NCBI RefSeq assembly: GCF_022374875.2
Contig: NZ_CP092427.2
Span: forward strand, 1,612,001-1,676,000
DNA: 64,000 bases
Source of the DNA: Mycolicibacterium rufum
Lineage (GTDB): Bacteria; Actinomycetota; Actinomycetes; Mycobacteriales; Mycobacteriaceae
Reading direction: 5' to 3'
Both the position numbers and the translations under genes were made by a program. The notes under the pieces are model-generated. The model did no database searches and was not told the DNA's origin. It saw only the letters and a list, made by a program, of their open reading frames with translations. Below, piece by piece: positions 1 to 64,000 of the stretch; position 1 is the stretch's first letter, and the number at the start of each line of letters is the position of its first letter.

Positions 1-249
1 GGCCTGACGCAGTGGGCCTACCGCGAGGCGGGGCTGAACCTGCCGCGACTTGCCCAGGAGCAGGACATCGGCGCCGCGATCGCGCCCGGGTCGCTGCTGC
101 CCGGCGACCTCGCGGTGTGGGACGGCCACGTGGCGATGATCGTCGGTGACGGCACGATGATCGAGGCCGGTGACCCCGTCAAACTCTCGCCGATCCGGAC
201 GTCGAACGCCGGTCAGGGGTTCCAGGGGTTCTGGCGTCCGACGGCGTAG
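1..249 (+). CDS. NlpC/P60 family peptidoglycan endopeptidase, C-terminal fragment
   Basis: This is the last 82 codons of a gene that begins before the window. It starts with GLTQWAYREAG, the residues that normally follow the catalytic Cys-Ser of NlpC/P60 (C40) peptidases, so the catalytic cysteine lies just outside. The sequence then shows the typical PGDLAVW turn and GHVAMIVGDG, which carries the catalytic histidine, and ends in FQGFWRPTA. Known members cleave the D-Glu to diaminopimelate bond in mycobacterial peptidoglycan (Rip proteins). The N-terminal domains, signal peptide and exact subfamily cannot be seen. The family assignment is firm for the visible part. Confidence 0.85.
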   Translation, partial: GLTQWAYREAGLNLPRLAQEQDIGAAIAPGSLLPGDLAVWDGHVAMIVGDGTMIEAGDPVKLSPIRTSNAGQGFQGFWRPTA

Positions 250-255
250 ATGGCG

Positions 256-1131
256 CTAGCGGAATCCGCCCGAGTACTGGCGGGCCAGATCGTCGACCCA
301 GGCTTCCGCGGCGATCGGGTCGTACGGCGGCGTGGCCACCACGACCAGCTCGTCGACGCCGATGTCGGCCAGCTTGGCCAGGCTCGCCGGTGTCGGCTCC
401 CGCAACGAGACCGACAGCCGCAGATCACGCAGATCGCGGCCGAGTTCACGACACAGGCCGCGCAACACCGACATGCGCTCGGCGACCTCCTCCTCGTCGG
501 CGAGGTTGAAGCCGTACCAACCGTCGCCCCACTCGGCGACGCGGCGCAGAGCTTGGTCGGAGTTGCCGCCACAGATCACCGGGATCCAACGCCGCCGCGG
601 CTTGGGGTTGACGCGCACGCGGTCGAACGAGACGAACTCCCCGGCGAAGGTGGCCACGTCATCGCGCCACAGGGTGCGCATGGCCGACACGTACTCCTCG
701 GTGCGTCGCCCGCGCCGGGCGAACGGCACTCCCAGAGCGTCGAACTCCTCCCGGGACCAGCCGACGCCGATGCCCAGCGAGAACCGGTGACCGCCGCTGA
801 GGGTGTCCAGTGAGGCAGCCCGCTTGGCGGTGACGACCGGGTTGTGCTCGGGCAGCAGCAGCACGCCGGTGGCCAGCCCGATCCGGTTGGTGGCCGCCGC
901 CGCGAAGCTCAGCGCGATCAGCGGATCGAGCCAGTCGGCGTCCGCCGGGACCGCCATCTCGCCGTCCGCGTCGTACGGGTACCGCGAGGACGGCTCGTCA
1001 ACCATGACGACGTGCTCACCGATCCACAGGGTGGCGAAGCCGGATCGTTCGGCCGCGGCGGCGACCGCGTCGATCACGGGCCGGGACGCTCCCGCGCCGA
1101 TCCCCAGACCGTGCAACCCGAGACTGACCAC
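256..1131 (-). CDS. LLM class F420-dependent oxidoreductase
   Basis: A luciferase-like monooxygenase-fold protein of about 291 residues. The N-terminus (VSLGLHGLGIGAGA) matches the usual first strand of this family, followed by TLWIGEHVVM, a region GVLLLPEHNPV and LGIGVGWSREEFDALG, a signature of mycobacterial F420-dependent LLM oxidoreductases. These enzymes transfer hydride between F420H2 and varied substrates. The substrate here is unknown. I chose the GTG at 1131 because homologues begin at this point. The frame stays open to an upstream start at 1215, which would add 28 atypical residues. The gene lies 93 bases downstream of the cyclase-ATPase pair on the same strand. Confidence 0.85.
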   Translation of the reverse strand: MVSLGLHGLGIGAGASRPVIDAVAAAAERSGFATLWIGEHVVMVDEPSSRYPYDADGEMAVPADADWLDPLIALSFAAAATNRIGLATGVLLLPEHNPVVTAKRAASLDTLSGGHRFSLGIGVGWSREEFDALGVPFARRGRRTEEYVSAMRTLWRDDVATFAGEFVSFDRVRVNPKPRRRWIPVICGGNSDQALRRVAEWGDGWYGFNLADEEEVAERMSVLRGLCRELGRDLRDLRLSVSLREPTPASLAKLADIGVDELVVVATPPYDPIAAEAWVDDLARQYSGGFR

Positions 1132-1224
1132 GTCGCCATCGTGGCAGTGCCGCCCATTCCCCCGAGCGACGATCGCATTGCGATCCGCTAACGACCCCGG
1201 GCCGCCGACGGTCACACCGCGGCG

Positions 1225-4200
1225 TCATTGCATGGCGGCGCCCCACTGCACGTGGCCCTCGAAGCCGTACTCGGCCGCCGCCGAGCGGTAGCGGTCGCGA
1301 AAGTGGCGGTAGGTCGCGTCATCGCCGTGCGCCCCCGCCAGCAGGGCGCGCAGCCGCAACAGCCAGATGTCGCGCATCACCAGCCCGTCACCTCCGGGTG
1401 CAGCCGCCAATCGATCGATGGCAGCCTTGCCTCGATCGATGTCACCGGCCGCCGCGTGGTCGAGCAATGTTGCGACCACCACCCCCGTCGCCGGTATTCC
1501 CCACGACAGGAGTTGCTTCTCGCGGTCCAGGAGGTCGATCGCTGAGCACATCATCGATAACGCCGAATCGCGATTTCCCTGCCGTACCTGCTCTCGAGAC
1601 CGCAACACGTCGACGAGCGGCCGGTCTCCGAGATTATGGCGGCGACTCGAGAACGCGTCGCTGACTTCGCCCAGGAGAACGCATCCACGGGTGTGCGCCT
1701 CGGAGGTATTGCCGTAAACCAATGCGACGCCCAAGGGCAGGCGGGCGAAGGCCAACGCCATGTCATTGCCCGATCGTTCGGCAATTCGCACAGCATCTGC
1801 TGCTTGCGACAGCGCGCGGTCATCGGCAGCCAAGGCTCCGAGGGCGATGCCGGGGAAGTACCCCCACGCGACGACCGCCGCGTAGGTCAGTGGGTCGGCG
1901 TCCTGCGCGATGGCGCGACCCTGACTGAGGTCGTCGGGCCAGCCCGGAAGGCCCAGACAGTAACGGGCGATCGCACGAGAGGTGAGCGCGAGCGCCAGTG
2001 GCGACCCGAAAATGAAATTTCCTTTGAACGGATCGCCGTCGGCCAGGTCGATCATCGTCTGCGACCACCGCAAGACGTCGCGATAGTCACCGCTTTCGAT
2101 CTTGGCGTAGATCGGTGGGAAGGACAGCCCGACCGTCAGGTCTGCGTTCCCGAGCGAATCGACCAGAGCCATTGCCTCCGATGCCAGGTGCGACGCCTGA
2201 CGGATCTCACCCTGATAAGCGTGGTCCATCACGAGCCCGGCCATCGCTATGGCCAGCGACGGCTTGTCCCCCGCGCCTGTACACAGCTGACGCAGCTCAT
2301 CGAAGCGGGCACGCGCACCGTGCTCACGCGATCGATAGGCCGTCGCACACAACATGGTGCGGGGGGCGATCCGCATGGCGGCGAGATCACGGGCGCCAGG
2401 GGGCCTGGCGTCGGCGATCACGCGAGCCCGCTCCCAGCTGAGTCGCGCGGCGGTGATGTCGCGGCTCGTCGCCCACGTGGCAGCCCGCATATGCCAGCCG
2501 TATGCCGCGTCGACGTCGTTGGCCGCCTCGAGGTGCTCCGCGATCAGTGCAGCATCCTTGCTCTCCGTGGCGGGGGTGCGTCTGATCAACGCATCCGCCA
2601 CCCGACGGTGCATGTCGGCGCGGTCGGCCCGAAGTTGCGACTCGTAGGCCACCGCGCGGATGAGGGGGTGGTGGAAGACGTATTCGGACCGACTCGGGGT
2701 GCTGATCGGGTCGACGAGCTGAGCGCTGATCAAGTCGTCGAGACGGGGCTCTACACCGAGTTCCTGGAGAAGGTCGACACTGAATCGCGCACCGACGACC
2801 GCTGCGGCCACCAGGGTGCGTTTGGCGTTCGCATCGAGTCGATCGATGCGCGCTCCAAGGGTGGCCATGAGCGTTGCCGGCACGGTGACGTCCGATACCG
2901 GCCTCGACGACCGATAGGCGCCGGCACGTCCTCGAAGAACGCCGCGCTCAACCAGATCACGGACGATCTCTTCACCGAAATAGGGTATCCCCGAGGCTGT
3001 TTCGACGATCTTTCGACAGAGAGGCGACAGCGACGGATCGGAACCGAGGAGTTGACCGACCAGTATGGCGATCTCGTTGTCGCTCAACGGTGCCAGGGCA
3101 AGCGCATCGGCCCCTGCGAGAAGAGCGCCTCGGTATTCGGGTCTGTACGTGATGATCACCAGCGACGGCGTATCCCTGATCACCGAAAGGAACTCGGCCA
3201 GCAGCGACTCGCTGACGTCATCGATCCAGTGAACATCTTCCAGGATGTAGAGCGCAGAGCTGTCCCTCGCCAACAAGGCCGCCTTCACCAGAGCGATCAC
3301 CCGTCGTCGTCGCGCGTCCGGATCGATGCGGGGTAAACGAATGTCAGGATCGGCGATGTGCAGCAGATCAGCAAGCAGCAACTGGTCTTCCAGTTCCGCG
3401 TCTGCGAAACGTGCGCTCAGCATTTCCCGAGCGGACTGGGCGTCGCGACCCTCCACTCCGGTGGCGACGCGCAGAAGTCGGCTGACCGTCTGGAACGGGA
3501 TCTGACTGGTGTGTGACTCACAGGCGGCTGAGTAGACCCTCACGCCCCGGTCCTGCGCGGTGAGCGAGAGCTCGTACACCAGGCGACTTTTCCCGATGCC
3601 GGGTGGACCACCGACGCCGACCAGGCCACCATGTCCGTCAACGGCGCGGTCGAGCACGGCTTCCAGGGTTCGAATCTCGTGTCGGCGCCCGACCAAACCG
3701 GACCGGCGCCGCTTGATGATTCCCGCCTGCCGCATACCGGTCAGCCGGTACGCCGGCACGGGCTCACTGGCACCTTTGATGCGGACCATCTCGGGACCGG
3801 CGAGCTGAGCCACATCCTCGACCAGGCGTGCCGTGGACGCACTCACCATCACGCCGCCCGGCGGAGCCACCGACTCCATCCGCTGAGCCATCCCGACATG
3901 CTCGCCGATGGTGGCGTAACCGACTGCCGCGGAGCCGATTCCCCCGGCGATCACCTCCCCTGAGTTCAGACCGACCCGCAAGCGGAAGTCGACGCCGTCG
4001 CGACCACGAACATCGTCTGTCAGGGCCCGCATCGACTGCTGGATGTGCAGCGCCACCATGCAGGCGCGCGACGCGTGGTCCTCCAAAGCGGTCGGCGCGC
4101 CGAACACCGCCATGATTCCGTCACCGGTGAACTTCTCGAGCATCCCCCCATAGCGGTCGACGACCGACGACGTCATCGTCACCAACTCGGCGAGAATCTC

Positions 4201-4413
4201 CCGCAGTCGCTCCGCTCCCACTGCCGCGGCAATGTCCATCGAATGCACCACGTCGGCGAACAGCACGGTCACCTGCTTGTACTCCGCAGAGCCGGCGCTG
4301 TGCTTCCTGACCGACGCGCCGCACTCACTGCAGAAGTTGGCGGTCGCGCCCAAAGGCGCGGCGCATGACTCGCACACCGGTCGCGGCGCGTCCGCCCCCG
4401 CCGCTTCGTTCAT
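1225..4413 (-). CDS. Zinc-ribbon / class III nucleotidyl cyclase / AAA-ATPase fusion, copy 1
   Basis: A 1062-residue signalling protein. A four-cysteine zinc ribbon (C14, C17, C28, C31) is followed by a class III cyclase domain (about 45-215) with metal-binding Asp54 and Asp98 and substrate-binding Lys94. Next comes an AAA/STAND-like ATPase with Walker A GGPPGIGKS (268-276) and a Walker B-type segment YILEDVHWIDD, then a long alpha-helical, TPR-like C-terminus. There is no DNA-binding domain. In the transition-state motif the usual Asn is replaced by Gly174, while Arg178 is kept, so catalytic activity is uncertain. The start codon overlaps the stop of the upstream paralogue (ATGA), so the two are probably translated together. 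The domain layout resembles mycobacterial cyclase-ATPases of the Rv0891c/Rv1358/Rv2488c group. The input signal is unknown. Confidence 0.85.
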   Translation of the reverse strand: MNEAAGADAPRPVCESCAAPLGATANFCSECGASVRKHSAGSAEYKQVTVLFADVVHSMDIAAAVGAERLREILAELVTMTSSVVDRYGGMLEKFTGDGIMAVFGAPTALEDHASRACMVALHIQQSMRALTDDVRGRDGVDFRLRVGLNSGEVIAGGIGSAAVGYATIGEHVGMAQRMESVAPPGGVMVSASTARLVEDVAQLAGPEMVRIKGASEPVPAYRLTGMRQAGIIKRRRSGLVGRRHEIRTLEAVLDRAVDGHGGLVGVGGPPGIGKSRLVYELSLTAQDRGVRVYSAACESHTSQIPFQTVSRLLRVATGVEGRDAQSAREMLSARFADAELEDQLLLADLLHIADPDIRLPRIDPDARRRRVIALVKAALLARDSSALYILEDVHWIDDVSESLLAEFLSVIRDTPSLVIITYRPEYRGALLAGADALALAPLSDNEIAILVGQLLGSDPSLSPLCRKIVETASGIPYFGEEIVRDLVERGVLRGRAGAYRSSRPVSDVTVPATLMATLGARIDRLDANAKRTLVAAAVVGARFSVDLLQELGVEPRLDDLISAQLVDPISTPSRSEYVFHHPLIRAVAYESQLRADRADMHRRVADALIRRTPATESKDAALIAEHLEAANDVDAAYGWHMRAATWATSRDITAARLSWERARVIADARPPGARDLAAMRIAPRTMLCATAYRSREHGARARFDELRQLCTGAGDKPSLAIAMAGLVMDHAYQGEIRQASHLASEAMALVDSLGNADLTVGLSFPPIYAKIESGDYRDVLRWSQTMIDLADGDPFKGNFIFGSPLALALTSRAIARYCLGLPGWPDDLSQGRAIAQDADPLTYAAVVAWGYFPGIALGALAADDRALSQAADAVRIAERSGNDMALAFARLPLGVALVYGNTSEAHTRGCVLLGEVSDAFSSRRHNLGDRPLVDVLRSREQVRQGNRDSALSMMCSAIDLLDREKQLLSWGIPATGVVVATLLDHAAAGDIDRGKAAIDRLAAAPGGDGLVMRDIWLLRLRALLAGAHGDDATYRHFRDRYRSAAAEYGFEGHVQWGAAMQ

Positions 4414-7400
4414 GACATGGCCTGTGCCCTAGCGATATGTCCCTCGAAACCGAGCGCAACCGACATCGTTCTGTAGCGGTCGCGATGGCCACGGTAGGCA
4501 GCGACGTCACCGACTGCCCGAGCCAGCAGCGCGCGCATACGCAAGAGTGGAAGTTCGTTGAACACGTAGCCCGGATCGGTTATCCGAGCGGCCAACCCGT
4601 CGACCGCGGCTTGTGCGTCGCGCAGATCCCCCGGAGATCCACGCTGAAGTAGGGCTTCCACCAACACCGTCGTCGCCGGTCCGCTGCAGCTCATCTTCCC
4701 TCGATCCGACAAGTGCTTGACCACCGTCGCAGCACGATCGATCGCCCCGTCGACATCTCCGCCGAGCATGGCGCACTCAGCCAACTGGATGTCGGCGGTG
4801 GCGGCCACCAGCAGGTCGCCGTGCTCGACCGCCTTCCGACGGCCATCGATGAGAAGTTCCATGCCCGGCCGGTGATCTCGCCCGTGCATGCGCACCGACG
4901 CGACACCGTGAATGACCTGTGCCCAGGCCAGGGAGACCTCGTTGCCGGATTGTTCAGCGGCTCGCAACGCTTCGGCGGTGTGCTCGGTCACGGAGGCATC
5001 TGCGACCGCGACGCCGTTCACCAGGACGATCCCGTAGCCGTACGTCACGATGGCGGCCTGCGTCATACCGCCCGCTTTTCGGCCCATCTCGAGCGCAGCG
5101 CGCAGGTCGTCCCGCCACTCGACCATCCCCAGGCTGCAACGAGCCAGTCCCCGCAGCGCGATTGCCCATGCCAAGGGCGATTCGAAGAAGAAGCTGCCCA
5201 ACCCCGCATCGTTGTCGGCCAGCGCGATCACCCGCTCGGCCAGTTGCATCGTCCTGACCGACTCGCCCGCCTCAAAGGCTCCGTGGGTCACGATATTGAG
5301 CAGGCCGACGATCATGGCTGTGTCGCCGATCGAATCGAGGAGGGCAATGTAATCCGCTGCGAGCGGATGGAAGTCGTGCAGCTGATGATTGAGCGTCATC
5401 GATACGAGGACGCCGGACATCCCCATGACCAGAGACACTTGGTCTCCTGCAGCGACACATCGCTCCCGCAAGTCGCCGAGACCGCTCGCGCCGAGACCTG
5501 TCCCCGCGACACACCAGAGGTAGCCACACAACAACACGCGGGGCGCGATAGCCATCGACTCACGATCGGGCTCGTCGTCCGGCAGTCTGTCAGCGACATC
5601 GCGAGCGCGCAGCCACAAACCGCGCGCCGCAGCGATGTCGCGGTTCGTCAGCCGAGCGGCTCCCCGCATGTACCACGCGAACGCATCTCGTAGATTGCCT
5701 GCAGCCTCGAGGTGGGTGGCGATCAGGGCCGCATTCTCCTCGAGCGCCGACGGATCGCGCTGCTGTATCGCCGCCGCGACCCGTTCGTGGAGAAGCCGGC
5801 GATCCGCATGCAGCTGTGACTCATAGGCGACTGCGCGGATCAGCGGGTGGCGAAAGGCGTAGTGGGATATGTCGACCGGTTCCAGAAGCTCGGCGTCGAC
5901 GAGCGTCGCGACCGGCGTCGGCGCGGCGACACACGCCAGGAGATCGGCGTTGAATCTCGAACCGATCACCGCGGCCGCATACAACGTGCGCTTCGCCGCC
6001 GAATCGAGACGATCGATACGCGCGGCGATGGTGGCTTGGACGGTCGCCGGTACGGCGAACTCCTCGCACTCCTCTCCGCACACATACTCTCCTTGCCTGC
6101 CGTCGAGGATGCGACGTTCCGCCAGGTCACGCACCATCTCTTCGGCGAAGAAGGGATTACCTGCCGCCCTCTCGGCTATCCGCGCACCCAGACCTCCCAC
6201 CGAGGGATCAGAACCCAGCATCTCCCTGATGAGCAGTGTGGTGTCCGACTCGTCAAGGGGTTCCAACGACAACGCCGCCGTGGCGCGGGATGTTCGGAGG
6301 GCTCCGTGATACTCGGGTCGAAAGGTCAGCAGTGCAAGCGATTTCGTTTGCACCAAGACGAGGAAGAGACGTTCGAACAGCCACTCGCTTGCGTCGTCGA
6401 GCCAATGGGCGTCTTCGATGACGTACACCGTCGGCGTTGTACGCATCGACGCCGCAGAACTGACCAAGCGGATCAGCCGCCGCCGACGGGCATCCGGATC
6501 GATGTCCAGGGAGGAGTCATCGCCGCCGATGCCGAGCAGGTCGTCGAGAAGCATCAGGTCTTCCTCGTCGGCGTGGGACAGGTGGCGCCGAACACGCAGC
6601 CTCGCGGCAGCAGGGCCCATCCCGGCGATGCCGAACAGTGTCCTCAGCAGGCCAGTGGCCGCGTAGTACGGCAGGTCGCGAGCATGAGACTCACAGAACG
6701 TCGCGACGATCTCGAAGCCACGCTGGCTCGCGACCGCGGCGGTTTCGCGAACGAGCCGGGTTTTGCCCACGCCGGCCGGCCCGACGATCTGCACGACTCC
6801 GCCGCTGCCGCCGCCTGCCCTGTCGAGGGCCGCAGCCAGCGCACGGACTTCTCGCTGACGCCCAACCAGCGTCGTCTCCTGCCGGTCGAGCCTGCGCTGT
6901 GGATCTCGGATCGCCCGCAGTCGGCACGCGGGGATCGGAACACTGCGCCCTTTGACACGTACCAGTTCCTCGTCGTCCAGCACGGCAATGTGCTCGACCA
7001 ATCGCGCAGTGGAATGGCTGATCAGCACCCCGCCCCGTGGAGCAACCGACTCCATCCGCTGCGCGATGCCCACCTGATCGCCGATGGCCGTGTACCCGAA
7101 GGAGCTGGAACCGATCTCACCGGCGATCGCCTGCCCGGAGTTGAGCCCCACTCGGAGCTCGAGATCGACATTGTCGCGGTGCCGGACCTCCACGGCGAGA
7201 CGCTTCGCCACCTCCTGCAGGGACAAAGCCGCCAGGCAGGCGCGCACAGCATGATCCTCGAAGGCCACGGGAGCGCCGAACAACGCCATGAGACCGTCTC
7301 CGGTGAACTTGTCCACGGTGCCGCCGTAGCGCTTCACGACAGATCCCGCCGCGTCGACCAGTTCCGCCATGATCTCGCGGAGTCGCTCAGGGCCGACTTC

Positions 7401-7598
7401 CGCGGCGAGGTCCATCGAGTGCACCACATCGGCGAACAACACCGTGATCTGCTTGAACTCCGCCGACACGGCGCTGCGCGCAACCGCGGCGCCGCACTCG
7501 CTGCAGAACTTGGCGGTCACGCCCAACGGCGCGCCGCACGCTTCACAGGACACCGTCAGCGCCTCGACAGCGCCGTGGCCGCCCGCGTTTGCGTCCAC
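4410..7598 (-). CDS. Zinc-ribbon / class III nucleotidyl cyclase / AAA-ATPase fusion, copy 2
   Basis: First gene of a tandem pair, also exactly 1062 residues, with the same domain order as its neighbour. It has a zinc ribbon (C18, C21, C32, C35), a cyclase domain with Asp57 and a conserved DKFTGDG segment, Walker A VGPAGVGKT, Walker B-like YVIEDAHWLDD and a helical repeat C-terminus. The transition-state Asn is again Gly (QVGIAQRMES), so the substitution is ancestral to the pair rather than recent decay. The start is a GTG (GTG GAC GCA). A class III cyclase would make cAMP or cGMP from the NTP, and the ATPase part presumably gates it. Both functions are inferred from family membership. It is probably the promoter-proximal gene of a two-gene operon. 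Confidence 0.85.
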   Translation of the reverse strand: MDANAGGHGAVEALTVSCEACGAPLGVTAKFCSECGAAVARSAVSAEFKQITVLFADVVHSMDLAAEVGPERLREIMAELVDAAGSVVKRYGGTVDKFTGDGLMALFGAPVAFEDHAVRACLAALSLQEVAKRLAVEVRHRDNVDLELRVGLNSGQAIAGEIGSSSFGYTAIGDQVGIAQRMESVAPRGGVLISHSTARLVEHIAVLDDEELVRVKGRSVPIPACRLRAIRDPQRRLDRQETTLVGRQREVRALAAALDRAGGGSGGVVQIVGPAGVGKTRLVRETAAVASQRGFEIVATFCESHARDLPYYAATGLLRTLFGIAGMGPAAARLRVRRHLSHADEEDLMLLDDLLGIGGDDSSLDIDPDARRRRLIRLVSSAASMRTTPTVYVIEDAHWLDDASEWLFERLFLVLVQTKSLALLTFRPEYHGALRTSRATAALSLEPLDESDTTLLIREMLGSDPSVGGLGARIAERAAGNPFFAEEMVRDLAERRILDGRQGEYVCGEECEEFAVPATVQATIAARIDRLDSAAKRTLYAAAVIGSRFNADLLACVAAPTPVATLVDAELLEPVDISHYAFRHPLIRAVAYESQLHADRRLLHERVAAAIQQRDPSALEENAALIATHLEAAGNLRDAFAWYMRGAARLTNRDIAAARGLWLRARDVADRLPDDEPDRESMAIAPRVLLCGYLWCVAGTGLGASGLGDLRERCVAAGDQVSLVMGMSGVLVSMTLNHQLHDFHPLAADYIALLDSIGDTAMIVGLLNIVTHGAFEAGESVRTMQLAERVIALADNDAGLGSFFFESPLAWAIALRGLARCSLGMVEWRDDLRAALEMGRKAGGMTQAAIVTYGYGIVLVNGVAVADASVTEHTAEALRAAEQSGNEVSLAWAQVIHGVASVRMHGRDHRPGMELLIDGRRKAVEHGDLLVAATADIQLAECAMLGGDVDGAIDRAATVVKHLSDRGKMSCSGPATTVLVEALLQRGSPGDLRDAQAAVDGLAARITDPGYVFNELPLLRMRALLARAVGDVAAYRGHRDRYRTMSVALGFEGHIARAQAMS

Positions 7599-7665
7599 GT
7601 CAGTAGCGTGACACCAAGGCTCACTCGTGTCAGCCGATTGCCGCGACGAACAGGCTCGTGCGGTG

Positions 7666-7691
7666 AGTCACTCGCGCTATCCCGCGTGACT
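7666..7691 (-). terminator. Hairpin after the acyltransferase frame
   Basis: Read on the minus strand, a near-perfect stem (AGTCACGCG / CGCGAGTGACT, one bulged base) with a six-base loop starts three bases after the downstream TGA of the acyltransferase frame (7694-7696). It has no U-tract, as is common for mycobacterial hairpins. It could end the fadD-acyltransferase transcript before the cyclase pair. The role is inferred. Confidence 0.4.
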
Positions 7692-7744
7692 GATCACCCG
7701 AGGATCGGGAAGCGGCGCACGGCCGCGAGCTCGTCGAGCGCCTC

Positions 7745-8503
7745 CTACATCACCGCACGCACGTGGGCGTCGACTCGCCGCACGTCGGGATCGTCCCCGA
7801 ACTCGGCGGCGATGTCGATCGGCGGCAGCACGCGGGTGACGATCTTGGTGGGTAACGGCATGTTGATCGGCCACACCACACTGAGGCCGATTGGCAGACC
7901 GATGGTGATGGGGAGGATGTCGGTCCGGAAGAGCCTGCGCTCGAAGGCTTTCAGGCGCAGCGCGGAGGCAAGCCGGATACCCCGGGTCAGATACAACTGA
8001 TTCTCCTGTCCCCCGATGGACACCTCCGGGACGAGCGGGACTCCGGCTCCCATCGCCGCGGTCACGTAGCCGGTGCGTCCGCCGAAATCGACGACGTTCT
8101 CCTGCCACGTCGGTCGGAACACGTCATAGTCGCCACCGGGGAACACCAGGACCAGGCCGCCCGCCGCGAGCGCCTCGGCGGCGTGTCGCTCGGTGGCCCG
8201 GATGACGCCGGTGCGCTCGAGGAAGTCGCCCACCGGACCCCGGAAGAAATTGTCGTGCGCCAGCGCGTACAGCGGCCGGTCGTATCCCCATGCGCGGTAG
8301 TAGTCGACCGCGAACACGGAGAGGTCGACGGTCGCCAGCCCGCCCGAATGATTCGCCACCATCAGAGCCGGTCCGGTCGGGATGTTCTCCAATCCCGTGA
8401 CCTCAGAACGGAAATAGACCTTGACAAACGGACGCGTCACATCGACGACGCGTCGGGTCAACTTCGGGTCCCACTTCTCGACGACCGATGTTCTCCCGGC
8501 CAT
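7745..8503 (-). CDS. Lysophospholipid / 1-acylglycerol-3-phosphate acyltransferase, shortened by amber codon
   Basis: An LPLAT-family acyltransferase of 252 residues that would transfer an acyl chain to a lysophospholipid or glycerol-phosphate acceptor at the membrane. The catalytic HX4D-type block appears as ANHSGGLATVD, and the FPGG block as LVFPGGDYDVF. The ATG at 8503 is preceded by GGAG at a six-base spacing, so it is preferred over the in-frame GTG at 8515. After Met252 the frame meets TAG, yet it then continues for 16 sense codons (EALDELAAVRRFPILG) to a TGA at 7694. That tail looks like a normal LPLAT C-terminus, so TAG probably replaced CAG. It lies 27 bases behind an acyl-CoA ligase, its likely acyl donor supplier. 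Confidence 0.85.
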   Translation of the reverse strand: MAGRTSVVEKWDPKLTRRVVDVTRPFVKVYFRSEVTGLENIPTGPALMVANHSGGLATVDLSVFAVDYYRAWGYDRPLYALAHDNFFRGPVGDFLERTGVIRATERHAAEALAAGGLVLVFPGGDYDVFRPTWQENVVDFGGRTGYVTAAMGAGVPLVPEVSIGGQENQLYLTRGIRLASALRLKAFERRLFRTDILPITIGLPIGLSVVWPINMPLPTKIVTRVLPPIDIAAEFGDDPDVRRVDAHVRAVM

Positions 8504-8530
8504 GCACCACTCCACTCGCCGCGGGGCTAC

Positions 8531-10357
8531 TCAGTCATAGAGGTGCGCGAGGGTGTCGGCGAAGTTCTTCACGATGACGTTGCGCTTGGCCTTCAGGCTG
8601 GGAGTGAGATCGCCTGCTGCGACCGACAATTCGCGGTCGAGGATTGCGAATCGCTTGATCTGCTCCCAGCGGTTGAGTTGCTCGTTGAGCGTGTCGACGT
8701 AACCGCCGATCAGCTCCCTCGTCGCAGTGTGCTGCGCGATCTCCGCGAAGGTCTTGCCCTCCAAACCGTTGAGCGCGGCCCACTCCATAACCGCCTCGCT
8801 GTCCAGGCTCACCAGCGCCACGCAGTAAGGCCGCTCCTCGCCGTAAACGGTCATCTCGCTCACGTAGGGGCAGACGGCCTTGAACGCCGCGGCGGTCGCC
8901 GACGGGGCCACGTACTTGCCCTGCGATGTCTTGAACAGGTCCTTCTTCCGATCGGTGATGCGCAGGAAGCCGTCGACGTCGACCGCGCCGATGTCGCCGG
9001 TGGAAAACCAGCCGTCCACGTCGAGCGCCTCCGCGGTGGCCTCCGGCAGGTTGTGATAGCCCGTCATCATCCCCGGGCTGCGCACCAGGATCTCCCCGTC
9101 GTCGGCGATCTTGATCTCGGTACCGGGGAAGGGCAGCCCGACGGTGCCGAAGCGATAAGCATCGGGGCGGTTGATGACCGACGCGGCGGCCGTCTCGGTC
9201 AGGCCGTACCCCTCGAGCACGATGATGCCGATCGCGTCGAACCAGCGCGCGATCTCACGGTTCAGCGGCGCGGCGGCGGAGACGAAGAACCGCAGCCTGC
9301 CGCCGAAGCGGTCGCGGATCGTCGAGAACACCAGCCGGTCGGCGACGGCGTGCTGGATCGCCAGCAGCGGCGGCACGACCCGGCCGTCTTCCCTCGCCTG
9401 AGACGCCCGGATCCCCACCTGGACCGCCCAGTCGAAGATGCGCTTCTTGAGCCCGCCTTCCGCGACCGTCATGTTCTGGATCCGGGCGTGCGCCTTCTCG
9501 AAGATGCGCGGCGCGGCCGCCATGAAGGTCGGGTGCACAACCGCGAGATTGTCGACGATCTTGTCGACCCGACCGTCGATCGCCGTCGGGAAGCCGATCA
9601 GCAACGGCAACGCGAGCATCACCTTGCCGAACGCGTGGGCCAGCGGCAGCCACAGGAAGTTCACGTCGTCGGCGCGCAGGATCCCCAGCGCGTCGATGGC
9701 GACGGCGGTGTACGTCCATGCCCGGTGCGGGAGCCGCACTCCCTTGGGCCGGCCCGTAGTTCCCGAGGTGTAGATGATGCTGGACAGGTGGTCGGGACGG
9801 ATGGCCTCGATGCGGCGCTCGACGGCGTCGGGCGTGGTGGCGAGCAATTGCCTGCCGAGCGTCTCGACGTCGTCGAGCGTGATCACCAGGTCGCCGTCAC
9901 CCTCGCCGACCATGATGACGATCTTCTGCACGTCGGGTAGCTCCGCGCGGTGGGCGAGCAACTTGTCGACCTGCGACTGGTCTTCGGCGACGACGACGCG
10001 GCTCCCGGAATCGGCCACGATGAACGCGACGTCGCGGGCGTGGGTGGTCGGATACAGGGTGGTCGTGGCCGCGCCGGCGCAGAGCACCGCGAAATCGGCC
10101 AGCACCCATTCGTAGCGGGTCGACGAAGCGAGGCCGACGCGGTCCTCGGGGGCGACCCCCAGGGCGATCAGACCGGCGGCGATGGCGCGGACTCGCGCAT
10201 CCACCTGCTGCCAGGTGACGCTCGTCCAGCCGTCGTTGTCGGGAAAGCGGAACGCCTCGGCCTGCGGGGTGACGGTGACGCGGTCGCGGAACATCACGGC
10301 GACCGACTGCGCGTGGTCGTTGATCGTGCTGGTGTCAGCTGTGCCCGGCCTTGCCAC
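8531..10357 (-). CDS. Long-chain fatty-acid-CoA ligase (FadD, AMP-binding family)
   Basis: About 608 residues of the ANL adenylating superfamily. It carries the phosphate-binding loop IIYTSGTTGRPKGV, the motif VLEGYGLTETAAA, STGDIGAVDVDGFLRITDRKKD and a C-terminal catalytic region. It activates a long-chain fatty acid to acyl-AMP and then acyl-CoA. Length and motif spacing resemble FadD15-type ligases. The open frame extends upstream to 10726, but that extension is low-complexity and overlaps the divergent gene. The GTG at 10357, just before the family-like N-terminus ARPGTADTSTINDHAQS, is the best start. A lysophospholipid acyltransferase follows on the same strand, suggesting a joint role in membrane lipid synthesis or remodelling. 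Confidence 0.88.
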   Translation of the reverse strand: MARPGTADTSTINDHAQSVAVMFRDRVTVTPQAEAFRFPDNDGWTSVTWQQVDARVRAIAAGLIALGVAPEDRVGLASSTRYEWVLADFAVLCAGAATTTLYPTTHARDVAFIVADSGSRVVVAEDQSQVDKLLAHRAELPDVQKIVIMVGEGDGDLVITLDDVETLGRQLLATTPDAVERRIEAIRPDHLSSIIYTSGTTGRPKGVRLPHRAWTYTAVAIDALGILRADDVNFLWLPLAHAFGKVMLALPLLIGFPTAIDGRVDKIVDNLAVVHPTFMAAAPRIFEKAHARIQNMTVAEGGLKKRIFDWAVQVGIRASQAREDGRVVPPLLAIQHAVADRLVFSTIRDRFGGRLRFFVSAAAPLNREIARWFDAIGIIVLEGYGLTETAAASVINRPDAYRFGTVGLPFPGTEIKIADDGEILVRSPGMMTGYHNLPEATAEALDVDGWFSTGDIGAVDVDGFLRITDRKKDLFKTSQGKYVAPSATAAAFKAVCPYVSEMTVYGEERPYCVALVSLDSEAVMEWAALNGLEGKTFAEIAQHTATRELIGGYVDTLNEQLNRWEQIKRFAILDRELSVAAGDLTPSLKAKRNVIVKNFADTLAHLYD

Positions 10358-10478
10358 GTCCTCAACGTAGGCACCGGGCTGCACCGTCCTGTAGAGGACA
10401 AAGACACCGGTCTCGAGGGGGCGACCCCGCGGCGGTGTCCGGTGCTGCGCGCCAGAGCCGGTCGCTACGCTGTGCCGC

Positions 10479-11726
10479 ATGGCTGCAGACATCGTGCCGA
10501 TCGGGCTGAGCTTGACCAAGGGCGACGTGTACACGCTGTGGGCACCGCGGTGGCGCGCCGACGGCGACGAATGGGAAGCGTTTCTCGGTAAGGACGAGGA
10601 TCTGTACGTCCTCGACTCCGTCGCCGACCTGGCGGCGTTCGTGCGCACGAACACCGACAACGACCTCGTCGACCACCCCGCCTGGGAGAAGCTGACCGAG
10701 GCGAACGCACACACGCTGCAGCCCACCGAGGAGCACTCCTACGATCTGGCCGGGTTCGAGGAGATCCTGTCGAACAAGCCGACCGAGGACAGCGTCCGGA
10801 CACTGCACCGCGCCCTGTCGGTCGTCTCGTCGATCGGGTCGGTGTGCGAACTGCCCGCGGTCACGAAGTTCTTCAACGGCAACCCCCTGCTCGGCACCGT
10901 CGGCGGCGGGGTCGAGTCCTACGCCGGCCGCGCCGGCCGCAAGCGGTGGGCCGAGATCGAGAAGATCATCAACCGCGGCTGGGACGCCGTCATCGAGTCG
11001 ATCGACGAGATCATCACCAAGCCCGACGTCGACGCCGCCGCGGTGGAGAAGGCCCAGGCCGAACTCGACGCGCCGGCCCCCGAGATCGAGGACGACGTCG
11101 TCATCGACGACATCGTCGACACCGAGGAGGAGGCCGACGAGCTGACCGCCGCCGCCGAGACCAAGGTGCTGGGCAGCGACGAGGACTTCTGGGCGCGCGT
11201 CGGCATCGACCCGGTCCGGATCATGACCAGCGGCGGCACGTTCTTCACGCTGCGCTGCTATCTCGACGACCGGCCGATCTTCCTCGGCCGCAACGGCCGC
11301 ATCAGCGTGTTCGGCTCCGAGCGCGCACTGGCCCGCTACCTGGCCGACGAGCACGACCACGATCTGTCGGACCTGGCCACGTACGACGACATCCGCACGG
11401 CCGCCACCGACGGGTCGCTGCGCGTGGAGGTCACCGACGACAACATCTACGTGCTGTCCGGCATCGTCGACGACCTCGCCGAGGGTCCCGACGCACTCGA
11501 CCACGACCAGCTCGAGCTGGCCGTCGAACTGCTGCGCGACATCGCCGACTACGCCGAGGACACCAGCGTGGCAGCCAAGCTCGAGAAGGACACCGCGCTG
11601 GGCCGGCTGATCTCCTTCGCGCTGGAGCCGGCCTCGGTGTCGCGGCCGAGCGCGCCGTATGCCGACGCCGTCACGCAGTGGGAGTCGCTGGAGCGCTTCG
11701 TCGAGTCCCGGCTGCGGTCCGAGTAG
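10479..11726 (+). CDS. Conserved hypothetical protein (Rv3311-like), acidic
   Basis: A 415-residue acidic protein with no recognised catalytic motif, signal peptide or membrane segment. The middle (about 190-230) is very rich in Asp and Glu. Two parts look related: an N-terminal block containing EWEAFLGKDEDLYVLDSVADLAAFVRTN and a later block FLGRNGRISVFGSERALARYLADE both resemble a module repeated within one protein. Position next to add, deoA, cdd and sdh, length and sequence style fit M. tuberculosis Rv3311, a conserved protein of unknown function. It is divergent from the acyl-CoA ligase with about 120 bases between them. Confidence 0.8.
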   Translation: MAADIVPIGLSLTKGDVYTLWAPRWRADGDEWEAFLGKDEDLYVLDSVADLAAFVRTNTDNDLVDHPAWEKLTEANAHTLQPTEEHSYDLAGFEEILSNKPTEDSVRTLHRALSVVSSIGSVCELPAVTKFFNGNPLLGTVGGGVESYAGRAGRKRWAEIEKIINRGWDAVIESIDEIITKPDVDAAAVEKAQAELDAPAPEIEDDVVIDDIVDTEEEADELTAAAETKVLGSDEDFWARVGIDPVRIMTSGGTFFTLRCYLDDRPIFLGRNGRISVFGSERALARYLADEHDHDLSDLATYDDIRTAATDGSLRVEVTDDNIYVLSGIVDDLAEGPDALDHDQLELAVELLRDIADYAEDTSVAAKLEKDTALGRLISFALEPASVSRPSAPYADAVTQWESLERFVESRLRSE

Positions 11727-11731
11727 CTCCG

Positions 11732-12820
11732 CTAGCCGATCAGGACGGCGTAGCGCGGCTTGATCACCTCGTCGATGATCGCGAGCCGCTCGTCGAACGC
11801 GATGAACGCCGACTTCATGGCGTTGATGGTGAACCGTTCGAGGTCGCTCCAGCCGTAGCCGAACGCCTCCACCAGCCGCAGCATCTCCAGGCTCATCGTG
11901 GTGTCGCTCATCAGCCGGTTGTCGGTGTTGACGGTGACCCGGAACCGCAGCCGGGCCAGCCGGTCGAACGGATGCTCGGCGATGCTGCCCACCGCACCGG
12001 TCTGCACGTTCGAGCTCGGGCACATCTCGAACGGGATGCGCTTGTCCCGCAGCAGCGACGCCAGCCGGCCCAGGTGCGCGGTGCCGTCCTCGTCGACGGT
12101 GATGTCGTCGACGATGCGGACCCCGTGGCCCAGCCGGTCGGCGCCGCAGAACGCGATCGCCTCGTGGATCGACGGTAGCCCGAACGCCTCGCCCGCGTGA
12201 ATGGTGAAGCGCGCGTTGTTGCTTCGCATGTACTCGAACGCGTCGAGGTGCCGGGTGGGCGGGTAGCCCGCCTCGGCGCCGGCGATGTCGAAGCCCACCA
12301 CGCCCTTGTCGCGGAACCGGATGGCCAGGGCCGCGATCTCCCGGGACCGGGCGGCGTGGCGCATCGCGGTGACCAGGCAGCGCACCACGATCGTGTGGCC
12401 CTGCGCCGAGGCCGCCTTCTCCCCGTCGGCGAACCCGGCGAGCACCGCGTCGACGACGGCGTCCAGCGACAGCCCCCCGTCGATGTGCAGCTCGGGGGCG
12501 AACCGGATCTCGGCATAGACGACGTTGTCGCGGGCCAGGTCCTCCACACACTCCAGCGCCACCCGGTGCAGGGCGTCGGGGGTCTGCATGACGCCGACGG
12601 TGTGGGCGAACGGTTCGAGGTAGCGCACCAGCGAGCCGCTGTGCGCGGCGGTGCGGAAGAACGTCGCGAGCTCCTCGACGTCGTGGGCCGGCAGCTGGTC
12701 GTAGCCGTGCTCCTCGGCCAGTTCGAGCACCGTCTGCGGGCGCAGACCTCCGTCGAGGTGGTCGTGCAGCAGCGCCTTGGGCGCCTGCCGGATGGTCTGC
12801 AACGTCAACGGTGTCGTCAT
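11732..12820 (-). CDS. add: Adenosine deaminase
   Basis: A 362-residue metal-dependent hydrolase that deaminates adenosine or deoxyadenosine to inosine. Zinc ligands His19 and His21 lie in LLHDHLDGG. The catalytic Glu is in IHAGEAFG, the RLGHG motif follows, and the last zinc-binding Asp is in NTDNRLM. Length matches bacterial Add. The gene is the last of a minus-strand cdd-deoA-add set and starts 10 bases after the deoA stop. The trio converts cytidine and adenosine nucleosides for salvage. The same order is known from M. tuberculosis Rv3315c-Rv3313c. Confidence 0.95.
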
Positions 12821-12830
12821 CGAGCTCTCC

Positions 12831-14126
12831 TCACGTGATCCGGTCGATGATCAGCGGCCGCGTCGGAGGCGCCTGGTCTCCCACGCTCCAGGCGCCGTCG
12901 AGTTCGGACAGCGCCGCGGCGAAGCGCTCGGGCGTGTCGCTGTAGAGCGTGAACAGCGCCTCGCCGGCGGCGACGGGTTCACCGGGCCTGCGGTGGATGC
13001 GCATCCCGGCGCCGGACTGCACGCGCTCACCCGGAGCCGAGCGGCCCGCCCCGAGCCGCCACACCGCCAGTCCCACGGCCATCGCGTCGATGTCTCCCAT
13101 CGTGCCACCGCGCGGCGCCGTGACGGTCTCGCTGTGGGCACCGATCGGCAACGGCGCCGCGGGGTCGCCACCCTGGGCGGCGATCAGCGCCCGGAACCGG
13201 TCCATCGCGGTGCCGTCGCGCAGGGTCTGGGCCGGGTCGACAGCGTCGAGCCCCGCCGCGTCGCACATCTCCCGAGCCAGCGCCACCGTCAGCGCGACGA
13301 CGTCGTCCGGGCCGCCGCCGCCGAGCACCTCGAGCGACTCGGCGACCTCGACGGCGTTGCCGACCGTGCGCCCGAGCGGCACCTCCATGTCGGTCAGCAG
13401 GGCACGGGTCGTCAGCCCGTGCTCGCGGCCGAGATCGACCATGGTGCGGGCCAGCTCACGGGCCTCGGCCTCGGTCGCCAGGAACGCCCCCGAGCCCACC
13501 TTGGTGTCGAGCACCAGCGCCGCCGCACCCTCGGCGATCTTCTTGCTCATCACCGAGCTGGCGATCAGGGGCAGCGACTCGGTGGTGCCGGTGACGTCGC
13601 GCAGCGCGTAGATCTTGCGGTCGGCCGGAGCCAGTTCACCGGCGGCGAAGATGGCCGCCCCGAGCTCGCGAAGTTGTTGGCGGATCTGCGATTTGGTGAT
13701 CTCGGCGGTGAAGCCGGCGATGGACTCGAGCTTGTCCAGGGTGCCGCCGGTGTGGCCGAGGCCGCGGCCGGCGGCCTGCGGGACGGCGCCGCCGCACGCC
13801 ATAACCACGGGCACCAGCGGGATCGTGATCTTGTCTCCGACACCGCCGGTCGAGTGTTTGTCGACGGTCGGGCGGCCCACGTCGGAGAAGTCGAACCGCT
13901 CCCCCGACGCGACCATGGCCGCGGTCCAGCGGGCGATCTCGTGCCCGGACATCCCGCGCAGGAAGATCGCCATCAGCAGCGCCGCCATCTGACCGTCGGT
14001 CACCCGGTCGTGGGTGTAGGCGTCGATCACCCAGTCGATCGCGCCGTCGGAGAGCGCCCCGCCGTCACGCTTGGTCCGGATGACCGACGGAGCATCGAGG
14101 TGCGCGTCGAAGGTGTTCTGGGTCAC
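12831..14126 (-). CDS. deoA: Thymidine phosphorylase
   Basis: A 431-residue pyrimidine-nucleoside phosphorylase that splits thymidine or deoxyuridine with phosphate into base and deoxyribose-1-phosphate. Family signatures include [12 protein letters not shown], the phosphate-binding loop, and [20 protein letters not shown], the thymidine/pyrimidine phosphorylase signature. [10 protein letters not shown] and the glycine-rich hinge are also present. The GTG at 14126 overlaps the cdd stop as GTGA and begins the family-like sequence [15 protein letters not shown], so the longer upstream frame is rejected. It is translationally coupled to cdd. Confidence 0.95.
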
Positions 14127-14542
14127 GATGTTTCCCCGCCGGGAGCGGTGCGGGCGAGATCGTCGGGACCGAACGCGTCGGGCAGCAGCTGCCGCAGCCG
14201 CCGGGGCCCCGCCGGGTGGTCGACGAGCATGTCCGGTCCACCGTGCTCGAGGAGCACCTGGCGGCACCGGCCACACGGCATCAGCAGCTCGCCGTCAGGC
14301 CCCACGCACGACAGTGCGACCAGTCGTCCACCGCCCCCAGAGACCAGGGCGCAGACCACTGCGCACTCCGCGCAGAGACCCAGGCCATATGAGACATTTT
14401 CCACATTGCATCCGGTCACCAATCGGTAATCGTCGGCCAGCGCGGCCGCTCCGACCGGAAACCGCGAGTACGGCGCGTAGGCGTGGCGTGAGACATCGAT
14501 TGCGTTGCGCCGCAACATGTCCCAGTCGATTTCGAAGGTCAC
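14123..14542 (-). CDS. cdd: Cytidine deaminase
   Basis: A 139-residue zinc-dependent deaminase converting cytidine and deoxycytidine to the uridine forms. The substrate-binding region CNVENVSYGLGLCAEC contains the Cys-Ala-Glu active site (zinc ligand and proton shuttle), and PCGRCRQ supplies the other two zinc cysteines. Length is typical of the small tetrameric bacterial enzyme. It is the first gene of the cdd-deoA-add operon and is divergent from sdhC across 217 bases. Confidence 0.95.
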   Translation of the reverse strand: MTFEIDWDMLRRNAIDVSRHAYAPYSRFPVGAAALADDYRLVTGCNVENVSYGLGLCAECAVVCALVSGGGGRLVALSCVGPDGELLMPCGRCRQVLLEHGGPDMLVDHPAGPRRLRQLLPDAFGPDDLARTAPGGETS

Positions 14543-14608
14543 GTCAGGCCCTTTCGGCCGGTTCTGAATCCATTCCGAACACCTCGATCCCGGACCGCCA
14601 GTATCAGA

Positions 14609-14620
14609 TAGGGCACCCTA
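14609..14620. promoter_or_regulatory. Perfect palindrome TAGGGCACCCTA, possible DtxR/IdeR-like site upstream of sdhC
   Basis: A perfect 5+2+5 palindrome in the cdd-sdhC intergenic region, 140 bases before the sdhC start, flanked by A/T-rich sequence. It shares the AGG-N4-CCT core and following AA with iron-regulator boxes, about 12 of 19 consensus positions by eye. Regulation by IdeR is only a suggestion. Confidence 0.3.
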
Positions 14621-14759
14621 ATTTCGGCCGTTGGACGAGGGCATACGCCCCCACGCTAGTTCGTTCAACAGTACAAAGGAGATTAGAGTCGCCCCGAGGT
14701 TTGGGGATTCTGTCCACGGGCAGAGCTCTGGGCGTCCACCGATGGCGTTGGAGGGTCAC

Positions 14760-15188
14760 ATGAGTACGGCGACATCATCAGAATCCGGCATCGCGGCACC
14801 GCGGTCGAAGCCGTCCCGCCGGCGCACCCTGTACCGCGGCGATCCGGCGATGTGGTCCTGGGTGTTGCACCGTATCTCCGGCGCCTCGATCTTCTTCTTC
14901 CTGTTTGTCCACGTGACCGACACCGCGCTCGTGCGAGTCAGCCCGCAGGCCTACAACGAGATCATCGAGACCTACAAGACGCCGATCATCGGACTGATGG
15001 AGATCGGTCTCGTCGCGGCCGTGCTCTACCACGCGCTCAACGGCATCCGGGTCATCCTCATCGATTTCTGGTCCGAGGGCCCGCGCCATCAACGGAAGAT
15101 GCTTTGGGTGGTGGCCGGCGTGTTCATCGCCGTCCTGATCGCCTCGGTGGGAGTCATCGGCATGCACATGGCGGAGAGGTTCCTGTAA
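14760..15188 (+). CDS. sdhC: Succinate dehydrogenase cytochrome b556 subunit
   Basis: A 142-residue membrane anchor of complex II. After a basic N-terminus (SKPSRRRTLYRGDPAMWSW) there are three hydrophobic segments: ISGASIFFFLFVHVTD, IIGLMEIGLVAAVLYHALNG and MLWVVAGVFIAVLIASVGVIG. The family signature is WVLHRISG and the haem-binding His is in YHALNG. The ATG at 14760 has GGAGGG six bases upstream. Its stop overlaps the start of sdhD (TAATG). First gene of sdhCDAB. Confidence 0.93.
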   Translation: MSTATSSESGIAAPRSKPSRRRTLYRGDPAMWSWVLHRISGASIFFFLFVHVTDTALVRVSPQAYNEIIETYKTPIIGLMEIGLVAAVLYHALNGIRVILIDFWSEGPRHQRKMLWVVAGVFIAVLIASVGVIGMHMAERFL

Positions 15189-15661
15189 TGCCCGAGAACC
15201 CTTACGACCACATCAGTGACCGCGGCGGCAGCGCGCCCGTGCTGCAGCGCAGCCACGACCGGCCGGCCAGCCTCGACAACCCCCGTGCGCCCCGTCGCGC
15301 CGGCGGGATGCCGAACTTCGAGAAGTACGCCTGGTTGTTCATGCGGTTCTCCGGGCTGGTGCTGGTCTTCCTGGCCCTCGGCCACCTGTTCATCATGCTG
15401 ATGTGGGACGGCGGCGTGTACCGCATCGACTTCAACTACGTCGCGCAGCGGTGGGCCTCGCCGTTCTGGCAGACGTGGGACCTGCTGCTGCTGTGGCTGG
15501 CCCAGCTGCACGGCGGCAACGGCATGCGCACGATCATCGCCGACTACAGCCGCAAGGATTCCACCCGATTCTGGCTGAACACGCTGTTGGCGCTGTCGAT
15601 GGCGTTCACGCTGGTGCTGGGCACCTACGTGCTGCTGACGTTCGACGCGTCCATCTCGTGA
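15188..15661 (+). CDS. sdhD: Succinate dehydrogenase hydrophobic membrane anchor subunit
   Basis: A 157-residue anchor subunit with a polar N-terminal 40 residues and three transmembrane helices (AWLFMRFSGLVLVFLALGHL, TWDLLLLWLAQLHGGNGM, TLLALSMAFTLVLGTYVLL). The RFSG and LHGGNG elements contribute to quinone and haem binding in this family. The ATG shares one base with the sdhC stop, so the two subunits are translationally coupled. Confidence 0.93.
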   Translation: MPENPYDHISDRGGSAPVLQRSHDRPASLDNPRAPRRAGGMPNFEKYAWLFMRFSGLVLVFLALGHLFIMLMWDGGVYRIDFNYVAQRWASPFWQTWDLLLLWLAQLHGGNGMRTIIADYSRKDSTRFWLNTLLALSMAFTLVLGTYVLLTFDASIS

Positions 15662-15677
15662 TCTGCAGGGAGTGAAT

Positions 15678-17432
15678 GTGATTACCGAACATCGCTATGA
15701 CGTCGTGATCGTCGGCGCGGGCGGCGCCGGCATGCGCGCCGCCGTGGAGGCCGGCCCGCGGGTCCGCACCGCGGTGCTGACCAAGCTGTACCCCACCCGC
15801 TCGCACACCGGCGCAGCGCAGGGCGGCATGTGCGCCGCGCTGGCCAACGTCGAAGAGGACAACTGGGAGTGGCACACCTTCGACACCGTCAAGGGTGGTG
15901 ACTACCTCGCCGACCAGGACGCCGTCGAGATCATGGCCAAGGAGGCCATCGACGCGGTGCTCGATCTCGAGAAGATGGGGATGCCGTTCAACCGCACCCC
16001 CGAGGGCCGCATCGACCAGCGCCGCTTCGGCGGGCACACCCGCGATCACGGCAAGGCGCCGGTGCGCCGTGCCTGTTACGCCGCGGACCGCACCGGCCAC
16101 ATGATCCTGCAGACGCTGTACCAGAACTGCGTCAAGCACGACGTCGAGTTCTTCAACGAGTTCTACGCCCTCGACATCGCGATGACCGAGACGCCCTCGG
16201 GCCCGGTGGCCACCGGCGTCATCGCCTACGAACTGGCGACCGGCGACATCCACGTCTTCCACGCCAAGGCGATCGTGTTCGCCACCGGCGGCTCGGGCCG
16301 GATGTACAAGACCACGTCGAACGCGCACACGCTCACCGGCGACGGCCTGGGCATCGTGTTCCGCAAGGGACTTCCCCTGGAGGACATGGAGTTCCACCAG
16401 TTCCACCCGACAGGTCTGGCAGGCCTGGGCATCCTGATCTCCGAGGCTGTGCGCGGCGAGGGCGGCCGTCTGCTCAACGGCGAGGGCGAGCGGTTCATGG
16501 AGCGCTACGCGCCCACGATCGTCGACCTCGCGCCCCGCGACATCGTCGCCCGCTCGATGGTGCTCGAGGTGCTCGAAGGCCGCGGCGCCGGACCGAACAA
16601 GGATTACGTCTACATCGACGTGCGTCACCTCGGTGAGGACGTGCTCGAGGCGAAGCTGCCCGACATCACCGAGTTCGCCCGCACCTACCTGGGCGTGGAC
16701 CCCGTCAAGGAACTGGTGCCCGTCTACCCGACGTGCCACTACGTCATGGGCGGCATCCCGACCACCGTCAACGGCCAGGTGCTCCGGGACAACACGACCG
16801 TCGTGCCGGGCCTGTACGCCGCCGGCGAGTGCGCCTGTGTCTCGGTGCACGGCGCCAACCGGCTGGGCACCAACTCGCTGCTCGACATCAACGTGTTCGG
16901 CCGCCGCGCCGGCATCGCCGCCGCCAATTACGCACTCGGACACGACTTCGTCGACCTGCCGGACAAGCCCGCCGACATGGTGGTCGGCTGGGTCGGCGAC
17001 ATCCTCTCCGAGCACGGCAACGAGCGCGTCGCCGACATCCGCGGCGCGCTGCAGCAGTCGATGGACAACAACGCCGCGGTGTTCCGCACCGAGGAGACGC
17101 TCAAGCAGGCACTCACCGACATCCATGCGCTCAAGGAGCGTTACGCGCGGATCACGGTGCAGGACAAGGGCAAACGCTACAACAGCGATCTGCTCGAGGC
17201 GATCGAGCTCGGCTTCCTGCTCGAGCTGGCCGAGGTGACGGTGGTCGGTGCGCTCAACCGCAAGGAATCGCGCGGCGGGCACGCCCGCGAGGACTACCCC
17301 AACCGCGACGACACCAACTACATGCGCCACACCATGGCCTACAAGGAGGGTTCGGATCTGCTCAGCGACATCCGGCTCGACTACAAGCCGGTGGTCCAGA
17401 CGCGCTACGAGCCGATGGAACGGAAGTACTGA
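15678..17432 (+). CDS. sdhA: Succinate dehydrogenase flavoprotein subunit
   Basis: A 584-residue flavoprotein that oxidises succinate to fumarate. The FAD-binding fold begins with YDVVIVGAGGAGMRAA. The covalent flavin-attachment histidine is in LYPTRSHTGAAQGG, and the active-site region DMEFHQFHPTG is intact. The C-terminal helical domain ends normally. The GTG at 15678 follows AGGGAG at about five bases and gives the usual start (VITEHRYD). An in-frame GTG at 15672 would overlap that ribosome site. It sits between sdhD and sdhB in the complex II operon. Confidence 0.95.
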   Translation: MITEHRYDVVIVGAGGAGMRAAVEAGPRVRTAVLTKLYPTRSHTGAAQGGMCAALANVEEDNWEWHTFDTVKGGDYLADQDAVEIMAKEAIDAVLDLEKMGMPFNRTPEGRIDQRRFGGHTRDHGKAPVRRACYAADRTGHMILQTLYQNCVKHDVEFFNEFYALDIAMTETPSGPVATGVIAYELATGDIHVFHAKAIVFATGGSGRMYKTTSNAHTLTGDGLGIVFRKGLPLEDMEFHQFHPTGLAGLGILISEAVRGEGGRLLNGEGERFMERYAPTIVDLAPRDIVARSMVLEVLEGRGAGPNKDYVYIDVRHLGEDVLEAKLPDITEFARTYLGVDPVKELVPVYPTCHYVMGGIPTTVNGQVLRDNTTVVPGLYAAGECACVSVHGANRLGTNSLLDINVFGRRAGIAAANYALGHDFVDLPDKPADMVVGWVGDILSEHGNERVADIRGALQQSMDNNAAVFRTEETLKQALTDIHALKERYARITVQDKGKRYNSDLLEAIELGFLLELAEVTVVGALNRKESRGGHAREDYPNRDDTNYMRHTMAYKEGSDLLSDIRLDYKPVVQTRYEPMERKY

Positions 17433-17434
17433 TC

Positions 17435-18205
17435 ATGAGTGCACCAGTTCTCGACAAGCAGGACACCCCGCCCGTGCCCGAGGGCGCGGTGATGGTGACC
17501 CTGAAGATCGCGCGGTTCAACCCCGAGGCGCCCGACGAGGCGGGGTTCCAGAGCTTCCGGGTGCCGTGCCTGCCGAGCGACCGGCTGCTCAACCTGCTGC
17601 ACTACGTGAAGTGGTACCTCGACGGCACGCTGACGTTCCGCCGGTCGTGCGCCCACGGGGTGTGCGGGTCGGACGCCATGCGCATCAACGGTGTCAACCG
17701 GCTGGCGTGCAAGGTGCTGATGCGCGACATGCTGCCGAAGAACCCGAACAAGCAGCTGACCATCACGATCGAGCCGATCCGCGGCCTGCCGGTGGAGAAG
17801 GACCTCGTCGTCGACATGGAGCCGTTCTTCGACGCCTACCGCGCGATCAAGCCGTACCTGATCACATCGGGCAACCAGCCCACCCGTGAGCGCATCCAGA
17901 GCCAGACCGACCGCGCCCGCTACGACGACACCACCAAATGCATCCTGTGCGCCTGCTGCACCACCAGCTGCCCGGTGTACTGGAGCGAGGGGTCCTACTT
18001 CGGGCCCGCCGCCATCGTCAACGCGCACCGCTTCATCTTCGACAGCCGCGACGAGGGCGCGGCCGAGCGCCTCGACATCCTCAACGACGTCGACGGGGTG
18101 TGGCGCTGCCGCACGACGTTCAACTGCACCGAGGCCTGCCCGCGCGGCATCGAGGTGACCAAGGCGATCCAGGAGGTCAAGCGCGCGTTGATGTTCGCGC
18201 GCTGA
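17435..18205 (+). CDS. sdhB: Succinate dehydrogenase iron-sulfur subunit
   Basis: A 256-residue electron-transfer subunit linking SdhA flavin to the membrane quinone. The N-terminal [2Fe-2S] domain has CAHGVCGSDAM and a later Cys. The third ligand position is Asp instead of Cys, as is known for E. coli SdhB. The C-terminal domain has CILCACCTTSCP and CTEACPRGI for the [4Fe-4S] and [3Fe-4S] clusters. The ATG lies two bases after the sdhA stop. The last 9 bases of the gene are the first 9 bases of a 59-bp tandem repeat. Confidence 0.95.
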   Translation: MSAPVLDKQDTPPVPEGAVMVTLKIARFNPEAPDEAGFQSFRVPCLPSDRLLNLLHYVKWYLDGTLTFRRSCAHGVCGSDAMRINGVNRLACKVLMRDMLPKNPNKQLTITIEPIRGLPVEKDLVVDMEPFFDAYRAIKPYLITSGNQPTRERIQSQTDRARYDDTTKCILCACCTTSCPVYWSEGSYFGPAAIVNAHRFIFDSRDEGAAERLDILNDVDGVWRCRTTFNCTEACPRGIEVTKAIQEVKRALMFAR

Positions 18206-18323
18206 CGAAGGCGGGCGAGGTACGAGCCCGACGAGGAAGCGCGCAATCCAGTCCAGCGCGCTGACGAAGGCGGGCGAGGTACGAGCCCGACGAGGAAGCG
18301 CGCGATCTAGTCCAGCGCGCTGA
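18197..18323. repeat. 59-bp tandem repeat between sdhB and the AI-2E permease
   Basis: Two adjacent 59-bp copies (18197-18255 and 18256-18314), differing at only two positions, are followed by the first 9 bases of a third copy (18315-18323). Each copy contains nested inverted repeats: outer GCGCGC arms (18197-18202 / 18239-18244) and inner CGGGC / GCCCG arms (18212-18216 / 18226-18230). The repeat includes the sdhB stop and, on the other strand, the stop of the permease. It may form a bidirectional terminator. The duplication looks recent. Confidence 0.85.
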
Positions 18324-19398
18324 GCTCGGCCACCTGCTCGTCGTAGTACCGCAGGACGACCGCGACGGCGGCGGCGACGGGCACGGCGAGGAACGCGCCG
18401 ACCACCCCGAACGTGGAGGCGCCCAGCGTCACCGCCAGCAGCACGATGACGGCGTGCAGCTTCATCGACTTCGCCTGCAGCCACGGCTGCAGCACATTGC
18501 CCTCGAGTTGCTGCACCGCCACGATGATCGCCAGCACGATCAGGGCGTTCACCGGGCCATTGGCGACCAGCGCGATCAGCACCGCCAGCCCGCCGGCGAC
18601 GAACGCGCCGACGATCGGCACGAAGCCACCGATGAACGTCAGGATCGCCAGCGCGTAGGCCAGCGGCACGCCCAGGATCACCAGCCCGATCCCGATCAGC
18701 ACCGCGTCGATCAGGCTGACCAGCGCCTGCGTGCGGATGAACCCGCCCAGGGTGGCCCACACCCGTTCGAGGATCGTCGCGACGTGCGGCGCGGCGGGCA
18801 GGCCGACCGTGCGTCGCAGCCATGGCAGGAAGTTCGGCCCATCCTTGAGCAGGAAGAACGCCACGACCACCGCGGTGAAGAACGTCACCAGTGCCGACGT
18901 GGCCGCGCCGACACCGGTGAACAGCCCCGAGGCGATCTTGGCGCTGCTGGAGTTCAGCGTGTCGTTGATGGCGTCGACTGCCGAATTCAGTTGCGCGTCA
19001 CTGATGTTCAGCGGCGGACCGTCCAGCCAGTCCCGAACCTGCACCACACCGGCGGTGGCCTGCTCGGCAAGCTCGGCGGCCTGATCGACGATCGCGGGCG
19101 CGACCGCGGCGAGCAGGCCGCCCACGACGAGCACCGCGGCGGTCAACACGAGCAGGACCGCGACCGCCGGCGGAACACCCCGGCCGCGCAGCCAGCGCAC
19201 CGGCGGCCACAGCACCGTGCACACGATCAGCGCCAGCACCACCGGCAGGATGACCACCCACGTCTTGCCCACCACCCAGGACAGCACCCACAGGGCCGCG
19301 GCGACGGCGACGAACTGCACCGCCACGGTCGCCGCCGACCGCAGGTGTGCGCTGTAGACCGGCCCTCGGCGCGTGACGTCTCCTGCGTTGTCCTGCAT
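18307..19398 (-). CDS. AI-2E family (PerM/UPF0118) transporter
   Basis: A 363-residue multispanning membrane protein. Hydrophobic segments near the N-terminus (VAVQFVAVAAALWVLSWVVG, VVILPVVLALIVCTVLW, PAVAVLLVLTAAVLVVGGLLA) are followed by a soluble helical region and more helices. The family hallmark stretch GVPLAYALAILTFIGGFVPIVGAFVAG is present, as is QQLEGNVLQPWLQAKSM. Members export small molecules or act as cation/proton antiporters. The substrate here is unknown. It converges on sdhB through the tandem repeat. Confidence 0.88.
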   Translation of the reverse strand: MQDNAGDVTRRGPVYSAHLRSAATVAVQFVAVAAALWVLSWVVGKTWVVILPVVLALIVCTVLWPPVRWLRGRGVPPAVAVLLVLTAAVLVVGGLLAAVAPAIVDQAAELAEQATAGVVQVRDWLDGPPLNISDAQLNSAVDAINDTLNSSSAKIASGLFTGVGAATSALVTFFTAVVVAFFLLKDGPNFLPWLRRTVGLPAAPHVATILERVWATLGGFIRTQALVSLIDAVLIGIGLVILGVPLAYALAILTFIGGFVPIVGAFVAGGLAVLIALVANGPVNALIVLAIIVAVQQLEGNVLQPWLQAKSMKLHAVIVLLAVTLGASTFGVVGAFLAVPVAAAVAVVLRYYDEQVAELSALD

Positions 19399-19427
19399 CA
19401 GCCCTTTCTACCCAACCCCGGCGGATG

Positions 19428-20288
19428 TCACCGCCAGCGGCGGGACAGGAAGTCGCGGATCAGCGCCGTCACCGCGGGCAGATCGCTCTCCAGCAGGAAA
19501 TGGCCGCCGTCGCGCAGATGGATCTCGGGGTCGACGGCGTCCCGGGCGAACGCGCGCGCGCCGTCCGGACCGAAGAACGGATCCTTGTCGCCCCAAACTG
19601 CCAGCAGCGGAACCGAACTCGTGCGCAAGTAGTCGTGCAGCGCGGGGTAGAGCTTGGGGTTGCTCGCATAGTCGTCGAACAGTGCGAGCTGGATCGCGTC
19701 GTTGCCGGGGCGCGACAGGAGCGCGTAGTCGTGGTGCCAAGTGTCGGGGCTGACGACGCTCGGGTCGGGCACCCCCGCGAGATACTGCATGCGGGTGGCC
19801 TCGAAGGACAGGAACTGCCGTAGCGCCGCGGCGGTCTCCGGCGTCTTCTCGCGCTGGTAGTTCCAGACCGCCTCCCAGCCCGCCGGGACGAAGCCGTCGT
19901 CGTAGCCGTTGCCGTTCTGGGTGATGATCGCGGTGACGGCCCGGGGATCGCGCAGCGCCAGCCGCCACCCCACGGGGGCGCCGTAGTCCTGCACGTACAT
20001 CGCATACGTCGTGATCCCGAGCTGGGTGAGCAGGCCTGCGGTCAGCTCGGCCAGGGCGTCGAAGGTGTAGGTGAACTCCTCGACCGGCGGCGCGTCGGAG
20101 TAGCCGAAGCCGAGGTAGTCCGGCGCGATCACGTGGTAGCGGTCGGCCAGCTCAGGGATCAGGTCGCGGAACATGAACGAACTGGTCGGAAAGCCGTGCA
20201 GCAGCACGACGACCGGAGCGTCCGGGCTGCCCGCCTCCCGGTAGAAGATCTCGCGGCCGGCCACCGTGGCGTAGCGATGATGAACCAT
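19428..20288 (-). CDS. Alpha/beta hydrolase, epoxide hydrolase / haloalkane dehalogenase type
   Basis: A 286-residue soluble hydrolase. HGFPTSSFMFRDLIP gives the oxyanion region, APDYLGFGYSD follows, and the nucleophile elbow is VQDYGAPVG with Asp101. An aspartate rather than serine nucleophile indicates the epoxide hydrolase/haloalkane dehalogenase branch. The acid is likely in WGDKDPFF and the catalytic His in DGGHFLLE. The natural substrate is unknown. The ATG at 20288 is preceded by GAGGAG. It is divergent from a CGNR zinc-finger gene, probably its regulator, across an 85-base symmetric region. Confidence 0.88.
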   Translation of the reverse strand: MVHHRYATVAGREIFYREAGSPDAPVVVLLHGFPTSSFMFRDLIPELADRYHVIAPDYLGFGYSDAPPVEEFTYTFDALAELTAGLLTQLGITTYAMYVQDYGAPVGWRLALRDPRAVTAIITQNGNGYDDGFVPAGWEAVWNYQREKTPETAAALRQFLSFEATRMQYLAGVPDPSVVSPDTWHHDYALLSRPGNDAIQLALFDDYASNPKLYPALHDYLRTSSVPLLAVWGDKDPFFGPDGARAFARDAVDPEIHLRDGGHFLLESDLPAVTALIRDFLSRRWR

Positions 20289-20290
20289 GT

Positions 20291-20373
20291 CTAACTCCTC
20301 AATGACTCTTTGATGGTTACCACCCCAGTGAACCGGGCGCGGTGTAACCTGTCAATAGACTTTTGGAGGTTAG
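20291..20373. promoter_or_regulatory. Extended imperfect dyad in the hydrolase/CGNR divergent promoter
   Basis: The left arm (20291-20324) and the reverse complement of the right arm (20341-20373) align along nearly their full length, including CTAAC, TCC, a TTGA(T/C)-type element and GGTTAC. The ribosome sites of both genes lie in the arms, but similarity continues well beyond them. The region may contain mirrored operators or promoters for the CGNR regulator. This is inference from symmetry. Confidence 0.5.
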
Positions 20374-20880
20374 ATGGAGCTGTACGCAACCACCGCGGGC
20401 GACGAGGCGCTGCTGCTCGACCTGCTCAACACCACCCCCGTCATCGACGGCACCGCCACCGACCTGCTCCGCGATCTCGCCACCGCCGCGGCCTGGCTCA
20501 CCGACCACGACGTCGCCGCCACCGAGGACGAACTCACCGGGCTGGTGGCGGCGCGCCAGGTGCTGCAGGCCGTCGTCCGCGGCGACCGGACCCCGGCCGC
20601 CCTGGCGCCCTTCCTCGACCGCGTCCGACTGCGTCCCGTCGCCACCGACCACGGCGTCGACTGGCGCCTCACCGAGTCCACCGGCGCCACCCGCGCCGTC
20701 CTCGCCTGGGATGGGCTACGCATCACCAGCCCCGGACGCCTGCGCCCCTGCGCCAACGACGAATGCCGGCTGTTCCTGATCGACCGCAGCAAGCCGAACA
20801 CCGCGCGATGGTGCTCGATGGCGATCTGCGGCAACCGGATGAAGGCACGCCGCCACTACCGGCGCACCCACCCGGACTGA
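20374..20880 (+). CDS. CGNR zinc-finger transcriptional regulator (ABATE domain)
   Basis: A 168-residue protein with an N-terminal ABATE/DUF1470-type domain and a C-terminal CGNR zinc finger: PCANDECRLFLIDRSK, WCSMAICGNRMKARRHYRR. The four cysteines and the CGNR tetrapeptide are intact. CGNR proteins are thought to be stress- or ligand-responsive regulators in Actinobacteria. The ATG has GGAGG four bases upstream. Divergent placement suggests that it controls the neighbouring alpha/beta hydrolase and itself. Binding has not been shown by sequence alone. Confidence 0.88.
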   Translation: MELYATTAGDEALLLDLLNTTPVIDGTATDLLRDLATAAAWLTDHDVAATEDELTGLVAARQVLQAVVRGDRTPAALAPFLDRVRLRPVATDHGVDWRLTESTGATRAVLAWDGLRITSPGRLRPCANDECRLFLIDRSKPNTARWCSMAICGNRMKARRHYRRTHPD

Positions 20881-20898
20881 GTCGGGCATGCTGCTCAG

Positions 20899-21717
20899 GT
20901 GCTGTTGCTGAGCCAGGTAACCGGGACCGCTGTTCGCGGGCCCGACGGCAGACCGGTGGGCCGCGTGCGCGACCTGACCGTCAGCCTGGCGGATCCGAGC
21001 CCGCTGCCGCTGATCGACCGGGTACTGATCCGGCCATCACACGCCCCCGATCTGCTGGTGGCGTGGTCGGCGGTGGCGGCGGTGCAGCAGGGCACGCTGT
21101 CGCTCGCGGGAGATGCCGCCGGCTTCGCGATCGGCGCGCTGAGCGACGCGCTCGACGACGACGAGATCCTGCTGGGCCGCGACGTCCTCGACACCCAGGT
21201 GGTCGACATCGCCGAGCAGCGGCTGGCCCGGGTCGCCGACGTGGTGCTCGCCCGCACCCCCGACGGGCACGTGGAGGTCGTCGGCGTCGAGGTCGGCTTC
21301 GGCGCGGTGCTGCGCCGGCTGGGTCTGGGCCGGTTGGCCGCGCGTGCCGGTCAGGACGCGGTCGCATGGAGCGATCTGCACCTGACCTCCGAACGCGGCC
21401 ACGCGGTGCAGCTCGCCACGCCGCGCTCCGCGGTGCACCACCTCGACGCCCGCGCGCTGGCCACGCTGGTGAGCCGGCTCGACACCGACGCGGCGACCGA
21501 GGTGCTCGTCGCCCGGGAGCCGCACGCGGCCGCCGAGGTGCTACGGGCGGGCCCTGAGTCCGTCGGCGAGCGCGTGCTGCGGGCGCTGCCCGGCACCGCC
21601 GCCGAGCAGATCGTCGCCGCGATGCCGGCCGAGCACGCCAGCCGGTGGCGCCGCCGGCTGGCCCGCCCGCGAGCCCGACGGTTCCTGCGGTCACACGTCT
21701 GGCCGCGTCGCACGTGA
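20899..21717 (+). CDS. PRC-barrel / MgtE N-domain-like protein paired with an Nramp transporter
   Basis: A 272-residue soluble protein. The N-terminal half (VTGTAVRGPDGRPVGRVRDLTV and a repeated VVDIAEQRLARVADVVLA) resembles two PRC-barrel-like modules. The C-terminal half (HHLDARALATLVSRLDTDAATEVL through AAMPAEHASRW) resembles the helical N domain of MgtE magnesium channels. It overlaps the transporter start as GTGA and so is almost certainly co-translated with it. A regulatory or metal-sensing partner role is inferred. The GTG start is the only good one in the short gap after the CGNR gene. Confidence 0.78.
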   Translation: MLLLSQVTGTAVRGPDGRPVGRVRDLTVSLADPSPLPLIDRVLIRPSHAPDLLVAWSAVAAVQQGTLSLAGDAAGFAIGALSDALDDDEILLGRDVLDTQVVDIAEQRLARVADVVLARTPDGHVEVVGVEVGFGAVLRRLGLGRLAARAGQDAVAWSDLHLTSERGHAVQLATPRSAVHHLDARALATLVSRLDTDAATEVLVAREPHAAAEVLRAGPESVGERVLRALPGTAAEQIVAAMPAEHASRWRRRLARPRARRFLRSHVWPRRT

Positions 21718-22946
21718 CCCGGCGAAGGGGGGTCGCCCTCGGTGGGCTGCTGGCCGTCGTCGGCCCCGGCCTGCTGGCCGGGCTGTCCGACGACGACCCG
21801 GCGGGCATCACGACGTATTCGGTGCTCGGCGCCGACCACGGCTACCAGCTGCTGTGGGTACTGCTGCTGTCGACCGTCGCGCTGGTGATGTTCCACGGCC
21901 TGGCCGCCCGCATGGGGGTGGTCACCGGGCAGGGCCTGATCGGTCTGGTCCGGCAGCGCTACGGCGTGCGGGTGGGCGGCACGGTGCTGATCGCGCTGGT
22001 GATCGCCAACATCGGCACCACCTGTGCCGAATTCGCCGGTATCGCAGCCGGATTCGAGCTGTTCGGGATCAGCCGCTACATCAGCGTGCCGGCCACTGCG
22101 GTGATCGTGTCGATGTTGGTGCTGCGCGGCAGTTTTCACCGCGTCGAGCACGTGCTGCTCGCGCTGTCGACGGTGTTCCTGGCCTACATCGCCTCGGGCG
22201 TGCTGGCCCGGCCGGACTGGGGCGCCGCGGCGAGAGGCCTGGTGGTGCCGAGCATGCCGATGGACGGGGCGACGATCGCGATCGTGACCGCGACCGTGGG
22301 GACGACGCTGGCGCCCTGGGGACTGTCGTTCATCCAGTCGTACGCGGTGGACAAGAAGCTGCGCACCGAAGACCTCCTGTTCGAGCGCATCGACGTGGTG
22401 ACCGGCGCCGTCCTCACCGGTGTGATCGGCTTCTTCGTCGTGGTGGCCTGCGCCGCGACGCTGCACCGCGACGGCCGCTCGATCACCGACGCGGCCGACG
22501 CCGCGGTGGCGCTGCAACCGCTGGCCGGTGACACTGCCGCGACCCTGTTCGCCGTGGGCCTGATCTGCGCGGCGCTGCTGGCGGCCTCGGTGCTGCCGCT
22601 GTCGACGGCCTACTCGGTGTGCGAGTACGCCGGCGTCGAGGCGGCGCTCGACGACCCGTTCAGTGAGGCGCGGACGTTCTACGTTTCGTTCGGTGCGGTG
22701 ACCGCGCTGGGCGCCGTGGCCGTGCTGATCCCGGGTGCGCCGCTGGTGACGATCCTGGTCGGCACGCAGGTGCTCAACGCCGTGCTGCTGGTCCCGCTGC
22801 TGATCGCGATGATCGGCACCGGCCGGGACCGGGACCAGATGGGCGAGTTCACGATCGGCCGTGTCGCGACGTTCGCCTACGGTGTCACGACCGCGGTGGT
22901 GCTGGTGTGCGTGGCCGTGCTCGCGGTGGTCTCGTTCACCGGGTGA
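21714..22946 (+). CDS. Nramp-family divalent metal transporter
   Basis: A 410-residue membrane protein with about eleven hydrophobic segments. The first reads GPGLLAGLSDDDPAGITTYS: the Nramp DPG(N) metal-binding motif appears as DDPAG, without the usual Asn. Such changes are seen in Nramp-related magnesium transporters, so the ion may be Mg2+ or Mn2+ rather than Fe2+. The MgtE-like partner encoded upstream agrees with a magnesium role. The GTG at 21714 overlaps the upstream stop. An earlier in-frame start (21645) would lie deep within the neighbour. Substrate assignment is inference. Confidence 0.85.
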   Translation: MTRRRGVALGGLLAVVGPGLLAGLSDDDPAGITTYSVLGADHGYQLLWVLLLSTVALVMFHGLAARMGVVTGQGLIGLVRQRYGVRVGGTVLIALVIANIGTTCAEFAGIAAGFELFGISRYISVPATAVIVSMLVLRGSFHRVEHVLLALSTVFLAYIASGVLARPDWGAAARGLVVPSMPMDGATIAIVTATVGTTLAPWGLSFIQSYAVDKKLRTEDLLFERIDVVTGAVLTGVIGFFVVVACAATLHRDGRSITDAADAAVALQPLAGDTAATLFAVGLICAALLAASVLPLSTAYSVCEYAGVEAALDDPFSEARTFYVSFGAVTALGAVAVLIPGAPLVTILVGTQVLNAVLLVPLLIAMIGTGRDRDQMGEFTIGRVATFAYGVTTAVVLVCVAVLAVVSFTG

Positions 22947-23040
22947 GCGTCGAGCGCACGTTGGGGCTGCGCGAAGGCGCGCGAAATGCCGGAGATCGCG
23001 GCGCGTCGACGTACAGACCCGCGCGCTCGCCGAACGACGG

Positions 23041-24261
23041 TCACGAGAGCTGCTCGACGATGTCGGCGCCGCGGGGCACACCGCCCGTCGCGGCGAAGCC
23101 CGCGGCGACCGCCGCCGCGCCCGCCGTCATCGTCCGCGCCGCGCCGATCGCCGCGCGCAGCCGCGGCACGCTGAGCCGGCGCGCGGGCAGCCGCGTGCCG
23201 CACCGCGCGACCTGCACCCGCCGGGCCACCTCGAACTGATCGCGACCGAACGGCACGGCGCAGACCGGGATTCCGCGAGCCAGCGCCTTCTGCGTGATCC
23301 CCATGCCGCCGTGGGTCACCACGCACACCGCGCGGTCGAGCACCGCGGAGTGCGGCACGAAGCGCGCGAACGTGACATTGCCGCTACGCCGCACCGCGTC
23401 GGTGTCCCCCGCCGGGCTGGTCGCGACCACGTGCACCGGTTGCCCGTCGAGCGCCTCGATGGTGGCGCGGATCAGCGCCTCGTCGGCCTGGCGCACCGAC
23501 GACGTCGTCACCAGCACCACCGGCAGGTCGATGTCGTCGAGCCAGGCGGGGCGGCGGTCCAGCGGCGGGTCGAAGGACGCCGGACCGATCATCGACACCG
23601 AGGCGCCCCAGTCGGTGTGCTCGTACTCGAACGGCTTTCCGGTGGCCGCGAGCAGGTGCGGCGCCCTGCGCAGCAGCTCGTCGGCCGATCGCACCGGGGA
23701 CAGCCCCAGCGCCTCCCGCACCGGCCGCATGCCCCGGGCCAGCGGCCGGTCCAGCAGCGGCCCGGTGACCAGACCGATGCCCCAGTCCCGCACCCGGCCC
23801 ACCGGACCCCGCATCGGCGCCGCGCCGGCACCGAACGGCGGCGAGCCCGGCGAGCGCAGGTACGGGACGAACGGCGACAGCACCGCCCACGGCCGCGGCT
23901 GCGCCTCGGCCGCCGCCATCGCGCCCCAGCAGTTCGCGTCGAGCACCATCAGGTCGGGCTCCACCGCACGCACCGCCGTCCGGAAGTCCTCCACCTCCAG
24001 CGCGGCGCGCCGGGTCAGCACCTCCACGGTGCTGGCGACCGACCGCATCATCGAGTCGGTGAACGGGTCGATGCTCTGCAACGCCTCGATCCCGGCAGCG
24101 ACGGGCTCGGCGGCGAAGCCCAGCCCGCGGGTCAGCTCGACACCCGCGGCGAGCGTCCGGACGTGCACCTGGTGCCCACGGCACGCCAGCTCGGTGAGCA
24201 GCGCGCAGAACGGGAACAGGTGTCCCAGGGCCGGCGAGGTGTAGGCCAGCACTACCGCCAT
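23041..24261 (-). CDS. UGT/MGT-type glycosyltransferase
   Basis: A 406-residue GT-B fold glycosyltransferase of family GT1. The N-terminus AVVLAYTSPALGHLFPFCALLTEL is typical of acceptor-binding domains. The C-terminal part has VVLVTTSSVRQ, FVPHSAVLDRAVCVVTHGGMG (the THGGMG nucleotide-sugar motif) and PFGRDQFEVARRV. It should transfer a sugar from an NDP-sugar to a lipophilic acceptor. The ATG at 24261 gives the best N-terminus. It is divergent from idi at 32 bases and sits at one edge of the carotenoid genes, so a carotenoid or terpenoid acceptor is plausible but unproven. Confidence 0.85.
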   Translation of the reverse strand: MAVVLAYTSPALGHLFPFCALLTELACRGHQVHVRTLAAGVELTRGLGFAAEPVAAGIEALQSIDPFTDSMMRSVASTVEVLTRRAALEVEDFRTAVRAVEPDLMVLDANCWGAMAAAEAQPRPWAVLSPFVPYLRSPGSPPFGAGAAPMRGPVGRVRDWGIGLVTGPLLDRPLARGMRPVREALGLSPVRSADELLRRAPHLLAATGKPFEYEHTDWGASVSMIGPASFDPPLDRRPAWLDDIDLPVVLVTTSSVRQADEALIRATIEALDGQPVHVVATSPAGDTDAVRRSGNVTFARFVPHSAVLDRAVCVVTHGGMGITQKALARGIPVCAVPFGRDQFEVARRVQVARCGTRLPARRLSVPRLRAAIGAARTMTAGAAAVAAGFAATGGVPRGADIVEQLS

Positions 24262-24293
24262 CGCGCACCGATCCACGCCCCGCGCGGCACCGA

Positions 24294-24848
24294 ATGACGG
24301 GCATGGCGTCTGCGAACACCGCTGAACTGGTCGTCCTGGTCGACGAGGAGGGCCGACCGATCGGCTCGGCCGACAAGGTCCAGGTCCACCACGAGTCCAC
24401 CCCGCTGCACCTGGCGTTCTCCTGCTACCTGTTCGACCACGCGGGCAACGTGCTGCTGACCAGGCGCGCCCTGCACAAGCGCACGTTCGCGGGAATCTGG
24501 ACCAATTCCTGCTGCGGCCACCCCGCGCCGGACGAGTCGATCACCGACGCCGTGCACCGGCGGGTCCGCGAGGAACTCGGTGTCGGCATCGCCGACCTCG
24601 AGTGCGTGCTGCCCGACTTCCGCTACTACGCGGTGGCCGCCGACGGCGTCGTGGAGAACGAACTGTGCCCGGTGTTCCGCGGCCGCGTCGAGGGCCCGGT
24701 GCGCGCCGACGCGGCCGAGGTCGTGGACTACGAGTGGGTGCCGTGGGAGCAGGCCTGCACGGCGGCCCGCCTGGGGTGGGCGATCAGCCCCTGGGCGGCC
24801 GAACAGATCCCGCTGCTCGAGGCGGCCGGCGTCGGACAACGCACCTAG
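24294..24848 (+). CDS. idi: Isopentenyl-diphosphate delta-isomerase, type I
   Basis: A 184-residue Nudix-fold isomerase interconverting IPP and DMAPP, the starters for all terpenoids. The active-site cysteine is Cys74 in NSCCGHP and the catalytic glutamate is Glu123 in VENELCPVF. The Nudix-like segment RRVREELGV is also visible. It supplies the carotenoid pathway encoded on the opposite strand. Its stop codon overlaps the Rieske gene stop: both use the palindrome CTAG. The first ATG (24294) is used; a second at 24303 is possible. Confidence 0.94.
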   Translation: MTGMASANTAELVVLVDEEGRPIGSADKVQVHHESTPLHLAFSCYLFDHAGNVLLTRRALHKRTFAGIWTNSCCGHPAPDESITDAVHRRVREELGVGIADLECVLPDFRYYAVAADGVVENELCPVFRGRVEGPVRADAAEVVDYEWVPWEQACTAARLGWAISPWAAEQIPLLEAAGVGQRT

Positions 24849-25864
24849 TTCCTCAGCTCGAAGAGTCGTTCGGCGTAGGCCAGGTCGTCGCGCCACAGCT
24901 TGGTGGCCGCCTGCCGCATCAGCGGCCGGATCAGCGGCGCGGCCACCAGACCCTTGCCGAAGTGTGTGCGGTCCGAGTGCGCGATCACCGCTTCGACCAC
25001 CGCGGTCCTGGGCCGGCCGTCGGGTCCGGGACCCAGCGGGGTCGCGTGGGTCTCCACGACGCTGCCCTGCCCCTCGCCCTCGATGATGCGCATCGACACG
25101 GTGCGCGGCCCCGGGGTGGTGAACTCCGCGATCACCGGGACGCCGAGGCGGCCCAGGCGGAACGTGACGTCGACGACGAACCGGTCCAGCGCGTCGGGCA
25201 GGTCGTCGTCGGCGGGCGGGGCGCTGAGCACTTTGAGCTGGGTGAACGAGTACGGGTGGAACCACGCGCCGTGCCACGGGTCGAGCCGGTTGGACACCAC
25301 GTCGGCCGGCTCGCAAACACCCTCGAGCCGGGTCACCGCCGACAGCGCCGGCTCGCCGGGGCGCGGCATCGGCGGGGGCGCGTCGGCGGCGACAGGACCT
25401 TCCGGGCCCGCGGGGTCGGCCAGCTCGTCGAGGCGCACCCAGCACAGCACGCCGTCGTCGTGCGCCGGGAACGGTTTCCACGTCCCGTGCCTGCGCTCCC
25501 CCAGCCGAAGACCGTGCCACGGGCACACCAGCGTCCCGCATTCCACCGGAGCCGTCGCGAGGTCGGCGCCCAGGTGCGGGCAGGCCCGCGGCGCGACCAG
25601 CAGCCCGCCGTCGGCGCCGCGCCACGCCACCAGTTGCCGTCCGGCGACCGTCGTGCCCAGCGCCGAGGTCGTGACCGACGAGCTCGCTGCGAACGCGAAC
25701 CAGTTGCCGCCCGGTTTGCGCTGCGCGCGCCGCAGGGCCGCGGAGATCAGCGCCGGGTTCGCGTCGGCGTAGGTCGGGGTCTGGGCGGCCCAGTCGATCT
25801 TCGGCAGCACCTCGAACGGCCACGCTGCCGACAGCCTGGCCCGCCACCCCGTCTGCTCGCTCAC
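24845..25864 (-). CDS. Rieske non-haem iron oxygenase of the carotenoid operon
   Basis: A 339-residue protein. The Rieske [2Fe-2S] motif is Cys95-Pro-His97 and Cys114-Pro-Trp-His117. A mononuclear iron site follows as Asp195-x2-His198-x4-His203 (DPWHGAWFH), the arrangement of ring-hydroxylating oxygenases. It is thus probably a true oxygenase rather than only a ferredoxin. The GTG at 25864 overlaps the crtU stop (GTGA). Linked to CrtU, it may hydroxylate or oxidise the aromatic or beta end group of the carotenoid. Similar proteins are annotated with a DUF5914 domain. The reaction is inferred from context. Confidence 0.8.
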   Translation of the reverse strand: MSEQTGWRARLSAAWPFEVLPKIDWAAQTPTYADANPALISAALRRAQRKPGGNWFAFAASSSVTTSALGTTVAGRQLVAWRGADGGLLVAPRACPHLGADLATAPVECGTLVCPWHGLRLGERRHGTWKPFPAHDDGVLCWVRLDELADPAGPEGPVAADAPPPMPRPGEPALSAVTRLEGVCEPADVVSNRLDPWHGAWFHPYSFTQLKVLSAPPADDDLPDALDRFVVDVTFRLGRLGVPVIAEFTTPGPRTVSMRIIEGEGQGSVVETHATPLGPGPDGRPRTAVVEAVIAHSDRTHFGKGLVAAPLIRPLMRQAATKLWRDDLAYAERLFELRN

Positions 25865-27384
25865 CGGCGCGCACCTCCCCCCGTCGTGGCCAGCCGCCGC
25901 AGCAGCGCCGAACGTCCCCGGTTGGGCACCGTGTGCAGCGGATGTCCGGCCAGCCCGAAGCGGCCCAGCAGTTCGTTGGCCGCCGTCCAGCCCGTCGTCG
26001 CGGCGCGCTCCATCAGCGCCACGGGCAGATCGATGCGAATACCGTCGCCCGCCAGCATGATTCGCGGATCCGGTGTACGGACGCCCGCACGGACGGCAAA
26101 GTCGCCTGGCGCGAACCGCGGGCAGTCGCCGCGGTGCAGCAGCCGCTCGTCGACGATGGAGGCGTGCACCGTTTCAGGGTAGAGCGCGTGCATGCGCTCG
26201 ATCAGCCCGGTGCGGACCGTGTCCAGCGGCTCGGTCACCGAGTAGGCGTGCAGTTCGACGACCGACCCGCCGGTGCGGGCGGCCCACTGCGCCGCCTCGT
26301 GTTCGTACCGTTCCACCACACTCACATTGTCCAGCGGTTCCCGCCCGCCGGTGCCCACGAACGCCGCCCGGTCCGCCCGCACCGAGCGGTCCAGCCACAG
26401 CCGCAGCACCACGAACGGCGGCGCCGTGCCCATCCCCGCGATCCGGCCGCGCCAGGAGGCGTCCCCCAGCCAGGGTGAGGCGCCGACGATGCGCCGCAAC
26501 CCGGCGACGTCGGTCGCGAGCACCACGCCGTCGGCGGGCAGTGTGTCCGTCGCTGTCGTCACCGCGAGACCGCCGTCGTCGGTGAGCGCCTCCACGGTGG
26601 CGCCGGTGTGGAACCGCACCCCGCGGCCCTCGAGGTAGTCGCGCAGCGGATTCCACAGCGCCACATCGAAATTCGCGTTGGCGACGTCGAAGATCAGTCC
26701 TTCGCTGGAGCCCAGGAAATAGATGTGGAACATCGTGACGAGCTCGCCGGCCGACAGCGCCTCGGGCCGGGCGAAGAAGCTGCGCGCGAACACCTCGAAC
26801 GCCAGATGCCGGGCGGCGTCGGGGAAGTTGATGTCCCGCAGGAAGGTGGCGGCGTCCCGATCGTCGAGCAGCCGGTAGGTCTCGGGCACCGATACCGTCG
26901 CCAGCGGTGCGGCGGCCTTGGCGTCCAGGCGCACCAGGTCGCGCAGCCGGAACGTGGGGCTGCGCAACGCGAACGCCAGCGCGTTCAGGGGCGGCGTCTG
27001 CGGCAGCCCACGGAAGGTGTCCTCGCGGCCGTGGCCGTCGATCAGCGGGTAGTCCTCGACCGGGGTGAGTGCCGCCAGGCCGGGATCCGCGCGCCGCAGC
27101 AGCGCCCGCAGGTTGTAGTACTGGCGGAAGAACGCGTGGAAGCCGCGGTTCATCCCCGTCTGCGACCCGTCGGAGAGCGTCTCGGTCCAGCCGCCCACCC
27201 GGCCGCCGAGATAGTCACAGCGCTCGACGACGTCGACGGCGACACCACGTTCGGCCAGTCCGGCGGCCGCGGCGAGGCCCGCGATCCCGGCCCCGACCAC
27301 GACGACGCGGGGCCGCTCGCCGTGCCCGTTGACCGCGCTGCGCCCGGTATGGGCCGGCCAGGTCTGACGGCGGCGGTCGGTCAT
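25861..27384 (-). CDS. crtU: Carotene desaturase/methyltransferase CrtU-like (isorenieratene synthase type)
   Basis: A 507-residue FAD enzyme of the phytoene desaturase superfamily. The dinucleotide fold is VVVVGAGIAGLAAAAGLAERG (about 27-47). The segment MNRGFHAFFRQYYNLRALLRR and LPQTPPLNALAF are typical of CrtU proteins, which aromatise and methyl-shift beta-ionone rings to give isorenieratene-type ends. The C-terminal FAD-binding block is LAGDGIRIDLPVALMERA. The ATG at 27384 follows the crtB stop by 14 bases. Its presence predicts aromatic carotenoids, provided that a lycopene cyclase is encoded elsewhere. Another carotenoid-modifying FAD oxidoreductase role cannot be excluded. Confidence 0.82.
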   Translation of the reverse strand: MTDRRRQTWPAHTGRSAVNGHGERPRVVVVGAGIAGLAAAAGLAERGVAVDVVERCDYLGGRVGGWTETLSDGSQTGMNRGFHAFFRQYYNLRALLRRADPGLAALTPVEDYPLIDGHGREDTFRGLPQTPPLNALAFALRSPTFRLRDLVRLDAKAAAPLATVSVPETYRLLDDRDAATFLRDINFPDAARHLAFEVFARSFFARPEALSAGELVTMFHIYFLGSSEGLIFDVANANFDVALWNPLRDYLEGRGVRFHTGATVEALTDDGGLAVTTATDTLPADGVVLATDVAGLRRIVGASPWLGDASWRGRIAGMGTAPPFVVLRLWLDRSVRADRAAFVGTGGREPLDNVSVVERYEHEAAQWAARTGGSVVELHAYSVTEPLDTVRTGLIERMHALYPETVHASIVDERLLHRGDCPRFAPGDFAVRAGVRTPDPRIMLAGDGIRIDLPVALMERAATTGWTAANELLGRFGLAGHPLHTVPNRGRSALLRRLATTGGGARR

Positions 27385-27398
27385 GGGCGGACCACCCG

Positions 27399-28346
27399 TC
27401 ACACGCTCCCGTGCCGGATGCGTGCCGCCCACGACTTGCCGAGCCCCGCGGCCGCGACGACCGCGCGGCGCGGTGTGCCGACGGTGGCACGCCTGCCGAA
27501 GATCTCGAAGTCGCTCGCCTCGATGCGGTCGAGGATCTCCGAGTACAGCGTCGACGCGGCAGCCACACACGGCCGCGACGCCGGCGCCAGCATCGCGATC
27601 CCGGGCTTGGCCTTCTCGTACACCTCGCGGGTGCGGACGTGCTGCTCGGCCAGCGCGGCGCGCACCCGGTGATCGGTGCGGCGGTTGGCCTGGCACCAGC
27701 GCAGCAGGTCGCGGTCCACGCCGTGGGCCGCGAGCTCGTCGGCGGGCAGGTACACCCGGCCGCGGTGCAGATCCTCGTCGACGTCGCGGAGGAAGTTGGT
27801 GAGCTGGAACGCCGTGCCCAGCGCCGCGGCGTAGGGCGCGGCCTGCTCCCGCGGGACAACGGTGCCCAGCACGGGCAGCATCTGCAGCCCGATCACCTCC
27901 GCTGACCCGTACATGTACTTCTCCAGTGCAGCCCGGTCCGGGTAGTCGGTCACCTCGAGGTCCATCCGCATCGACGCCAGGAAGTCGTCGAACAGGTCCC
28001 AGCCGATGTCGTACTTGCGGGCGGTGTGCACCACCGCGGTCAGCACCGGGTCGTCCCCGCACGGCTGCTTCTCGACCAGCGCGTTGAACAACCGGGTGGA
28101 CAGCTGCTGGAGCTGGTCGGCGCGCTGGTCGACGGTGCGCGGGTCGTCGAGGTCGTCGAGGATGTCGTCGGCGAAGCGCGCGAACCCGTAGAGCGCGTGC
28201 ACCGCCGGCCGCTGCCGCGGCGCCAGCAGGCGGGTGGCCAGGAAGAACGTCTTGCCGTAGCGGGCGTTGAGCGTCCTGCACTGCCGGTAGGCCTCCCGCA
28301 GCGACGGGTCCCGGACACCGGCGGCGTCGAGCTCGGTGTGGATCAT
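27399..28346 (-). CDS. crtB: Phytoene synthase
   Basis: A 315-residue trans-isoprenyl diphosphate synthase that joins two GGPP to phytoene, the first committed carotenoid step. Both aspartate-rich motifs are intact: DDILD at 60-64 in YGFARFADDILDD, and Asp188/Asp192 in NFLRDVDEDLHRGRVYLP. The start overlaps the crtI stop as ATGA, indicating translational coupling. Length matches bacterial CrtB. Confidence 0.95.
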   Translation of the reverse strand: MIHTELDAAGVRDPSLREAYRQCRTLNARYGKTFFLATRLLAPRQRPAVHALYGFARFADDILDDLDDPRTVDQRADQLQQLSTRLFNALVEKQPCGDDPVLTAVVHTARKYDIGWDLFDDFLASMRMDLEVTDYPDRAALEKYMYGSAEVIGLQMLPVLGTVVPREQAAPYAAALGTAFQLTNFLRDVDEDLHRGRVYLPADELAAHGVDRDLLRWCQANRRTDHRVRAALAEQHVRTREVYEKAKPGIAMLAPASRPCVAAASTLYSEILDRIEASDFEIFGRRATVGTPRRAVVAAAGLGKSWAARIRHGSV

Positions 28347-29851
28347 GAGCGGTTGACCTCCGAGGTGGGCTGGCTGGCGTGCACCCCGGTGATGCGGTCG
28401 GCGGCCAGGCGGCCCGACAGGATCGCGGTCGGCACGCCGACACCGGGGACGGTGGAGGAGCCCGCGAGCACGACGTTGTCGACGCCGCGGACCGTGTTGG
28501 CCGGCCGGAACGGACCGGTCTGGGAGAACGTGTGCGCCAGCGCGAACGGGCTGCCCGCCGCCATGCCCTGCCGTTCCCAGTCGGCCGGGGTGACGACGTG
28601 CAGCACCTCGGCGTCGTCGGCGACGCCCGGTGCGCGCTTGCGCACCGTGTCGATCATGTCCTCGACGTAGCCCGGCCCCACGGTGTCCCAGTCCACGACG
28701 CCCACATCGGTGTTGGGCGCCGGGGCGAGTACGTAGAGCAGGTCGCGCCCGTCCGGCGCCAGCGACGGGTCACCGGCGGTCGGGCGGGTCACCAGCAGCG
28801 ACGGGTCCCGCATGGTGCGGCCGTCGTCGATGATGTCGCGGAACGTCTGATGCCAGGCGTCCCCGAACAGGATCGTGTGGTGACCGGCAGCCTCACCGAC
28901 GGACGAGCAGCCGACGTGCGCGACGACGGCCGACGGGGCAGCTTGCAGTCGCACCGGACGGCGCGGGGTGCGCCGCACCAGACGGTAGGTGTCGGGCAGC
29001 TCGGTGGTCAGCACGACGGCGTCGGCGGGCACCCGCCCGCCGTCGGCGGTGCGGACCGCCGTGACCCGCGAACCGCTGAACTCCAGCTCGGAAACCGTGG
29101 CGTTGTAGACGAATTCGACGCCGGCGTCCGCTGCTGCGGCCGCCATCGCGTCGGGCAGTGCCCGCACCCCGCCACGCGGGAAGTACACGCCGGCCACGGT
29201 GTCCATGTAGGCGATCACCGCGTAGGCCGCCAGTGCGCTCTGCGGTGGCACGCCGGCGTAGAGCGCCTGGAACGTGAACACCCGCAGCAGCCGCTCGTCG
29301 GTGATGTACTTGCGCACCATCCGCTCCCAGCCGCGGAACCCGCCCAGCGCGGCCAGGCGGGCCAGCTGCGGGGTGACCAGCGACAAGGGTGAATCGAAGT
29401 TCGCGCCGATGAACCCGTCGAACTCGGTCTTGTACAGCTTGGTCAGCCACTCGCGCAGCCGCAGGTAGCCGTCGGCCTGCGCGCGGCCGGCGAACCGCTC
29501 CACCTCGGTGGCCATCGCGGTGGCGTCGGTGTGCACGAAAACCCCACTGCCGTCAGCGAATCGAGCCTCGTAGGCGGGGTCGACCCGCTCCAGCGGCAGC
29601 CGGGCCGCCAGCGTGTCACCGACGGCGGCGAACGCGTCGTCGATGATGTCCGGCATCGTCAGCACCGTGGGCCCGGTGTCGATCCGGTAGCCGCCGATGT
29701 CCTCGCGGCCCACCCTTCCGCCGGGGTGCGCGCCGCGTTCGACGACGGTGACGGCGCGTCCGCGCCCGGCCAGCTGCAGTGCCGCCGACAGGCCCGACAG
29801 GCCCGCTCCGACGACGACGACCCGGTCCGTACGCCCGGTGACGGTGCGCAT
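28343..29851 (-). CDS. crtI: Phytoene desaturase
   Basis: A 502-residue FAD-dependent desaturase that converts phytoene to lycopene. It has the N-terminal dinucleotide fold VVVVGAGLSGLSAALQLAGRG (about 11-31), the conserved PGGRVGREDIGGYRIDTGPTVLTMP region and the C-terminal GSSTVPGVGVPTAILSGRLAADRI signature of bacterial CrtI. The ATG at 29851 shares one base with the crtE stop (TGATG). The longer upstream frame reads within crtE and is rejected. Confidence 0.95.
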   Translation of the reverse strand: MRTVTGRTDRVVVVGAGLSGLSAALQLAGRGRAVTVVERGAHPGGRVGREDIGGYRIDTGPTVLTMPDIIDDAFAAVGDTLAARLPLERVDPAYEARFADGSGVFVHTDATAMATEVERFAGRAQADGYLRLREWLTKLYKTEFDGFIGANFDSPLSLVTPQLARLAALGGFRGWERMVRKYITDERLLRVFTFQALYAGVPPQSALAAYAVIAYMDTVAGVYFPRGGVRALPDAMAAAAADAGVEFVYNATVSELEFSGSRVTAVRTADGGRVPADAVVLTTELPDTYRLVRRTPRRPVRLQAAPSAVVAHVGCSSVGEAAGHHTILFGDAWHQTFRDIIDDGRTMRDPSLLVTRPTAGDPSLAPDGRDLLYVLAPAPNTDVGVVDWDTVGPGYVEDMIDTVRKRAPGVADDAEVLHVVTPADWERQGMAAGSPFALAHTFSQTGPFRPANTVRGVDNVVLAGSSTVPGVGVPTAILSGRLAADRITGVHASQPTSEVNRS

Positions 29852-30978
29852 CAGGCGGCCCTCTGGGTGCAGGCGACGGCCATGTCTGCCAGCGCGGCGC
29901 GGGCCAGGTCGGGGATCGCGACGTCGTCGAGCGCGTTCAGCGCGCGGGCGTGCCGGTCGGCGATGAGCTGTTCGATCCACTGCACCGCACCGCTGGCCAC
30001 GATCAGGTTGCGCCAGTGGTCGGCGGCGTCGCCGTCGATGTGCGGACGGTTCATCAGATCGAAGAGCTGCTCGCGCAGCGACGCGTCGGCCAGCTCGTAA
30101 GCGGCGACGATGACGCTGGTGGCTTTGCGCTCCTCCATGTCGGTGCCGGCGGATTTGCCTGTCAGAGAGGGGGTTCCGAATACGCCGAGGATGTCGTCGC
30201 GCAGTTGGAACGCCTCCCCGATCGCGGCTCCGTAGCCCGAGAGCGCGTCGACGACCGCGTCGTCGCAGCCGGCCATCGCCGCTCCGATCTCCAGCGGCCG
30301 GCGCACGGTGTAGTTACCGGATTTTCGACGGAGCACGTCGAGAACCTCCTCGAGAGTGGGCAGGGTGTGAGAACTGTTGACCAGATCCGCGAACTGGCCG
30401 ATCGCCAGTTCGGTGCGCATGTCGTCGTACCGGGGCCAGACGCGGGCCAGCGCGTGCTGGCCGACGCCGCTGCGGCGCAGCATCTGCTCGGCCCACACCA
30501 GGCACAGGTCGCCGAGCAGAATCGCCGCGGACTCGCCGAACCGTTCGGCGGAGCCGGCCAGCCCGCGGTCACGGTGCCACCGGCCGAACGACACGTGCGC
30601 CGACGGCCGCGCGCGGCGCAGCGGCGACCCGTCCATGACGTCGTCCTGGATCAGCGCGAACGCGTGCAGCAGTTCCAGGCTGGCCGACGCGCGTAGCGCC
30701 GCATCGTTCTCGTCGGCGCCGCACAACCAGCCCACGTACATGAACGTCGACCGCACGTACTTGCCGCCGTCGAGGAACCCGGACAACAGGTCACCGGCGA
30801 CGTCGACGTGGGCGTCCGCGAGTCTGCCGAGACACTCGTTACGGACGAATTCCGCCAGATGATCGCGCACGGAGGCGCGCAGATCGTCGCGCCAGGCTCC
30901 CAGGCTCGTCGCCGTGGCAACTCGCGGACCCGTCATGACCAGGCGGTTACCCGCCCACTCGCCGTCCCTCAAGCTCAC
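29851..30978 (-). CDS. crtE: Geranylgeranyl diphosphate synthase
   Basis: A 375-residue polyprenyl synthetase making C20 GGPP from IPP and allylic diphosphates. The first Asp-rich motif is DDVMD at 112-116, preceded by HAFALIQ. The second is DDILG at 261-265, a common bacterial variant lacking the last Asp. The GTG at 30978 follows AGGAGG by a few bases, and an internal ATG at 30936 is less likely. It is the first gene of the crtE-crtI-crtB-crtU-Rieske operon, 137 bases downstream of an mmpL gene on the same strand. Confidence 0.93.
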   Translation of the reverse strand: MSLRDGEWAGNRLVMTGPRVATATSLGAWRDDLRASVRDHLAEFVRNECLGRLADAHVDVAGDLLSGFLDGGKYVRSTFMYVGWLCGADENDAALRASASLELLHAFALIQDDVMDGSPLRRARPSAHVSFGRWHRDRGLAGSAERFGESAAILLGDLCLVWAEQMLRRSGVGQHALARVWPRYDDMRTELAIGQFADLVNSSHTLPTLEEVLDVLRRKSGNYTVRRPLEIGAAMAGCDDAVVDALSGYGAAIGEAFQLRDDILGVFGTPSLTGKSAGTDMEERKATSVIVAAYELADASLREQLFDLMNRPHIDGDAADHWRNLIVASGAVQWIEQLIADRHARALNALDDVAIPDLARAALADMAVACTQRAA

Positions 30979-31115
30979 ACTCCTCCTGGTCGTGCGTCCG
31001 GCCGGACCGTCGCGGCATCATCCATTCGTTGCGACCTCGACGCCGGATTGGTCGAGCGTGAAAATTTCCCCGTGCCCCTGCCTTAAACACAGCCAAGCAC
31101 GTCTGCGGCGTCGTT

Positions 31116-33383
31116 TCACCCCGCGTGGGACGGCCTGATGCGTTCGTGCAGCCGGGCCAGCGGTGCGGGCGCCCACCAGTTCCACCGTCCCATCAGGTGC
31201 ATCATCGCCGGGAGCAGCACCATCCGGACCACCGTGGCGTCGATCAGCACCGCCAGCGTGAGACCCAACCCGAACATCCGCATGAACGAGACCTGGGCGG
31301 CGATCAGCGCGCCGAACGAGATCGCCATGATCAGCGCGGCGGCCGTCACCACCCGCCCGGTGCGCGCCAACCCGACAGCGACGCTCTCGTCGTTGTCGGC
31401 GCGGGTGCGTCCACTGGCGAGCCACAGCTCGCGGATCCGGGCGAGCAGGAACACCTCGTAGTCCATCGACAGCCCGAACGCGATGCAGAACAGCAGCACG
31501 GGCATGTTCGCCACCAGCGTCCCGGTCGGCGTGGTGCCGAGGGCGCCCAGATTGCCGTCCTGGAAGATCCACACCAGTGCGCCGAACGCCGCGGTCAGCG
31601 ACAACATGTTCAGGACGAGCGCCTTCAGCGGCAGCACCACGCTGCCGGTCAGCAGAAACAGCAGCACGAACGTCACCGCGGCCACGATCCCGAGCACCGC
31701 CGGGAGGCGCGCCGTGATGGAGGTGAGCGTATCGGCGTTGATCGCCGCGATCCCGGTCAGCTCGACCGCGCGGCCGCCCGGCCCGGGAAGCGCACGCACA
31801 TCCTCCAGCTGCTGATCGGACTCCGGGGTGAACAGGGTGGTGCTGCTGGCGACGGTCAGGAAGGCGACGCCCCGCTCCAGGCCGGAGCCGGTGGCCGGCG
31901 GACCGACCCGGATTCCGTCGACGAACGTGCCGGCCGGCGAGTCGACCGCAGGGACACCGGGCAGCGTCGACGCCCGTCGGGCGTAGTCGGTGAACGCGTC
32001 GGCCGTCAGGCCGTCGGCGTCGGGCACGACGACGGTGAGCGCCGCCTCGGCGTTGCCGGGGAACTGGGCCCGCATCAGGTCGCCGACCTGACGGGACGAC
32101 GCCGACGTCGGGAGCACGCGGTCGTCGGGCAGTCCCCAGGCCACCTGGAGGAACGGCGCTCCCAGCGCGAGCAGCAGCACCGTGGTGGCGGCGCCGATCG
32201 GCAGGGCGCGCCGGATGACCAACCGGGTGGTGCGGTACCAGAACATCTGGTCGGTCGGTCGCTGCCGGGTCCTCGCGCCCAGGAGGCGGTGCAGGTCGAA
32301 CGCGTCGAGCCGCGGCCCGAGCGCCATGATCGCCGCCGGCGTCACGACGATCGCCGCCAGCGCGCACAGCGCCACCGTCGCGACCCCGGCGTAGGCGAAC
32401 GAGGTGAGGAAGTACATCGGGAACAGCGCCATCGCGGCCATCGACAGCGCCACCGTGAGTGCGGAGAACAGCACGGTGCGGCCCGCGGTGACCATCGTGG
32501 TGATCAGCGCCTGCTCCCGGTCCGCGCCGTCGGCCATCTCGTCACGGAAGCGGCTGACGATCAGCAGCGTGTAGTCGACGGCCAGCGCCAGCCCGAGCGC
32601 GGTGGTGAGGTTCAGCGCGAAGATCGACGCCGGGGTCACCATGGCGACCAGCCGCAGCACCGACAACGAACCGACGATCGCCAACGCACCGACGGCCACC
32701 GGCAGCGCCGCGGCCGGCAGCCCGCGGAACACCCACACCAGCACCAGGAAAGTCAGCGGGATCGCGATCGACTCCATCAGCACCACGTCGCGCAGGGTCT
32801 GGCCGTTGATCTGGGCGTACACCATCGCCGAGCCGCCGGCCAGGACAGCGACTCCGCCGTGGCGGGCCTCGACCGCCGCGGCCACCTCGTCGGCGAGCCG
32901 CTGCGCCGTCCGGGGGGCGTCGTCCTCACCACCGGACAGGTCGGCGACGACCAGCCCCGAGCGGCCGTCCGCGCTGATGAGCCCGGGCGCGCCCGGCGGT
33001 GCCGTCCACGCCGACATCACCCCGACGACCTCGGGGGTGGTCCGCAGCCGCCCGACGATGTCCTCACCGGCGGCGCGCGCGGCGGCGCTGTCGGCACCCG
33101 AGGGATCGGTGACCGCGAACACCAGCTGCATGCCGCCGCGCTCGAACGTCTCCATCAGAGTGGTTGTGGCGCGCGCGGATTCGGCGGACGGATCCTGAAA
33201 ACCCCCGGCGGACAGGCTCGATGCGGCCGGCACGCCGAACACCGCGCCCGCGGCCAGTGCCAGCGCGGCCAGCGCGAGGATGCGCCGCGGCGCAGCGATC
33301 GCGGTCACCGCGATCCGGTGCAGCAGCGTGATCCGCCTCCGGTGGCGGCCGCGCACAGCGGCGGGACGGATGGGGGTGGCCAT
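31116..33383 (-). CDS. MmpL / RND-superfamily lipid transporter
   Basis: About 755 residues with the duplicated RND layout: one N-terminal helix, a periplasmic loop, six helices, a second helix-loop and five more helices. The proton-relay Asp-Tyr pairs appear as LALAVDYTLLIVSRFRDE and FGLSMDYEVFLLARIRE, both diagnostic for MmpL proteins. Members export cell-envelope lipids and glycolipids with the proton gradient. The ATG at 33383 starts a basic, membrane-protein-like N-terminus (MATPIRPAAVRGRHRRRI). It lies between the carotenoid operon and a glycosyltransferase, so a lipophilic isoprenoid cargo is possible but speculative. Confidence 0.9.
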   Translation of the reverse strand: MATPIRPAAVRGRHRRRITLLHRIAVTAIAAPRRILALAALALAAGAVFGVPAASSLSAGGFQDPSAESARATTTLMETFERGGMQLVFAVTDPSGADSAAARAAGEDIVGRLRTTPEVVGVMSAWTAPPGAPGLISADGRSGLVVADLSGGEDDAPRTAQRLADEVAAAVEARHGGVAVLAGGSAMVYAQINGQTLRDVVLMESIAIPLTFLVLVWVFRGLPAAALPVAVGALAIVGSLSVLRLVAMVTPASIFALNLTTALGLALAVDYTLLIVSRFRDEMADGADREQALITTMVTAGRTVLFSALTVALSMAAMALFPMYFLTSFAYAGVATVALCALAAIVVTPAAIMALGPRLDAFDLHRLLGARTRQRPTDQMFWYRTTRLVIRRALPIGAATTVLLLALGAPFLQVAWGLPDDRVLPTSASSRQVGDLMRAQFPGNAEAALTVVVPDADGLTADAFTDYARRASTLPGVPAVDSPAGTFVDGIRVGPPATGSGLERGVAFLTVASSTTLFTPESDQQLEDVRALPGPGGRAVELTGIAAINADTLTSITARLPAVLGIVAAVTFVLLFLLTGSVVLPLKALVLNMLSLTAAFGALVWIFQDGNLGALGTTPTGTLVANMPVLLFCIAFGLSMDYEVFLLARIRELWLASGRTRADNDESVAVGLARTGRVVTAAALIMAISFGALIAAQVSFMRMFGLGLTLAVLIDATVVRMVLLPAMMHLMGRWNWWAPAPLARLHERIRPSHAG

Positions 33384-33451
33384 GGTGCCCCGCAGCCTGC
33401 GCCACCCGCCCCGCACCGCGGTAGCCGCGGCGTCAATTTGTCAGCGATGCG

Positions 33452-34750
33452 TCACGGGTTGGCGCAGGTGTGCGTCGGACGATCGGTCAGCCTGTCGATG
33501 ACACCGGCCAGACCGGCGAACCCGGGTGCGGCGGCCATCTGAGCGGCCAGCCGCCCTGAGGCCTGCCGGTACCGACTGTCGCGCAACACCGCGCGGATCT
33601 CGCGGCGCAGCGCGCGCGGTGATGGATACTCGCTGCGGATCCGTCGTCCGACTCCCGACCAGGCCACCCGCGCGCCGACCTCCGGCTTGTCTTCCTTGCC
33701 GCCCGTGGCGACGATGGGCACGCCGAAGCGCAGTGCGTACTGCACGCCGCCGTATCCACCGTTTGTCACGAAAACCGATGTAAGCGGCAGCAATTCGTCG
33801 TAGGGAAGGTAGGTTGCGGCCCGCGCATTCGACGGGAGGTCGGGCAGCGTGTCCAGCGGCCGCCCGCCGGTGGTCACCGCCACCACGACGTCCTCGTCGG
33901 CGAGCGCCCGCAGGGTCGGGGCGATCAGCTGCTCATAGTCGAGATTGGCGAACGTGCCCTGCGTGACGTGCACGACCGGGCGAGTGCCGTCGAGCTCGGA
34001 CCACCATTGGGGCAGCGCCGCCTGCGATCCGGTCGCCGACAGCGGCCCGGCGAAGTGCAGAGCCTTGGGCGCATCCGACATCGGATACTCGAACGCCGGC
34101 ACGGTGAACTGCACGAGCGCATCGGCGCGCCGGCCCCAATCCACCAGTGTGTCGGGCATGTCGACACCGTGCTGGGCGCGGTGCAGATCGTCGATCAGCG
34201 CGTACGGCCTCCTCAGCACCCGGCGGTTCACTCGGGCCAGTGCCGCGTTGCGGGGCCGGTTGAAAACACGCGTGGGGGCCAGCCCCATCCCGAACGGCGC
34301 GGTATCGCAGCTCTCGATGCACAGCGGGAGGACGCCACACTGGACGACGGCGGGCCGCTCTGGCCGCCGATGGTGGAGGAGAAACGCGGCGCCGACGAAC
34401 GCGGGGTCGGCGAGCACGGCGTCTGCCGGTCGCTCGGCGAGTGCCGCCACGAGCGCGCCGTACTGCGCGCGCGCCGGCCGCGCGAAGACGTGCTCGATGT
34501 CGAACGCGATCGCGCGGGCACCCTTGAGCCGTGCCCGCTCAGGGAATCTGCCGGTGAGGTCCCGCTCGTCGTAGTCCGCTTCCGCGGGCAGCGGCACGAA
34601 CTCGGCGCCCGTCGCGGCTACTTTGTCCGCGAACCGAGAGCCGGTGACGAACCGGACGTCGTCGCCGCGGGCGACGAACCGAGCGGCCACGGCCAGCAGT
34701 GGCGTCACGTGCCCGTGCACCGGCACGCTCCCGATGATGATCGACGCCAT
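33452..34750 (-). CDS. UGT/MGT-type glycosyltransferase
   Basis: A 432-residue GT1-family enzyme. The N-terminus SIIIGSVPVHGHVTPLLAVAARF is the acceptor domain. The donor domain has VVHVTQGTFANLDYEQLIAPTL, TYLPYDELLPLTSVFVTNGGYGG (NGGYGG at the place of the usual HGG) and GKEDKPEVGARVAWSGVGRRI. It would glycosylate a small lipophilic acceptor. The ATG has GGGAGGG upstream. It is divergent from a TetR gene with a palindromic intergenic region, so this regulator may control it. Together with the GT at 23041 it flanks the carotenoid and MmpL genes. Confidence 0.87.
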   Translation of the reverse strand: MASIIIGSVPVHGHVTPLLAVAARFVARGDDVRFVTGSRFADKVAATGAEFVPLPAEADYDERDLTGRFPERARLKGARAIAFDIEHVFARPARAQYGALVAALAERPADAVLADPAFVGAAFLLHHRRPERPAVVQCGVLPLCIESCDTAPFGMGLAPTRVFNRPRNAALARVNRRVLRRPYALIDDLHRAQHGVDMPDTLVDWGRRADALVQFTVPAFEYPMSDAPKALHFAGPLSATGSQAALPQWWSELDGTRPVVHVTQGTFANLDYEQLIAPTLRALADEDVVVAVTTGGRPLDTLPDLPSNARAATYLPYDELLPLTSVFVTNGGYGGVQYALRFGVPIVATGGKEDKPEVGARVAWSGVGRRIRSEYPSPRALRREIRAVLRDSRYRQASGRLAAQMAAAPGFAGLAGVIDRLTDRPTHTCANP

Positions 34751-34770
34751 GGCACCCTCCCAACAGTCCG

Positions 34771-34787
34771 ATACTGTGGTGTAGTAT
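34771..34787. promoter_or_regulatory. Palindrome ATACT-N7-AGTAT and -10 box in the GT/TetR intergenic region
   Basis: ATACT (34771-34775) and AGTAT (34783-34787) form an inverted repeat between divergent glycosyltransferase and tetR genes. The right half overlaps TAGTAT (34782-34787), a plausible -10 box about 8 bases before the tetR GTG. A second partial repeat, AGTAttcatTACT, follows. A TetR autorepression site is inferred. Confidence 0.5.
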
Positions 34788-34795
34788 TCATTACT

Positions 34796-35452
34796 GTGTC
34801 ACCCAAGTCAATCTCTCGTAACTCGTCTCGCAACTATCGGTCGGAGTTGCGCGAGCAGCAGGCCCTCGCCACCCGCCGACGGGTGCTCGAGGCGGCCGCA
34901 GAATTGTTCGCCGCCGACGGCTACGCCCGCACCACCATGGCGAAAATCGCTGCCGCCGCCGGCGTCTCGGCCGAGACGGTGCAGGGCATGGGCCCCAAGG
35001 CCGCGCTGATGATCGCCGCGGTCGAGGACGCGGCATTCGGCGTCACGGGTGACCGGAGCATCCTCGACATGGATCTCGGCCGCACCCTGAAGGGCATCGA
35101 CGACGTCGACGCCGCGGTCGAGTACCTGGCCGCGGTGCAGACCGACATCCACGAACGCACGGCCACGCTCGCGATGGCGCTCACGGCGGGCGCGGGCGCC
35201 GACCCCGTCCTGGACCGGTACGTGACCGACCTGACCGCCGGGATAGGCCGCCAGCTCCGACGGGTCGTCGACGTGTTCCGCGACCGCGGCTGGGTGCGCA
35301 CCGACGTGCCCTACGACGAGGTCGTCGAGACCGCGGTCGTGCTGGCCGGCGTGGAGACGTTCCTGCGGTTCACCCACCGCGACGGGCACAGCGTCGACGC
35401 GTTCCGCGGATGGCTGCGCCGGATGGTGCGCGAGACCGTCTGCGCACCGTGA
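34796..35452 (+). CDS. TetR family transcriptional regulator
   Basis: A 218-residue regulator. The N-terminal helix-turn-helix is clear: RRRVLEAAAELFAADGYARTTMAKIAAAAGVSAETVQGMGPKAALM. The C-terminal ligand domain is unremarkable. The GTG at 34796 lies about 8 bases after a TAGTAT hexamer with no ribosome site, so the transcript is probably leaderless. It is divergent from a glycosyltransferase and just upstream of the AhpD-like gene. Ligand unknown. Confidence 0.85.
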   Translation: MSPKSISRNSSRNYRSELREQQALATRRRVLEAAAELFAADGYARTTMAKIAAAAGVSAETVQGMGPKAALMIAAVEDAAFGVTGDRSILDMDLGRTLKGIDDVDAAVEYLAAVQTDIHERTATLAMALTAGAGADPVLDRYVTDLTAGIGRQLRRVVDVFRDRGWVRTDVPYDEVVETAVVLAGVETFLRFTHRDGHSVDAFRGWLRRMVRETVCAP

Positions 35453-35460
35453 CGCCGCGC

Positions 35461-35487
35461 TGTCACACTTCGCGGCGCTGCGCCGTC
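35461..35487 (+). promoter_or_regulatory. Candidate ECF41 (SigJ-type) promoter TGTCACA-N16-CGTC
   Basis: TGTCACA (35461-35467), a 16-base spacer and CGTC (35484-35487) match the published ECF41 promoter pattern. The element ends 8 bases before the ATG of the carboxymuconolactone-decarboxylase-like gene, implying a nearly leaderless message. An ECF41-type sigma gene lies 4 kb away on the other strand. Confidence 0.7.
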
Positions 35488-35495
35488 TGCTCGGT

Positions 35496-36074
35496 ATGAC
35501 TCCCCGCATCGAACCCCTCCCCGCCCCCCGCGCCTCGCTGCTGACCCGACTGATGTGGCGCTACGCCCGCCGTCGCTTCGGCGAGGTCCCCGAGCCGTTC
35601 GCCATCTACGCCCACCACGGCGGACTGCTGATGACCGCCGCCGCCCACGAGGGCATGCTCGAGCGGGCGTCGACGACGCTGCCTGCCGGGGTGCGCGAAC
35701 TGGCCGTGTACTGGACCGCCCGCCAGATCGGCTGCTCGTGGTGCGTCGACTTCGGTGCGATGCTGATGCGCCTCGAGGGCCTGGACATGGCACGCCTCAC
35801 CGACATCGACGTGTATGCGACCTCCCCGCAGTACTCCGACGACGAACGCGCCGCGATCGGCTACGCCGCGGCGATGACCTCCGACCCGCACACCATCACC
35901 GATGATCAGGTGGCCGACCTTCGCCGGCGCTTCGGCGACAAGGGTGTGGTGGAGCTGACCTACCAGATCGGCGTGGAGAACATGCGGGCCCGGATGAACA
36001 CCGCGCTGGGCATCACCGAGCAGGGCTTCGCCTCCGGCGGCGCGTGCCGGGTGCCCGGGGAGGCGAAGCGGTGA
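35496..36074 (+). CDS. Carboxymuconolactone decarboxylase / AhpD-like protein
   Basis: A 192-residue alpha-helical protein of the CMD/AhpD family. It has the redox-type Cys-x2-Cys motif in RQIGCSWCVDFGAMLMR and the flanking ELAVYWTAR helix. AhpD-like proteins act as alkylhydroperoxidases or thiol-disulfide enzymes. The substrate here is unknown. The ATG follows a candidate ECF41 promoter directly. CMD proteins are one of the three standard partner families of ECF41 sigma factors, so it is the most likely SigJ-type target in this window. Confidence 0.87.
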   Translation: MTPRIEPLPAPRASLLTRLMWRYARRRFGEVPEPFAIYAHHGGLLMTAAAHEGMLERASTTLPAGVRELAVYWTARQIGCSWCVDFGAMLMRLEGLDMARLTDIDVYATSPQYSDDERAAIGYAAAMTSDPHTITDDQVADLRRRFGDKGVVELTYQIGVENMRARMNTALGITEQGFASGGACRVPGEAKR

Positions 36075-36108
36075 CGCCGTCGTTTCGAGCGGGTGTTTCA
36101 ATCGTCGG

Positions 36109-36738
36109 GTGACCCCCGATGACCGGCCGGCCGGGGCAGGCGGGCGACCCCGCGACGCGACGATCGACGAGCGTGTGCTGGCCGCGACCCGCGAACTCCT
36201 GCTCGAGGTGGGCTGGGACGACCTCAGCGTGCGCATGGTGGCGACCCGGGCGGGGGTGGGCCGCGCCAGCCTGAGCCGCCGTTGGAACTCCAAAGCCGAG
36301 TTGGTGCTGCACGCGATCCTCGGCGAAACCCCGGATCTGACACCGTTTTCCGGGACCGACCTGACGGGGTGGGTCGAATGGGTGGTACGCGGCAGCCACG
36401 AGCTGTTCAGCCGGCGCGACGTCAGCGAGGCGGTACCGGGGCTGCTGTTGGCGTTGCGGGAGAACGACGACATGCGAAAAGCGTTGTGGGCGAACTTCAG
36501 CACACCCGCGGTCGCCCTGTTCGCCGAGCACCTCGGTGCCGACACCCCGGCCCGTCGCCGGGGCGTCGAACAGGATGCCCGCGCCGTGCTGGTGATGGCC
36601 GCCGGCGCGGCGCTGTTCCTGACCACCGTGGGCGTCGAGGACGACACCGCGGCGTTACGGCACCGGATCGCCGAGTTGCTGTCGGCCGGTATCCGCACCA
36701 CTGCCCCGCACGGTCGCGATGATCGCCGCTCGCGCTGA
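36109..36738 (+). CDS. TetR family transcriptional regulator
   Basis: A 209-residue regulator with an N-terminal HTH (ERVLAATRELLLEVGWDDLSVRMVATRAGVGRASLSRRWNSKAELV) and a TetR_C-type ligand domain (EAVPGLLLALRENDDMRKAL). It starts with GTG 34 bases after the AhpD-like gene, so it may be co-transcribed with it. Its last 84 bases overlap the 3' end of the convergent epimerase gene. Confidence 0.86.
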   Translation: MTPDDRPAGAGGRPRDATIDERVLAATRELLLEVGWDDLSVRMVATRAGVGRASLSRRWNSKAELVLHAILGETPDLTPFSGTDLTGWVEWVVRGSHELFSRRDVSEAVPGLLLALRENDDMRKALWANFSTPAVALFAEHLGADTPARRRGVEQDARAVLVMAAGAALFLTTVGVEDDTAALRHRIAELLSAGIRTTAPHGRDDRRSR

Positions 36739-37671
36739 GCGCCACTGCATTGCGAGGTCGCGCAACGTGGCGGTGTCGTCGGTGGGCGTGGCCGCCAGCA
36801 ACAGGATCGCGGCCTCCTCACTCAACCCGTCGGGCAACGCCACGTACCGGGCGAGGACGTCGGCGGCACGCGCGGCGGCGCGGAAGGCGGCCGCCGGCAC
36901 CGGAATCCGACGGATCGGTCGGCCCAGCCCGGCCTCCAGCGCGTCGACCATCTCGCCGAACCGCAGCATCTCCCCGCCGCACACGTAGCGGCGCGGCCCG
37001 AGACCGGGGCGCATGACCCGTGTGTGCACCTCGGCGACGTCGCGCACATCGATCATCTGCATGCCGCCGTCCAGTCGCGGCGCGACGGCCCACCGCACGA
37101 TCGGCGCCCAGCCGCGTTCGGTGACACCGGGGGCCGTGTCGAACGCCGGACCGACGACGCTCGACGGATACGTCACCACGACCGGGGCGCCGTCGTCCTG
37201 CAGGCGCCTGGCGACCCGGTCGGCGTACCCCTTGGTCTTGGCATAGGCGCTGCGTCCCGCGGCGGTCGGAGTCTGCGGGGAGATCACGCCGTTCGCGGCC
37301 GGGAAGAGCGCGCTGTAGCTGCTCACGGTCAGCACGGGGTCGAGGCCGCGCTCGACCGCGCGGTGCAGGATCGTCTCGGTGGCGTAGGCGTTGACCTCCC
37401 ACATCAGCCGCACCCGCCGCTCGTCGGTGCCGACGACTCCGGCCGCGTGCACGAGCGCCTCGGCTCCGTCGAGGAACCTGACGACGTCGGCGTCGCTACA
37501 GATGTCGCCGACGGTGACCGTCACCGATCCCGCCGCGCGCAGCCGGACGAGGACCGACGTCTGCGCTTCCGACGGCGGCACGAGCAGGCGCAGCCGATGG
37601 CCGGCCGCCAGCAGCGCCCGCGCCGTATGCGCCCCGACGTAGCCGGTTGCCCCGGTCATCGCGATGTCCAC
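36655..37671 (-). CDS. NAD-dependent epimerase/dehydratase (extended SDR)
   Basis: A 338-residue Rossmann-fold protein. The nucleotide-binding motif is TGATGYVGAHTARAL, the active-site Tyr-x3-Lys is in SAYAKTKGYADRV, and VSSYSALFP carries the catalytic Ser region. The substrate is unknown. The start is GTG at 37671; an ATG four codons later is an alternative. It converges on tetR with an 84-base overlap and is divergent from an OYE gene at 16 bases. Epimerases of this type are one of the ECF41 partner families. Confidence 0.86.
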   Translation of the reverse strand: MDIAMTGATGYVGAHTARALLAAGHRLRLLVPPSEAQTSVLVRLRAAGSVTVTVGDICSDADVVRFLDGAEALVHAAGVVGTDERRVRLMWEVNAYATETILHRAVERGLDPVLTVSSYSALFPAANGVISPQTPTAAGRSAYAKTKGYADRVARRLQDDGAPVVVTYPSSVVGPAFDTAPGVTERGWAPIVRWAVAPRLDGGMQMIDVRDVAEVHTRVMRPGLGPRRYVCGGEMLRFGEMVDALEAGLGRPIRRIPVPAAAFRAAARAADVLARYVALPDGLSEEAAILLLAATPTDDTATLRDLAMQWRSARAAIIATVRGSGADTGRQQLGDPVP

Positions 37672-37687
37672 GGCGTGTTAGATTACG

Positions 37688-38896
37688 ATGCCAATGGCAT
37701 CGATACAAGCGTTCCGCCCGGCACCGCTGGGTCCGCTGACACTGAAGAACCGATTCATCAAGGCCGCCACGTTCGAGGGCGTGATGCCGCGCGGGCAGGT
37801 CAGCCCGGCCCTGATCGACTTCCACGCCGAGGTGGCCCGCGGCGGCGCGGCGATGACGACGATGGCGTACTGCGCCGTCTCCCCCGGCGGCCGGGTGCAC
37901 CGTGACACGATCGTCCTCGACGCCGACCGCGCCCGGGCATTGCGCGATCTGACCGAGGTGGTGCACGCCGAGGGAGCGCTGGTGTGCGCGCAGATCGGCC
38001 ACGCCGGACTGGTCGCGAACACGCTGTCCAATCGGACGCCGACCCTGGCCCCGTCCACCCGGCTCAGCGCGCCGGCGATGGGCGTGGTGCGCGGCGCCAC
38101 GGCAGGGCAACTCGAGGCAGTCGTCGACGACTTCGGCGCCGCCGCGGCACACGCCGTAGACGCCGGATTCGACGCGATCGAGATCCACATGGGCCACGGC
38201 TACCTGCTGAGCTCGTTCTTCAGCCCGAACCTCAACCGGCGCAGCGACAGCTACGGCGGCGACACCGTCCGGCGCGCCGAACTCGCCCGCCGGGTCGCCG
38301 AGCGGGTGCGACGCACAGTCGGCGACACCGTCGCCGTCACCGCGAAGTTCAACATGGACGACGGTGTGCGACGGGGCTTCTGGCTGACCGACAGCCTGCC
38401 CACCGCCCGACTGCTCGAGGCCGACGGACACCTCGACGCGCTGCAGCTGACCGGTGGCAGCTCACTGGCCAACCCGATGTACTACTTCCGCGGTGACGTG
38501 CCTCTCGAGGAGTTCATCGCCTCCCAGCCGCGCGCCGTGGGTCTCGGGCTGCGCCTCATCGGTCGGCGCATGTTCCGCGAATATCCCTTCACCGAAGCAT
38601 TTTTCGCCCCGCAGGCGCGCCAGTTCCGAGAAGCGCTGACCATGCCCCTGATCCTGCTGGGCGGCATCAACCGGCTGGACACCGTGACGGCGGCGCTCGA
38701 CGAGGGCTTTGCGTTCGTGGCGATGGCTCGCGCGCTGCTGCGAGAACCCGATCTGGTCAACCGGTTTCGTGACCGGACCGCCACCGAGGGTCTGTGCGTG
38801 CACTGCCAGAAGTGCATGCCGACCGTCTACAGCGGAACTCACTGCGTGGTGCGCAGCGGCGAACCGGTGAACTTGTCCGGGTTGGCGATGTCGTAG
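37688..38896 (+). CDS. NADH:flavin oxidoreductase / old yellow enzyme family
   Basis: A 402-residue FMN TIM-barrel oxidoreductase. It shows LTLKNRFIKAATFEG, AQIGHAGL, the substrate-binding FDAIEIHMGHGYLLSSFFSPNLNRRSDSYGG, and LLGGINRLDTVTAALDEGFAFVAMARALLREPDL for FMN phosphate. A cysteine cluster CVHCQKCMPTVYSGTHC near the end resembles the cluster-binding segment of 2,4-dienoyl-CoA reductase-like enzymes, but the second flavin domain is absent. The 3' end overlaps the sigma gene by 58 bases. The ATG at 37694 is an alternative start. Confidence 0.88.
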   Translation: MPMASIQAFRPAPLGPLTLKNRFIKAATFEGVMPRGQVSPALIDFHAEVARGGAAMTTMAYCAVSPGGRVHRDTIVLDADRARALRDLTEVVHAEGALVCAQIGHAGLVANTLSNRTPTLAPSTRLSAPAMGVVRGATAGQLEAVVDDFGAAAAHAVDAGFDAIEIHMGHGYLLSSFFSPNLNRRSDSYGGDTVRRAELARRVAERVRRTVGDTVAVTAKFNMDDGVRRGFWLTDSLPTARLLEADGHLDALQLTGGSSLANPMYYFRGDVPLEEFIASQPRAVGLGLRLIGRRMFREYPFTEAFFAPQARQFREALTMPLILLGGINRLDTVTAALDEGFAFVAMARALLREPDLVNRFRDRTATEGLCVHCQKCMPTVYSGTHCVVRSGEPVNLSGLAMS

Positions 38897-39735
38897 ACCG
38901 CCACCACCTGACCGTCGCGCACCGTCAGCGCCTGGATCCGGGGCGCGATCGCGGGGCCGTGCGCATCACCGTCGTCGCCCCGGGAGAACACGCCCAGCTC
39001 GCCGTTGACCAATCCGAGCTCGCCGCTGGTGAACAACCGCGGCCCGTAGCGCCGCGCCAGCCCGAGCAGGAACCGCCCGACCTTGTCGCGGCCGTGGATG
39101 ACCTGCGGGGCGGTCGGCGCCCGCCGGTTCGCATCTCCGGTGAACGTGACCTCGGGATGCAGCAGCGCGACCACGGCGTCGAGATCACCGGCCGCCATCG
39201 CCGCCATCAAGGCACCGACCACCTCGTCGTGCTCGGCCGCCGGCGGCGGCGCCACCGCGACAGCACGGCGCGCCCGCGACGCCAGCTGCCTCGCGGCCGC
39301 CGGCGTCGTACCGAGCACGTCGGCGATCTCGTCGAATGGCACCGCGAACCCGTCGTGCAGCACGAACGCCACCCGCTGGTCGGGAGTGAGGTTCTCCAGC
39401 ACCACCATCGCCGCGAAGCGGGCGTCCTCCCCGGCGACCACGGCGGCCAGCGGATCGTCGCCGTCCAGTGAGGTCACCACCGGTTCAGGCAGCCAGGTGC
39501 CGGTGTACGTCTCGCGCCGGCGGACCGCCGAGCGCAGCCGGTCGAGCGCCAACCGGCTGACCACCGTGGTCAACCACGCCCGCAGATCGACGATCCCGGT
39601 GTCGCGATGGCCGGCCCAGCGCAGCCAGGCGTCCTGCACGACGTCTTCGGCGTCGGCGAACGTCCCCGTGAGCCGATAACCCACCGCGAGCAGGTACGGG
39701 CGCAGTTCTTCGAAGTCCTCGGTCCGCGCGGCCAT
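38839..39735 (-). CDS. sigJ: ECF41-type RNA polymerase sigma factor, SigJ-like
   Basis: A 298-residue extracytoplasmic-function sigma factor. Region 2 is EELRPYLLAVGYRLTGTFADAEDVVQDAWLRW. Region 4 contains LTPDQRVAFVLHDGFAVPFDEIADVLGTTPAAARQLASRARRAV. A SnoaL-like C-terminal domain (about 190-290) follows, replacing a separate anti-sigma factor. This is the ECF41 architecture, and M. tuberculosis SigJ (Rv3328c) lies at the matching place near dacB1. The ATG at 39735 gives the standard N-terminus; in-frame starts up to 39810 exist. Its neighbours include a CMD protein, an oxidoreductase and an epimerase. Confidence 0.85.
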   Translation of the reverse strand: MAARTEDFEELRPYLLAVGYRLTGTFADAEDVVQDAWLRWAGHRDTGIVDLRAWLTTVVSRLALDRLRSAVRRRETYTGTWLPEPVVTSLDGDDPLAAVVAGEDARFAAMVVLENLTPDQRVAFVLHDGFAVPFDEIADVLGTTPAAARQLASRARRAVAVAPPPAAEHDEVVGALMAAMAAGDLDAVVALLHPEVTFTGDANRRAPTAPQVIHGRDKVGRFLLGLARRYGPRLFTSGELGLVNGELGVFSRGDDGDAHGPAIAPRIQALTVRDGQVVAVYDIANPDKFTGSPLRTTQ

Positions 39736-39797
39736 GACATCGAGCGTAATAGCCACCATATGCAACGAAATCCGAAGCTGTGAGGTTGCTGTATCGA

Positions 39798-39837
39798 CGG
39801 AATCAGTCAATAGTGATCGCGTTCACAACTGATTCCG
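39798..39837. promoter_or_regulatory. 10-bp perfect inverted repeat upstream of the first APC permease
   Basis: CGGAATCAGT (39798-39807) and ACTGATTCCG (39828-39837) are exact reverse complements with a 20-base spacer. They lie 14 bases before the permease start and enclose a CRP-like half-site pair. The element could be a regulator site or an mRNA hairpin near the ribosome site. Confidence 0.6.
39812..39827. promoter_or_regulatory. CRP/FNR-like site AGTGA-N6-TCACA
   Basis: AGTGATCGCGTTCACA agrees with the mycobacterial CRP consensus TGTGA-N6-TCACA at all but one half-site base. It lies between divergent sigJ and the frameshifted permease, 25 bases before the permease start. cAMP-CRP control is an inference. 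Confidence 0.5.
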
Positions 39838-39851
39838 ACTGAGGAGGGCCC

Positions 39852-41572
39852 GTGGTCAAGCATGACATGGCACACGGTGAGGGCATCGTCGAGAGCAAGG
39901 GACTCAAGGGCGGTGCCCTCGGTCTGGTCTCCAGCATCGTGGTGGGGATGGCGTCCACAGCGCCCGCCTACAGCCTGGCCGCCACCCTCGGCCTGATCAT
40001 CGCCAGCGGCGGGGCCCTGCTCTCCGGGGTCAAGGCGCCGGCGATCGTGCTCATCTCGTTCATCCCGATGTATCTGATCGCGGTCGCCTACCAGGAACTG
40101 AACAAGGCCGACCCGACTGCGGCACCACCTTCACCTGGGCCTCGCGCGCCTTCGGCCCGGTCGTCGGCTGGCTCGGCGGCTGGGGCATCATCGCCGCCGA
40201 CGTCATCGTGATGGCCAACCTCGCGCAGATCGCCGGGTCGTACTCGTTCACCTTCGCCGGAGACCTCGGCTGGAGTTCGGCGGCCACGCTGTCGGCCAGC
40301 ACATTCTGGTCGACGGTGGCCGGCGTCATCTGGATCGCGGTGATGACCTACATCTGCTACCGCGGCATCGAGGTCTCGGCGCGACTGCAGTACGCGCTGC
40401 TGGGCATCGAGGTCGTGGTGCTGATCGGGCTGTCGATCGTCGCGCTGATCAAGGTGTACACCCACACCGCCGAGAGCTATTCGCTGATGCCGTCCCTGTC
40501 GTGGTTCTGGCCCGGCGGCCTGGACTTCGGCACCGTGATCGCACCGGCCGTGCTGACCACCATCTTCATCTACTGGGGCTGGGACACCGCCGTGGCCTGC
40601 AACGAGGAGTCCGACGATCCCGGACGCACCCCCGGCCGCGCCGCGGTGATCTCCACCTTCCTGCTGCTGGCGACCTACGCGCTGGTGAGCGTCGCGGCCG
40701 TCGCGTTCGCCGGCGTCGGCACCGACGGCATCGGGCTGGGCAACCCGGACAACTCCGCCGACGTGTTCGCCGCGATCGGCCCGGATCTGTTCGGCGACAG
40801 CGTCTTCGGCCATATCGGACTGCTGCTGCTGTCAGCCTCGATCCTGACCTCGGCGTCGGCGTCCACGCAGACCACGATCCTGCCGACGGCGCGGACCACG
40901 CTCTCGATGGGCGTCTATCGCGCCCTGCCCGCGTCGTTCGCCAAGATCCATCGGCGTTACCTGACCCCGACCACGTCGACCGTCGTCATGGGTGTCGTCT
41001 CGGCGGTGTTCTACGTGCTGTTCACCGTGATCAGCACCAACCTGCTGACGGCTCTGATCGGCTCGGTCGGCCTGATGATCGCCTTCTACTACGGGCTGAC
41101 CGGGTTCGCCTGCGTCTGGTTCTACCGAAAGACGCTGACGCGCAACACCCGTGACCTGGTGATGCGCGGGGTGGTACCGCTGCTGGGCGGCATCGTGCTC
41201 CTGGTGGTGTTCGTCTACGGCCTGCTGCAGTACGCCAAGCCGGACTGGCTCACCGACGACGACGGCAACAACGTCACGATCTTCGGGGTCGGCGCGGTGG
41301 CGGTCGTCGGCATCGGCGCGCTCGTGCTCGGCCTCGTGCTGATGGTCCTCTGGCGGGTGGTCTCGCCGGACTTCTTCCGGGGCGTCACGCTGCCGCGACG
41401 CAGCCACGACCTGGTGCTGGAGACCGTGCCGGATCAGGAGGCGGCGGTGGCGCGGTTCGGTCTGCCCGACGCGGGCGATGTGCCCACGATCATCGCCGGC
41501 GACCTATCCAACCTGCCGCCCGGCGAGAAGGCGATCGACCTTCTGACCGGCCAGGAGTACACCAAGAACTGA
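39852..41572 (+). pseudogene. APC-family amino acid permease broken by a one-base frameshift
   Basis: Residues 1-88 (GTG start after GGAGGG) read as a normal APC permease: ALGLVSSIVVGMASTAPAYS through QELNKADP. After CCG at 40113-40115 one G is missing (expected CCGGAC TGC; the intact paralogue at 41633 has it). The frame then runs out by 40211, and the correct frame resumes as DCGTTFTWASRAFGPVVGW and continues to 41572. Restored, the protein would be about 573 residues with 12 or so helices and a roughly 70-residue C-terminal extension. It may be a true pseudogene, a phase-variable state or an assembly error. The substrate of the intact form is probably an amino acid or amine. Confidence 0.85.
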
Positions 41573-41632
41573 GTCCTCACAGGATTCTCGCACTGCCCTG
41601 CCAGCAGGCTCGCAGGACCGTATATTGCGCGC

Positions 41633-43144
41633 ATGGCAATCACCTCCGAACCGTCGACCCCGGCTGTCGGCAGCAAGGGGCTGCAGGCCGGTGCGCTCGG
41701 CCTCGTCGGCAACGTCGTCATCGGTCTGGCGGCGGTGGCGCCGGCCTACAGCCTTGCCGCGACGCTGGGCTACGTGGTGCTGGAGGTCGGCGAAAAGGCA
41801 CCGTCGATGTTCGTGCTGGCGTTCATCCCGATGCTGCTGGTGGCCTTCGCCTACAAAGAACTCTCCCAGGAGACCCCGGACTGCGGCACCACGTTCACCT
41901 GGGGCACCAAGGCTTTCGGGCCGTGGATCGGCTGGATCGGCGGCTGGGGCCTGGCGGTGTCGGCGATCATCGTGCTGGCCAACGTCGCCGAGGTGGCCGC
42001 GATCTACCTCTACAACTTCCTCGGCCTCGACGACCTGGCCGACAACACCGTCGCCACCGTCGGATTGGGATGCTTCTTCATCGTCGCGATGACGCTGGTG
42101 TCGGCCCGCGGCATCGTCGTCAGCGAGCGGGTGCAGAACATCCTGATCGCCGTGCAGTTCGGGGTGCTGATCATCGTCAGCGTCATCGCGCTGGTGCGGG
42201 TGTTCTCCGGAACCGCTGGCGCGCAGGCGATCAGCCCGCAGCTGTCGTGGTTGTGGCCCAGCGGGCTCGACACGTCGTCCATCGCCGCGGCGGTGATCCT
42301 GTGCATCTTCATCTACTGGGGCTGGGACGCCTGCCTGGCCGTCGGTGAGGAGACCAAGGATCCCGGCCGGACCCCGGGCATCGCTGCCGTCATCACCACG
42401 CTGATCCTCGTGTGCACCTACGTCCTGGTGGCGTTCGCGCTGCAGTCGTTCGCCGGATTCGGCGAGGTCGGCATCGGTCTGAACAACGCGATGAACTCCG
42501 ATGACGTCCTCACCGTGCTCGGTGAACCGGTGGCGGGCAGCATCGCCGCGTCCGCGCTGCTGCTCACCGTGTCGGTGTCGGCGCTGTCCTCGACGCAGAC
42601 CACCATCCTGCCCACCGCACGCGGCACGCTGTCGATGGCCGTCTACGAAGCCATCCCACGACGGTTCGCCACCGTGCATCCGCGCTACATGACGCCCGCC
42701 TTCGGCACGATCGTGATGGGACTGTCGGCGCTGTTCTTCTACCTGCTGCTGAAGATGTTGTCGGAGAACGCCCTTGCCGACTCAGTGGCCTCGCTGGGGC
42801 TCGCGGTCGCGTTCTACTACGGCATCACCGCGTTCGCGTGCGTGTGGTATTTCCGCCGGACGCTGTTCACCTCGCCGCGGAACTTCTTCTTCCGCGGCCT
42901 TTTCCCGCTGCTGGGCGGTATCGCGATGGCGGCGGCGTTCGGCATCAGCGCCAAGGACATGATCGCGCCGGACTACGGGTACACCGCGTTCGGTCCGATC
43001 GGCGGGGTGTTCGTGCTCGGCGTCGGGATGCTGGTGCTCGGCATCCCGCTGATGTTGGCGTGTTTCGCGTTCGGCACGAAACGCTTCTTCCGCGGCGAGA
43101 CGCTCAACGCGTCCACCGAAGTCCAAGTCCCCGACGTCTACTGA
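41633..43144 (+). CDS. APC-family amino acid/amine permease
   Basis: A 503-residue membrane transporter with about 12 helices. Family hallmarks are GLVGNVVIGLAAVAPAYSLAATLG in helix 1, PDCGTTFTWGTKAFGPWIGWIGGWG, and IYWGWDACLAVGEETKDPGRTPG near helix 6. It is a paralogue of the frameshifted permease 60 bases upstream. TATATT (41621-41626) lies exactly 6 bases before the ATG with no ribosome site, suggesting a leaderless transcript of its own. A universal stress protein gene follows after 9 bases and is likely co-transcribed. Substrate unknown; nearby genes suggest an amine or GABA-like compound. Confidence 0.88.
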   Translation: MAITSEPSTPAVGSKGLQAGALGLVGNVVIGLAAVAPAYSLAATLGYVVLEVGEKAPSMFVLAFIPMLLVAFAYKELSQETPDCGTTFTWGTKAFGPWIGWIGGWGLAVSAIIVLANVAEVAAIYLYNFLGLDDLADNTVATVGLGCFFIVAMTLVSARGIVVSERVQNILIAVQFGVLIIVSVIALVRVFSGTAGAQAISPQLSWLWPSGLDTSSIAAAVILCIFIYWGWDACLAVGEETKDPGRTPGIAAVITTLILVCTYVLVAFALQSFAGFGEVGIGLNNAMNSDDVLTVLGEPVAGSIAASALLLTVSVSALSSTQTTILPTARGTLSMAVYEAIPRRFATVHPRYMTPAFGTIVMGLSALFFYLLLKMLSENALADSVASLGLAVAFYYGITAFACVWYFRRTLFTSPRNFFFRGLFPLLGGIAMAAAFGISAKDMIAPDYGYTAFGPIGGVFVLGVGMLVLGIPLMLACFAFGTKRFFRGETLNASTEVQVPDVY

Positions 43145-43153
43145 GGAACCATC

Positions 43154-44014
43154 ATGCATCTGACCGTCGGCTACCTGGCCACCCCGACCGGCGACGACGG
43201 CGTCGCGCTGGCCAGCGCGCTCGCCCGCACCTTCGACGCGACCGTCGACGTGCTGCTGGTGGTGCGCGAGGAACTGCCCGACGGTCACCCCGGCCGCGCC
43301 GAATACCAACGCCTGCTCGTCGAGCGCGGCGAGCAGTGGGTGGCCGGCGCCGTGGCCACCCTGGCGCGCGACGGGGTGCGTGCCGGATCGTCGGTGACCG
43401 TCGGAGAGTCGTTCGCGCAGACGCTGATCGGGTTCGCCGAGGAGAAGTCGTCGGACCTCATCGTGGTCGGTGGGGCGCGGGACGGCTTCTTCGGCCGGCA
43501 CACCATCGGTCCGGTCACGGGGGCCCTGCTGCACTCCTCGCCGATCCCGGTGGCCCTGGCTCCGCGCGGCTACGCCGAGGATCCGGACGAGACGTTCGCC
43601 GCGGTGACCGCCGCGGTGCCCACCAAGGCGGGCGACGACAATCCGCTGCCGTTCGCGATCACGCTGGCCAGCGCGGCCGGCCTGGGGATCCGGATGCTGT
43701 CGCTGGTATCGGCGGAGAACCTCGCCGAGGCCGGCAGCGCGCGGGAGGTGCGGCAGCTGCAGGTGACCGCGGCCGAGGAGAATCTCGTGCTCGCGGCGCG
43801 CGCGCTGCCGGACTCCCCGGAGATCGAGTCGCTGGTGGCCGACGGCATGACGCTGGAGTCGGCGCTGAAGAAACTCAACTGGGACGACGGCGACCTGCTC
43901 GTCGTGGGTTCATCGCGGTTCGCCGCGCCGCGCCGCATCTTCCTGGGGTCGACGGCCGCCCGCATCCTCGCCGGCGTCGACGTGCCGGTGATCGTGGTTC
44001 CCCGCGACGATTAG
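43154..44014 (+). CDS. Universal stress protein, tandem UspA domains
   Basis: A 286-residue protein with two Usp domains. The first (1-about 135) contains DLIVVGGARDGFFGRHTIGPVTGALLHSS, and the second ends in DLLVVGSSRFAAPRRIFLGSTAARILAGVDVPVIVVPR. Both carry the Gly-x2-Gly-x9-Gly-(Ser/Thr)-type ATP-binding segment, though the first is atypical. Usp proteins bind ATP or cAMP and often adjust transporter or metabolic activity. The close spacing to the permease suggests a transporter-associated role, as seen for other APC-Usp pairs. Confidence 0.87.
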   Translation: MHLTVGYLATPTGDDGVALASALARTFDATVDVLLVVREELPDGHPGRAEYQRLLVERGEQWVAGAVATLARDGVRAGSSVTVGESFAQTLIGFAEEKSSDLIVVGGARDGFFGRHTIGPVTGALLHSSPIPVALAPRGYAEDPDETFAAVTAAVPTKAGDDNPLPFAITLASAAGLGIRMLSLVSAENLAEAGSAREVRQLQVTAAEENLVLAARALPDSPEIESLVADGMTLESALKKLNWDDGDLLVVGSSRFAAPRRIFLGSTAARILAGVDVPVIVVPRDD

Positions 44015-44278
44015 GGCGTGCGGACGCGCACGAACGGTACGTGAACAAGCAAACACTCAGAGGCTTTCGTTTTCTTTGCCGATAGCGGCGTCGGCCACGT
44101 TCTGCTGTTGTCACGCCATTAACCGACGTCGCATTGATTGTGCTGTAGAAACGCCATGGCTTCCGGGGCGAATTCTGGCATCGAGGAAACTCCTCGAGAT
44201 TTTCCGCCCCGGAGGGCAGCAAACATGCCTACCATCCCCCGGACGGACCAATGTGGGTCGTCACCGGGGGGTGGGGTC

Positions 44279-47044
44279 ATGGGGTGTGAGAAATTCGTGG
44301 GTCGCGTCGGCGCGTTGGCCGTGGCACTGGGCATCGGGACCGCGCTGGCGCCGCCGGTCTGGGCGGAGACGCCGGACACGTCCGCCGCGGGCTCAGCCGA
44401 ACACCCCTCGACCGATGCGGATACGCCGGCGAAATCGGATCGTCCTGCTGACAGCGCAGAGCCGGACGCCGACAACGACTCCGGCACGGAGGCGGAACCG
44501 GCGGCCGAGACCGAACCCGACGCCGAGTCCGACGATGACAGTGCGCGTCCGTCGTCGCGGAAGCGAGCGAAACGATCGCCGAAGGACAGCGCCGAGCGGC
44601 GGCTGGACAGGGCGGAGCGGCGGCTGAACAAGGCGGCCACGCGTGACACGGAACCCGCCGTCAGCACTGTCGATGACGCGCCGCCGGTGAAAATCGCCTT
44701 CCGACAACCGCGAACGTCGCAAAGACCCGCGCAACCCGAGCCTCTCGAGCGTGGCCGTGTCGCACCCTGGGCCCCTGCCGCTCGCATCGAGTCCGCAGCA
44801 CCGACAACGTCGGTGACGATCACCGCTGCAGCAGCGCCACGCACAGCGCCATCGACTCCCCCGGTCACCCCGCCGGGCGACTCGCCGCTGCTGCTCGGCC
44901 TCCTCGCGTTCAGCCGACGCGAGCTCCAGCGCACCTACTTCAACCGCACTCCGCGGGCGGTGGCCGACGTCGCCACCACCTCAGAACAGGTGCCGGCGCG
45001 AATTCCCGTGCTGGCCAACGACACGGACCGAGACGGTGACGTGCTCGCCGTGGCCACGTTCACCCAACCCAGACACGGTACGGTCACCGTCAACCCCGAC
45101 CGCACCCTCACCTACACCCCCGACGACGGGTTCACCGGGGTCGACACCTTCACCTACACCGCCACCGACCAGTCGAGCACCCCGCACTACCACGGCCTCC
45201 TGGGACGGCTGCTCAACATCGGCCATACCTCCAAGGCCACCGTGACCGTGACTGTGCAGGACGTCAACCGACCGCCCGTCGCCAATCCGGGCTCCGTGCA
45301 GAATGTCAGCGAGAACAGCACCACCACAGCAACTCTGGCCAATCTCGTCAGCGATCCGGACGGCGACACCCTGACCCTCGAGGTCGTCACGCAACCCGCG
45401 CTCGGTACGGTCACCTTCATCACGGCCACCGGCTTCCGCTACGTCGCTCCGGCCGACATCGGCACGGCCACCTCGACGACCTTCACCTACCGCGCGTTCG
45501 ACGGCTCCGCCTACAGCAACACGGCAACGGTCACCATCGCCTTCGTCACGCCCAACAAAGCGCCGATGGCCACCGACGACACCGCATCGGTCGATGAGGA
45601 CGGCGCAATCGCAATGTCGGTACTGGGCAACGACTCCGACCCGGACGGCGATGCGCTGACCGTCACCGCCGTCGGCACCGCCGCCCATGGCAGTGTGTCG
45701 CTGGGCGCCGGCGGCGTCGTCACTTACACCCCCGAAGCAAACTACTTCGGCGAGGACTCGTTCACCTACACCGTCAGCGACGGTGCGCTGAACGTCACCG
45801 CCACGGTGACCGTCACGGTCGACCCCGTCGAGGACGCACCGGTCATCCAATCGGTCCAGTCGCGTGCCGTCGACAGCTACACCTGGATCGTCACGGTCAC
45901 GGCCTTCGATCTCGACGGGACGACTCCGGACGTCACGCTGACCGCGGACGACCCGACACGCGTGACCATCACTCCGATCGCCGCGGGACTGCGCAGCTTT
46001 GCCCGGGCGTTCGCGATCACCGAATCCGCGCCCACCAGTGTGGATTTCGAAGTCGTCATCACCGACACCGCGTGGGCGCTGGCGCATCCCGGCGCACTGG
46101 TCGGCGTCACTGCAGGAGCCGACGATGGAACCTCTGCCGCGGCCCTCAGCGATGTGACCGTCGGCGCGGTGATCAACGTCGTGGGTGTCGGCAACAATGG
46201 CCGCGGACAACTCGATCTGCCCGCGCCGCCGGCGGGGGTCTACTACACCACGATCGCCACCGACGCCCACACGGTCGCCCTGCGCTCCGACGGCACCGTC
46301 GTCGCAGTCGGCGGCCCGAACGAGAACGGGGAGCTCGACATCCCGCCGCTGCCCGACGGCGTCACGTACACCGACGTCGCGGTCGGCGTGGGATACACCG
46401 TGCTCCTGCGGTCCGATGGCTCTGTGGTGTCTTTCGGCAACAATGACTTCGGGCAGAACGACATCCCTCCCCTCCCCGACGGCCTGACCTACACCCACAT
46501 CGGCGCCAACAGCGAGTACACGGTCCTGGTGCGCTCGGACGGCGAGGTACTTCGGGTGGGCGACCTCGACAACCTCGCCTCGTTCGACTTCCCGGCGTTA
46601 CCCACAGGGGTCAGCTATACCGACGTCGCCGTCGGCCAGTACGGAGTGCTGCTGTTGCGGTCCGACGGAAAAGTAGTCGGGGCGGACGACAACACCTTCT
46701 TCTACGATCCGATCCCCGATCCTCCTGCCGGAGTCGAGTACACGGCCATCGCCGCCGGGCTGGCGCATGCGGTGCTGGTGCGGTCGGACGGCAAGGCGAT
46801 CGGACTGGGCTACAACTACTTCGGTCAGGCCACTCCGCCACCGCTGCCCGCCGGCGTGACGTACACCGGGGTGGCCGCGGGGGGCTACTACTCGGTGCTG
46901 CTGCGCTCCGACGGAACAGCCGTCGCCTTCGGCCTGGATGCCCCGGACATCCCGGACCTGCCTGCCGGCGCGCGCTACGTCGACGTCTTCTCCGGCGGTG
47001 CGGCCACGTTCCTGCTGACGTCCACGAACGTGCAGTCAGCGTAG
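44279..47044 (+). CDS. Large secreted protein with cadherin-like and RCC1-like repeats
   Basis: A 921-residue exported protein. The signal peptide is GRVGALAVALGIGTALAPPVWA with likely cleavage after Ala29. An acidic, Pro/Ala/Asp-rich low-complexity linker follows (about 30-150). Then come three Ig/cadherin-like VCBS-type modules (IPVLANDTDRDGDVLAVATF, LVSDPDGDTLTLEV, VLGNDSDPDGDALTV). The C-terminus has about seven 38-42-residue RCC1-like repeats with the theme LRSDGTVVAVG...PPLPDGVTYTDVAVG. The ATG at 44279 follows a GGGGGG-TGGGG purine run and gives a mycobacterial-type signal peptide. No enzyme motif or anchor is visible. An adhesive or binding role is inferred. Confidence 0.82.
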   Translation: MGCEKFVGRVGALAVALGIGTALAPPVWAETPDTSAAGSAEHPSTDADTPAKSDRPADSAEPDADNDSGTEAEPAAETEPDAESDDDSARPSSRKRAKRSPKDSAERRLDRAERRLNKAATRDTEPAVSTVDDAPPVKIAFRQPRTSQRPAQPEPLERGRVAPWAPAARIESAAPTTSVTITAAAAPRTAPSTPPVTPPGDSPLLLGLLAFSRRELQRTYFNRTPRAVADVATTSEQVPARIPVLANDTDRDGDVLAVATFTQPRHGTVTVNPDRTLTYTPDDGFTGVDTFTYTATDQSSTPHYHGLLGRLLNIGHTSKATVTVTVQDVNRPPVANPGSVQNVSENSTTTATLANLVSDPDGDTLTLEVVTQPALGTVTFITATGFRYVAPADIGTATSTTFTYRAFDGSAYSNTATVTIAFVTPNKAPMATDDTASVDEDGAIAMSVLGNDSDPDGDALTVTAVGTAAHGSVSLGAGGVVTYTPEANYFGEDSFTYTVSDGALNVTATVTVTVDPVEDAPVIQSVQSRAVDSYTWIVTVTAFDLDGTTPDVTLTADDPTRVTITPIAAGLRSFARAFAITESAPTSVDFEVVITDTAWALAHPGALVGVTAGADDGTSAAALSDVTVGAVINVVGVGNNGRGQLDLPAPPAGVYYTTIATDAHTVALRSDGTVVAVGGPNENGELDIPPLPDGVTYTDVAVGVGYTVLLRSDGSVVSFGNNDFGQNDIPPLPDGLTYTHIGANSEYTVLVRSDGEVLRVGDLDNLASFDFPALPTGVSYTDVAVGQYGVLLLRSDGKVVGADDNTFFYDPIPDPPAGVEYTAIAAGLAHAVLVRSDGKAIGLGYNYFGQATPPPLPAGVTYTGVAAGGYYSVLLRSDGTAVAFGLDAPDIPDLPAGARYVDVFSGGAATFLLTSTNVQSA

Positions 47045-47088
47045 CGTCGACGGTCGCGCCGCTATCGTGAGTGCACGCTCGCGGCGAC

Positions 47089-48585
47089 CTAGCGCTTCGT
47101 GAAAATCGTTCGGTGCCATGCCTTGTCGACCACGCCGGTGATGTCGCTCATCACGTGCTTGATCGACAGGTACTCCTCGAGCGAGTACTGGCTCATGTCC
47201 TTGCCGAAGCCCGACGCGCCGAACCCGCCGTGCGGCATCTCCGAGATGATCGGGATGTGGTCGTTGATCCACACGCAGCCGGCGTGGATCTCCCGCGACG
47301 CTCGCTGCGCGCGGTAGACGTCACGCGTCCACGCCGAAGCCGCCAACCCGTAGGCGGTGTCGTTGGCCTGCCGGATGGCGTCGTCGTCATCGGTGAACGA
47401 GCGCACCGTCAGCACCGGGCCGAAGATCTCGTCGCGGTACACCTCCGACGTCTCGGCGACGTCGGCGATCAGCGTGGGCCGGTAGAACGATCCGGGGCCG
47501 TCCGGCGCCACGCCGCCGGTGACGATGCGTCCGCCCTCGCCGGGCGCGCGCGCCACCATGTCGGCCACCTTCGCCCGGTGCGCGAGCGTGATCAGCGGCC
47601 CGAGGTCGGTGTCGGGGTCGTGCGGATCGCCGACGACGATCGAGCTCATCACGTCGGCGACCCCGGCGACGAAGTCGTCGTACACGTCGCGGGCGACGAT
47701 CGCGCGAGTGGCCGCGGTGCAGTCCTGTCCGGTGTTGATCAGCGCGCCCGCGACCGCACCCTGGATGGCCGCGTCCAGGTCGGCGTCGTCGAACACCACG
47801 AACGGCGCCTTGCCCCCGAGCTCGAGTTGGGTGCGATGTCCGTGTACCGCGGCGGCGGCCATCACCTTGCGGCCGACGGCCGTGGACCCGGTGAACGTCA
47901 CCATGTCGACGTCGGCATGGCCCGCCAGCGCGGTGCCCACGTCGGCGCCCGCGCCGGTCAGCACGTTGAGCACGCCGGGCGGCAATCCGGCCTCCCCGGC
48001 CAGCCGCGCCAGCGTCAGCGTGGTCAGCGGCGTGATCTCGGCGGGCTTGATCACGACGCTGCAGCCGGCGGCCAGCGCGGGCAGCACCTTCCACACCGCC
48101 ATCTGCAGCGGGTAGTTCCACGGGGTGATCGTGGCGACCACCCCGACGGCCTCGCGGCGGATCGAGGACGTGTGGTCCCCGGAGTACTCCCCGGACGCCT
48201 TGCCCTCGAGGTGGCGGGCGGCGCCGGCGAAGAAGTCGATGTTGTCGACGCTGCCGGGCACGTCGAACTCGGTGGCCAGCCGCACCGGCTTACCTGTCTG
48301 GCTGACCTCCTCGGCCACCAGCGTGTCGGTGGCCTCCCCGGCGAGCGTGGCCAGCTTGGCGAGCACCGCCGAGCGTTCGGCCGGCGTGGCGCCGGCCCAA
48401 TCGGTGAGCGCCGTACGGGCCGAAGCGACGGCGCGGTCGACGTCGCCGGGCGTTGCCAGCGCCATCTCGGCGACCGGCTGCCCGGTCGCCGGGTTGATCA
48501 CGGTGTGCGCAGCGCCGACGGTCCGCACCGGGGCGCCGTCGATCCAGCTGCCGGCCAGATCCGTCGAGGACGAAACCACAGTCAT
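47089..48585 (-). CDS. Aldehyde dehydrogenase, gamma-aminobutyraldehyde/betaine-aldehyde type
   Basis: A 498-residue NAD(P)-dependent ALDH. The fold shows TPWNYPLQMAVWKVLPALAAGCSVVIKP, FTGSTAVGRKV, the catalytic Glu in LELGGKAPFVVFDDAD, and the catalytic Cys in INTGQDCTAATR. SEMPHGGFGASGFGKDMSQYSLEEYLSIKHV is a C-terminus typical of gamma-aminobutyraldehyde and betaine aldehyde dehydrogenases. It is divergent from an Lrp regulator and a class III aminotransferase. Together they could turn putrescine or a similar amine into GABA and succinate semialdehyde-type products. The exact substrate is uncertain. Confidence 0.88.
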   Translation of the reverse strand: MTVVSSSTDLAGSWIDGAPVRTVGAAHTVINPATGQPVAEMALATPGDVDRAVASARTALTDWAGATPAERSAVLAKLATLAGEATDTLVAEEVSQTGKPVRLATEFDVPGSVDNIDFFAGAARHLEGKASGEYSGDHTSSIRREAVGVVATITPWNYPLQMAVWKVLPALAAGCSVVIKPAEITPLTTLTLARLAGEAGLPPGVLNVLTGAGADVGTALAGHADVDMVTFTGSTAVGRKVMAAAAVHGHRTQLELGGKAPFVVFDDADLDAAIQGAVAGALINTGQDCTAATRAIVARDVYDDFVAGVADVMSSIVVGDPHDPDTDLGPLITLAHRAKVADMVARAPGEGGRIVTGGVAPDGPGSFYRPTLIADVAETSEVYRDEIFGPVLTVRSFTDDDDAIRQANDTAYGLAASAWTRDVYRAQRASREIHAGCVWINDHIPIISEMPHGGFGASGFGKDMSQYSLEEYLSIKHVMSDITGVVDKAWHRTIFTKR

Positions 48586-48708
48586 GGCGACACGGTATCG
48601 TCTCGGACACCGGAAACGCTACGCATTACCGCATCGACAGCGACCCGCGACGATTGATTTCGGTGCCATGGTTGCTTGAAACGACGGATTCCGTGCACAA
48701 TCTCTGAC

Positions 48709-49230
48709 ATGGTCAACCCGGGCGTTCCGCACGCCGTCGGCCCCGTCTCGTTCCGCGTCAACCAGTCGCGACCCGGTGCCGCCTTCCAGCTCGACGAGCT
48801 CTCCAAGGCGATCATCGAGAAGTTGCAGCAGGACGGACGCCGTTCCTACGCAGGCATCGGCAAGGCCGTCGGCCTGTCCGAGGCCGCGGTGCGCCAGCGC
48901 GTGCAGCGCATGGTCGATGCGGGCGTGATGCAGATCGTCGCGGTCACCGACCCCATGCAGCTCGGATTCGCCCGGCAGGCCATGATCGGCGTCCGCTGCA
49001 CCGGCGACACCACGAAGATCGCCGAGAAGCTCGCCGCCCTGGAGTCCGTCGACTACGTGGTGCTGACCGCGGGTTCGTTCGACGCCATCGTCGAGGTGGT
49101 GTGCGAGGACGACGACCACCTCCTCCAACTTCTCAACACCCAGATCCGCGCGTTACCGGGAGTGATATCCACAGAGACCCTTGTTTACCTGAAACTCGTT
49201 AAGCAGCAATACAATTGGGGCACACGATGA
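48709..49230 (+). CDS. Lrp/AsnC family transcriptional regulator
   Basis: A 173-residue regulator. The winged HTH is LDELSKAIIEKLQQDGRRSYAGIGKAVGLSEAAVRQRVQRMVDAGVMQI, and the C-terminal RAM domain contains VVLTAGSFDAIVEVVCEDDDHLLQLLN. Lrp proteins sense amino acids or amines and often control adjacent catabolic genes. The stop overlaps the aminotransferase ATG (ATGA), so the two are co-translated. It is divergent from the aldehyde dehydrogenase across 123 bases, and autoregulation with control of both sides is likely. Confidence 0.9.
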   Translation: MVNPGVPHAVGPVSFRVNQSRPGAAFQLDELSKAIIEKLQQDGRRSYAGIGKAVGLSEAAVRQRVQRMVDAGVMQIVAVTDPMQLGFARQAMIGVRCTGDTTKIAEKLAALESVDYVVLTAGSFDAIVEVVCEDDDHLLQLLNTQIRALPGVISTETLVYLKLVKQQYNWGTR

Positions 49231-50615
49231 CAATCATCTCCGAAACCGAACAACCGACGACAAGCAACCTCGCCGCGACGGCCAAGCGCCATCTGTGGGG
49301 GCACTTCGCCCGCCACGGCGCGGACATCACCCCGCCGATGATCATCCGCGGCGAGGGCGTCCACATCTACGACGACCAGGGCAAGCAGTACATCGACGGG
49401 CTCTCGGGCCTGTTCGTGGTGCAGGTCGGCCACGGCCGCAAAGAACTCGCCGAGGCAGCGGCCAAGCAGGCCGAGCAGCTGGCGTTCTTCCCCCTGTGGT
49501 CCTACGCGACGCCGAGCGCGGTCGAACTGGCCGAGCGCCTGGCCGGCTATGCGCCCGGTGACCTGAACCGCGTCTTCTTCACCACCGGCGGCGGCGAGGC
49601 CGTCGAGAGCGCGTGGAAGCTGGCCAAGCAGTACTACAAGCTGACCGGCAGGCCCGGCAAGTACAAGGTGATCTCGCGGTCCATCGCCTATCACGGCACG
49701 CCGCAGGGCGCTCTCGCGATCACGGGCATCCCGGGGTTCAAAGCACCGTTCGACCCGCCGACCCCCGGCGGTTTCCGCGTACCGAACACCAACATCTACC
49801 GTGCGCCGGAGCACTTCAGCACGGACCCGAAGGCGTGGGGACGTTACTGCGCCGACCGCATCGCCGAGGCCATCGAGTTCGAGGGTCCTGACACGGTGGC
49901 CGCGGTGTTCCTCGAGCCGGTGCAGAACGCCGGCGGCTGCTTCCCGCCGCCGCCCGGATACTTCGAGCGGGTCCGCGAGATCTGCGACGAGTACGACGTG
50001 CTGCTGGTCTCCGACGAGGTGATCTGCGCGTACGGCCGCATCGGATCGATGTTCGCCTGCAACGACTTCAACTACGTGCCGGACATCATCACCTGCGCGA
50101 AGGGCCTGACCTCGGGCTACTCCCCGATCGGCGCGATGATCGCCAGCGACCGGCTGTTCGAACCGTTCAACGACGGGCACACGGTGTTCGGGCACGGCTA
50201 CACCTTCGGCGGGCACCCGGTGTCGTCGGCGGTCGCGTTGGCCAACCTCGACATCTTCGAGCGCGAGGGCATCAACGCCCACGTCAAGGAGATGGCGCCG
50301 GCCTTCCGCGCGACGCTCGAGAAGCTCTACGACCTGCCGATCGTCGGCGACGTCCGCGGTGAGGGCTTCTTCTACGGCATCGAGCTGGTCAAGGACAAGA
50401 GCACGAAAGAGACGTTCAACGACGAGGAGTCCGAGCGGCTGCTGCGCGGCTTCCTGACTCCCGCGCTGTGGGAGGCCGGCCTGTACTGCCGCGCCGACGA
50501 CCGTGGCGACCCAGTCGTGCAGCTGGCTCCCCCGCTGATCAGCGGGCAGAAGGAGTTCGACGCGATCTACGACGTGCTGAGCAACGTGCTCGGCGAGGCC
50601 AGCCGCCGCATGTAG
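49227..50615 (+). CDS. Class III omega-aminotransferase (amine:pyruvate type)
   Basis: A 462-residue PLP enzyme. Features are FFTTGGGEAVESAWKLAKQYY, the YHGTPQGAL segment, the cofactor-stacking Asp region LLVSDEVICAYGRIG, the PLP lysine in DIITCAKGLTSGYSPIGA, and TVFGHGYTFGGHPVSSAVALAN. These traits fit SpuC-like putrescine/amine:pyruvate or beta-alanine:pyruvate aminotransferases. The ATG at 49227 overlaps the Lrp stop; the TTG four codons upstream is less likely. M. tuberculosis has an aminotransferase, Rv3329, at the comparable position. Confidence 0.88.
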   Translation: MTIISETEQPTTSNLAATAKRHLWGHFARHGADITPPMIIRGEGVHIYDDQGKQYIDGLSGLFVVQVGHGRKELAEAAAKQAEQLAFFPLWSYATPSAVELAERLAGYAPGDLNRVFFTTGGGEAVESAWKLAKQYYKLTGRPGKYKVISRSIAYHGTPQGALAITGIPGFKAPFDPPTPGGFRVPNTNIYRAPEHFSTDPKAWGRYCADRIAEAIEFEGPDTVAAVFLEPVQNAGGCFPPPPGYFERVREICDEYDVLLVSDEVICAYGRIGSMFACNDFNYVPDIITCAKGLTSGYSPIGAMIASDRLFEPFNDGHTVFGHGYTFGGHPVSSAVALANLDIFEREGINAHVKEMAPAFRATLEKLYDLPIVGDVRGEGFFYGIELVKDKSTKETFNDEESERLLRGFLTPALWEAGLYCRADDRGDPVVQLAPPLISGQKEFDAIYDVLSNVLGEASRRM

Positions 50616-50624
50616 CGTCCCCCT

Positions 50625-50689
50625 CTCGCCGAAACTGCGTTCTGCGGCCACCTTCGCGAAAGCGAGGCGTGGAGCCCAGTTTCGGCGAG
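50625..50689. repeat. 65-bp palindromic element with 13-bp perfect arms
   Basis: CTCGCCGAAACTG (50625-50637) and CAGTTTCGGCGAG (50677-50689) are exact reverse complements around a 39-base centre. The element begins 9 bases after the aminotransferase stop and ends 11 bases before the next start. It could form a long hairpin terminator, or be a REP/MITE-like dispersed element. Its copy number in the genome cannot be judged from this window. Confidence 0.75.
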
Positions 50690-50700
50690 ACTGGGCGGTG

Positions 50701-51699
50701 ATGAAACCGCCGATCGATCCCGTGCGCTGGCAGGCGCCGCCGGTGCGGCCCCTGCCCGACTTCCCGACCGCCGATCTCACGCTGATCCCGATACCGGGCG
50801 GCGAGCCCGAAGACGTCGTCACCGACGGCGACGGCCGGTTGTGGGTCGGCGCCCTGGACGGCGGAATCGTCCGGCTCCAACCGGACGGCACCGGGCCAGT
50901 GGTGCTCGCCAACACCGGAGGTCGCCCGCTCGGGCTGGGCTTCGCGCGCGACGGTCGGCTGCTGATCTGCGACAGCCCGCGCGGGCTGCTGGCGCTGGAT
51001 CCCACGACGGGCCGCATCGACACCCTGGTCGACTCCATCGGCGGCCGGACACTGCAGTTCTGCTCCAACGTCACCGAGACCCCGGATGGGGCCGTCTATT
51101 TCACCGAGTCGACGACGCACTTCACCGTCGCGAACTATCTCGGCGCGATTCTGGAGGCCAGACCGCGGGGTGCGCTGCACCGCCTCGACCCCGACGGCAC
51201 GGTGACGACCGTCGTCGACGGCCTGTACTTCGCCAACGGCGTGACACCGACCGCAGACGGCACGGCGCTGGTGGTCGCCGAAACCCAGGGCCGGCGGCTG
51301 TCGAAGTACTGGCTGACGGGTCCGCGCTCGGGCGAGTTCACCCCGCTGATCGAGCACCTGCCCGCAATGCCGGACAACCTGTCCACCGGCGCGGACGGCC
51401 GCATCTGGTGCGCGATGGTCACGCCGGCCAACCCGATCGCCGATCGGCTGGCCGCCCGGCCGCCGCTGCTGCGCCACGCGGTGTGGCGGCTGCCCGCCCG
51501 GCTGCAGCCCAAGCCGGTCGCGGTCGTCTGGGTGGCCGCCTTCGACCCCGACACCGGCGCCGCCGTGGCCGGGATGCGCACCACCCACCCGGAGTTCAGC
51601 ATGGTCACCGGCATGGTGGAGGCCGATGGCCGGCTCTGGATGGGCAGCATCGGCGCGCCGTATCTGGGCCGGATCGACGTCGCTGCGACGGCGCTCTAG
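50701..51699 (+). CDS. SMP-30/strictosidine synthase-like beta-propeller protein
   Basis: A 332-residue six-bladed propeller protein. Blades are visible as PEDVVTDGDGRLWVGALDGGIVRL, PLGLGFARDGRLLICD and the conserved strictosidine-synthase segment LVVAETQGRRLSKYWLTGPRSGE. Bacterial members are lactonases or unknown hydrolases, and the substrate here is unknown. No signal peptide is evident. The ATG at 50701 directly follows an in-frame GTG at 50698. It lies just beyond the palindromic element. Confidence 0.85.
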   Translation: MKPPIDPVRWQAPPVRPLPDFPTADLTLIPIPGGEPEDVVTDGDGRLWVGALDGGIVRLQPDGTGPVVLANTGGRPLGLGFARDGRLLICDSPRGLLALDPTTGRIDTLVDSIGGRTLQFCSNVTETPDGAVYFTESTTHFTVANYLGAILEARPRGALHRLDPDGTVTTVVDGLYFANGVTPTADGTALVVAETQGRRLSKYWLTGPRSGEFTPLIEHLPAMPDNLSTGADGRIWCAMVTPANPIADRLAARPPLLRHAVWRLPARLQPKPVAVVWVAAFDPDTGAAVAGMRTTHPEFSMVTGMVEADGRLWMGSIGAPYLGRIDVAATAL

Positions 51700-51716
51700 C
51701 GCGTTCTCCCGATCGG

Positions 51717-51748
51717 TTCCTGCCAGCGGGCGGCCAATTCCTGCCAGC
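51717..51748. promoter_or_regulatory. Direct repeat TTCCTGCCAGC, 21-bp period, upstream of a secreted-protein gene
   Basis: TTCCTGCCAGC occurs at 51717-51727 and 51738-51748, exactly 21 bp (two helical turns) apart and 72 bases before the following start codon. Same-face spacing suggests a dimeric activator site. The regulator is unknown, and the second paralogue does not carry an obvious copy. Confidence 0.45.
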
Positions 51749-51819
51749 CGAAATGAACGCGGTGACCTGCTGGTTCAACAGGACAGATCACCACGATCAC
51801 CCAAGAAAAGAGCAGGACC

Positions 51820-52119
51820 ATGAAGAAGTTCACGATCACCACCGCCGCCGCAGCCGCCCTCACCGCCGGAGTCCTCGGACTGGCCGCGCCCGCCGTCGCC
51901 GCCCCCACCGGAGGCAACGCCGCCGACACCATCAGCGCGCTCGAAGCGCAAGGCAATCGCGTCATCGTGACCCGGCAGTCGAGCACCCCGCTCGAGCAGG
52001 CCTCGGTCGTCTCGATCCATCGCGGCCCCCTGATGCGCCAGAGCATCCCGGTCCCCAACTCGATCGGCAACGGCAGCCGCTCGGTCAGCAGCCAGACGAT
52101 CTACGTCACGATCAAGTAG
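51820..52119 (+). CDS. Small secreted protein, paralogue 1
   Basis: A 99-residue protein with a Sec signal peptide (FTITTAAAAALTAGVLGLAAPAVA, likely cleaved after AVAA). The mature 70 residues contain ADTISALEAQGNRVIV, SSTPLEQASVV and a C-terminal SVSSQTIYVTIK. There is no cysteine and no enzyme motif. The pattern of an ISALEAQG helix plus beta strands resembles families of small mycobacterial exported proteins of unknown function (with the theme LQSQGYxVxVN...PLSQC). A near-identical paralogue follows 143 bases downstream. Confidence 0.85.
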   Translation: MKKFTITTAAAAALTAGVLGLAAPAVAAPTGGNAADTISALEAQGNRVIVTRQSSTPLEQASVVSIHRGPLMRQSIPVPNSIGNGSRSVSSQTIYVTIK

Positions 52120-52131
52120 CGACGGGAATGA

Positions 52132-52151
52132 AAACCGGCCCCGGCCGGTTT
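52132..52151 (+). terminator. Intrinsic terminator-like hairpin after secreted paralogue 1
   Basis: AAACCGGCC (52132-52140) and GGCCGGTTT (52143-52151) form a perfect 9-bp inverted repeat 12 bases after the stop codon, ending in TTT. It probably separates transcription of the two paralogues. Confidence 0.65.
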
Positions 52152-52262
52152 AACCCGACGGATCGGATGAGCACACCAAATTCGTTCCGCCACATAACTT
52201 CACACAGTCAGAACCGCGCGACTCGTTCCACGGCTCCGACCCGATGTCAGGGAAGAGCATTG

Positions 52263-52565
52263 ATGAAGACCTTCACGATCACCACCGCCGCCGCAGCCGC
52301 CCTCACCGCGGGCGTCCTCGGACTGGCCGCCCCCGCGCTGGCCGCCCCCTCGGGTGCCGGCAGCGCCGCCGACACCATCAGCGCGCTGGAGGCGCAGGGC
52401 AACCGCGTCGTCGTCAACCGGCAGAGCAGCACACCGCTCGAGGAGGCCTCGGTCGTCTCCGTCACCCGGGGTCCCGACGTCCGCCAGTCGATTCCGAACG
52501 CCACCTCCAACGGTGACAACAACCGCTCGGTGAGCAACCAGACCGTCTACGTCAACGTGCGCTGA
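52263..52565 (+). CDS. Small secreted protein, paralogue 2
   Basis: A 100-residue exported protein. The signal peptide is almost the same as in paralogue 1 (TITTAAAAALTAGVLGLAAP), and the mature part shares ADTISALEAQGNRV, RQSSTPLE, ASVVS and RQSIP. Differences cluster in the C-terminal loop (NATSNGDNNRSVSN). It has its own 143-base upstream region and a strong terminator behind it, so it is probably a separate unit. Function unknown. Confidence 0.85.
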   Translation: MKTFTITTAAAAALTAGVLGLAAPALAAPSGAGSAADTISALEAQGNRVVVNRQSSTPLEEASVVSVTRGPDVRQSIPNATSNGDNNRSVSNQTVYVNVR

Positions 52566-52579
52566 GCACGGCAGACAGC

Positions 52580-52615
52580 ACAAAGGGGCACCTCCGCACG
52601 GAGGTGCCCCTTTGT
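52580..52615. terminator. Strong bidirectional terminator hairpin
   Basis: A perfect 16-bp stem (52580-52595 / 52600-52615) with a GCAC loop: ACAAAGGGGCACCTCC pairs with GGAGGTGCCCCTTTGT. It lies between the convergent small secreted protein gene and a 46-residue minus-strand ORF, and would stop transcription from both sides. Confidence 0.85.
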
Positions 52616-52623
52616 CGTGTGTC

Positions 52624-52764
52624 TCAGACCGCGCGCAGCGGCGGCGGGGGGACGGCGCTGCGTGACTGGTAGGACGGATGCCTGCGCATGGCTTCTTCGA
52701 GTGCGCGGGCTCGCCGCTCGGACTGCAGATCGATCACCGTGGCGGTCGTCTTCGAGGTCATCAT
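52624..52764 (-). CDS. Hypothetical small protein, 46 residues
   Basis: A short ORF too small for routine gene calling. It begins MMTSKTTATVIDLQSERRAR and ends SRSAVPPPPLRAV. A GGAAGGG ribosome site lies about six bases before the ATG-ATG start (52764/52761). Its stop lies 9 bases from the strong shared terminator. The sequence is basic and probably helical (LQSERRARALEEAMRRH) with a proline-rich end and no membrane segment. A real translated gene is supported by the ribosome site and terminator. Function unknown. Confidence 0.6.
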   Translation of the reverse strand: MMTSKTTATVIDLQSERRARALEEAMRRHPSYQSRSAVPPPPLRAV

Positions 52765-52883
52765 CAACGCCCTTCCGCTGAATAGCTTCGATGTCTTCAG
52801 CGTGCCCGGCCCACCTGAGTATTCCCGCCAGTGTTGGCCGTGAACTGCCTAAGAGATAGCCCGACGGACCGGGCGTTAAACAC

Positions 52884-54032
52884 TCAGGCGCGCAGCGTCA
52901 GCACGCTGATGTCGGGGCGCGCTCCCACCCGGAGCGGCGGACCCCAGAAGCCCGCCCCCCGGGTGACGTAGAGCTGGGTGTCGCGCACCGTCGACAGCCC
53001 GGCCAGGGCGGGCTGAGCCAGCTCGACGACGTGGTGGAACGGCCACATCTGGCCGCCGTGCGTGTGCCCCGACAGCTGCAGGTCCACCTGCCGCTGCGCC
53101 GCCTCGGCGATCTGCACCGGTTGATGGGCCAGCAGAACGGTGGCCGTCGCCGGATCGACGCCCCGCAGCGCGCGATCGAAGTCCGGCGGATCCGACCGCG
53201 ATTCCCCGGCGAGGTCGTTGACCCCGGCCAGGTCGAAGGCGGCTGCCCCGCGCCGGATCCGGGTGTTCTCGTTGCGCAGCACGTGCAGGCCCAGCCGCTC
53301 CAGTTCCCGCAGCCACGCCACGGTGCCGTCGACGAAGTACTCGTGGTTGCCGGTGACGAAGAAGGTGCCCTCCCGGGAGACGAGATCGGCCAGCGGCGCC
53401 GCGGCCGACCCCAGCTGTTCGACGGTGCCGTCGACGAGGTCGCCCACCACCGCGACCAGGTCGGGTTCGGTCTCGTTGATCATCCGCACGATCCGTTCGG
53501 TGTGCGCGCGGCCCAGCAGCGGCCCGAGGTGGATGTCGGAGACCACGGCGACGCGGAACCCGTCGAAGGCCCGATCGAGCCGCGGCAGCCGCACCGGCAC
53601 CCGCAGCACGTCGGGCGGCCCGACCGCGGTCGCGACGCCGACGCCAGTGACGCCGGCCGCGGCGGCACCCGCGGCCACCGCCCCGGCGCGGGCCAGAAAC
53701 TGTCTGCGGTCCAGCCCGGCCTCCGGTGCGGCCGGGGACCGGCGCCGCCGCAGCCAGCCGACCAGCCGCAAGGGCTCGAGCACCAGCAGCGCGAGGAACA
53801 GGTAGACCATCAGGCCGAACCACAGATAGCCGGGCCAGGCGAACCAGCCCGCCTCCTCGATGCCGACGACCCGCGGCAGCACCAGCGTGACCACGAGCAG
53901 CGCGGTCAGGCTCAGCAGCGCAAGGGTGAGGAGACGACGCCAGCGGCCTGGTGCGGTGGTGTCCCTGATGGTCCGTAGCCAGATGAAGAACGTCATCAGC
54001 CCGAGGACCGAGCCGAGAACGAGGAGGAACAT
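52884..54032 (-). CDS. Membrane-anchored metallophosphoesterase
   Basis: A 382-residue protein. Three or so N-terminal transmembrane helices (1-90) are followed by a Tat-like segment DRRQFLARAGAVAAGAAAAG (109-128) and a calcineurin-like phosphoesterase domain. Metal-binding motifs are SDIHLGP (Asp166, His168), GDLVDG (Asp198), GNHEYF (Asn229, His230) and a C-terminal SGHTHGGQMWP. It resembles YkuE/YaeI-type enzymes acting on phospholipid-linked or envelope phosphoesters outside the membrane. It is divergent from dacB1 at 162 bases. Confidence 0.9.
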   Translation of the reverse strand: MFLLVLGSVLGLMTFFIWLRTIRDTTAPGRWRRLLTLALLSLTALLVVTLVLPRVVGIEEAGWFAWPGYLWFGLMVYLFLALLVLEPLRLVGWLRRRRSPAAPEAGLDRRQFLARAGAVAAGAAAAGVTGVGVATAVGPPDVLRVPVRLPRLDRAFDGFRVAVVSDIHLGPLLGRAHTERIVRMINETEPDLVAVVGDLVDGTVEQLGSAAAPLADLVSREGTFFVTGNHEYFVDGTVAWLRELERLGLHVLRNENTRIRRGAAAFDLAGVNDLAGESRSDPPDFDRALRGVDPATATVLLAHQPVQIAEAAQRQVDLQLSGHTHGGQMWPFHHVVELAQPALAGLSTVRDTQLYVTRGAGFWGPPLRVGARPDISVLTLRA

Positions 54033-54194
54033 GGGCGTCCTTTTCGGGCGTCGCGGGCGGCTCGGGGCGGTCTCACCAGCGTAGTGATGGCGGGTCGGCC
54101 GCTACCCGGCGTTGCCACTTTCGAAACACTGGTCACACCCGTCACCGCGTGGCTCCCGGGTCGAGCCCGCTCGATCGCCTAATCTCCAACATCG

Positions 54195-55412
54195 ATGGCG
54201 ACCTTGACGAAGATCTCGACGCGCGCTTCTGCGCTGGTCACGGCCATGATGCTGGCGCTGGCCCCGGTCGCCGCCGCCCAGCCCGCGCCGGCCCCGGAGG
54301 CCAACACCTGCCCCTACCGGGAGTCGACGCCCCCGGCGGTCGACGCCTCCGAGGTCCCCGAGTCGGGCGACCCGCCGGCACCGCTGCCGGTCCCGGCGAA
54401 GCCGATGGGCGGCGACGCGCTGTCGGGCTGCGGCGTCATCACCGCACCGGGCACCCCGCCGCTGCCGACCGACGTGTCCGCCGAAGCGTGGCTGGTGGCC
54501 GACCTTGACAGCGGCGACGTCATCGCCGCACGCGACCCGCACGGCCGGCACCGCCCCGCGAGCATCATCAAGGTGCTCGTCGCGATGCAGGCCGTCCGCG
54601 ACCTGCCGCTGCACAAGGTCGTGGCGGGCACGCAGGAGGACGCCAACGCCGAGGGCACCAAAGTCGGTGTCGGCGAGGGCGGCTTCTACTCGATCAACGA
54701 CCTGCTGCACGGGCTGCTGATGCATTCCGGCAACGACACCGCGCACGCGCTGGCGATGCAGCTCGGCGGCATGGACGCCACGCTGACCAAGCTCAACACA
54801 CTGGCGAGCAAGCTCGGCGCCCGTGACACCCGGGTCGCGACCCCGTCCGGTCTGGACGGGCCCGGCATGAGCACGTCGGCCTACGACATCGGGCTGTTCT
54901 ACCGGTATGCCTGGCAGAACCCGACGTTCGCGAATATCGTGGCGACCAGGGAGTTCCCGTTCCCGGGCCGGGGCGACGGCGGCTACCCCATCGAGAACGA
55001 CAACAAGCTGCTGGCCAACTACCCGGGGGCGCTGGGCGGCAAGACCGGCTACACCGACGACGCCGGACAGACGTTCGTCGGCGCCGCCGACCACGACGGG
55101 CGGCGCCTGATCGCGGTCCTGATGCGCGGCACCCGCCAACCGATCGCCCCGTGGGAACAGGCCGCGCACCTGCTCGACTACGGGTTTGCGACCGCGCCGG
55201 ACACCAAGGTCGGCACGCTGATCGAGCCCGACCCGTCACTCGCCGCGCCGAAGGCCGATCCCGCCGCCGCCGCGACGACGAACAAGGCCAGTGCCACGCT
55301 GCCCGACGTCGACGCGATGCCGGTCCGGGTCGGCGTGGGCGTGGTCGGTTCCGTCATCGTGTTCAGCCTCATCATGGGCGCGCGGGCGCTCAACCGCAGA
55401 CCGCAGCACTAA
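54195..55412 (+). CDS. dacB1: D-alanyl-D-alanine carboxypeptidase
   Basis: A 405-residue penicillin-binding peptidase that trims the terminal D-Ala of peptidoglycan pentapeptides. It has a signal peptide (about 1-28), a Pro-rich linker, the catalytic Ser123-Ile-Ile-Lys126, Ser178-Gly-Asn180 and Lys283-Thr-Gly285. The C-terminal hydrophobic helix [21 protein letters not shown] anchors it to the membrane. Length equals that of M. tuberculosis DacB1 (Rv3330) as I recall it. Its stop overlaps the convergent brkB stop by four bases. Confidence 0.93.
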
Positions 55413-56449
55413 CGCTTACGCCGGCGCGACAGGCTCAATGCGCCCAGAGCGCCCGCCGCCGCGGCGACACCCGCCTGCCACGGAGCCAGACCGGGCCGGG
55501 TGATGATGCGGTTCCGGATGACGGCCGGGCCGGGTGCCGGGATCGGCGCCTCGGCCATGTTCTCCGCGGTGGTGGCCGCCCACGCGGTGGAGAACAGGAT
55601 CAGCCGCGCGGTGATGTAGGCGAACACCATCAGGCCGAGCACCGGCCCGAACGTCGCACCCGCCGGCCCGGTCAGCACCGACTTCAGATAGATCGAGGCC
55701 ACCAGCTTGAAGATCTCGAAGGCCACCGCGGCGATCAGTCCGGCGCGCACGCTGCTGCGGAAGCTGGCCGATTCGCGCGGCAGCCGGGAGATCATCCAGG
55801 TGAACAGCAGCCACGACACCAGGATCGACACCGCGATCGACGCCATCCGCAGCAGCACGCTCAGCACCGTGGAGTCCGGGAAACCCAGCCAGTTCAGGAC
55901 GTTCTCCATGATCGACGAGTTACCCAGCGCCGACAGCGCGACGGTGACGATGATCGCCGCGAACGTGGACAGCAGCGCCAACAGGTCCGACAGCTTGGTC
56001 TTGAGGAACCCGGGCGGCTCGTCGCGGTAGAGGCCCCACATCTGGCTGAGCGCCTCACGCAGATTCGCCATCCAGCCGAGGCCGGCCCACGCCGCGGTGG
56101 CCAGACCGATGACGCCGACCGTGCCGCGGGACTCGATCGCCGAGTCCATCAGCGTCACCACCTGCTGGCCGAGGTCGCCGCTCAGCGACGAGCGGATCTT
56201 GCCCTCGAACTGGTCGAGCAGTTGCGGTTCGCTGGCCAGGACGAAACCACCGATCGAGAAACCGACCATGAGCAGTGGAAACAGCGCGAAGATCGTGAAG
56301 TAGGTGATGCCCGCGGCGTAGAAGTCGCCCTTGCTGTCGTTGTAGCGCTGCTGGGCGCGCATCACGTGGTCGAACCACGGCATCCGGGCCCGCAGCCGGT
56401 CGAGGACACCGGGCTTCTGCTCGGGCGGTGAGCCTTCCGGCGCGGTCAT
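55409..56449 (-). CDS. YihY/BrkB family inner membrane protein
   Basis: A 346-residue membrane protein of the YihY/virulence factor BrkB family, with about six helices. Family features are [55 protein letters not shown] and [19 protein letters not shown], followed by a basic C-terminus. The ATG at 56449 is preceded by AGGAGG that overlaps the trpS stop, so the two form an operon (10-base gap). M. tuberculosis Rv3335c/Rv3336c have the same arrangement. Function unknown; some relatives are linked to serum resistance. Confidence 0.9.
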
Positions 56450-56459
56450 CGGGGCCTCC

Positions 56460-57936
<1,477 letters not shown>

Positions 57937-57952
57937 GGGAGAAGCGTAGGCG

Positions 57953-57981
57953 TTGCCCTATCGTACGCTTGCGCATATGAT
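57953..57981 (+). promoter_or_regulatory. Sigma-70-like promoter for a leaderless TIGR03086 gene
   Basis: TTGCCC (57953-57958), a 17-base spacer and TATGAT (57976-57981) form a good housekeeping promoter. The hexamer ends 6 bases before the ATG at 57988, predicting a leaderless mRNA. The -10 box lies wholly within the palindromic operator. Confidence 0.7.
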
Positions 57982-57987
57982 ATGCGC
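57971..57987. promoter_or_regulatory. MarR operator palindrome GCGCATAT-G-ATATGCGC
   Basis: A perfect 8+1+8 palindrome between divergent marR and the TIGR03086 gene, covering the -10 box and abutting the ATG at 57988. Binding of a MarR dimer here would block the promoter directly. The identity of the regulator is inferred from adjacency. Confidence 0.75.
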
Positions 57988-58599
57988 ATGCCTACTTTCA
58001 GCGCTCAGCACCGCACCGCCGTCCAGACCTCGATCGACGTCGTCAACGGCGTCCGCACCGCCGACCTCGGGCTGGCCACTCCCTGCGCCGGCTGGACGCT
58101 GGCCGATCTGCTCGCCCACATGACCGCACAGCACCGCGGATTCGCCGCGGCCGCCCGCGGTCACGGCGCCGAGCCCGACGTCTGGCGCACCGCGCCGCTG
58201 GTCGCCGCGATCGCCGCCGATCCGGTCGGCACCTACACTGCCGCGGCGCACGACGTCCTCGCGGCGTTCGCCGCGCCCGGCGTGGACCACGCGCTGTTCG
58301 CGCTGCCGGACTTCGGCCCCGACGTCACCGTCGCCGGCGAGACCGCGATGGGCTTCCACTTCGTCGATTACGTGGCGCACGGCTGGGACGTCGCCGCGAC
58401 GCTGGGTACACCGTTCGCCCTGCCCGCCGACGTCCTCGCCGCCGTCACGCCGCTGGTGATGGCCGTGCCCGACGGCGACTTCCGCGACGCCGACACCTCC
58501 CCCTTCGCCCGAGCGCTGCCCGCCACCGACGACGAGCCGCTGGCCCGGCTGCTGCGCCACCTCGGTCGTACCCCGGACTGGGCGCCCGTCCCCCGGTAG
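57988..58599 (+). CDS. TIGR03086-family (mycothiol-dependent maleylpyruvate isomerase-like) protein
   Basis: A 203-residue DinB/MDMPI-fold protein. The N-terminal helix bundle shows ATPCAGWTLADLLAHMTAQHRGFAAAARG, where the His of LLAHM is a metal ligand in the fold. The second part contains FHFVDYVAHGWDVAATLG, with further histidines typical of the family. It probably binds a divalent metal and may use mycothiol for detoxification. The substrate is unknown. The ATG at 57988 follows the operator directly. An in-frame ATG two codons earlier lies inside the palindrome. Confidence 0.87.
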   Translation: MPTFSAQHRTAVQTSIDVVNGVRTADLGLATPCAGWTLADLLAHMTAQHRGFAAAARGHGAEPDVWRTAPLVAAIAADPVGTYTAAAHDVLAAFAAPGVDHALFALPDFGPDVTVAGETAMGFHFVDYVAHGWDVAATLGTPFALPADVLAAVTPLVMAVPDGDFRDADTSPFARALPATDDEPLARLLRHLGRTPDWAPVPR

Positions 58600-58610
58600 T
58601 CTTCGCGCGC

Positions 58611-59630
58611 ATGCGGGGGTCGATCGTCGTGCTGGTGACGCTGGTGGTCGCGGCGATCCTCGTGGCCGGGCCTGCGCACAGCGCGCCGGGGCGCGCGGTC
58701 GTCATCGTCTCCGGCGGCGACGCGGTCAGCCCGTTCACCACTCCCGGCGAGGCGTGCCGATCCGGCCTGGCGGCCGGCAACACCGACACCGCGCTGCGGG
58801 AGAACCTGCTCGCCGCGGGCCACACCGTCTACACCTCCCCCGCGATGGCGGGCCGCGGCCCCGTCACCGACCAGACCGGGTTCGGCGCGTTCGGCGACTG
58901 CCCGATCACGCTGCCCGAGATCATGACCGTCGACTCCACGGCGTCGATCGACCTGGCCGGCGAACATCTGGCCCGGTTCCTCAGCTACCTGCACGACACC
59001 CGCGGCGTCGACGTCGTCGATGTGGTCGGCCACTCGATGGGCGGGCTGTACTCCCGCGCGGCGTTCCGGGTGCTGCAGAGCCTCGGCTCGCCGATCCGGA
59101 TCCGCTCGCTGACCACGCTGGGCACACCGTGGCAGGGATCGTTCCTGTCCGACTACGCCAACGGCCTCACGACTCTGGCCGACTGCGCAGGCGACACCTT
59201 CTGCGAGAAGGCGTCCCAGGCGATGGCCGACGAGGTGACGCGACTGCAGACCGGATCGGGACGCGAGGTCAACCAGGGCTACCTGATGGGTCCGCAGGGG
59301 TGGAACGAGTACCAGGCCGGGGTGCTGGACCGGATCCCCGTCGTCCTCGTCGGCGGCGCCCGATTCACCCATCCCGGCCCTGTCACGGTCTGGCCCAACG
59401 ACGGCATCGTGTCGAACCGCAGCGCGCTCGCGACCGACATCAGCGACCGCGTGCTCCCCCACCGACGGTGCGCGTCGTTCGACGACACGCACAGCATCTA
59501 CGTCTCCGACGCGGTGGGTCTGCCGTGGGCGACGGGGCTGACGTCGGAGTCGCGGGTGTTCGAGGTGGTGCGCGGCGCGATCGACGGCGCTGACGGCGCG
59601 CTGCAGACGCCCACCCGACAGGGATGCTGA
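58611..59630 (+). CDS. Secreted lipase/esterase, alpha/beta hydrolase fold
   Basis: A 339-residue exported hydrolase. The signal peptide is IVVLVTLVVAAILVAGPAHS (about 1-24). The nucleophile elbow GHSMGG lies in VDVVDVVGHSMGGLYSRAAF. LTTLGTPWQGS and the late Asp/His (WPNDGIVS, DDTHSIYVSD) complete a lipase-like triad. Several cysteines in the mature part probably form disulfides. It resembles actinobacterial triacylglycerol lipases/esterases of the PGAP1-like type. It starts 11 bases after the TIGR03086 gene and may be co-transcribed. Confidence 0.85.
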   Translation: MRGSIVVLVTLVVAAILVAGPAHSAPGRAVVIVSGGDAVSPFTTPGEACRSGLAAGNTDTALRENLLAAGHTVYTSPAMAGRGPVTDQTGFGAFGDCPITLPEIMTVDSTASIDLAGEHLARFLSYLHDTRGVDVVDVVGHSMGGLYSRAAFRVLQSLGSPIRIRSLTTLGTPWQGSFLSDYANGLTTLADCAGDTFCEKASQAMADEVTRLQTGSGREVNQGYLMGPQGWNEYQAGVLDRIPVVLVGGARFTHPGPVTVWPNDGIVSNRSALATDISDRVLPHRRCASFDDTHSIYVSDAVGLPWATGLTSESRVFEVVRGAIDGADGALQTPTRQGC

Positions 59631-59633
59631 GGA

Positions 59634-60446
59634 TCAGCCGTAGGTGACCGTCACCGGGCAGTGATCCGACCAGCGCAGCGCGTACGCCGCGGGGCGTTCG
59701 GTGTGCACCGCGGCCACCCGTGCGGCCAGCCCCGGCGTGGCGAGCTGATAGTCGATGCGCCATCCGGCGTCGTTGTCGAACGCCTTGCCGCGCCACGACC
59801 ACCACGCGTAGGGCCCCGGCACGCCGGGGTGCGCGGCCCGCACGACGTCGACCCAGCCGGTGCCCAGCAGCTCGGACAGCCACCGGCGTTCCTCGGGCAG
59901 GAAGCCGGCCTTCTTGACGTTGCCCTTCCAGTTCTTGATGTCGTTCTCGGTGTGGGCGATGTTCCAGTCGCCGCCGAGCACCGCGTCGCGACCCGCGGCC
60001 AGCAGCACGGCCATCCGGTCGGCCACCGCGGCCATGAACCGCTCCTTCTCGCGCTGGCGCTCGGTGTCGGCCTCCCCGGTCGGGAAGTACACGCTGGCCA
60101 CGGTCATCCCGGCGGTGTCCACTTCGACATAGCGCCCATGTGTCGCGAATTCGTCCGCGCCGCAACCGATCCGCACCTCGTCATGCGGGGCGCGGGACAG
60201 CACCGCGACGCCGTTACGGCCCTTGACGTGCGGTGCGGCAGACGCGAGATGCCATCCGTCGGCGAGCACGGGCGCCAGCGCGTCGGCCAACTGCTCGTCG
60301 TCGGCGCGGGTCTCCTGCAGGCACACCACATCCGCGGCGGTCTGCTGCAACCACGGCAGCAGGCCGCGGTTGTCCTCGGAGCGCTGCTTGACCGCCGCGC
60401 GGATGCCGTTGACGTTGACGGTGCTGACGGTGAGGGGACGTGTCAC
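59634..60446 (-). CDS. xthA: Exodeoxyribonuclease III
   Basis: A 270-residue Mg-dependent exonuclease/AP endonuclease for base excision repair. Conserved elements are TVNVNGIRAA, the metal-binding Glu in VVCLQETRADD, GGDWNIAHTENDI (Asp/Asn), the WRIDYQLAT segment and the catalytic SDHCPVTVTYG at the C-terminus. The GTG at 60446 starts the family N-terminus (TRPLTVSTVNVNGI). The longer frame into the divergent gene is rejected. It converges on the lipase gene with a 3-base gap. Confidence 0.92.
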   Translation of the reverse strand: MTRPLTVSTVNVNGIRAAVKQRSEDNRGLLPWLQQTAADVVCLQETRADDEQLADALAPVLADGWHLASAAPHVKGRNGVAVLSRAPHDEVRIGCGADEFATHGRYVEVDTAGMTVASVYFPTGEADTERQREKERFMAAVADRMAVLLAAGRDAVLGGDWNIAHTENDIKNWKGNVKKAGFLPEERRWLSELLGTGWVDVVRAAHPGVPGPYAWWSWRGKAFDNDAGWRIDYQLATPGLAARVAAVHTERPAAYALRWSDHCPVTVTYG

Positions 60447-60507
60447 GGCCGTCGACCCTAGCGGCCGTTCTTGCGGTACCGCCGGTATCACCTTAATGTC
60501 GGGCGCT

Positions 60508-61338
60508 ATGGGGCAACGCGATCCGATCCACCTCGGCTCCGGAGAGCCGGTGCTGCTGCTGCACCCGTTCATGATGTCGCAGAACGTCTGGAAGAACGTC
60601 GCGCCGGCACTGGCCGAGACCGGCCGCTACGAGGTGTTCGCTCCCACCATGGCGGGCCACAACGGCGGCCGGAAGAACCGGTCGTGGCTGCTGGACAGTG
60701 CCACGCTCGCCGACGACGTCGAACGCTGGCTCGACGAGATCGGCTGGGACACCGCGCACATCGTCGGCAATTCGCTGGGCGGCTGGGTGGCCTTCGAACT
60801 CGAGCGCCGCAACCGGGCCCGCTCCCTGATGGGCATCGCGCCTGCCGGCGGCTGGCACCGCTGGACGCCCGCCAAATACGAGATCGTGTTCAAGTTCGTG
60901 ATGGGCTTCCCGGTGTGGCTGACGGCCAAGGCCCTCGGCCCGCGCGCGGCGCGGCTGCCGGGCGCTCGGGCGGCGGCGAGCGTGCCGTGCAGCGCGACCC
61001 GCGACGGCATCAGCGACGCCGACATGCTCGACATCATCGACGACGTCACCCACTGCCCGGCCTACTACCAACTGCTCGTCAAGGCGCTGCTGATGCCGGG
61101 CCTGATGGAGCTCGCCGACACCGGGATCCCGACCTCGCTGGTGGTCTGCGAGAAGGACCGGGTGCTCCAGCATCCGCGCTTCACCAACCACTTCCGCAAG
61201 CATCTGCCGCACGACGTCGCCTTCACCGAACTCGACGGCGTCGGGCACATCCCGATGTTCGAGTCGCCGGTGCGGATCGCCGAGTTGATCCGCGACTTCC
61301 TCGACGAGCAGACCGGCCCGCAGCGCGCGATCGGCTGA
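60508..61338 (+). CDS. Alpha/beta hydrolase
   Basis: A 276-residue hydrolase with an oxyanion segment LLLHPFMMSQNVWKNVAPAL, the serine nucleophile in AHIVGNSLGGWVAFELERR, VVCEKDRVLQHPRF near the acid, and the catalytic His in LDGVGHIPMFESP. There is no signal peptide. The substrate is unknown. The ATG at 60508 is favoured, with an in-frame ATG at 60496 as alternative. It lies upstream of the SAM-IV riboswitch but is a separate unit. M. tuberculosis has a hydrolase-like gene near the same place. Confidence 0.83.
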   Translation: MGQRDPIHLGSGEPVLLLHPFMMSQNVWKNVAPALAETGRYEVFAPTMAGHNGGRKNRSWLLDSATLADDVERWLDEIGWDTAHIVGNSLGGWVAFELERRNRARSLMGIAPAGGWHRWTPAKYEIVFKFVMGFPVWLTAKALGPRAARLPGARAAASVPCSATRDGISDADMLDIIDDVTHCPAYYQLLVKALLMPGLMELADTGIPTSLVVCEKDRVLQHPRFTNHFRKHLPHDVAFTELDGVGHIPMFESPVRIAELIRDFLDEQTGPQRAIG

Positions 61339-61383
61339 ACCCGCTGGCACCCGATCGCCCGGGTGCGTTATTCTTCGAAACGG

Positions 61384-61502
61384 TTCTGAGTGCCAGCGCA
61401 CAGCCCCGGCTTGCTGGCCGGCAACCCTCCAACCGCGGTGGGGTGCCCCGGGTGACGACCAGGTTGAGTAGCCGAATACGGCTATAAGGCAAGCGCGGGT
61501 CC
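61384..61502 (+). ncRNA. SAM-IV riboswitch upstream of metC
   Basis: The stretch from GAGTGCCAGCGCACAGCCCC through GGCTTGCTGGCCGGCAACC, the GGGTGCCCCGGGTGACGACC region and GGCAAGCGCGGGT at the end matches the SAM-IV class known from Actinobacteria. This class senses S-adenosylmethionine and lowers expression of methionine genes. It sits 38 bases before the metC start. A small hairpin (AACGGG-CCC-CCCGTT, about 61510-61524) follows and may be part of the expression platform, close to the GGAGGAG ribosome site. Confidence 0.9.
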
Positions 61503-61540
61503 GCCGTGAAACGGGCCCCCCGTTCATGGAGGAGACATCG

Positions 61541-62902
61541 ATGAGCGCCGATGACGGCATCAACAACGCAGACGACCCCACGAGTCGCTGGGCGTTCGAG
61601 ACCAAGCAGGTCCACGTGGGCCAGGCCCCCGACGCCGCGACCGGCGCACGGGCCCTGCCGATCTACCAGACCACCAGCTACGCGTTCCGGGACACCGACC
61701 ACGCCGCCGCACTGTTCGGCCTGGCCGAGCCCGGCAACATCTACACCCGGATCATGAACCCGACGCAGGACGTCGTCGAGCAGCGCATCGCCGCGCTCGA
61801 GGGCGGCGTCGCGGCGCTGCTGCTGGCCTCCGGCCAGGCCGCCGAGACGTTCGCGATCCTCAACCTCGCCAACAGCGGGGATCACATCGTGTCCAGCCCG
61901 CGGCTCTACGGCGGCACCTACAACCTGTTCCACTACTCGCTGCCCAAGCTGGGCATCGAGGTGAGCTTCGTCGAGAACCCCGACGACCCGGAGTCGTGGC
62001 GGGCGGCGGTGCGGCCCAACACCAAGGCGTTCTTCGCCGAGACGATCTCCAACCCCCAGATCGACGTGCTCGACATCCCGTCGGTGTCGGCGGTGGCCCA
62101 CGACAGCGGCGTTCCGCTGATCGTCGACAACACGATCGCGACGCCGTACCTGATCCAGCCGATCGCGCACGGCGCCGACATCGTCGTGCACTCGGCCACC
62201 AAGTACCTCGGCGGGCACGGCACCACGATCGCCGGCGTCCTCGTCGACAGTGGCCGGTTCGACTGGACCAACGGCCGCTTCCCCGGCTTCACCGAGCCGG
62301 ATCCCAGCTACCACGGCGTGGTGTTCGCCGAACTCGGCCCGCCCGCCTACGCGCTCAAGGCACGGGTGCAGCTGCTGCGTGACCTCGGGTCCGCGGCGTC
62401 CCCGTTCAACGCGTTCCTCATCGCCCAGGGCCTGGAAACGCTGAGCCTGCGCGTCGAGCGGCACGTGGCCAACGCGCAGCGGGTGGCCGAATATCTCGCC
62501 GGCCACGAGGACGTCGTCTCGGTGAACTATGCGGGCCTGCCCACCTCACCGTGGTATGAGCTGGGAAAGAAGTTGGCGCCCAAGGGAACCGGAGCGGTGC
62601 TGGCGTTCGAACTGGCCGGTGGCATCGCCGCCGGCAAGGCGTTCGTCGACGCACTGACCCTGCACAGCCACGTCGCGAACATCGGTGACGTGCGCTCGCT
62701 GGTGATCCACCCGGCGTCCACCACCCATCAGCAGCTGTCGCCCGAGGAGCAACTCGCCACCGGTGTCACGCCCGGCCTGGTGCGGCTGGCCGTCGGCATC
62801 GAGGGAATCGACGACATCCTCGCCGATCTCGAGCAGGGCTTCGCGGCCGCCAAGCGCGTCGCCGCCACCGCCGATCCGCAGGTCCTCGAGGTCCAGACGT
62901 GA
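61541..62902 (+). CDS. metC: O-acetylhomoserine sulfhydrylase (aminocarboxypropyltransferase)
   Basis: A 453-residue PLP enzyme of the Cys/Met metabolism family, making homocysteine from O-acetylhomoserine and sulfide. Features include [22 protein letters not shown], the PLP lysine in [31 protein letters not shown] and [14 protein letters not shown]. The gene is called metC in M. tuberculosis (Rv3340) but is metY/met17-like in chemistry. The ATG follows GGAGGAG by six bases and lies behind the SAM-IV riboswitch. Its stop overlaps the metX GTG. Confidence 0.94.
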
Positions 62903-64000
62903 CCATCGTGGACGTGCGCAACGAGCGCGTGGCGTTGCCACCCGAAGGGGAGATCGGCATCGTCGACATCGGGCCGCTGACGCTGGAGAACGGCGCGGTC
63001 CTCGACGACGTCTCGATCGCGGTGCAGCGGTGGGGTGAGCTGTCGCCCGACCGGGACAATGTCGTGGTCGTGCTGCACGCGCTGACCGGCGATTCGCACA
63101 TCACCGGTCCCGCCGGACCCGACCATCCGACACCCGGATGGTGGGACGGGGTGGCCGGCCCCGGCGCCCCCATCGACACCGACCGCTGGTGCGCGATCTC
63201 GACCAACGTGCTGGGCGGGTGCCGCGGATCGACCGGCCCGAGCAGCATCGCTCCTGACGGAAATGCCTGGGGATCAAGGTTTCCCGTGACCACGGTGCGC
63301 GACCAGGTGGCGGCCGACGTCGCGGCGCTCGAGCGGTTCGGCATCACCGAGGTGGCCGCCGTCATCGGCGGCTCGATGGGCGGGGCGCGGGCGCTGGAGT
63401 GGATCGTGACCCACCCCGACAGTGTGCGGGCGGCGCTGGTGCTGGCGGTGGGCGCGCGCGCCACGGCCGATCAGATCGGCACGCAGAGCACCCAGGTCGC
63501 CGCGATCACCTCCGATCCGAACTGGTGCGGCGGCGACTACCATCGCACCGGCCGCAGCCCCGACGCCGGCATGGAGATCGCGCGCCGCTTCGCGCACCTG
63601 ACGTATCGCGGGGAGGCCGAACTCGACGAACGGTTCGGCAACGCGCCGCAGGCGGGTGAGGACCCGACCACCGGCGGCCGCTACTCGGTGCAGAGCTACC
63701 TGGAGTATCAGGGTCGGAAGCTGGTGGCGCGCTTCGACGCCGGCACCTACGTCGCCCTGACCGACGCGCTGTCCAGTCACGACGTCGGGCGCGGCCGCGG
63801 CGGCATCGAGGCGGCGCTGCGGGGATGCCCGGTGCCGACGGTCGTCGGCGGTATCACCTCCGACCGGCTGTATCCGCTTCGGCTGCAACAGGAACTGGCC
63901 GATCTGCTGCCCGGTTGCGACGGTCTCGACGTCGTCGACTCGATCTACGGGCACGACGGCTTCCTGGTCGAGACCGACGCGGTGGGCAAGCTGATCCGGC
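62899..64000 (+). CDS. metX: Homoserine O-acetyltransferase, C-terminus beyond window
   Basis: The first 367 codons of an alpha/beta hydrolase-fold acetyltransferase that makes O-acetylhomoserine from homoserine and acetyl-CoA, the substrate of the preceding enzyme. Motifs are [29 protein letters not shown], the Ser nucleophile in [31 protein letters not shown] and the late YGHDGFLVE with the catalytic His. The GTG at 62899 overlaps the metC stop as GTGA. Only the last few residues and the stop codon are missing. It is known as metA/metX in mycobacteria. Confidence 0.93.

Follow-up and report, generated by a model that had tools for sequence, protein, structure and literature searches.

The window, that is, the whole 64,000-nt stretch of Mycolicibacterium rufum DNA that was analyzed, contains a gene for an ECF41 sigma factor of the SigJ type and a gene for an AhpD-like protein of the carboxymuconolactone decarboxylase (CMD) type (here called the CMD gene). 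The two lie tail to tail around a gap that holds a TetR-SDR-OYE trio of genes. All of them, together with a second TetR-family gene, were found where the initial annotation had placed them, and their arrangement in window coordinates is as follows.

34781-35452, plus strand: second TetR-family gene (start provisional in this reading), preceding the CMD promoter
35461-35487, plus strand: ECF41/SigJ-type promoter TGTCACACTTCGCGGCGCTGCGCCGTC, with the -35 element TGTCACA at 35461-35467, a spacer of 16 nt and the -10 element CGTC at 35484-35487
35493-35496, plus strand: predicted transcription start of a leaderless mRNA, at the ATG or at most 3 nt from it
35496-36074, plus strand: AhpD-like/CMD-type protein of 192 amino acids with a CxxC motif (GCSWC), predicted SigJ target
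36109-36738, plus strand: TetR-family regulator of the inserted trio
36655-37671, minus strand: SDR of the epimerase type, part of the inserted trio; its 3' end and that of the TetR gene overlap
37686-37702: palindrome CGATGCC-AAT-GGCATCG around the beginning of OYE, a candidate operator for the TetR of the trio
37688-38896, plus strand: OYE/FMN oxidoreductase, also part of the inserted trio; it shares 58 bp with sigJ where the 3' ends of the two genes overlap
38839-39735, minus strand: ECF41 sigma factor SigJ, with sigma2, WLPEP linker, sigma4 and SnoaL_2
39743-39748, minus strand: probable vegetative -10 element TACGCT, of the TANNNT type and 7 nt upstream of the sigJ start codon (ATG)

The identification of the sigma factor in the initial annotation was borne out. 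The protein scored 398.9 bits with the NCBIfam SigJ model (cut-off, 271) and matched the Pfam models Sigma70_r2, Sigma70_r4_2 and SnoaL_2, all above their cut-offs, which is the domain composition of the ECF41 group. The WLPEP linker motif, defined for ECF41 in the excerpt of PMC3426412 used here, was located at W81 to P85 and was invariant in six aligned sequences. The best solved relative was M. tuberculosis SigJ (PDB 5xe7; E of 1e-126), of which the window protein is the orthologue. Judged by these sequence features, the locus is an ECF41/SigJ locus. The probable -10 element of sigJ was assigned with the vegetative TANNNT/ANNNT-type consensus given in an excerpt of PMC6448022.

Upstream of sigJ, a permease-like gene appeared in the window (39852-41572) split between two reading frames, with one ORF at 39852-40211 and another at 40208-41572; since the same gene is a single ORF in the relatives L266 and L275, this points to a frameshift or a sequence error in the window. 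Further on lie a second permease-like gene (41633-43144) and a gene for a universal-stress-like protein (43154-44014), both named by eye (41633-44014 together), and a long ORF in which repeated segments resembling cadherin and RCC1 were recognized, also by eye (44138-47044).

As for the partner, described initially as a CMD/AhpD-like protein, that label called for a correction. The window protein was unmatched by the Pfam CMD model (PF02627) at E values up to 10, without reaching the gathering score, and a relative of it scored 18.4 bits against a cut-off of 23. It did match AhpD-like NCBIfam models, although below cut-off, as well as AhpD-type PDB structures by sequence. The predicted fold, built from 17 close sequences with moderate confidence (pLDDT of 77.5), was all-helical with a CxxC motif, as in AhpD-like proteins, and its best Foldseek match was 6k40 (E of 2.9e-7). 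The cysteines C80 and C83 were invariant in the 17 sequences. On sequence matches and a model, then, the partner is an AhpD-like protein with a CxxC motif. Its nearest counterparts in named genomes were those of M. chlorophenolicum (93%) and M. chubuense (91%), in a collection from which the window's own record may be absent.

The site noted initially before the CMD gene, a perfect ECF41 consensus (TGTCACA-N16-CGTC), was confirmed 8 nt before the ATG at 35496. Significance could not be drawn from matching alone. Thus, the expectation for the window was 0.44 matches, at least one match arose in 41 of 100 shuffles, and the 6.1-Mb genome contained four exact matches, compared with five for a reversed control. 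As promoters, the three further matches in the genome are all unconvincing: two had no ORF of at least 80 amino acids starting within 250 nt, and the third had ORFs only from at least 111 nt downstream. What lifts the motif above chance is its conservation at the orthologous position.

All 94 SigJ-bearing genomes of the genus contained [TCG]GTCAC[AG]-N16/17-CGTC before the CMD gene, 8 to 9 nt from the ATG. The site was exact in 47 of them (one with N17) and differed by one mismatch in 42 and by two in 3; in the remaining 2, where the CMD gene was only partially matched, it was found further up, before the ATG. Mismatches were confined to the first base of the -35 element or its last A, and the -10 element CGTC was retained in every one of the 94 genomes. 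Similarly, in a collection of 80 loci from named genomes, whose species overlap with those of the 118-genome genus set, the site preceded CMD in 65 of the 66 loci with SigJ, the exception (L305) having AGTCACA. Outside the genus, [TCG]GTCAC[AG]-N16-CGTC was present before CMD in 41 of 44 cases, and two of the three misses carried near variants. With at most one mismatch allowed, the site was found at 25 of 30 CMD loci and in 88 of 3,000 random windows, which were drawn from the same loci and include the true sites. Before sigJ it was found at none of 30 loci, with one locus at two mismatches, and autoregulation of sigJ was rejected on these grounds. By sequence conservation, the CMD promoter is an ECF41-type site, and the locus shows the combination typical of ECF41 factors, a linked COE gene preceded by TGTCACA-N16-CGTC.

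The two genes were also strongly associated with each other. In the genus set of 118 genomes, CMD was present in 103 (E of at most 1e-40) and a SigJ orthologue in 94; the line for SigJ was set by eye at the break between approximately 63 to 93% identity and paralogues below 48%, and the 94 include one genome with SigJ in two pieces (G171) and one with a fragment at a contig end (G181). In all 94, SigJ and CMD were convergent on one contig, separated by at most 108 bp in 63 and by 497 to 4,918 bp in 31. SigJ never occurred without CMD, CMD occurred without SigJ in 9 genomes, and neither was found in 15 (Fisher's exact test, P of 3.6e-13, which ignores kinship). In the wider family, 101 genomes were drawn; every CMD match of 54% identity or more from outside the genus was taken (44 in total), weaker ones being left out, and SigJ was defined as the best match with an E value below 1e-72. 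SigJ was convergent within 1.2 kb in 34 of these 44, absent in 1, and more than 8 kb away or on another contig in 9. Three of the 46 SigJ genomes outside the genus had no CMD orthologue at the level used, one of them being an incomplete assembly. Taken at the level of gene order, SigJ and CMD are an ancient convergent pair. Transcription of CMD very probably depends on SigJ, as predicted from the site and the gene pairing.

Within the genus, the distance between promoter and gene was nearly constant. Among the 101 genus loci in which the CMD 5' end was matched, SigJ-less ones included, the -10 element and the start codon were 8 nt apart in 97 and 9 nt apart in 4. Outside the genus, this distance was 34 to 73 nt in 39 of the 41 sites with an assigned start, and a Shine-Dalgarno-like sequence was recognized by eye before the CMD start. 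The excerpt of PMC3426412 reports mapped 5' untranslated regions of 22 and 23 nt for ECF41 targets, and for these genes its Table 5 lists 31 and 32. We read the table as counting from the -10 element, so that transcription would start approximately 9 nt after it, which in the present locus would be at the CMD ATG. The spacing of 8 to 9 nt thus implies a leaderless SigJ-dependent mRNA, and the CMD transcript is probably of that kind. Leaderless mRNAs make up approximately a quarter of mycobacterial transcripts, according to excerpts of PMC4633059 and PMC6448022.

The genomes with CMD and no SigJ bear on whether SigJ is what reads this promoter. Eight of the nine in the genus (G029, G108, G115, G121, G139, G148, G188, and G193) formed a single clade (support 100/97), and all eight had TGTCACA with a -10 element CATC, at the 8-nt spacing, before CMD. 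In six of them, CMD was followed within the fetched stretch by the permease gene found on the far side of SigJ in the window. The ninth, G184, contained SigJ remnants and a weakened site. Of the 14 named loci without SigJ, L238 and L303, both with CGTC, were excluded, since SigJ could be located beyond the region that was fetched. The other 12 all retained TGTCACA, with CATC in 10, GGTC in 1 and TGTC in 1; these loci, among which L266, L275 and related ones belong with the TGTCACA/CATC pattern, overlap with the clade of eight, which alone was placed by tree. The clade represents one evolutionary event and so provides no statistical link; yet its -35 element has outlasted its sigma factor, and the site may be used or bound there by another factor.

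This retention of TGTCACA in eight SigJ-less genomes could be taken to mean that SigA or a second ECF41 factor is the main reader of the CMD promoter and that its link to SigJ is historical. Other candidates do exist: G115 and G193 each contained exactly one other ECF41-like protein (E up to 1e-12), and the genome of the window carries a second one, 37% identical to SigJ. However, the CGTC kept wherever SigJ is present in the genus speaks against it, as does the only genome outside the genus with CMD and no SigJ orthologue, which has no site and is the third of the misses mentioned above. We regard such a replacement as very unlikely for the window, and SigJ remains our choice for its CMD promoter.

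Within the SigJ-less clade, that of M. rhodesiae, M. litorale and their relatives, a hand-over is a tentative reading that we consider possible but rather doubtful: sigJ would have been lost, the -10 element would have changed from CGTC to CATC, and another sigma factor, for example a remaining ECF41, would now drive the promoter, still leaderless. If true, the clade would document, in nature, how a promoter is re-coded once its own sigma factor has been lost. A take-over by SigA could likewise be envisaged, the change to CATC adding the A of ANNNT (consensus from the excerpt of PMC6448022), but by our own reading the T of ANNNT is missing at the right place in three of the eight clade sites. 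Among the other ECF41 loci of 14 genomes (L218 to L231), a [TCG]GTCACA-N15/17-C[AG]TC site was found in one only, before a reductase-like ORF, so these loci do not show which sigma factor reads CATC. That site, TGTCACA-N17-CGTC close to another ECF41 gene in G197, stands shortly before the ORF (L230:1811-1838), and the two genes probably represent a further ECF41 pair of the ordinary type. The sequence GTCAACNNAATATTG, present once upstream of CMD in five of the eight clade genomes and absent from three, was considered as a new CMD operator and rejected: it faces a divergent acyl-CoA-dehydrogenase-like gene (named by eye), and by our own reading it resembles a TTGAC-type promoter on the other strand, for which reason it was not taken as a CMD regulator.

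The initial annotation had proposed that SigJ, CMD, SDR, OYE and the TetR genes might form a composite stress-response module with only one directly controlled gene. Such a co-regulated system would account for the presence of all genes within 4.3 kb, and SDR and OYE families are linked to other ECF41 factors in the excerpt of PMC3426412. Moreover, the CMD-SigJ interval holds the trio in 4 of the 80 named loci (M. chlorophenolicum, M. chubuense, M. iranicum DSM 45541, and Mycolicibacterium sp. BiH015), and a fifth has it further downstream. Within the genus set, however, the trio occupied this position in only 3 of 103 genomes, the window included, and the TetR gene at 34781-35452, outside the conserved pair, was likewise matched in only 3 of 103 genus loci. 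OYE relatives at 77 to 82% identity, aligning no further than residue 392 of the 402 of the window OYE, were found in five of 60 genus genomes searched, besides the genome of the window and G149. In all five, TetR and SDR accompanied OYE in the same order, with SDR in pieces in two and OYE in one, and the five 7-kb stretches around these trios contained no CMD, SigJ or ECF41-type site. Since the order of its genes persists away from SigJ and CMD, the TetR-SDR-OYE trio is an independent unit. As stated initially, no motif was found before SDR or OYE: a relaxed pattern gave five sites in the window, none before either gene. The three trio genes were rejected as SigJ targets given both the lack of a site before them and the independence of the trio. 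The claim of a single directly controlled gene is thus retained as a prediction, for CMD, while that of a module uniting three partner families is not, and we consider the latter highly improbable.

The gap itself resembles a tolerant insertion site, with unrelated genes lodged in it in 31 of the 94 SigJ-bearing genus genomes. The trio was missing from 28 of these 31 inserts. Ten proteins from ten other gaps were scanned, of which nine were MmpL, PE, AraC, esterase, steroid dehydrogenase or lysyltransferase proteins, and one matched no family. Contents so varied suggest a landing place for diverse genes, the COE-type cargo here being coincidental, and the rarity of the trio between the pair, together with its free occurrence elsewhere, makes the meeting of three partner families look like an accident of insertion.

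The trio may have its own control. A palindrome, CG[AG]TGCCAATGG[CT]ATCG, was found at the OYE start in four of the five free units. It overlaps the first OYE codons, so coding constraint could account for part of its conservation; the bases before the ATG were conserved too. In the genome of the window there was one perfect copy, at OYE, and the same place matched on the other strand with one mismatch. A wider regulon was rejected, the six other matches all having two mismatches compared with two matches for the reversed control. We infer that the palindrome is a candidate operator of the trio's TetR.

Our preferred interpretation, in which we have considerable confidence, is therefore that of an ECF41 SigJ with a single cognate target, the AhpD-like CxxC protein, arranged tail to tail, with the trio as an independent insertion outside SigJ control. 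In the mechanism we propose, SigJ would be made from the vegetative promoter and held by its SnoaL_2 domain until a signal arrives; once released, it would direct RNA polymerase to 35461-35487, and the resulting leaderless mRNA would start at or beside the CMD ATG, its product acting as a thiol-based peroxidase or reductase. In this lineage, the trio would have entered the gap between the two genes, and its TetR would probably repress it. As the target is common to every SigJ-bearing genus genome examined, with a fixed geometry, it could serve as a simple reporter for the signal sensed by the SigJ SnoaL_2 domain. The locus also cautions that insertions between convergent genes can inflate the number of partner families counted in a neighborhood.

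Compared with known systems, the locus is ordinary in kind, its interest lying in the clade without SigJ and in a target whose mRNA is probably leaderless. The ECF41-COE pairs of Bacillus licheniformis (ydfG) and Rhodobacter sphaeroides (RSP_0606), as described in the excerpt of PMC3426412, likewise have a C-terminal extension, WLPEP, a CxxC CMD-type partner with a TGTCACA-type -35 element before it, and a single detectable target. The present locus differs from them in the apparent lack of a leader before the target start, compared with 22 and 23 nt, and in the lack of a site before the sigma factor gene, while its tail-to-tail layout accounts for only nine loci (2%) in the table of that excerpt. 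With the AhpD-like alkylhydroperoxidases 6k40, 2prr and 2oyo the partner shares the predicted fold (TM scores of 0.77 to 0.80) and CxxC, although it is only 19 to 25% identical to them, falls below the NCBIfam cut-offs and has no Pfam CMD match. Finally, in M. tuberculosis, the orthologous SigJ (5xe7) is linked to sigI, which it regulates according to the excerpt of PMC4821874, whereas the direct target proposed here is the convergent AhpD-like gene.
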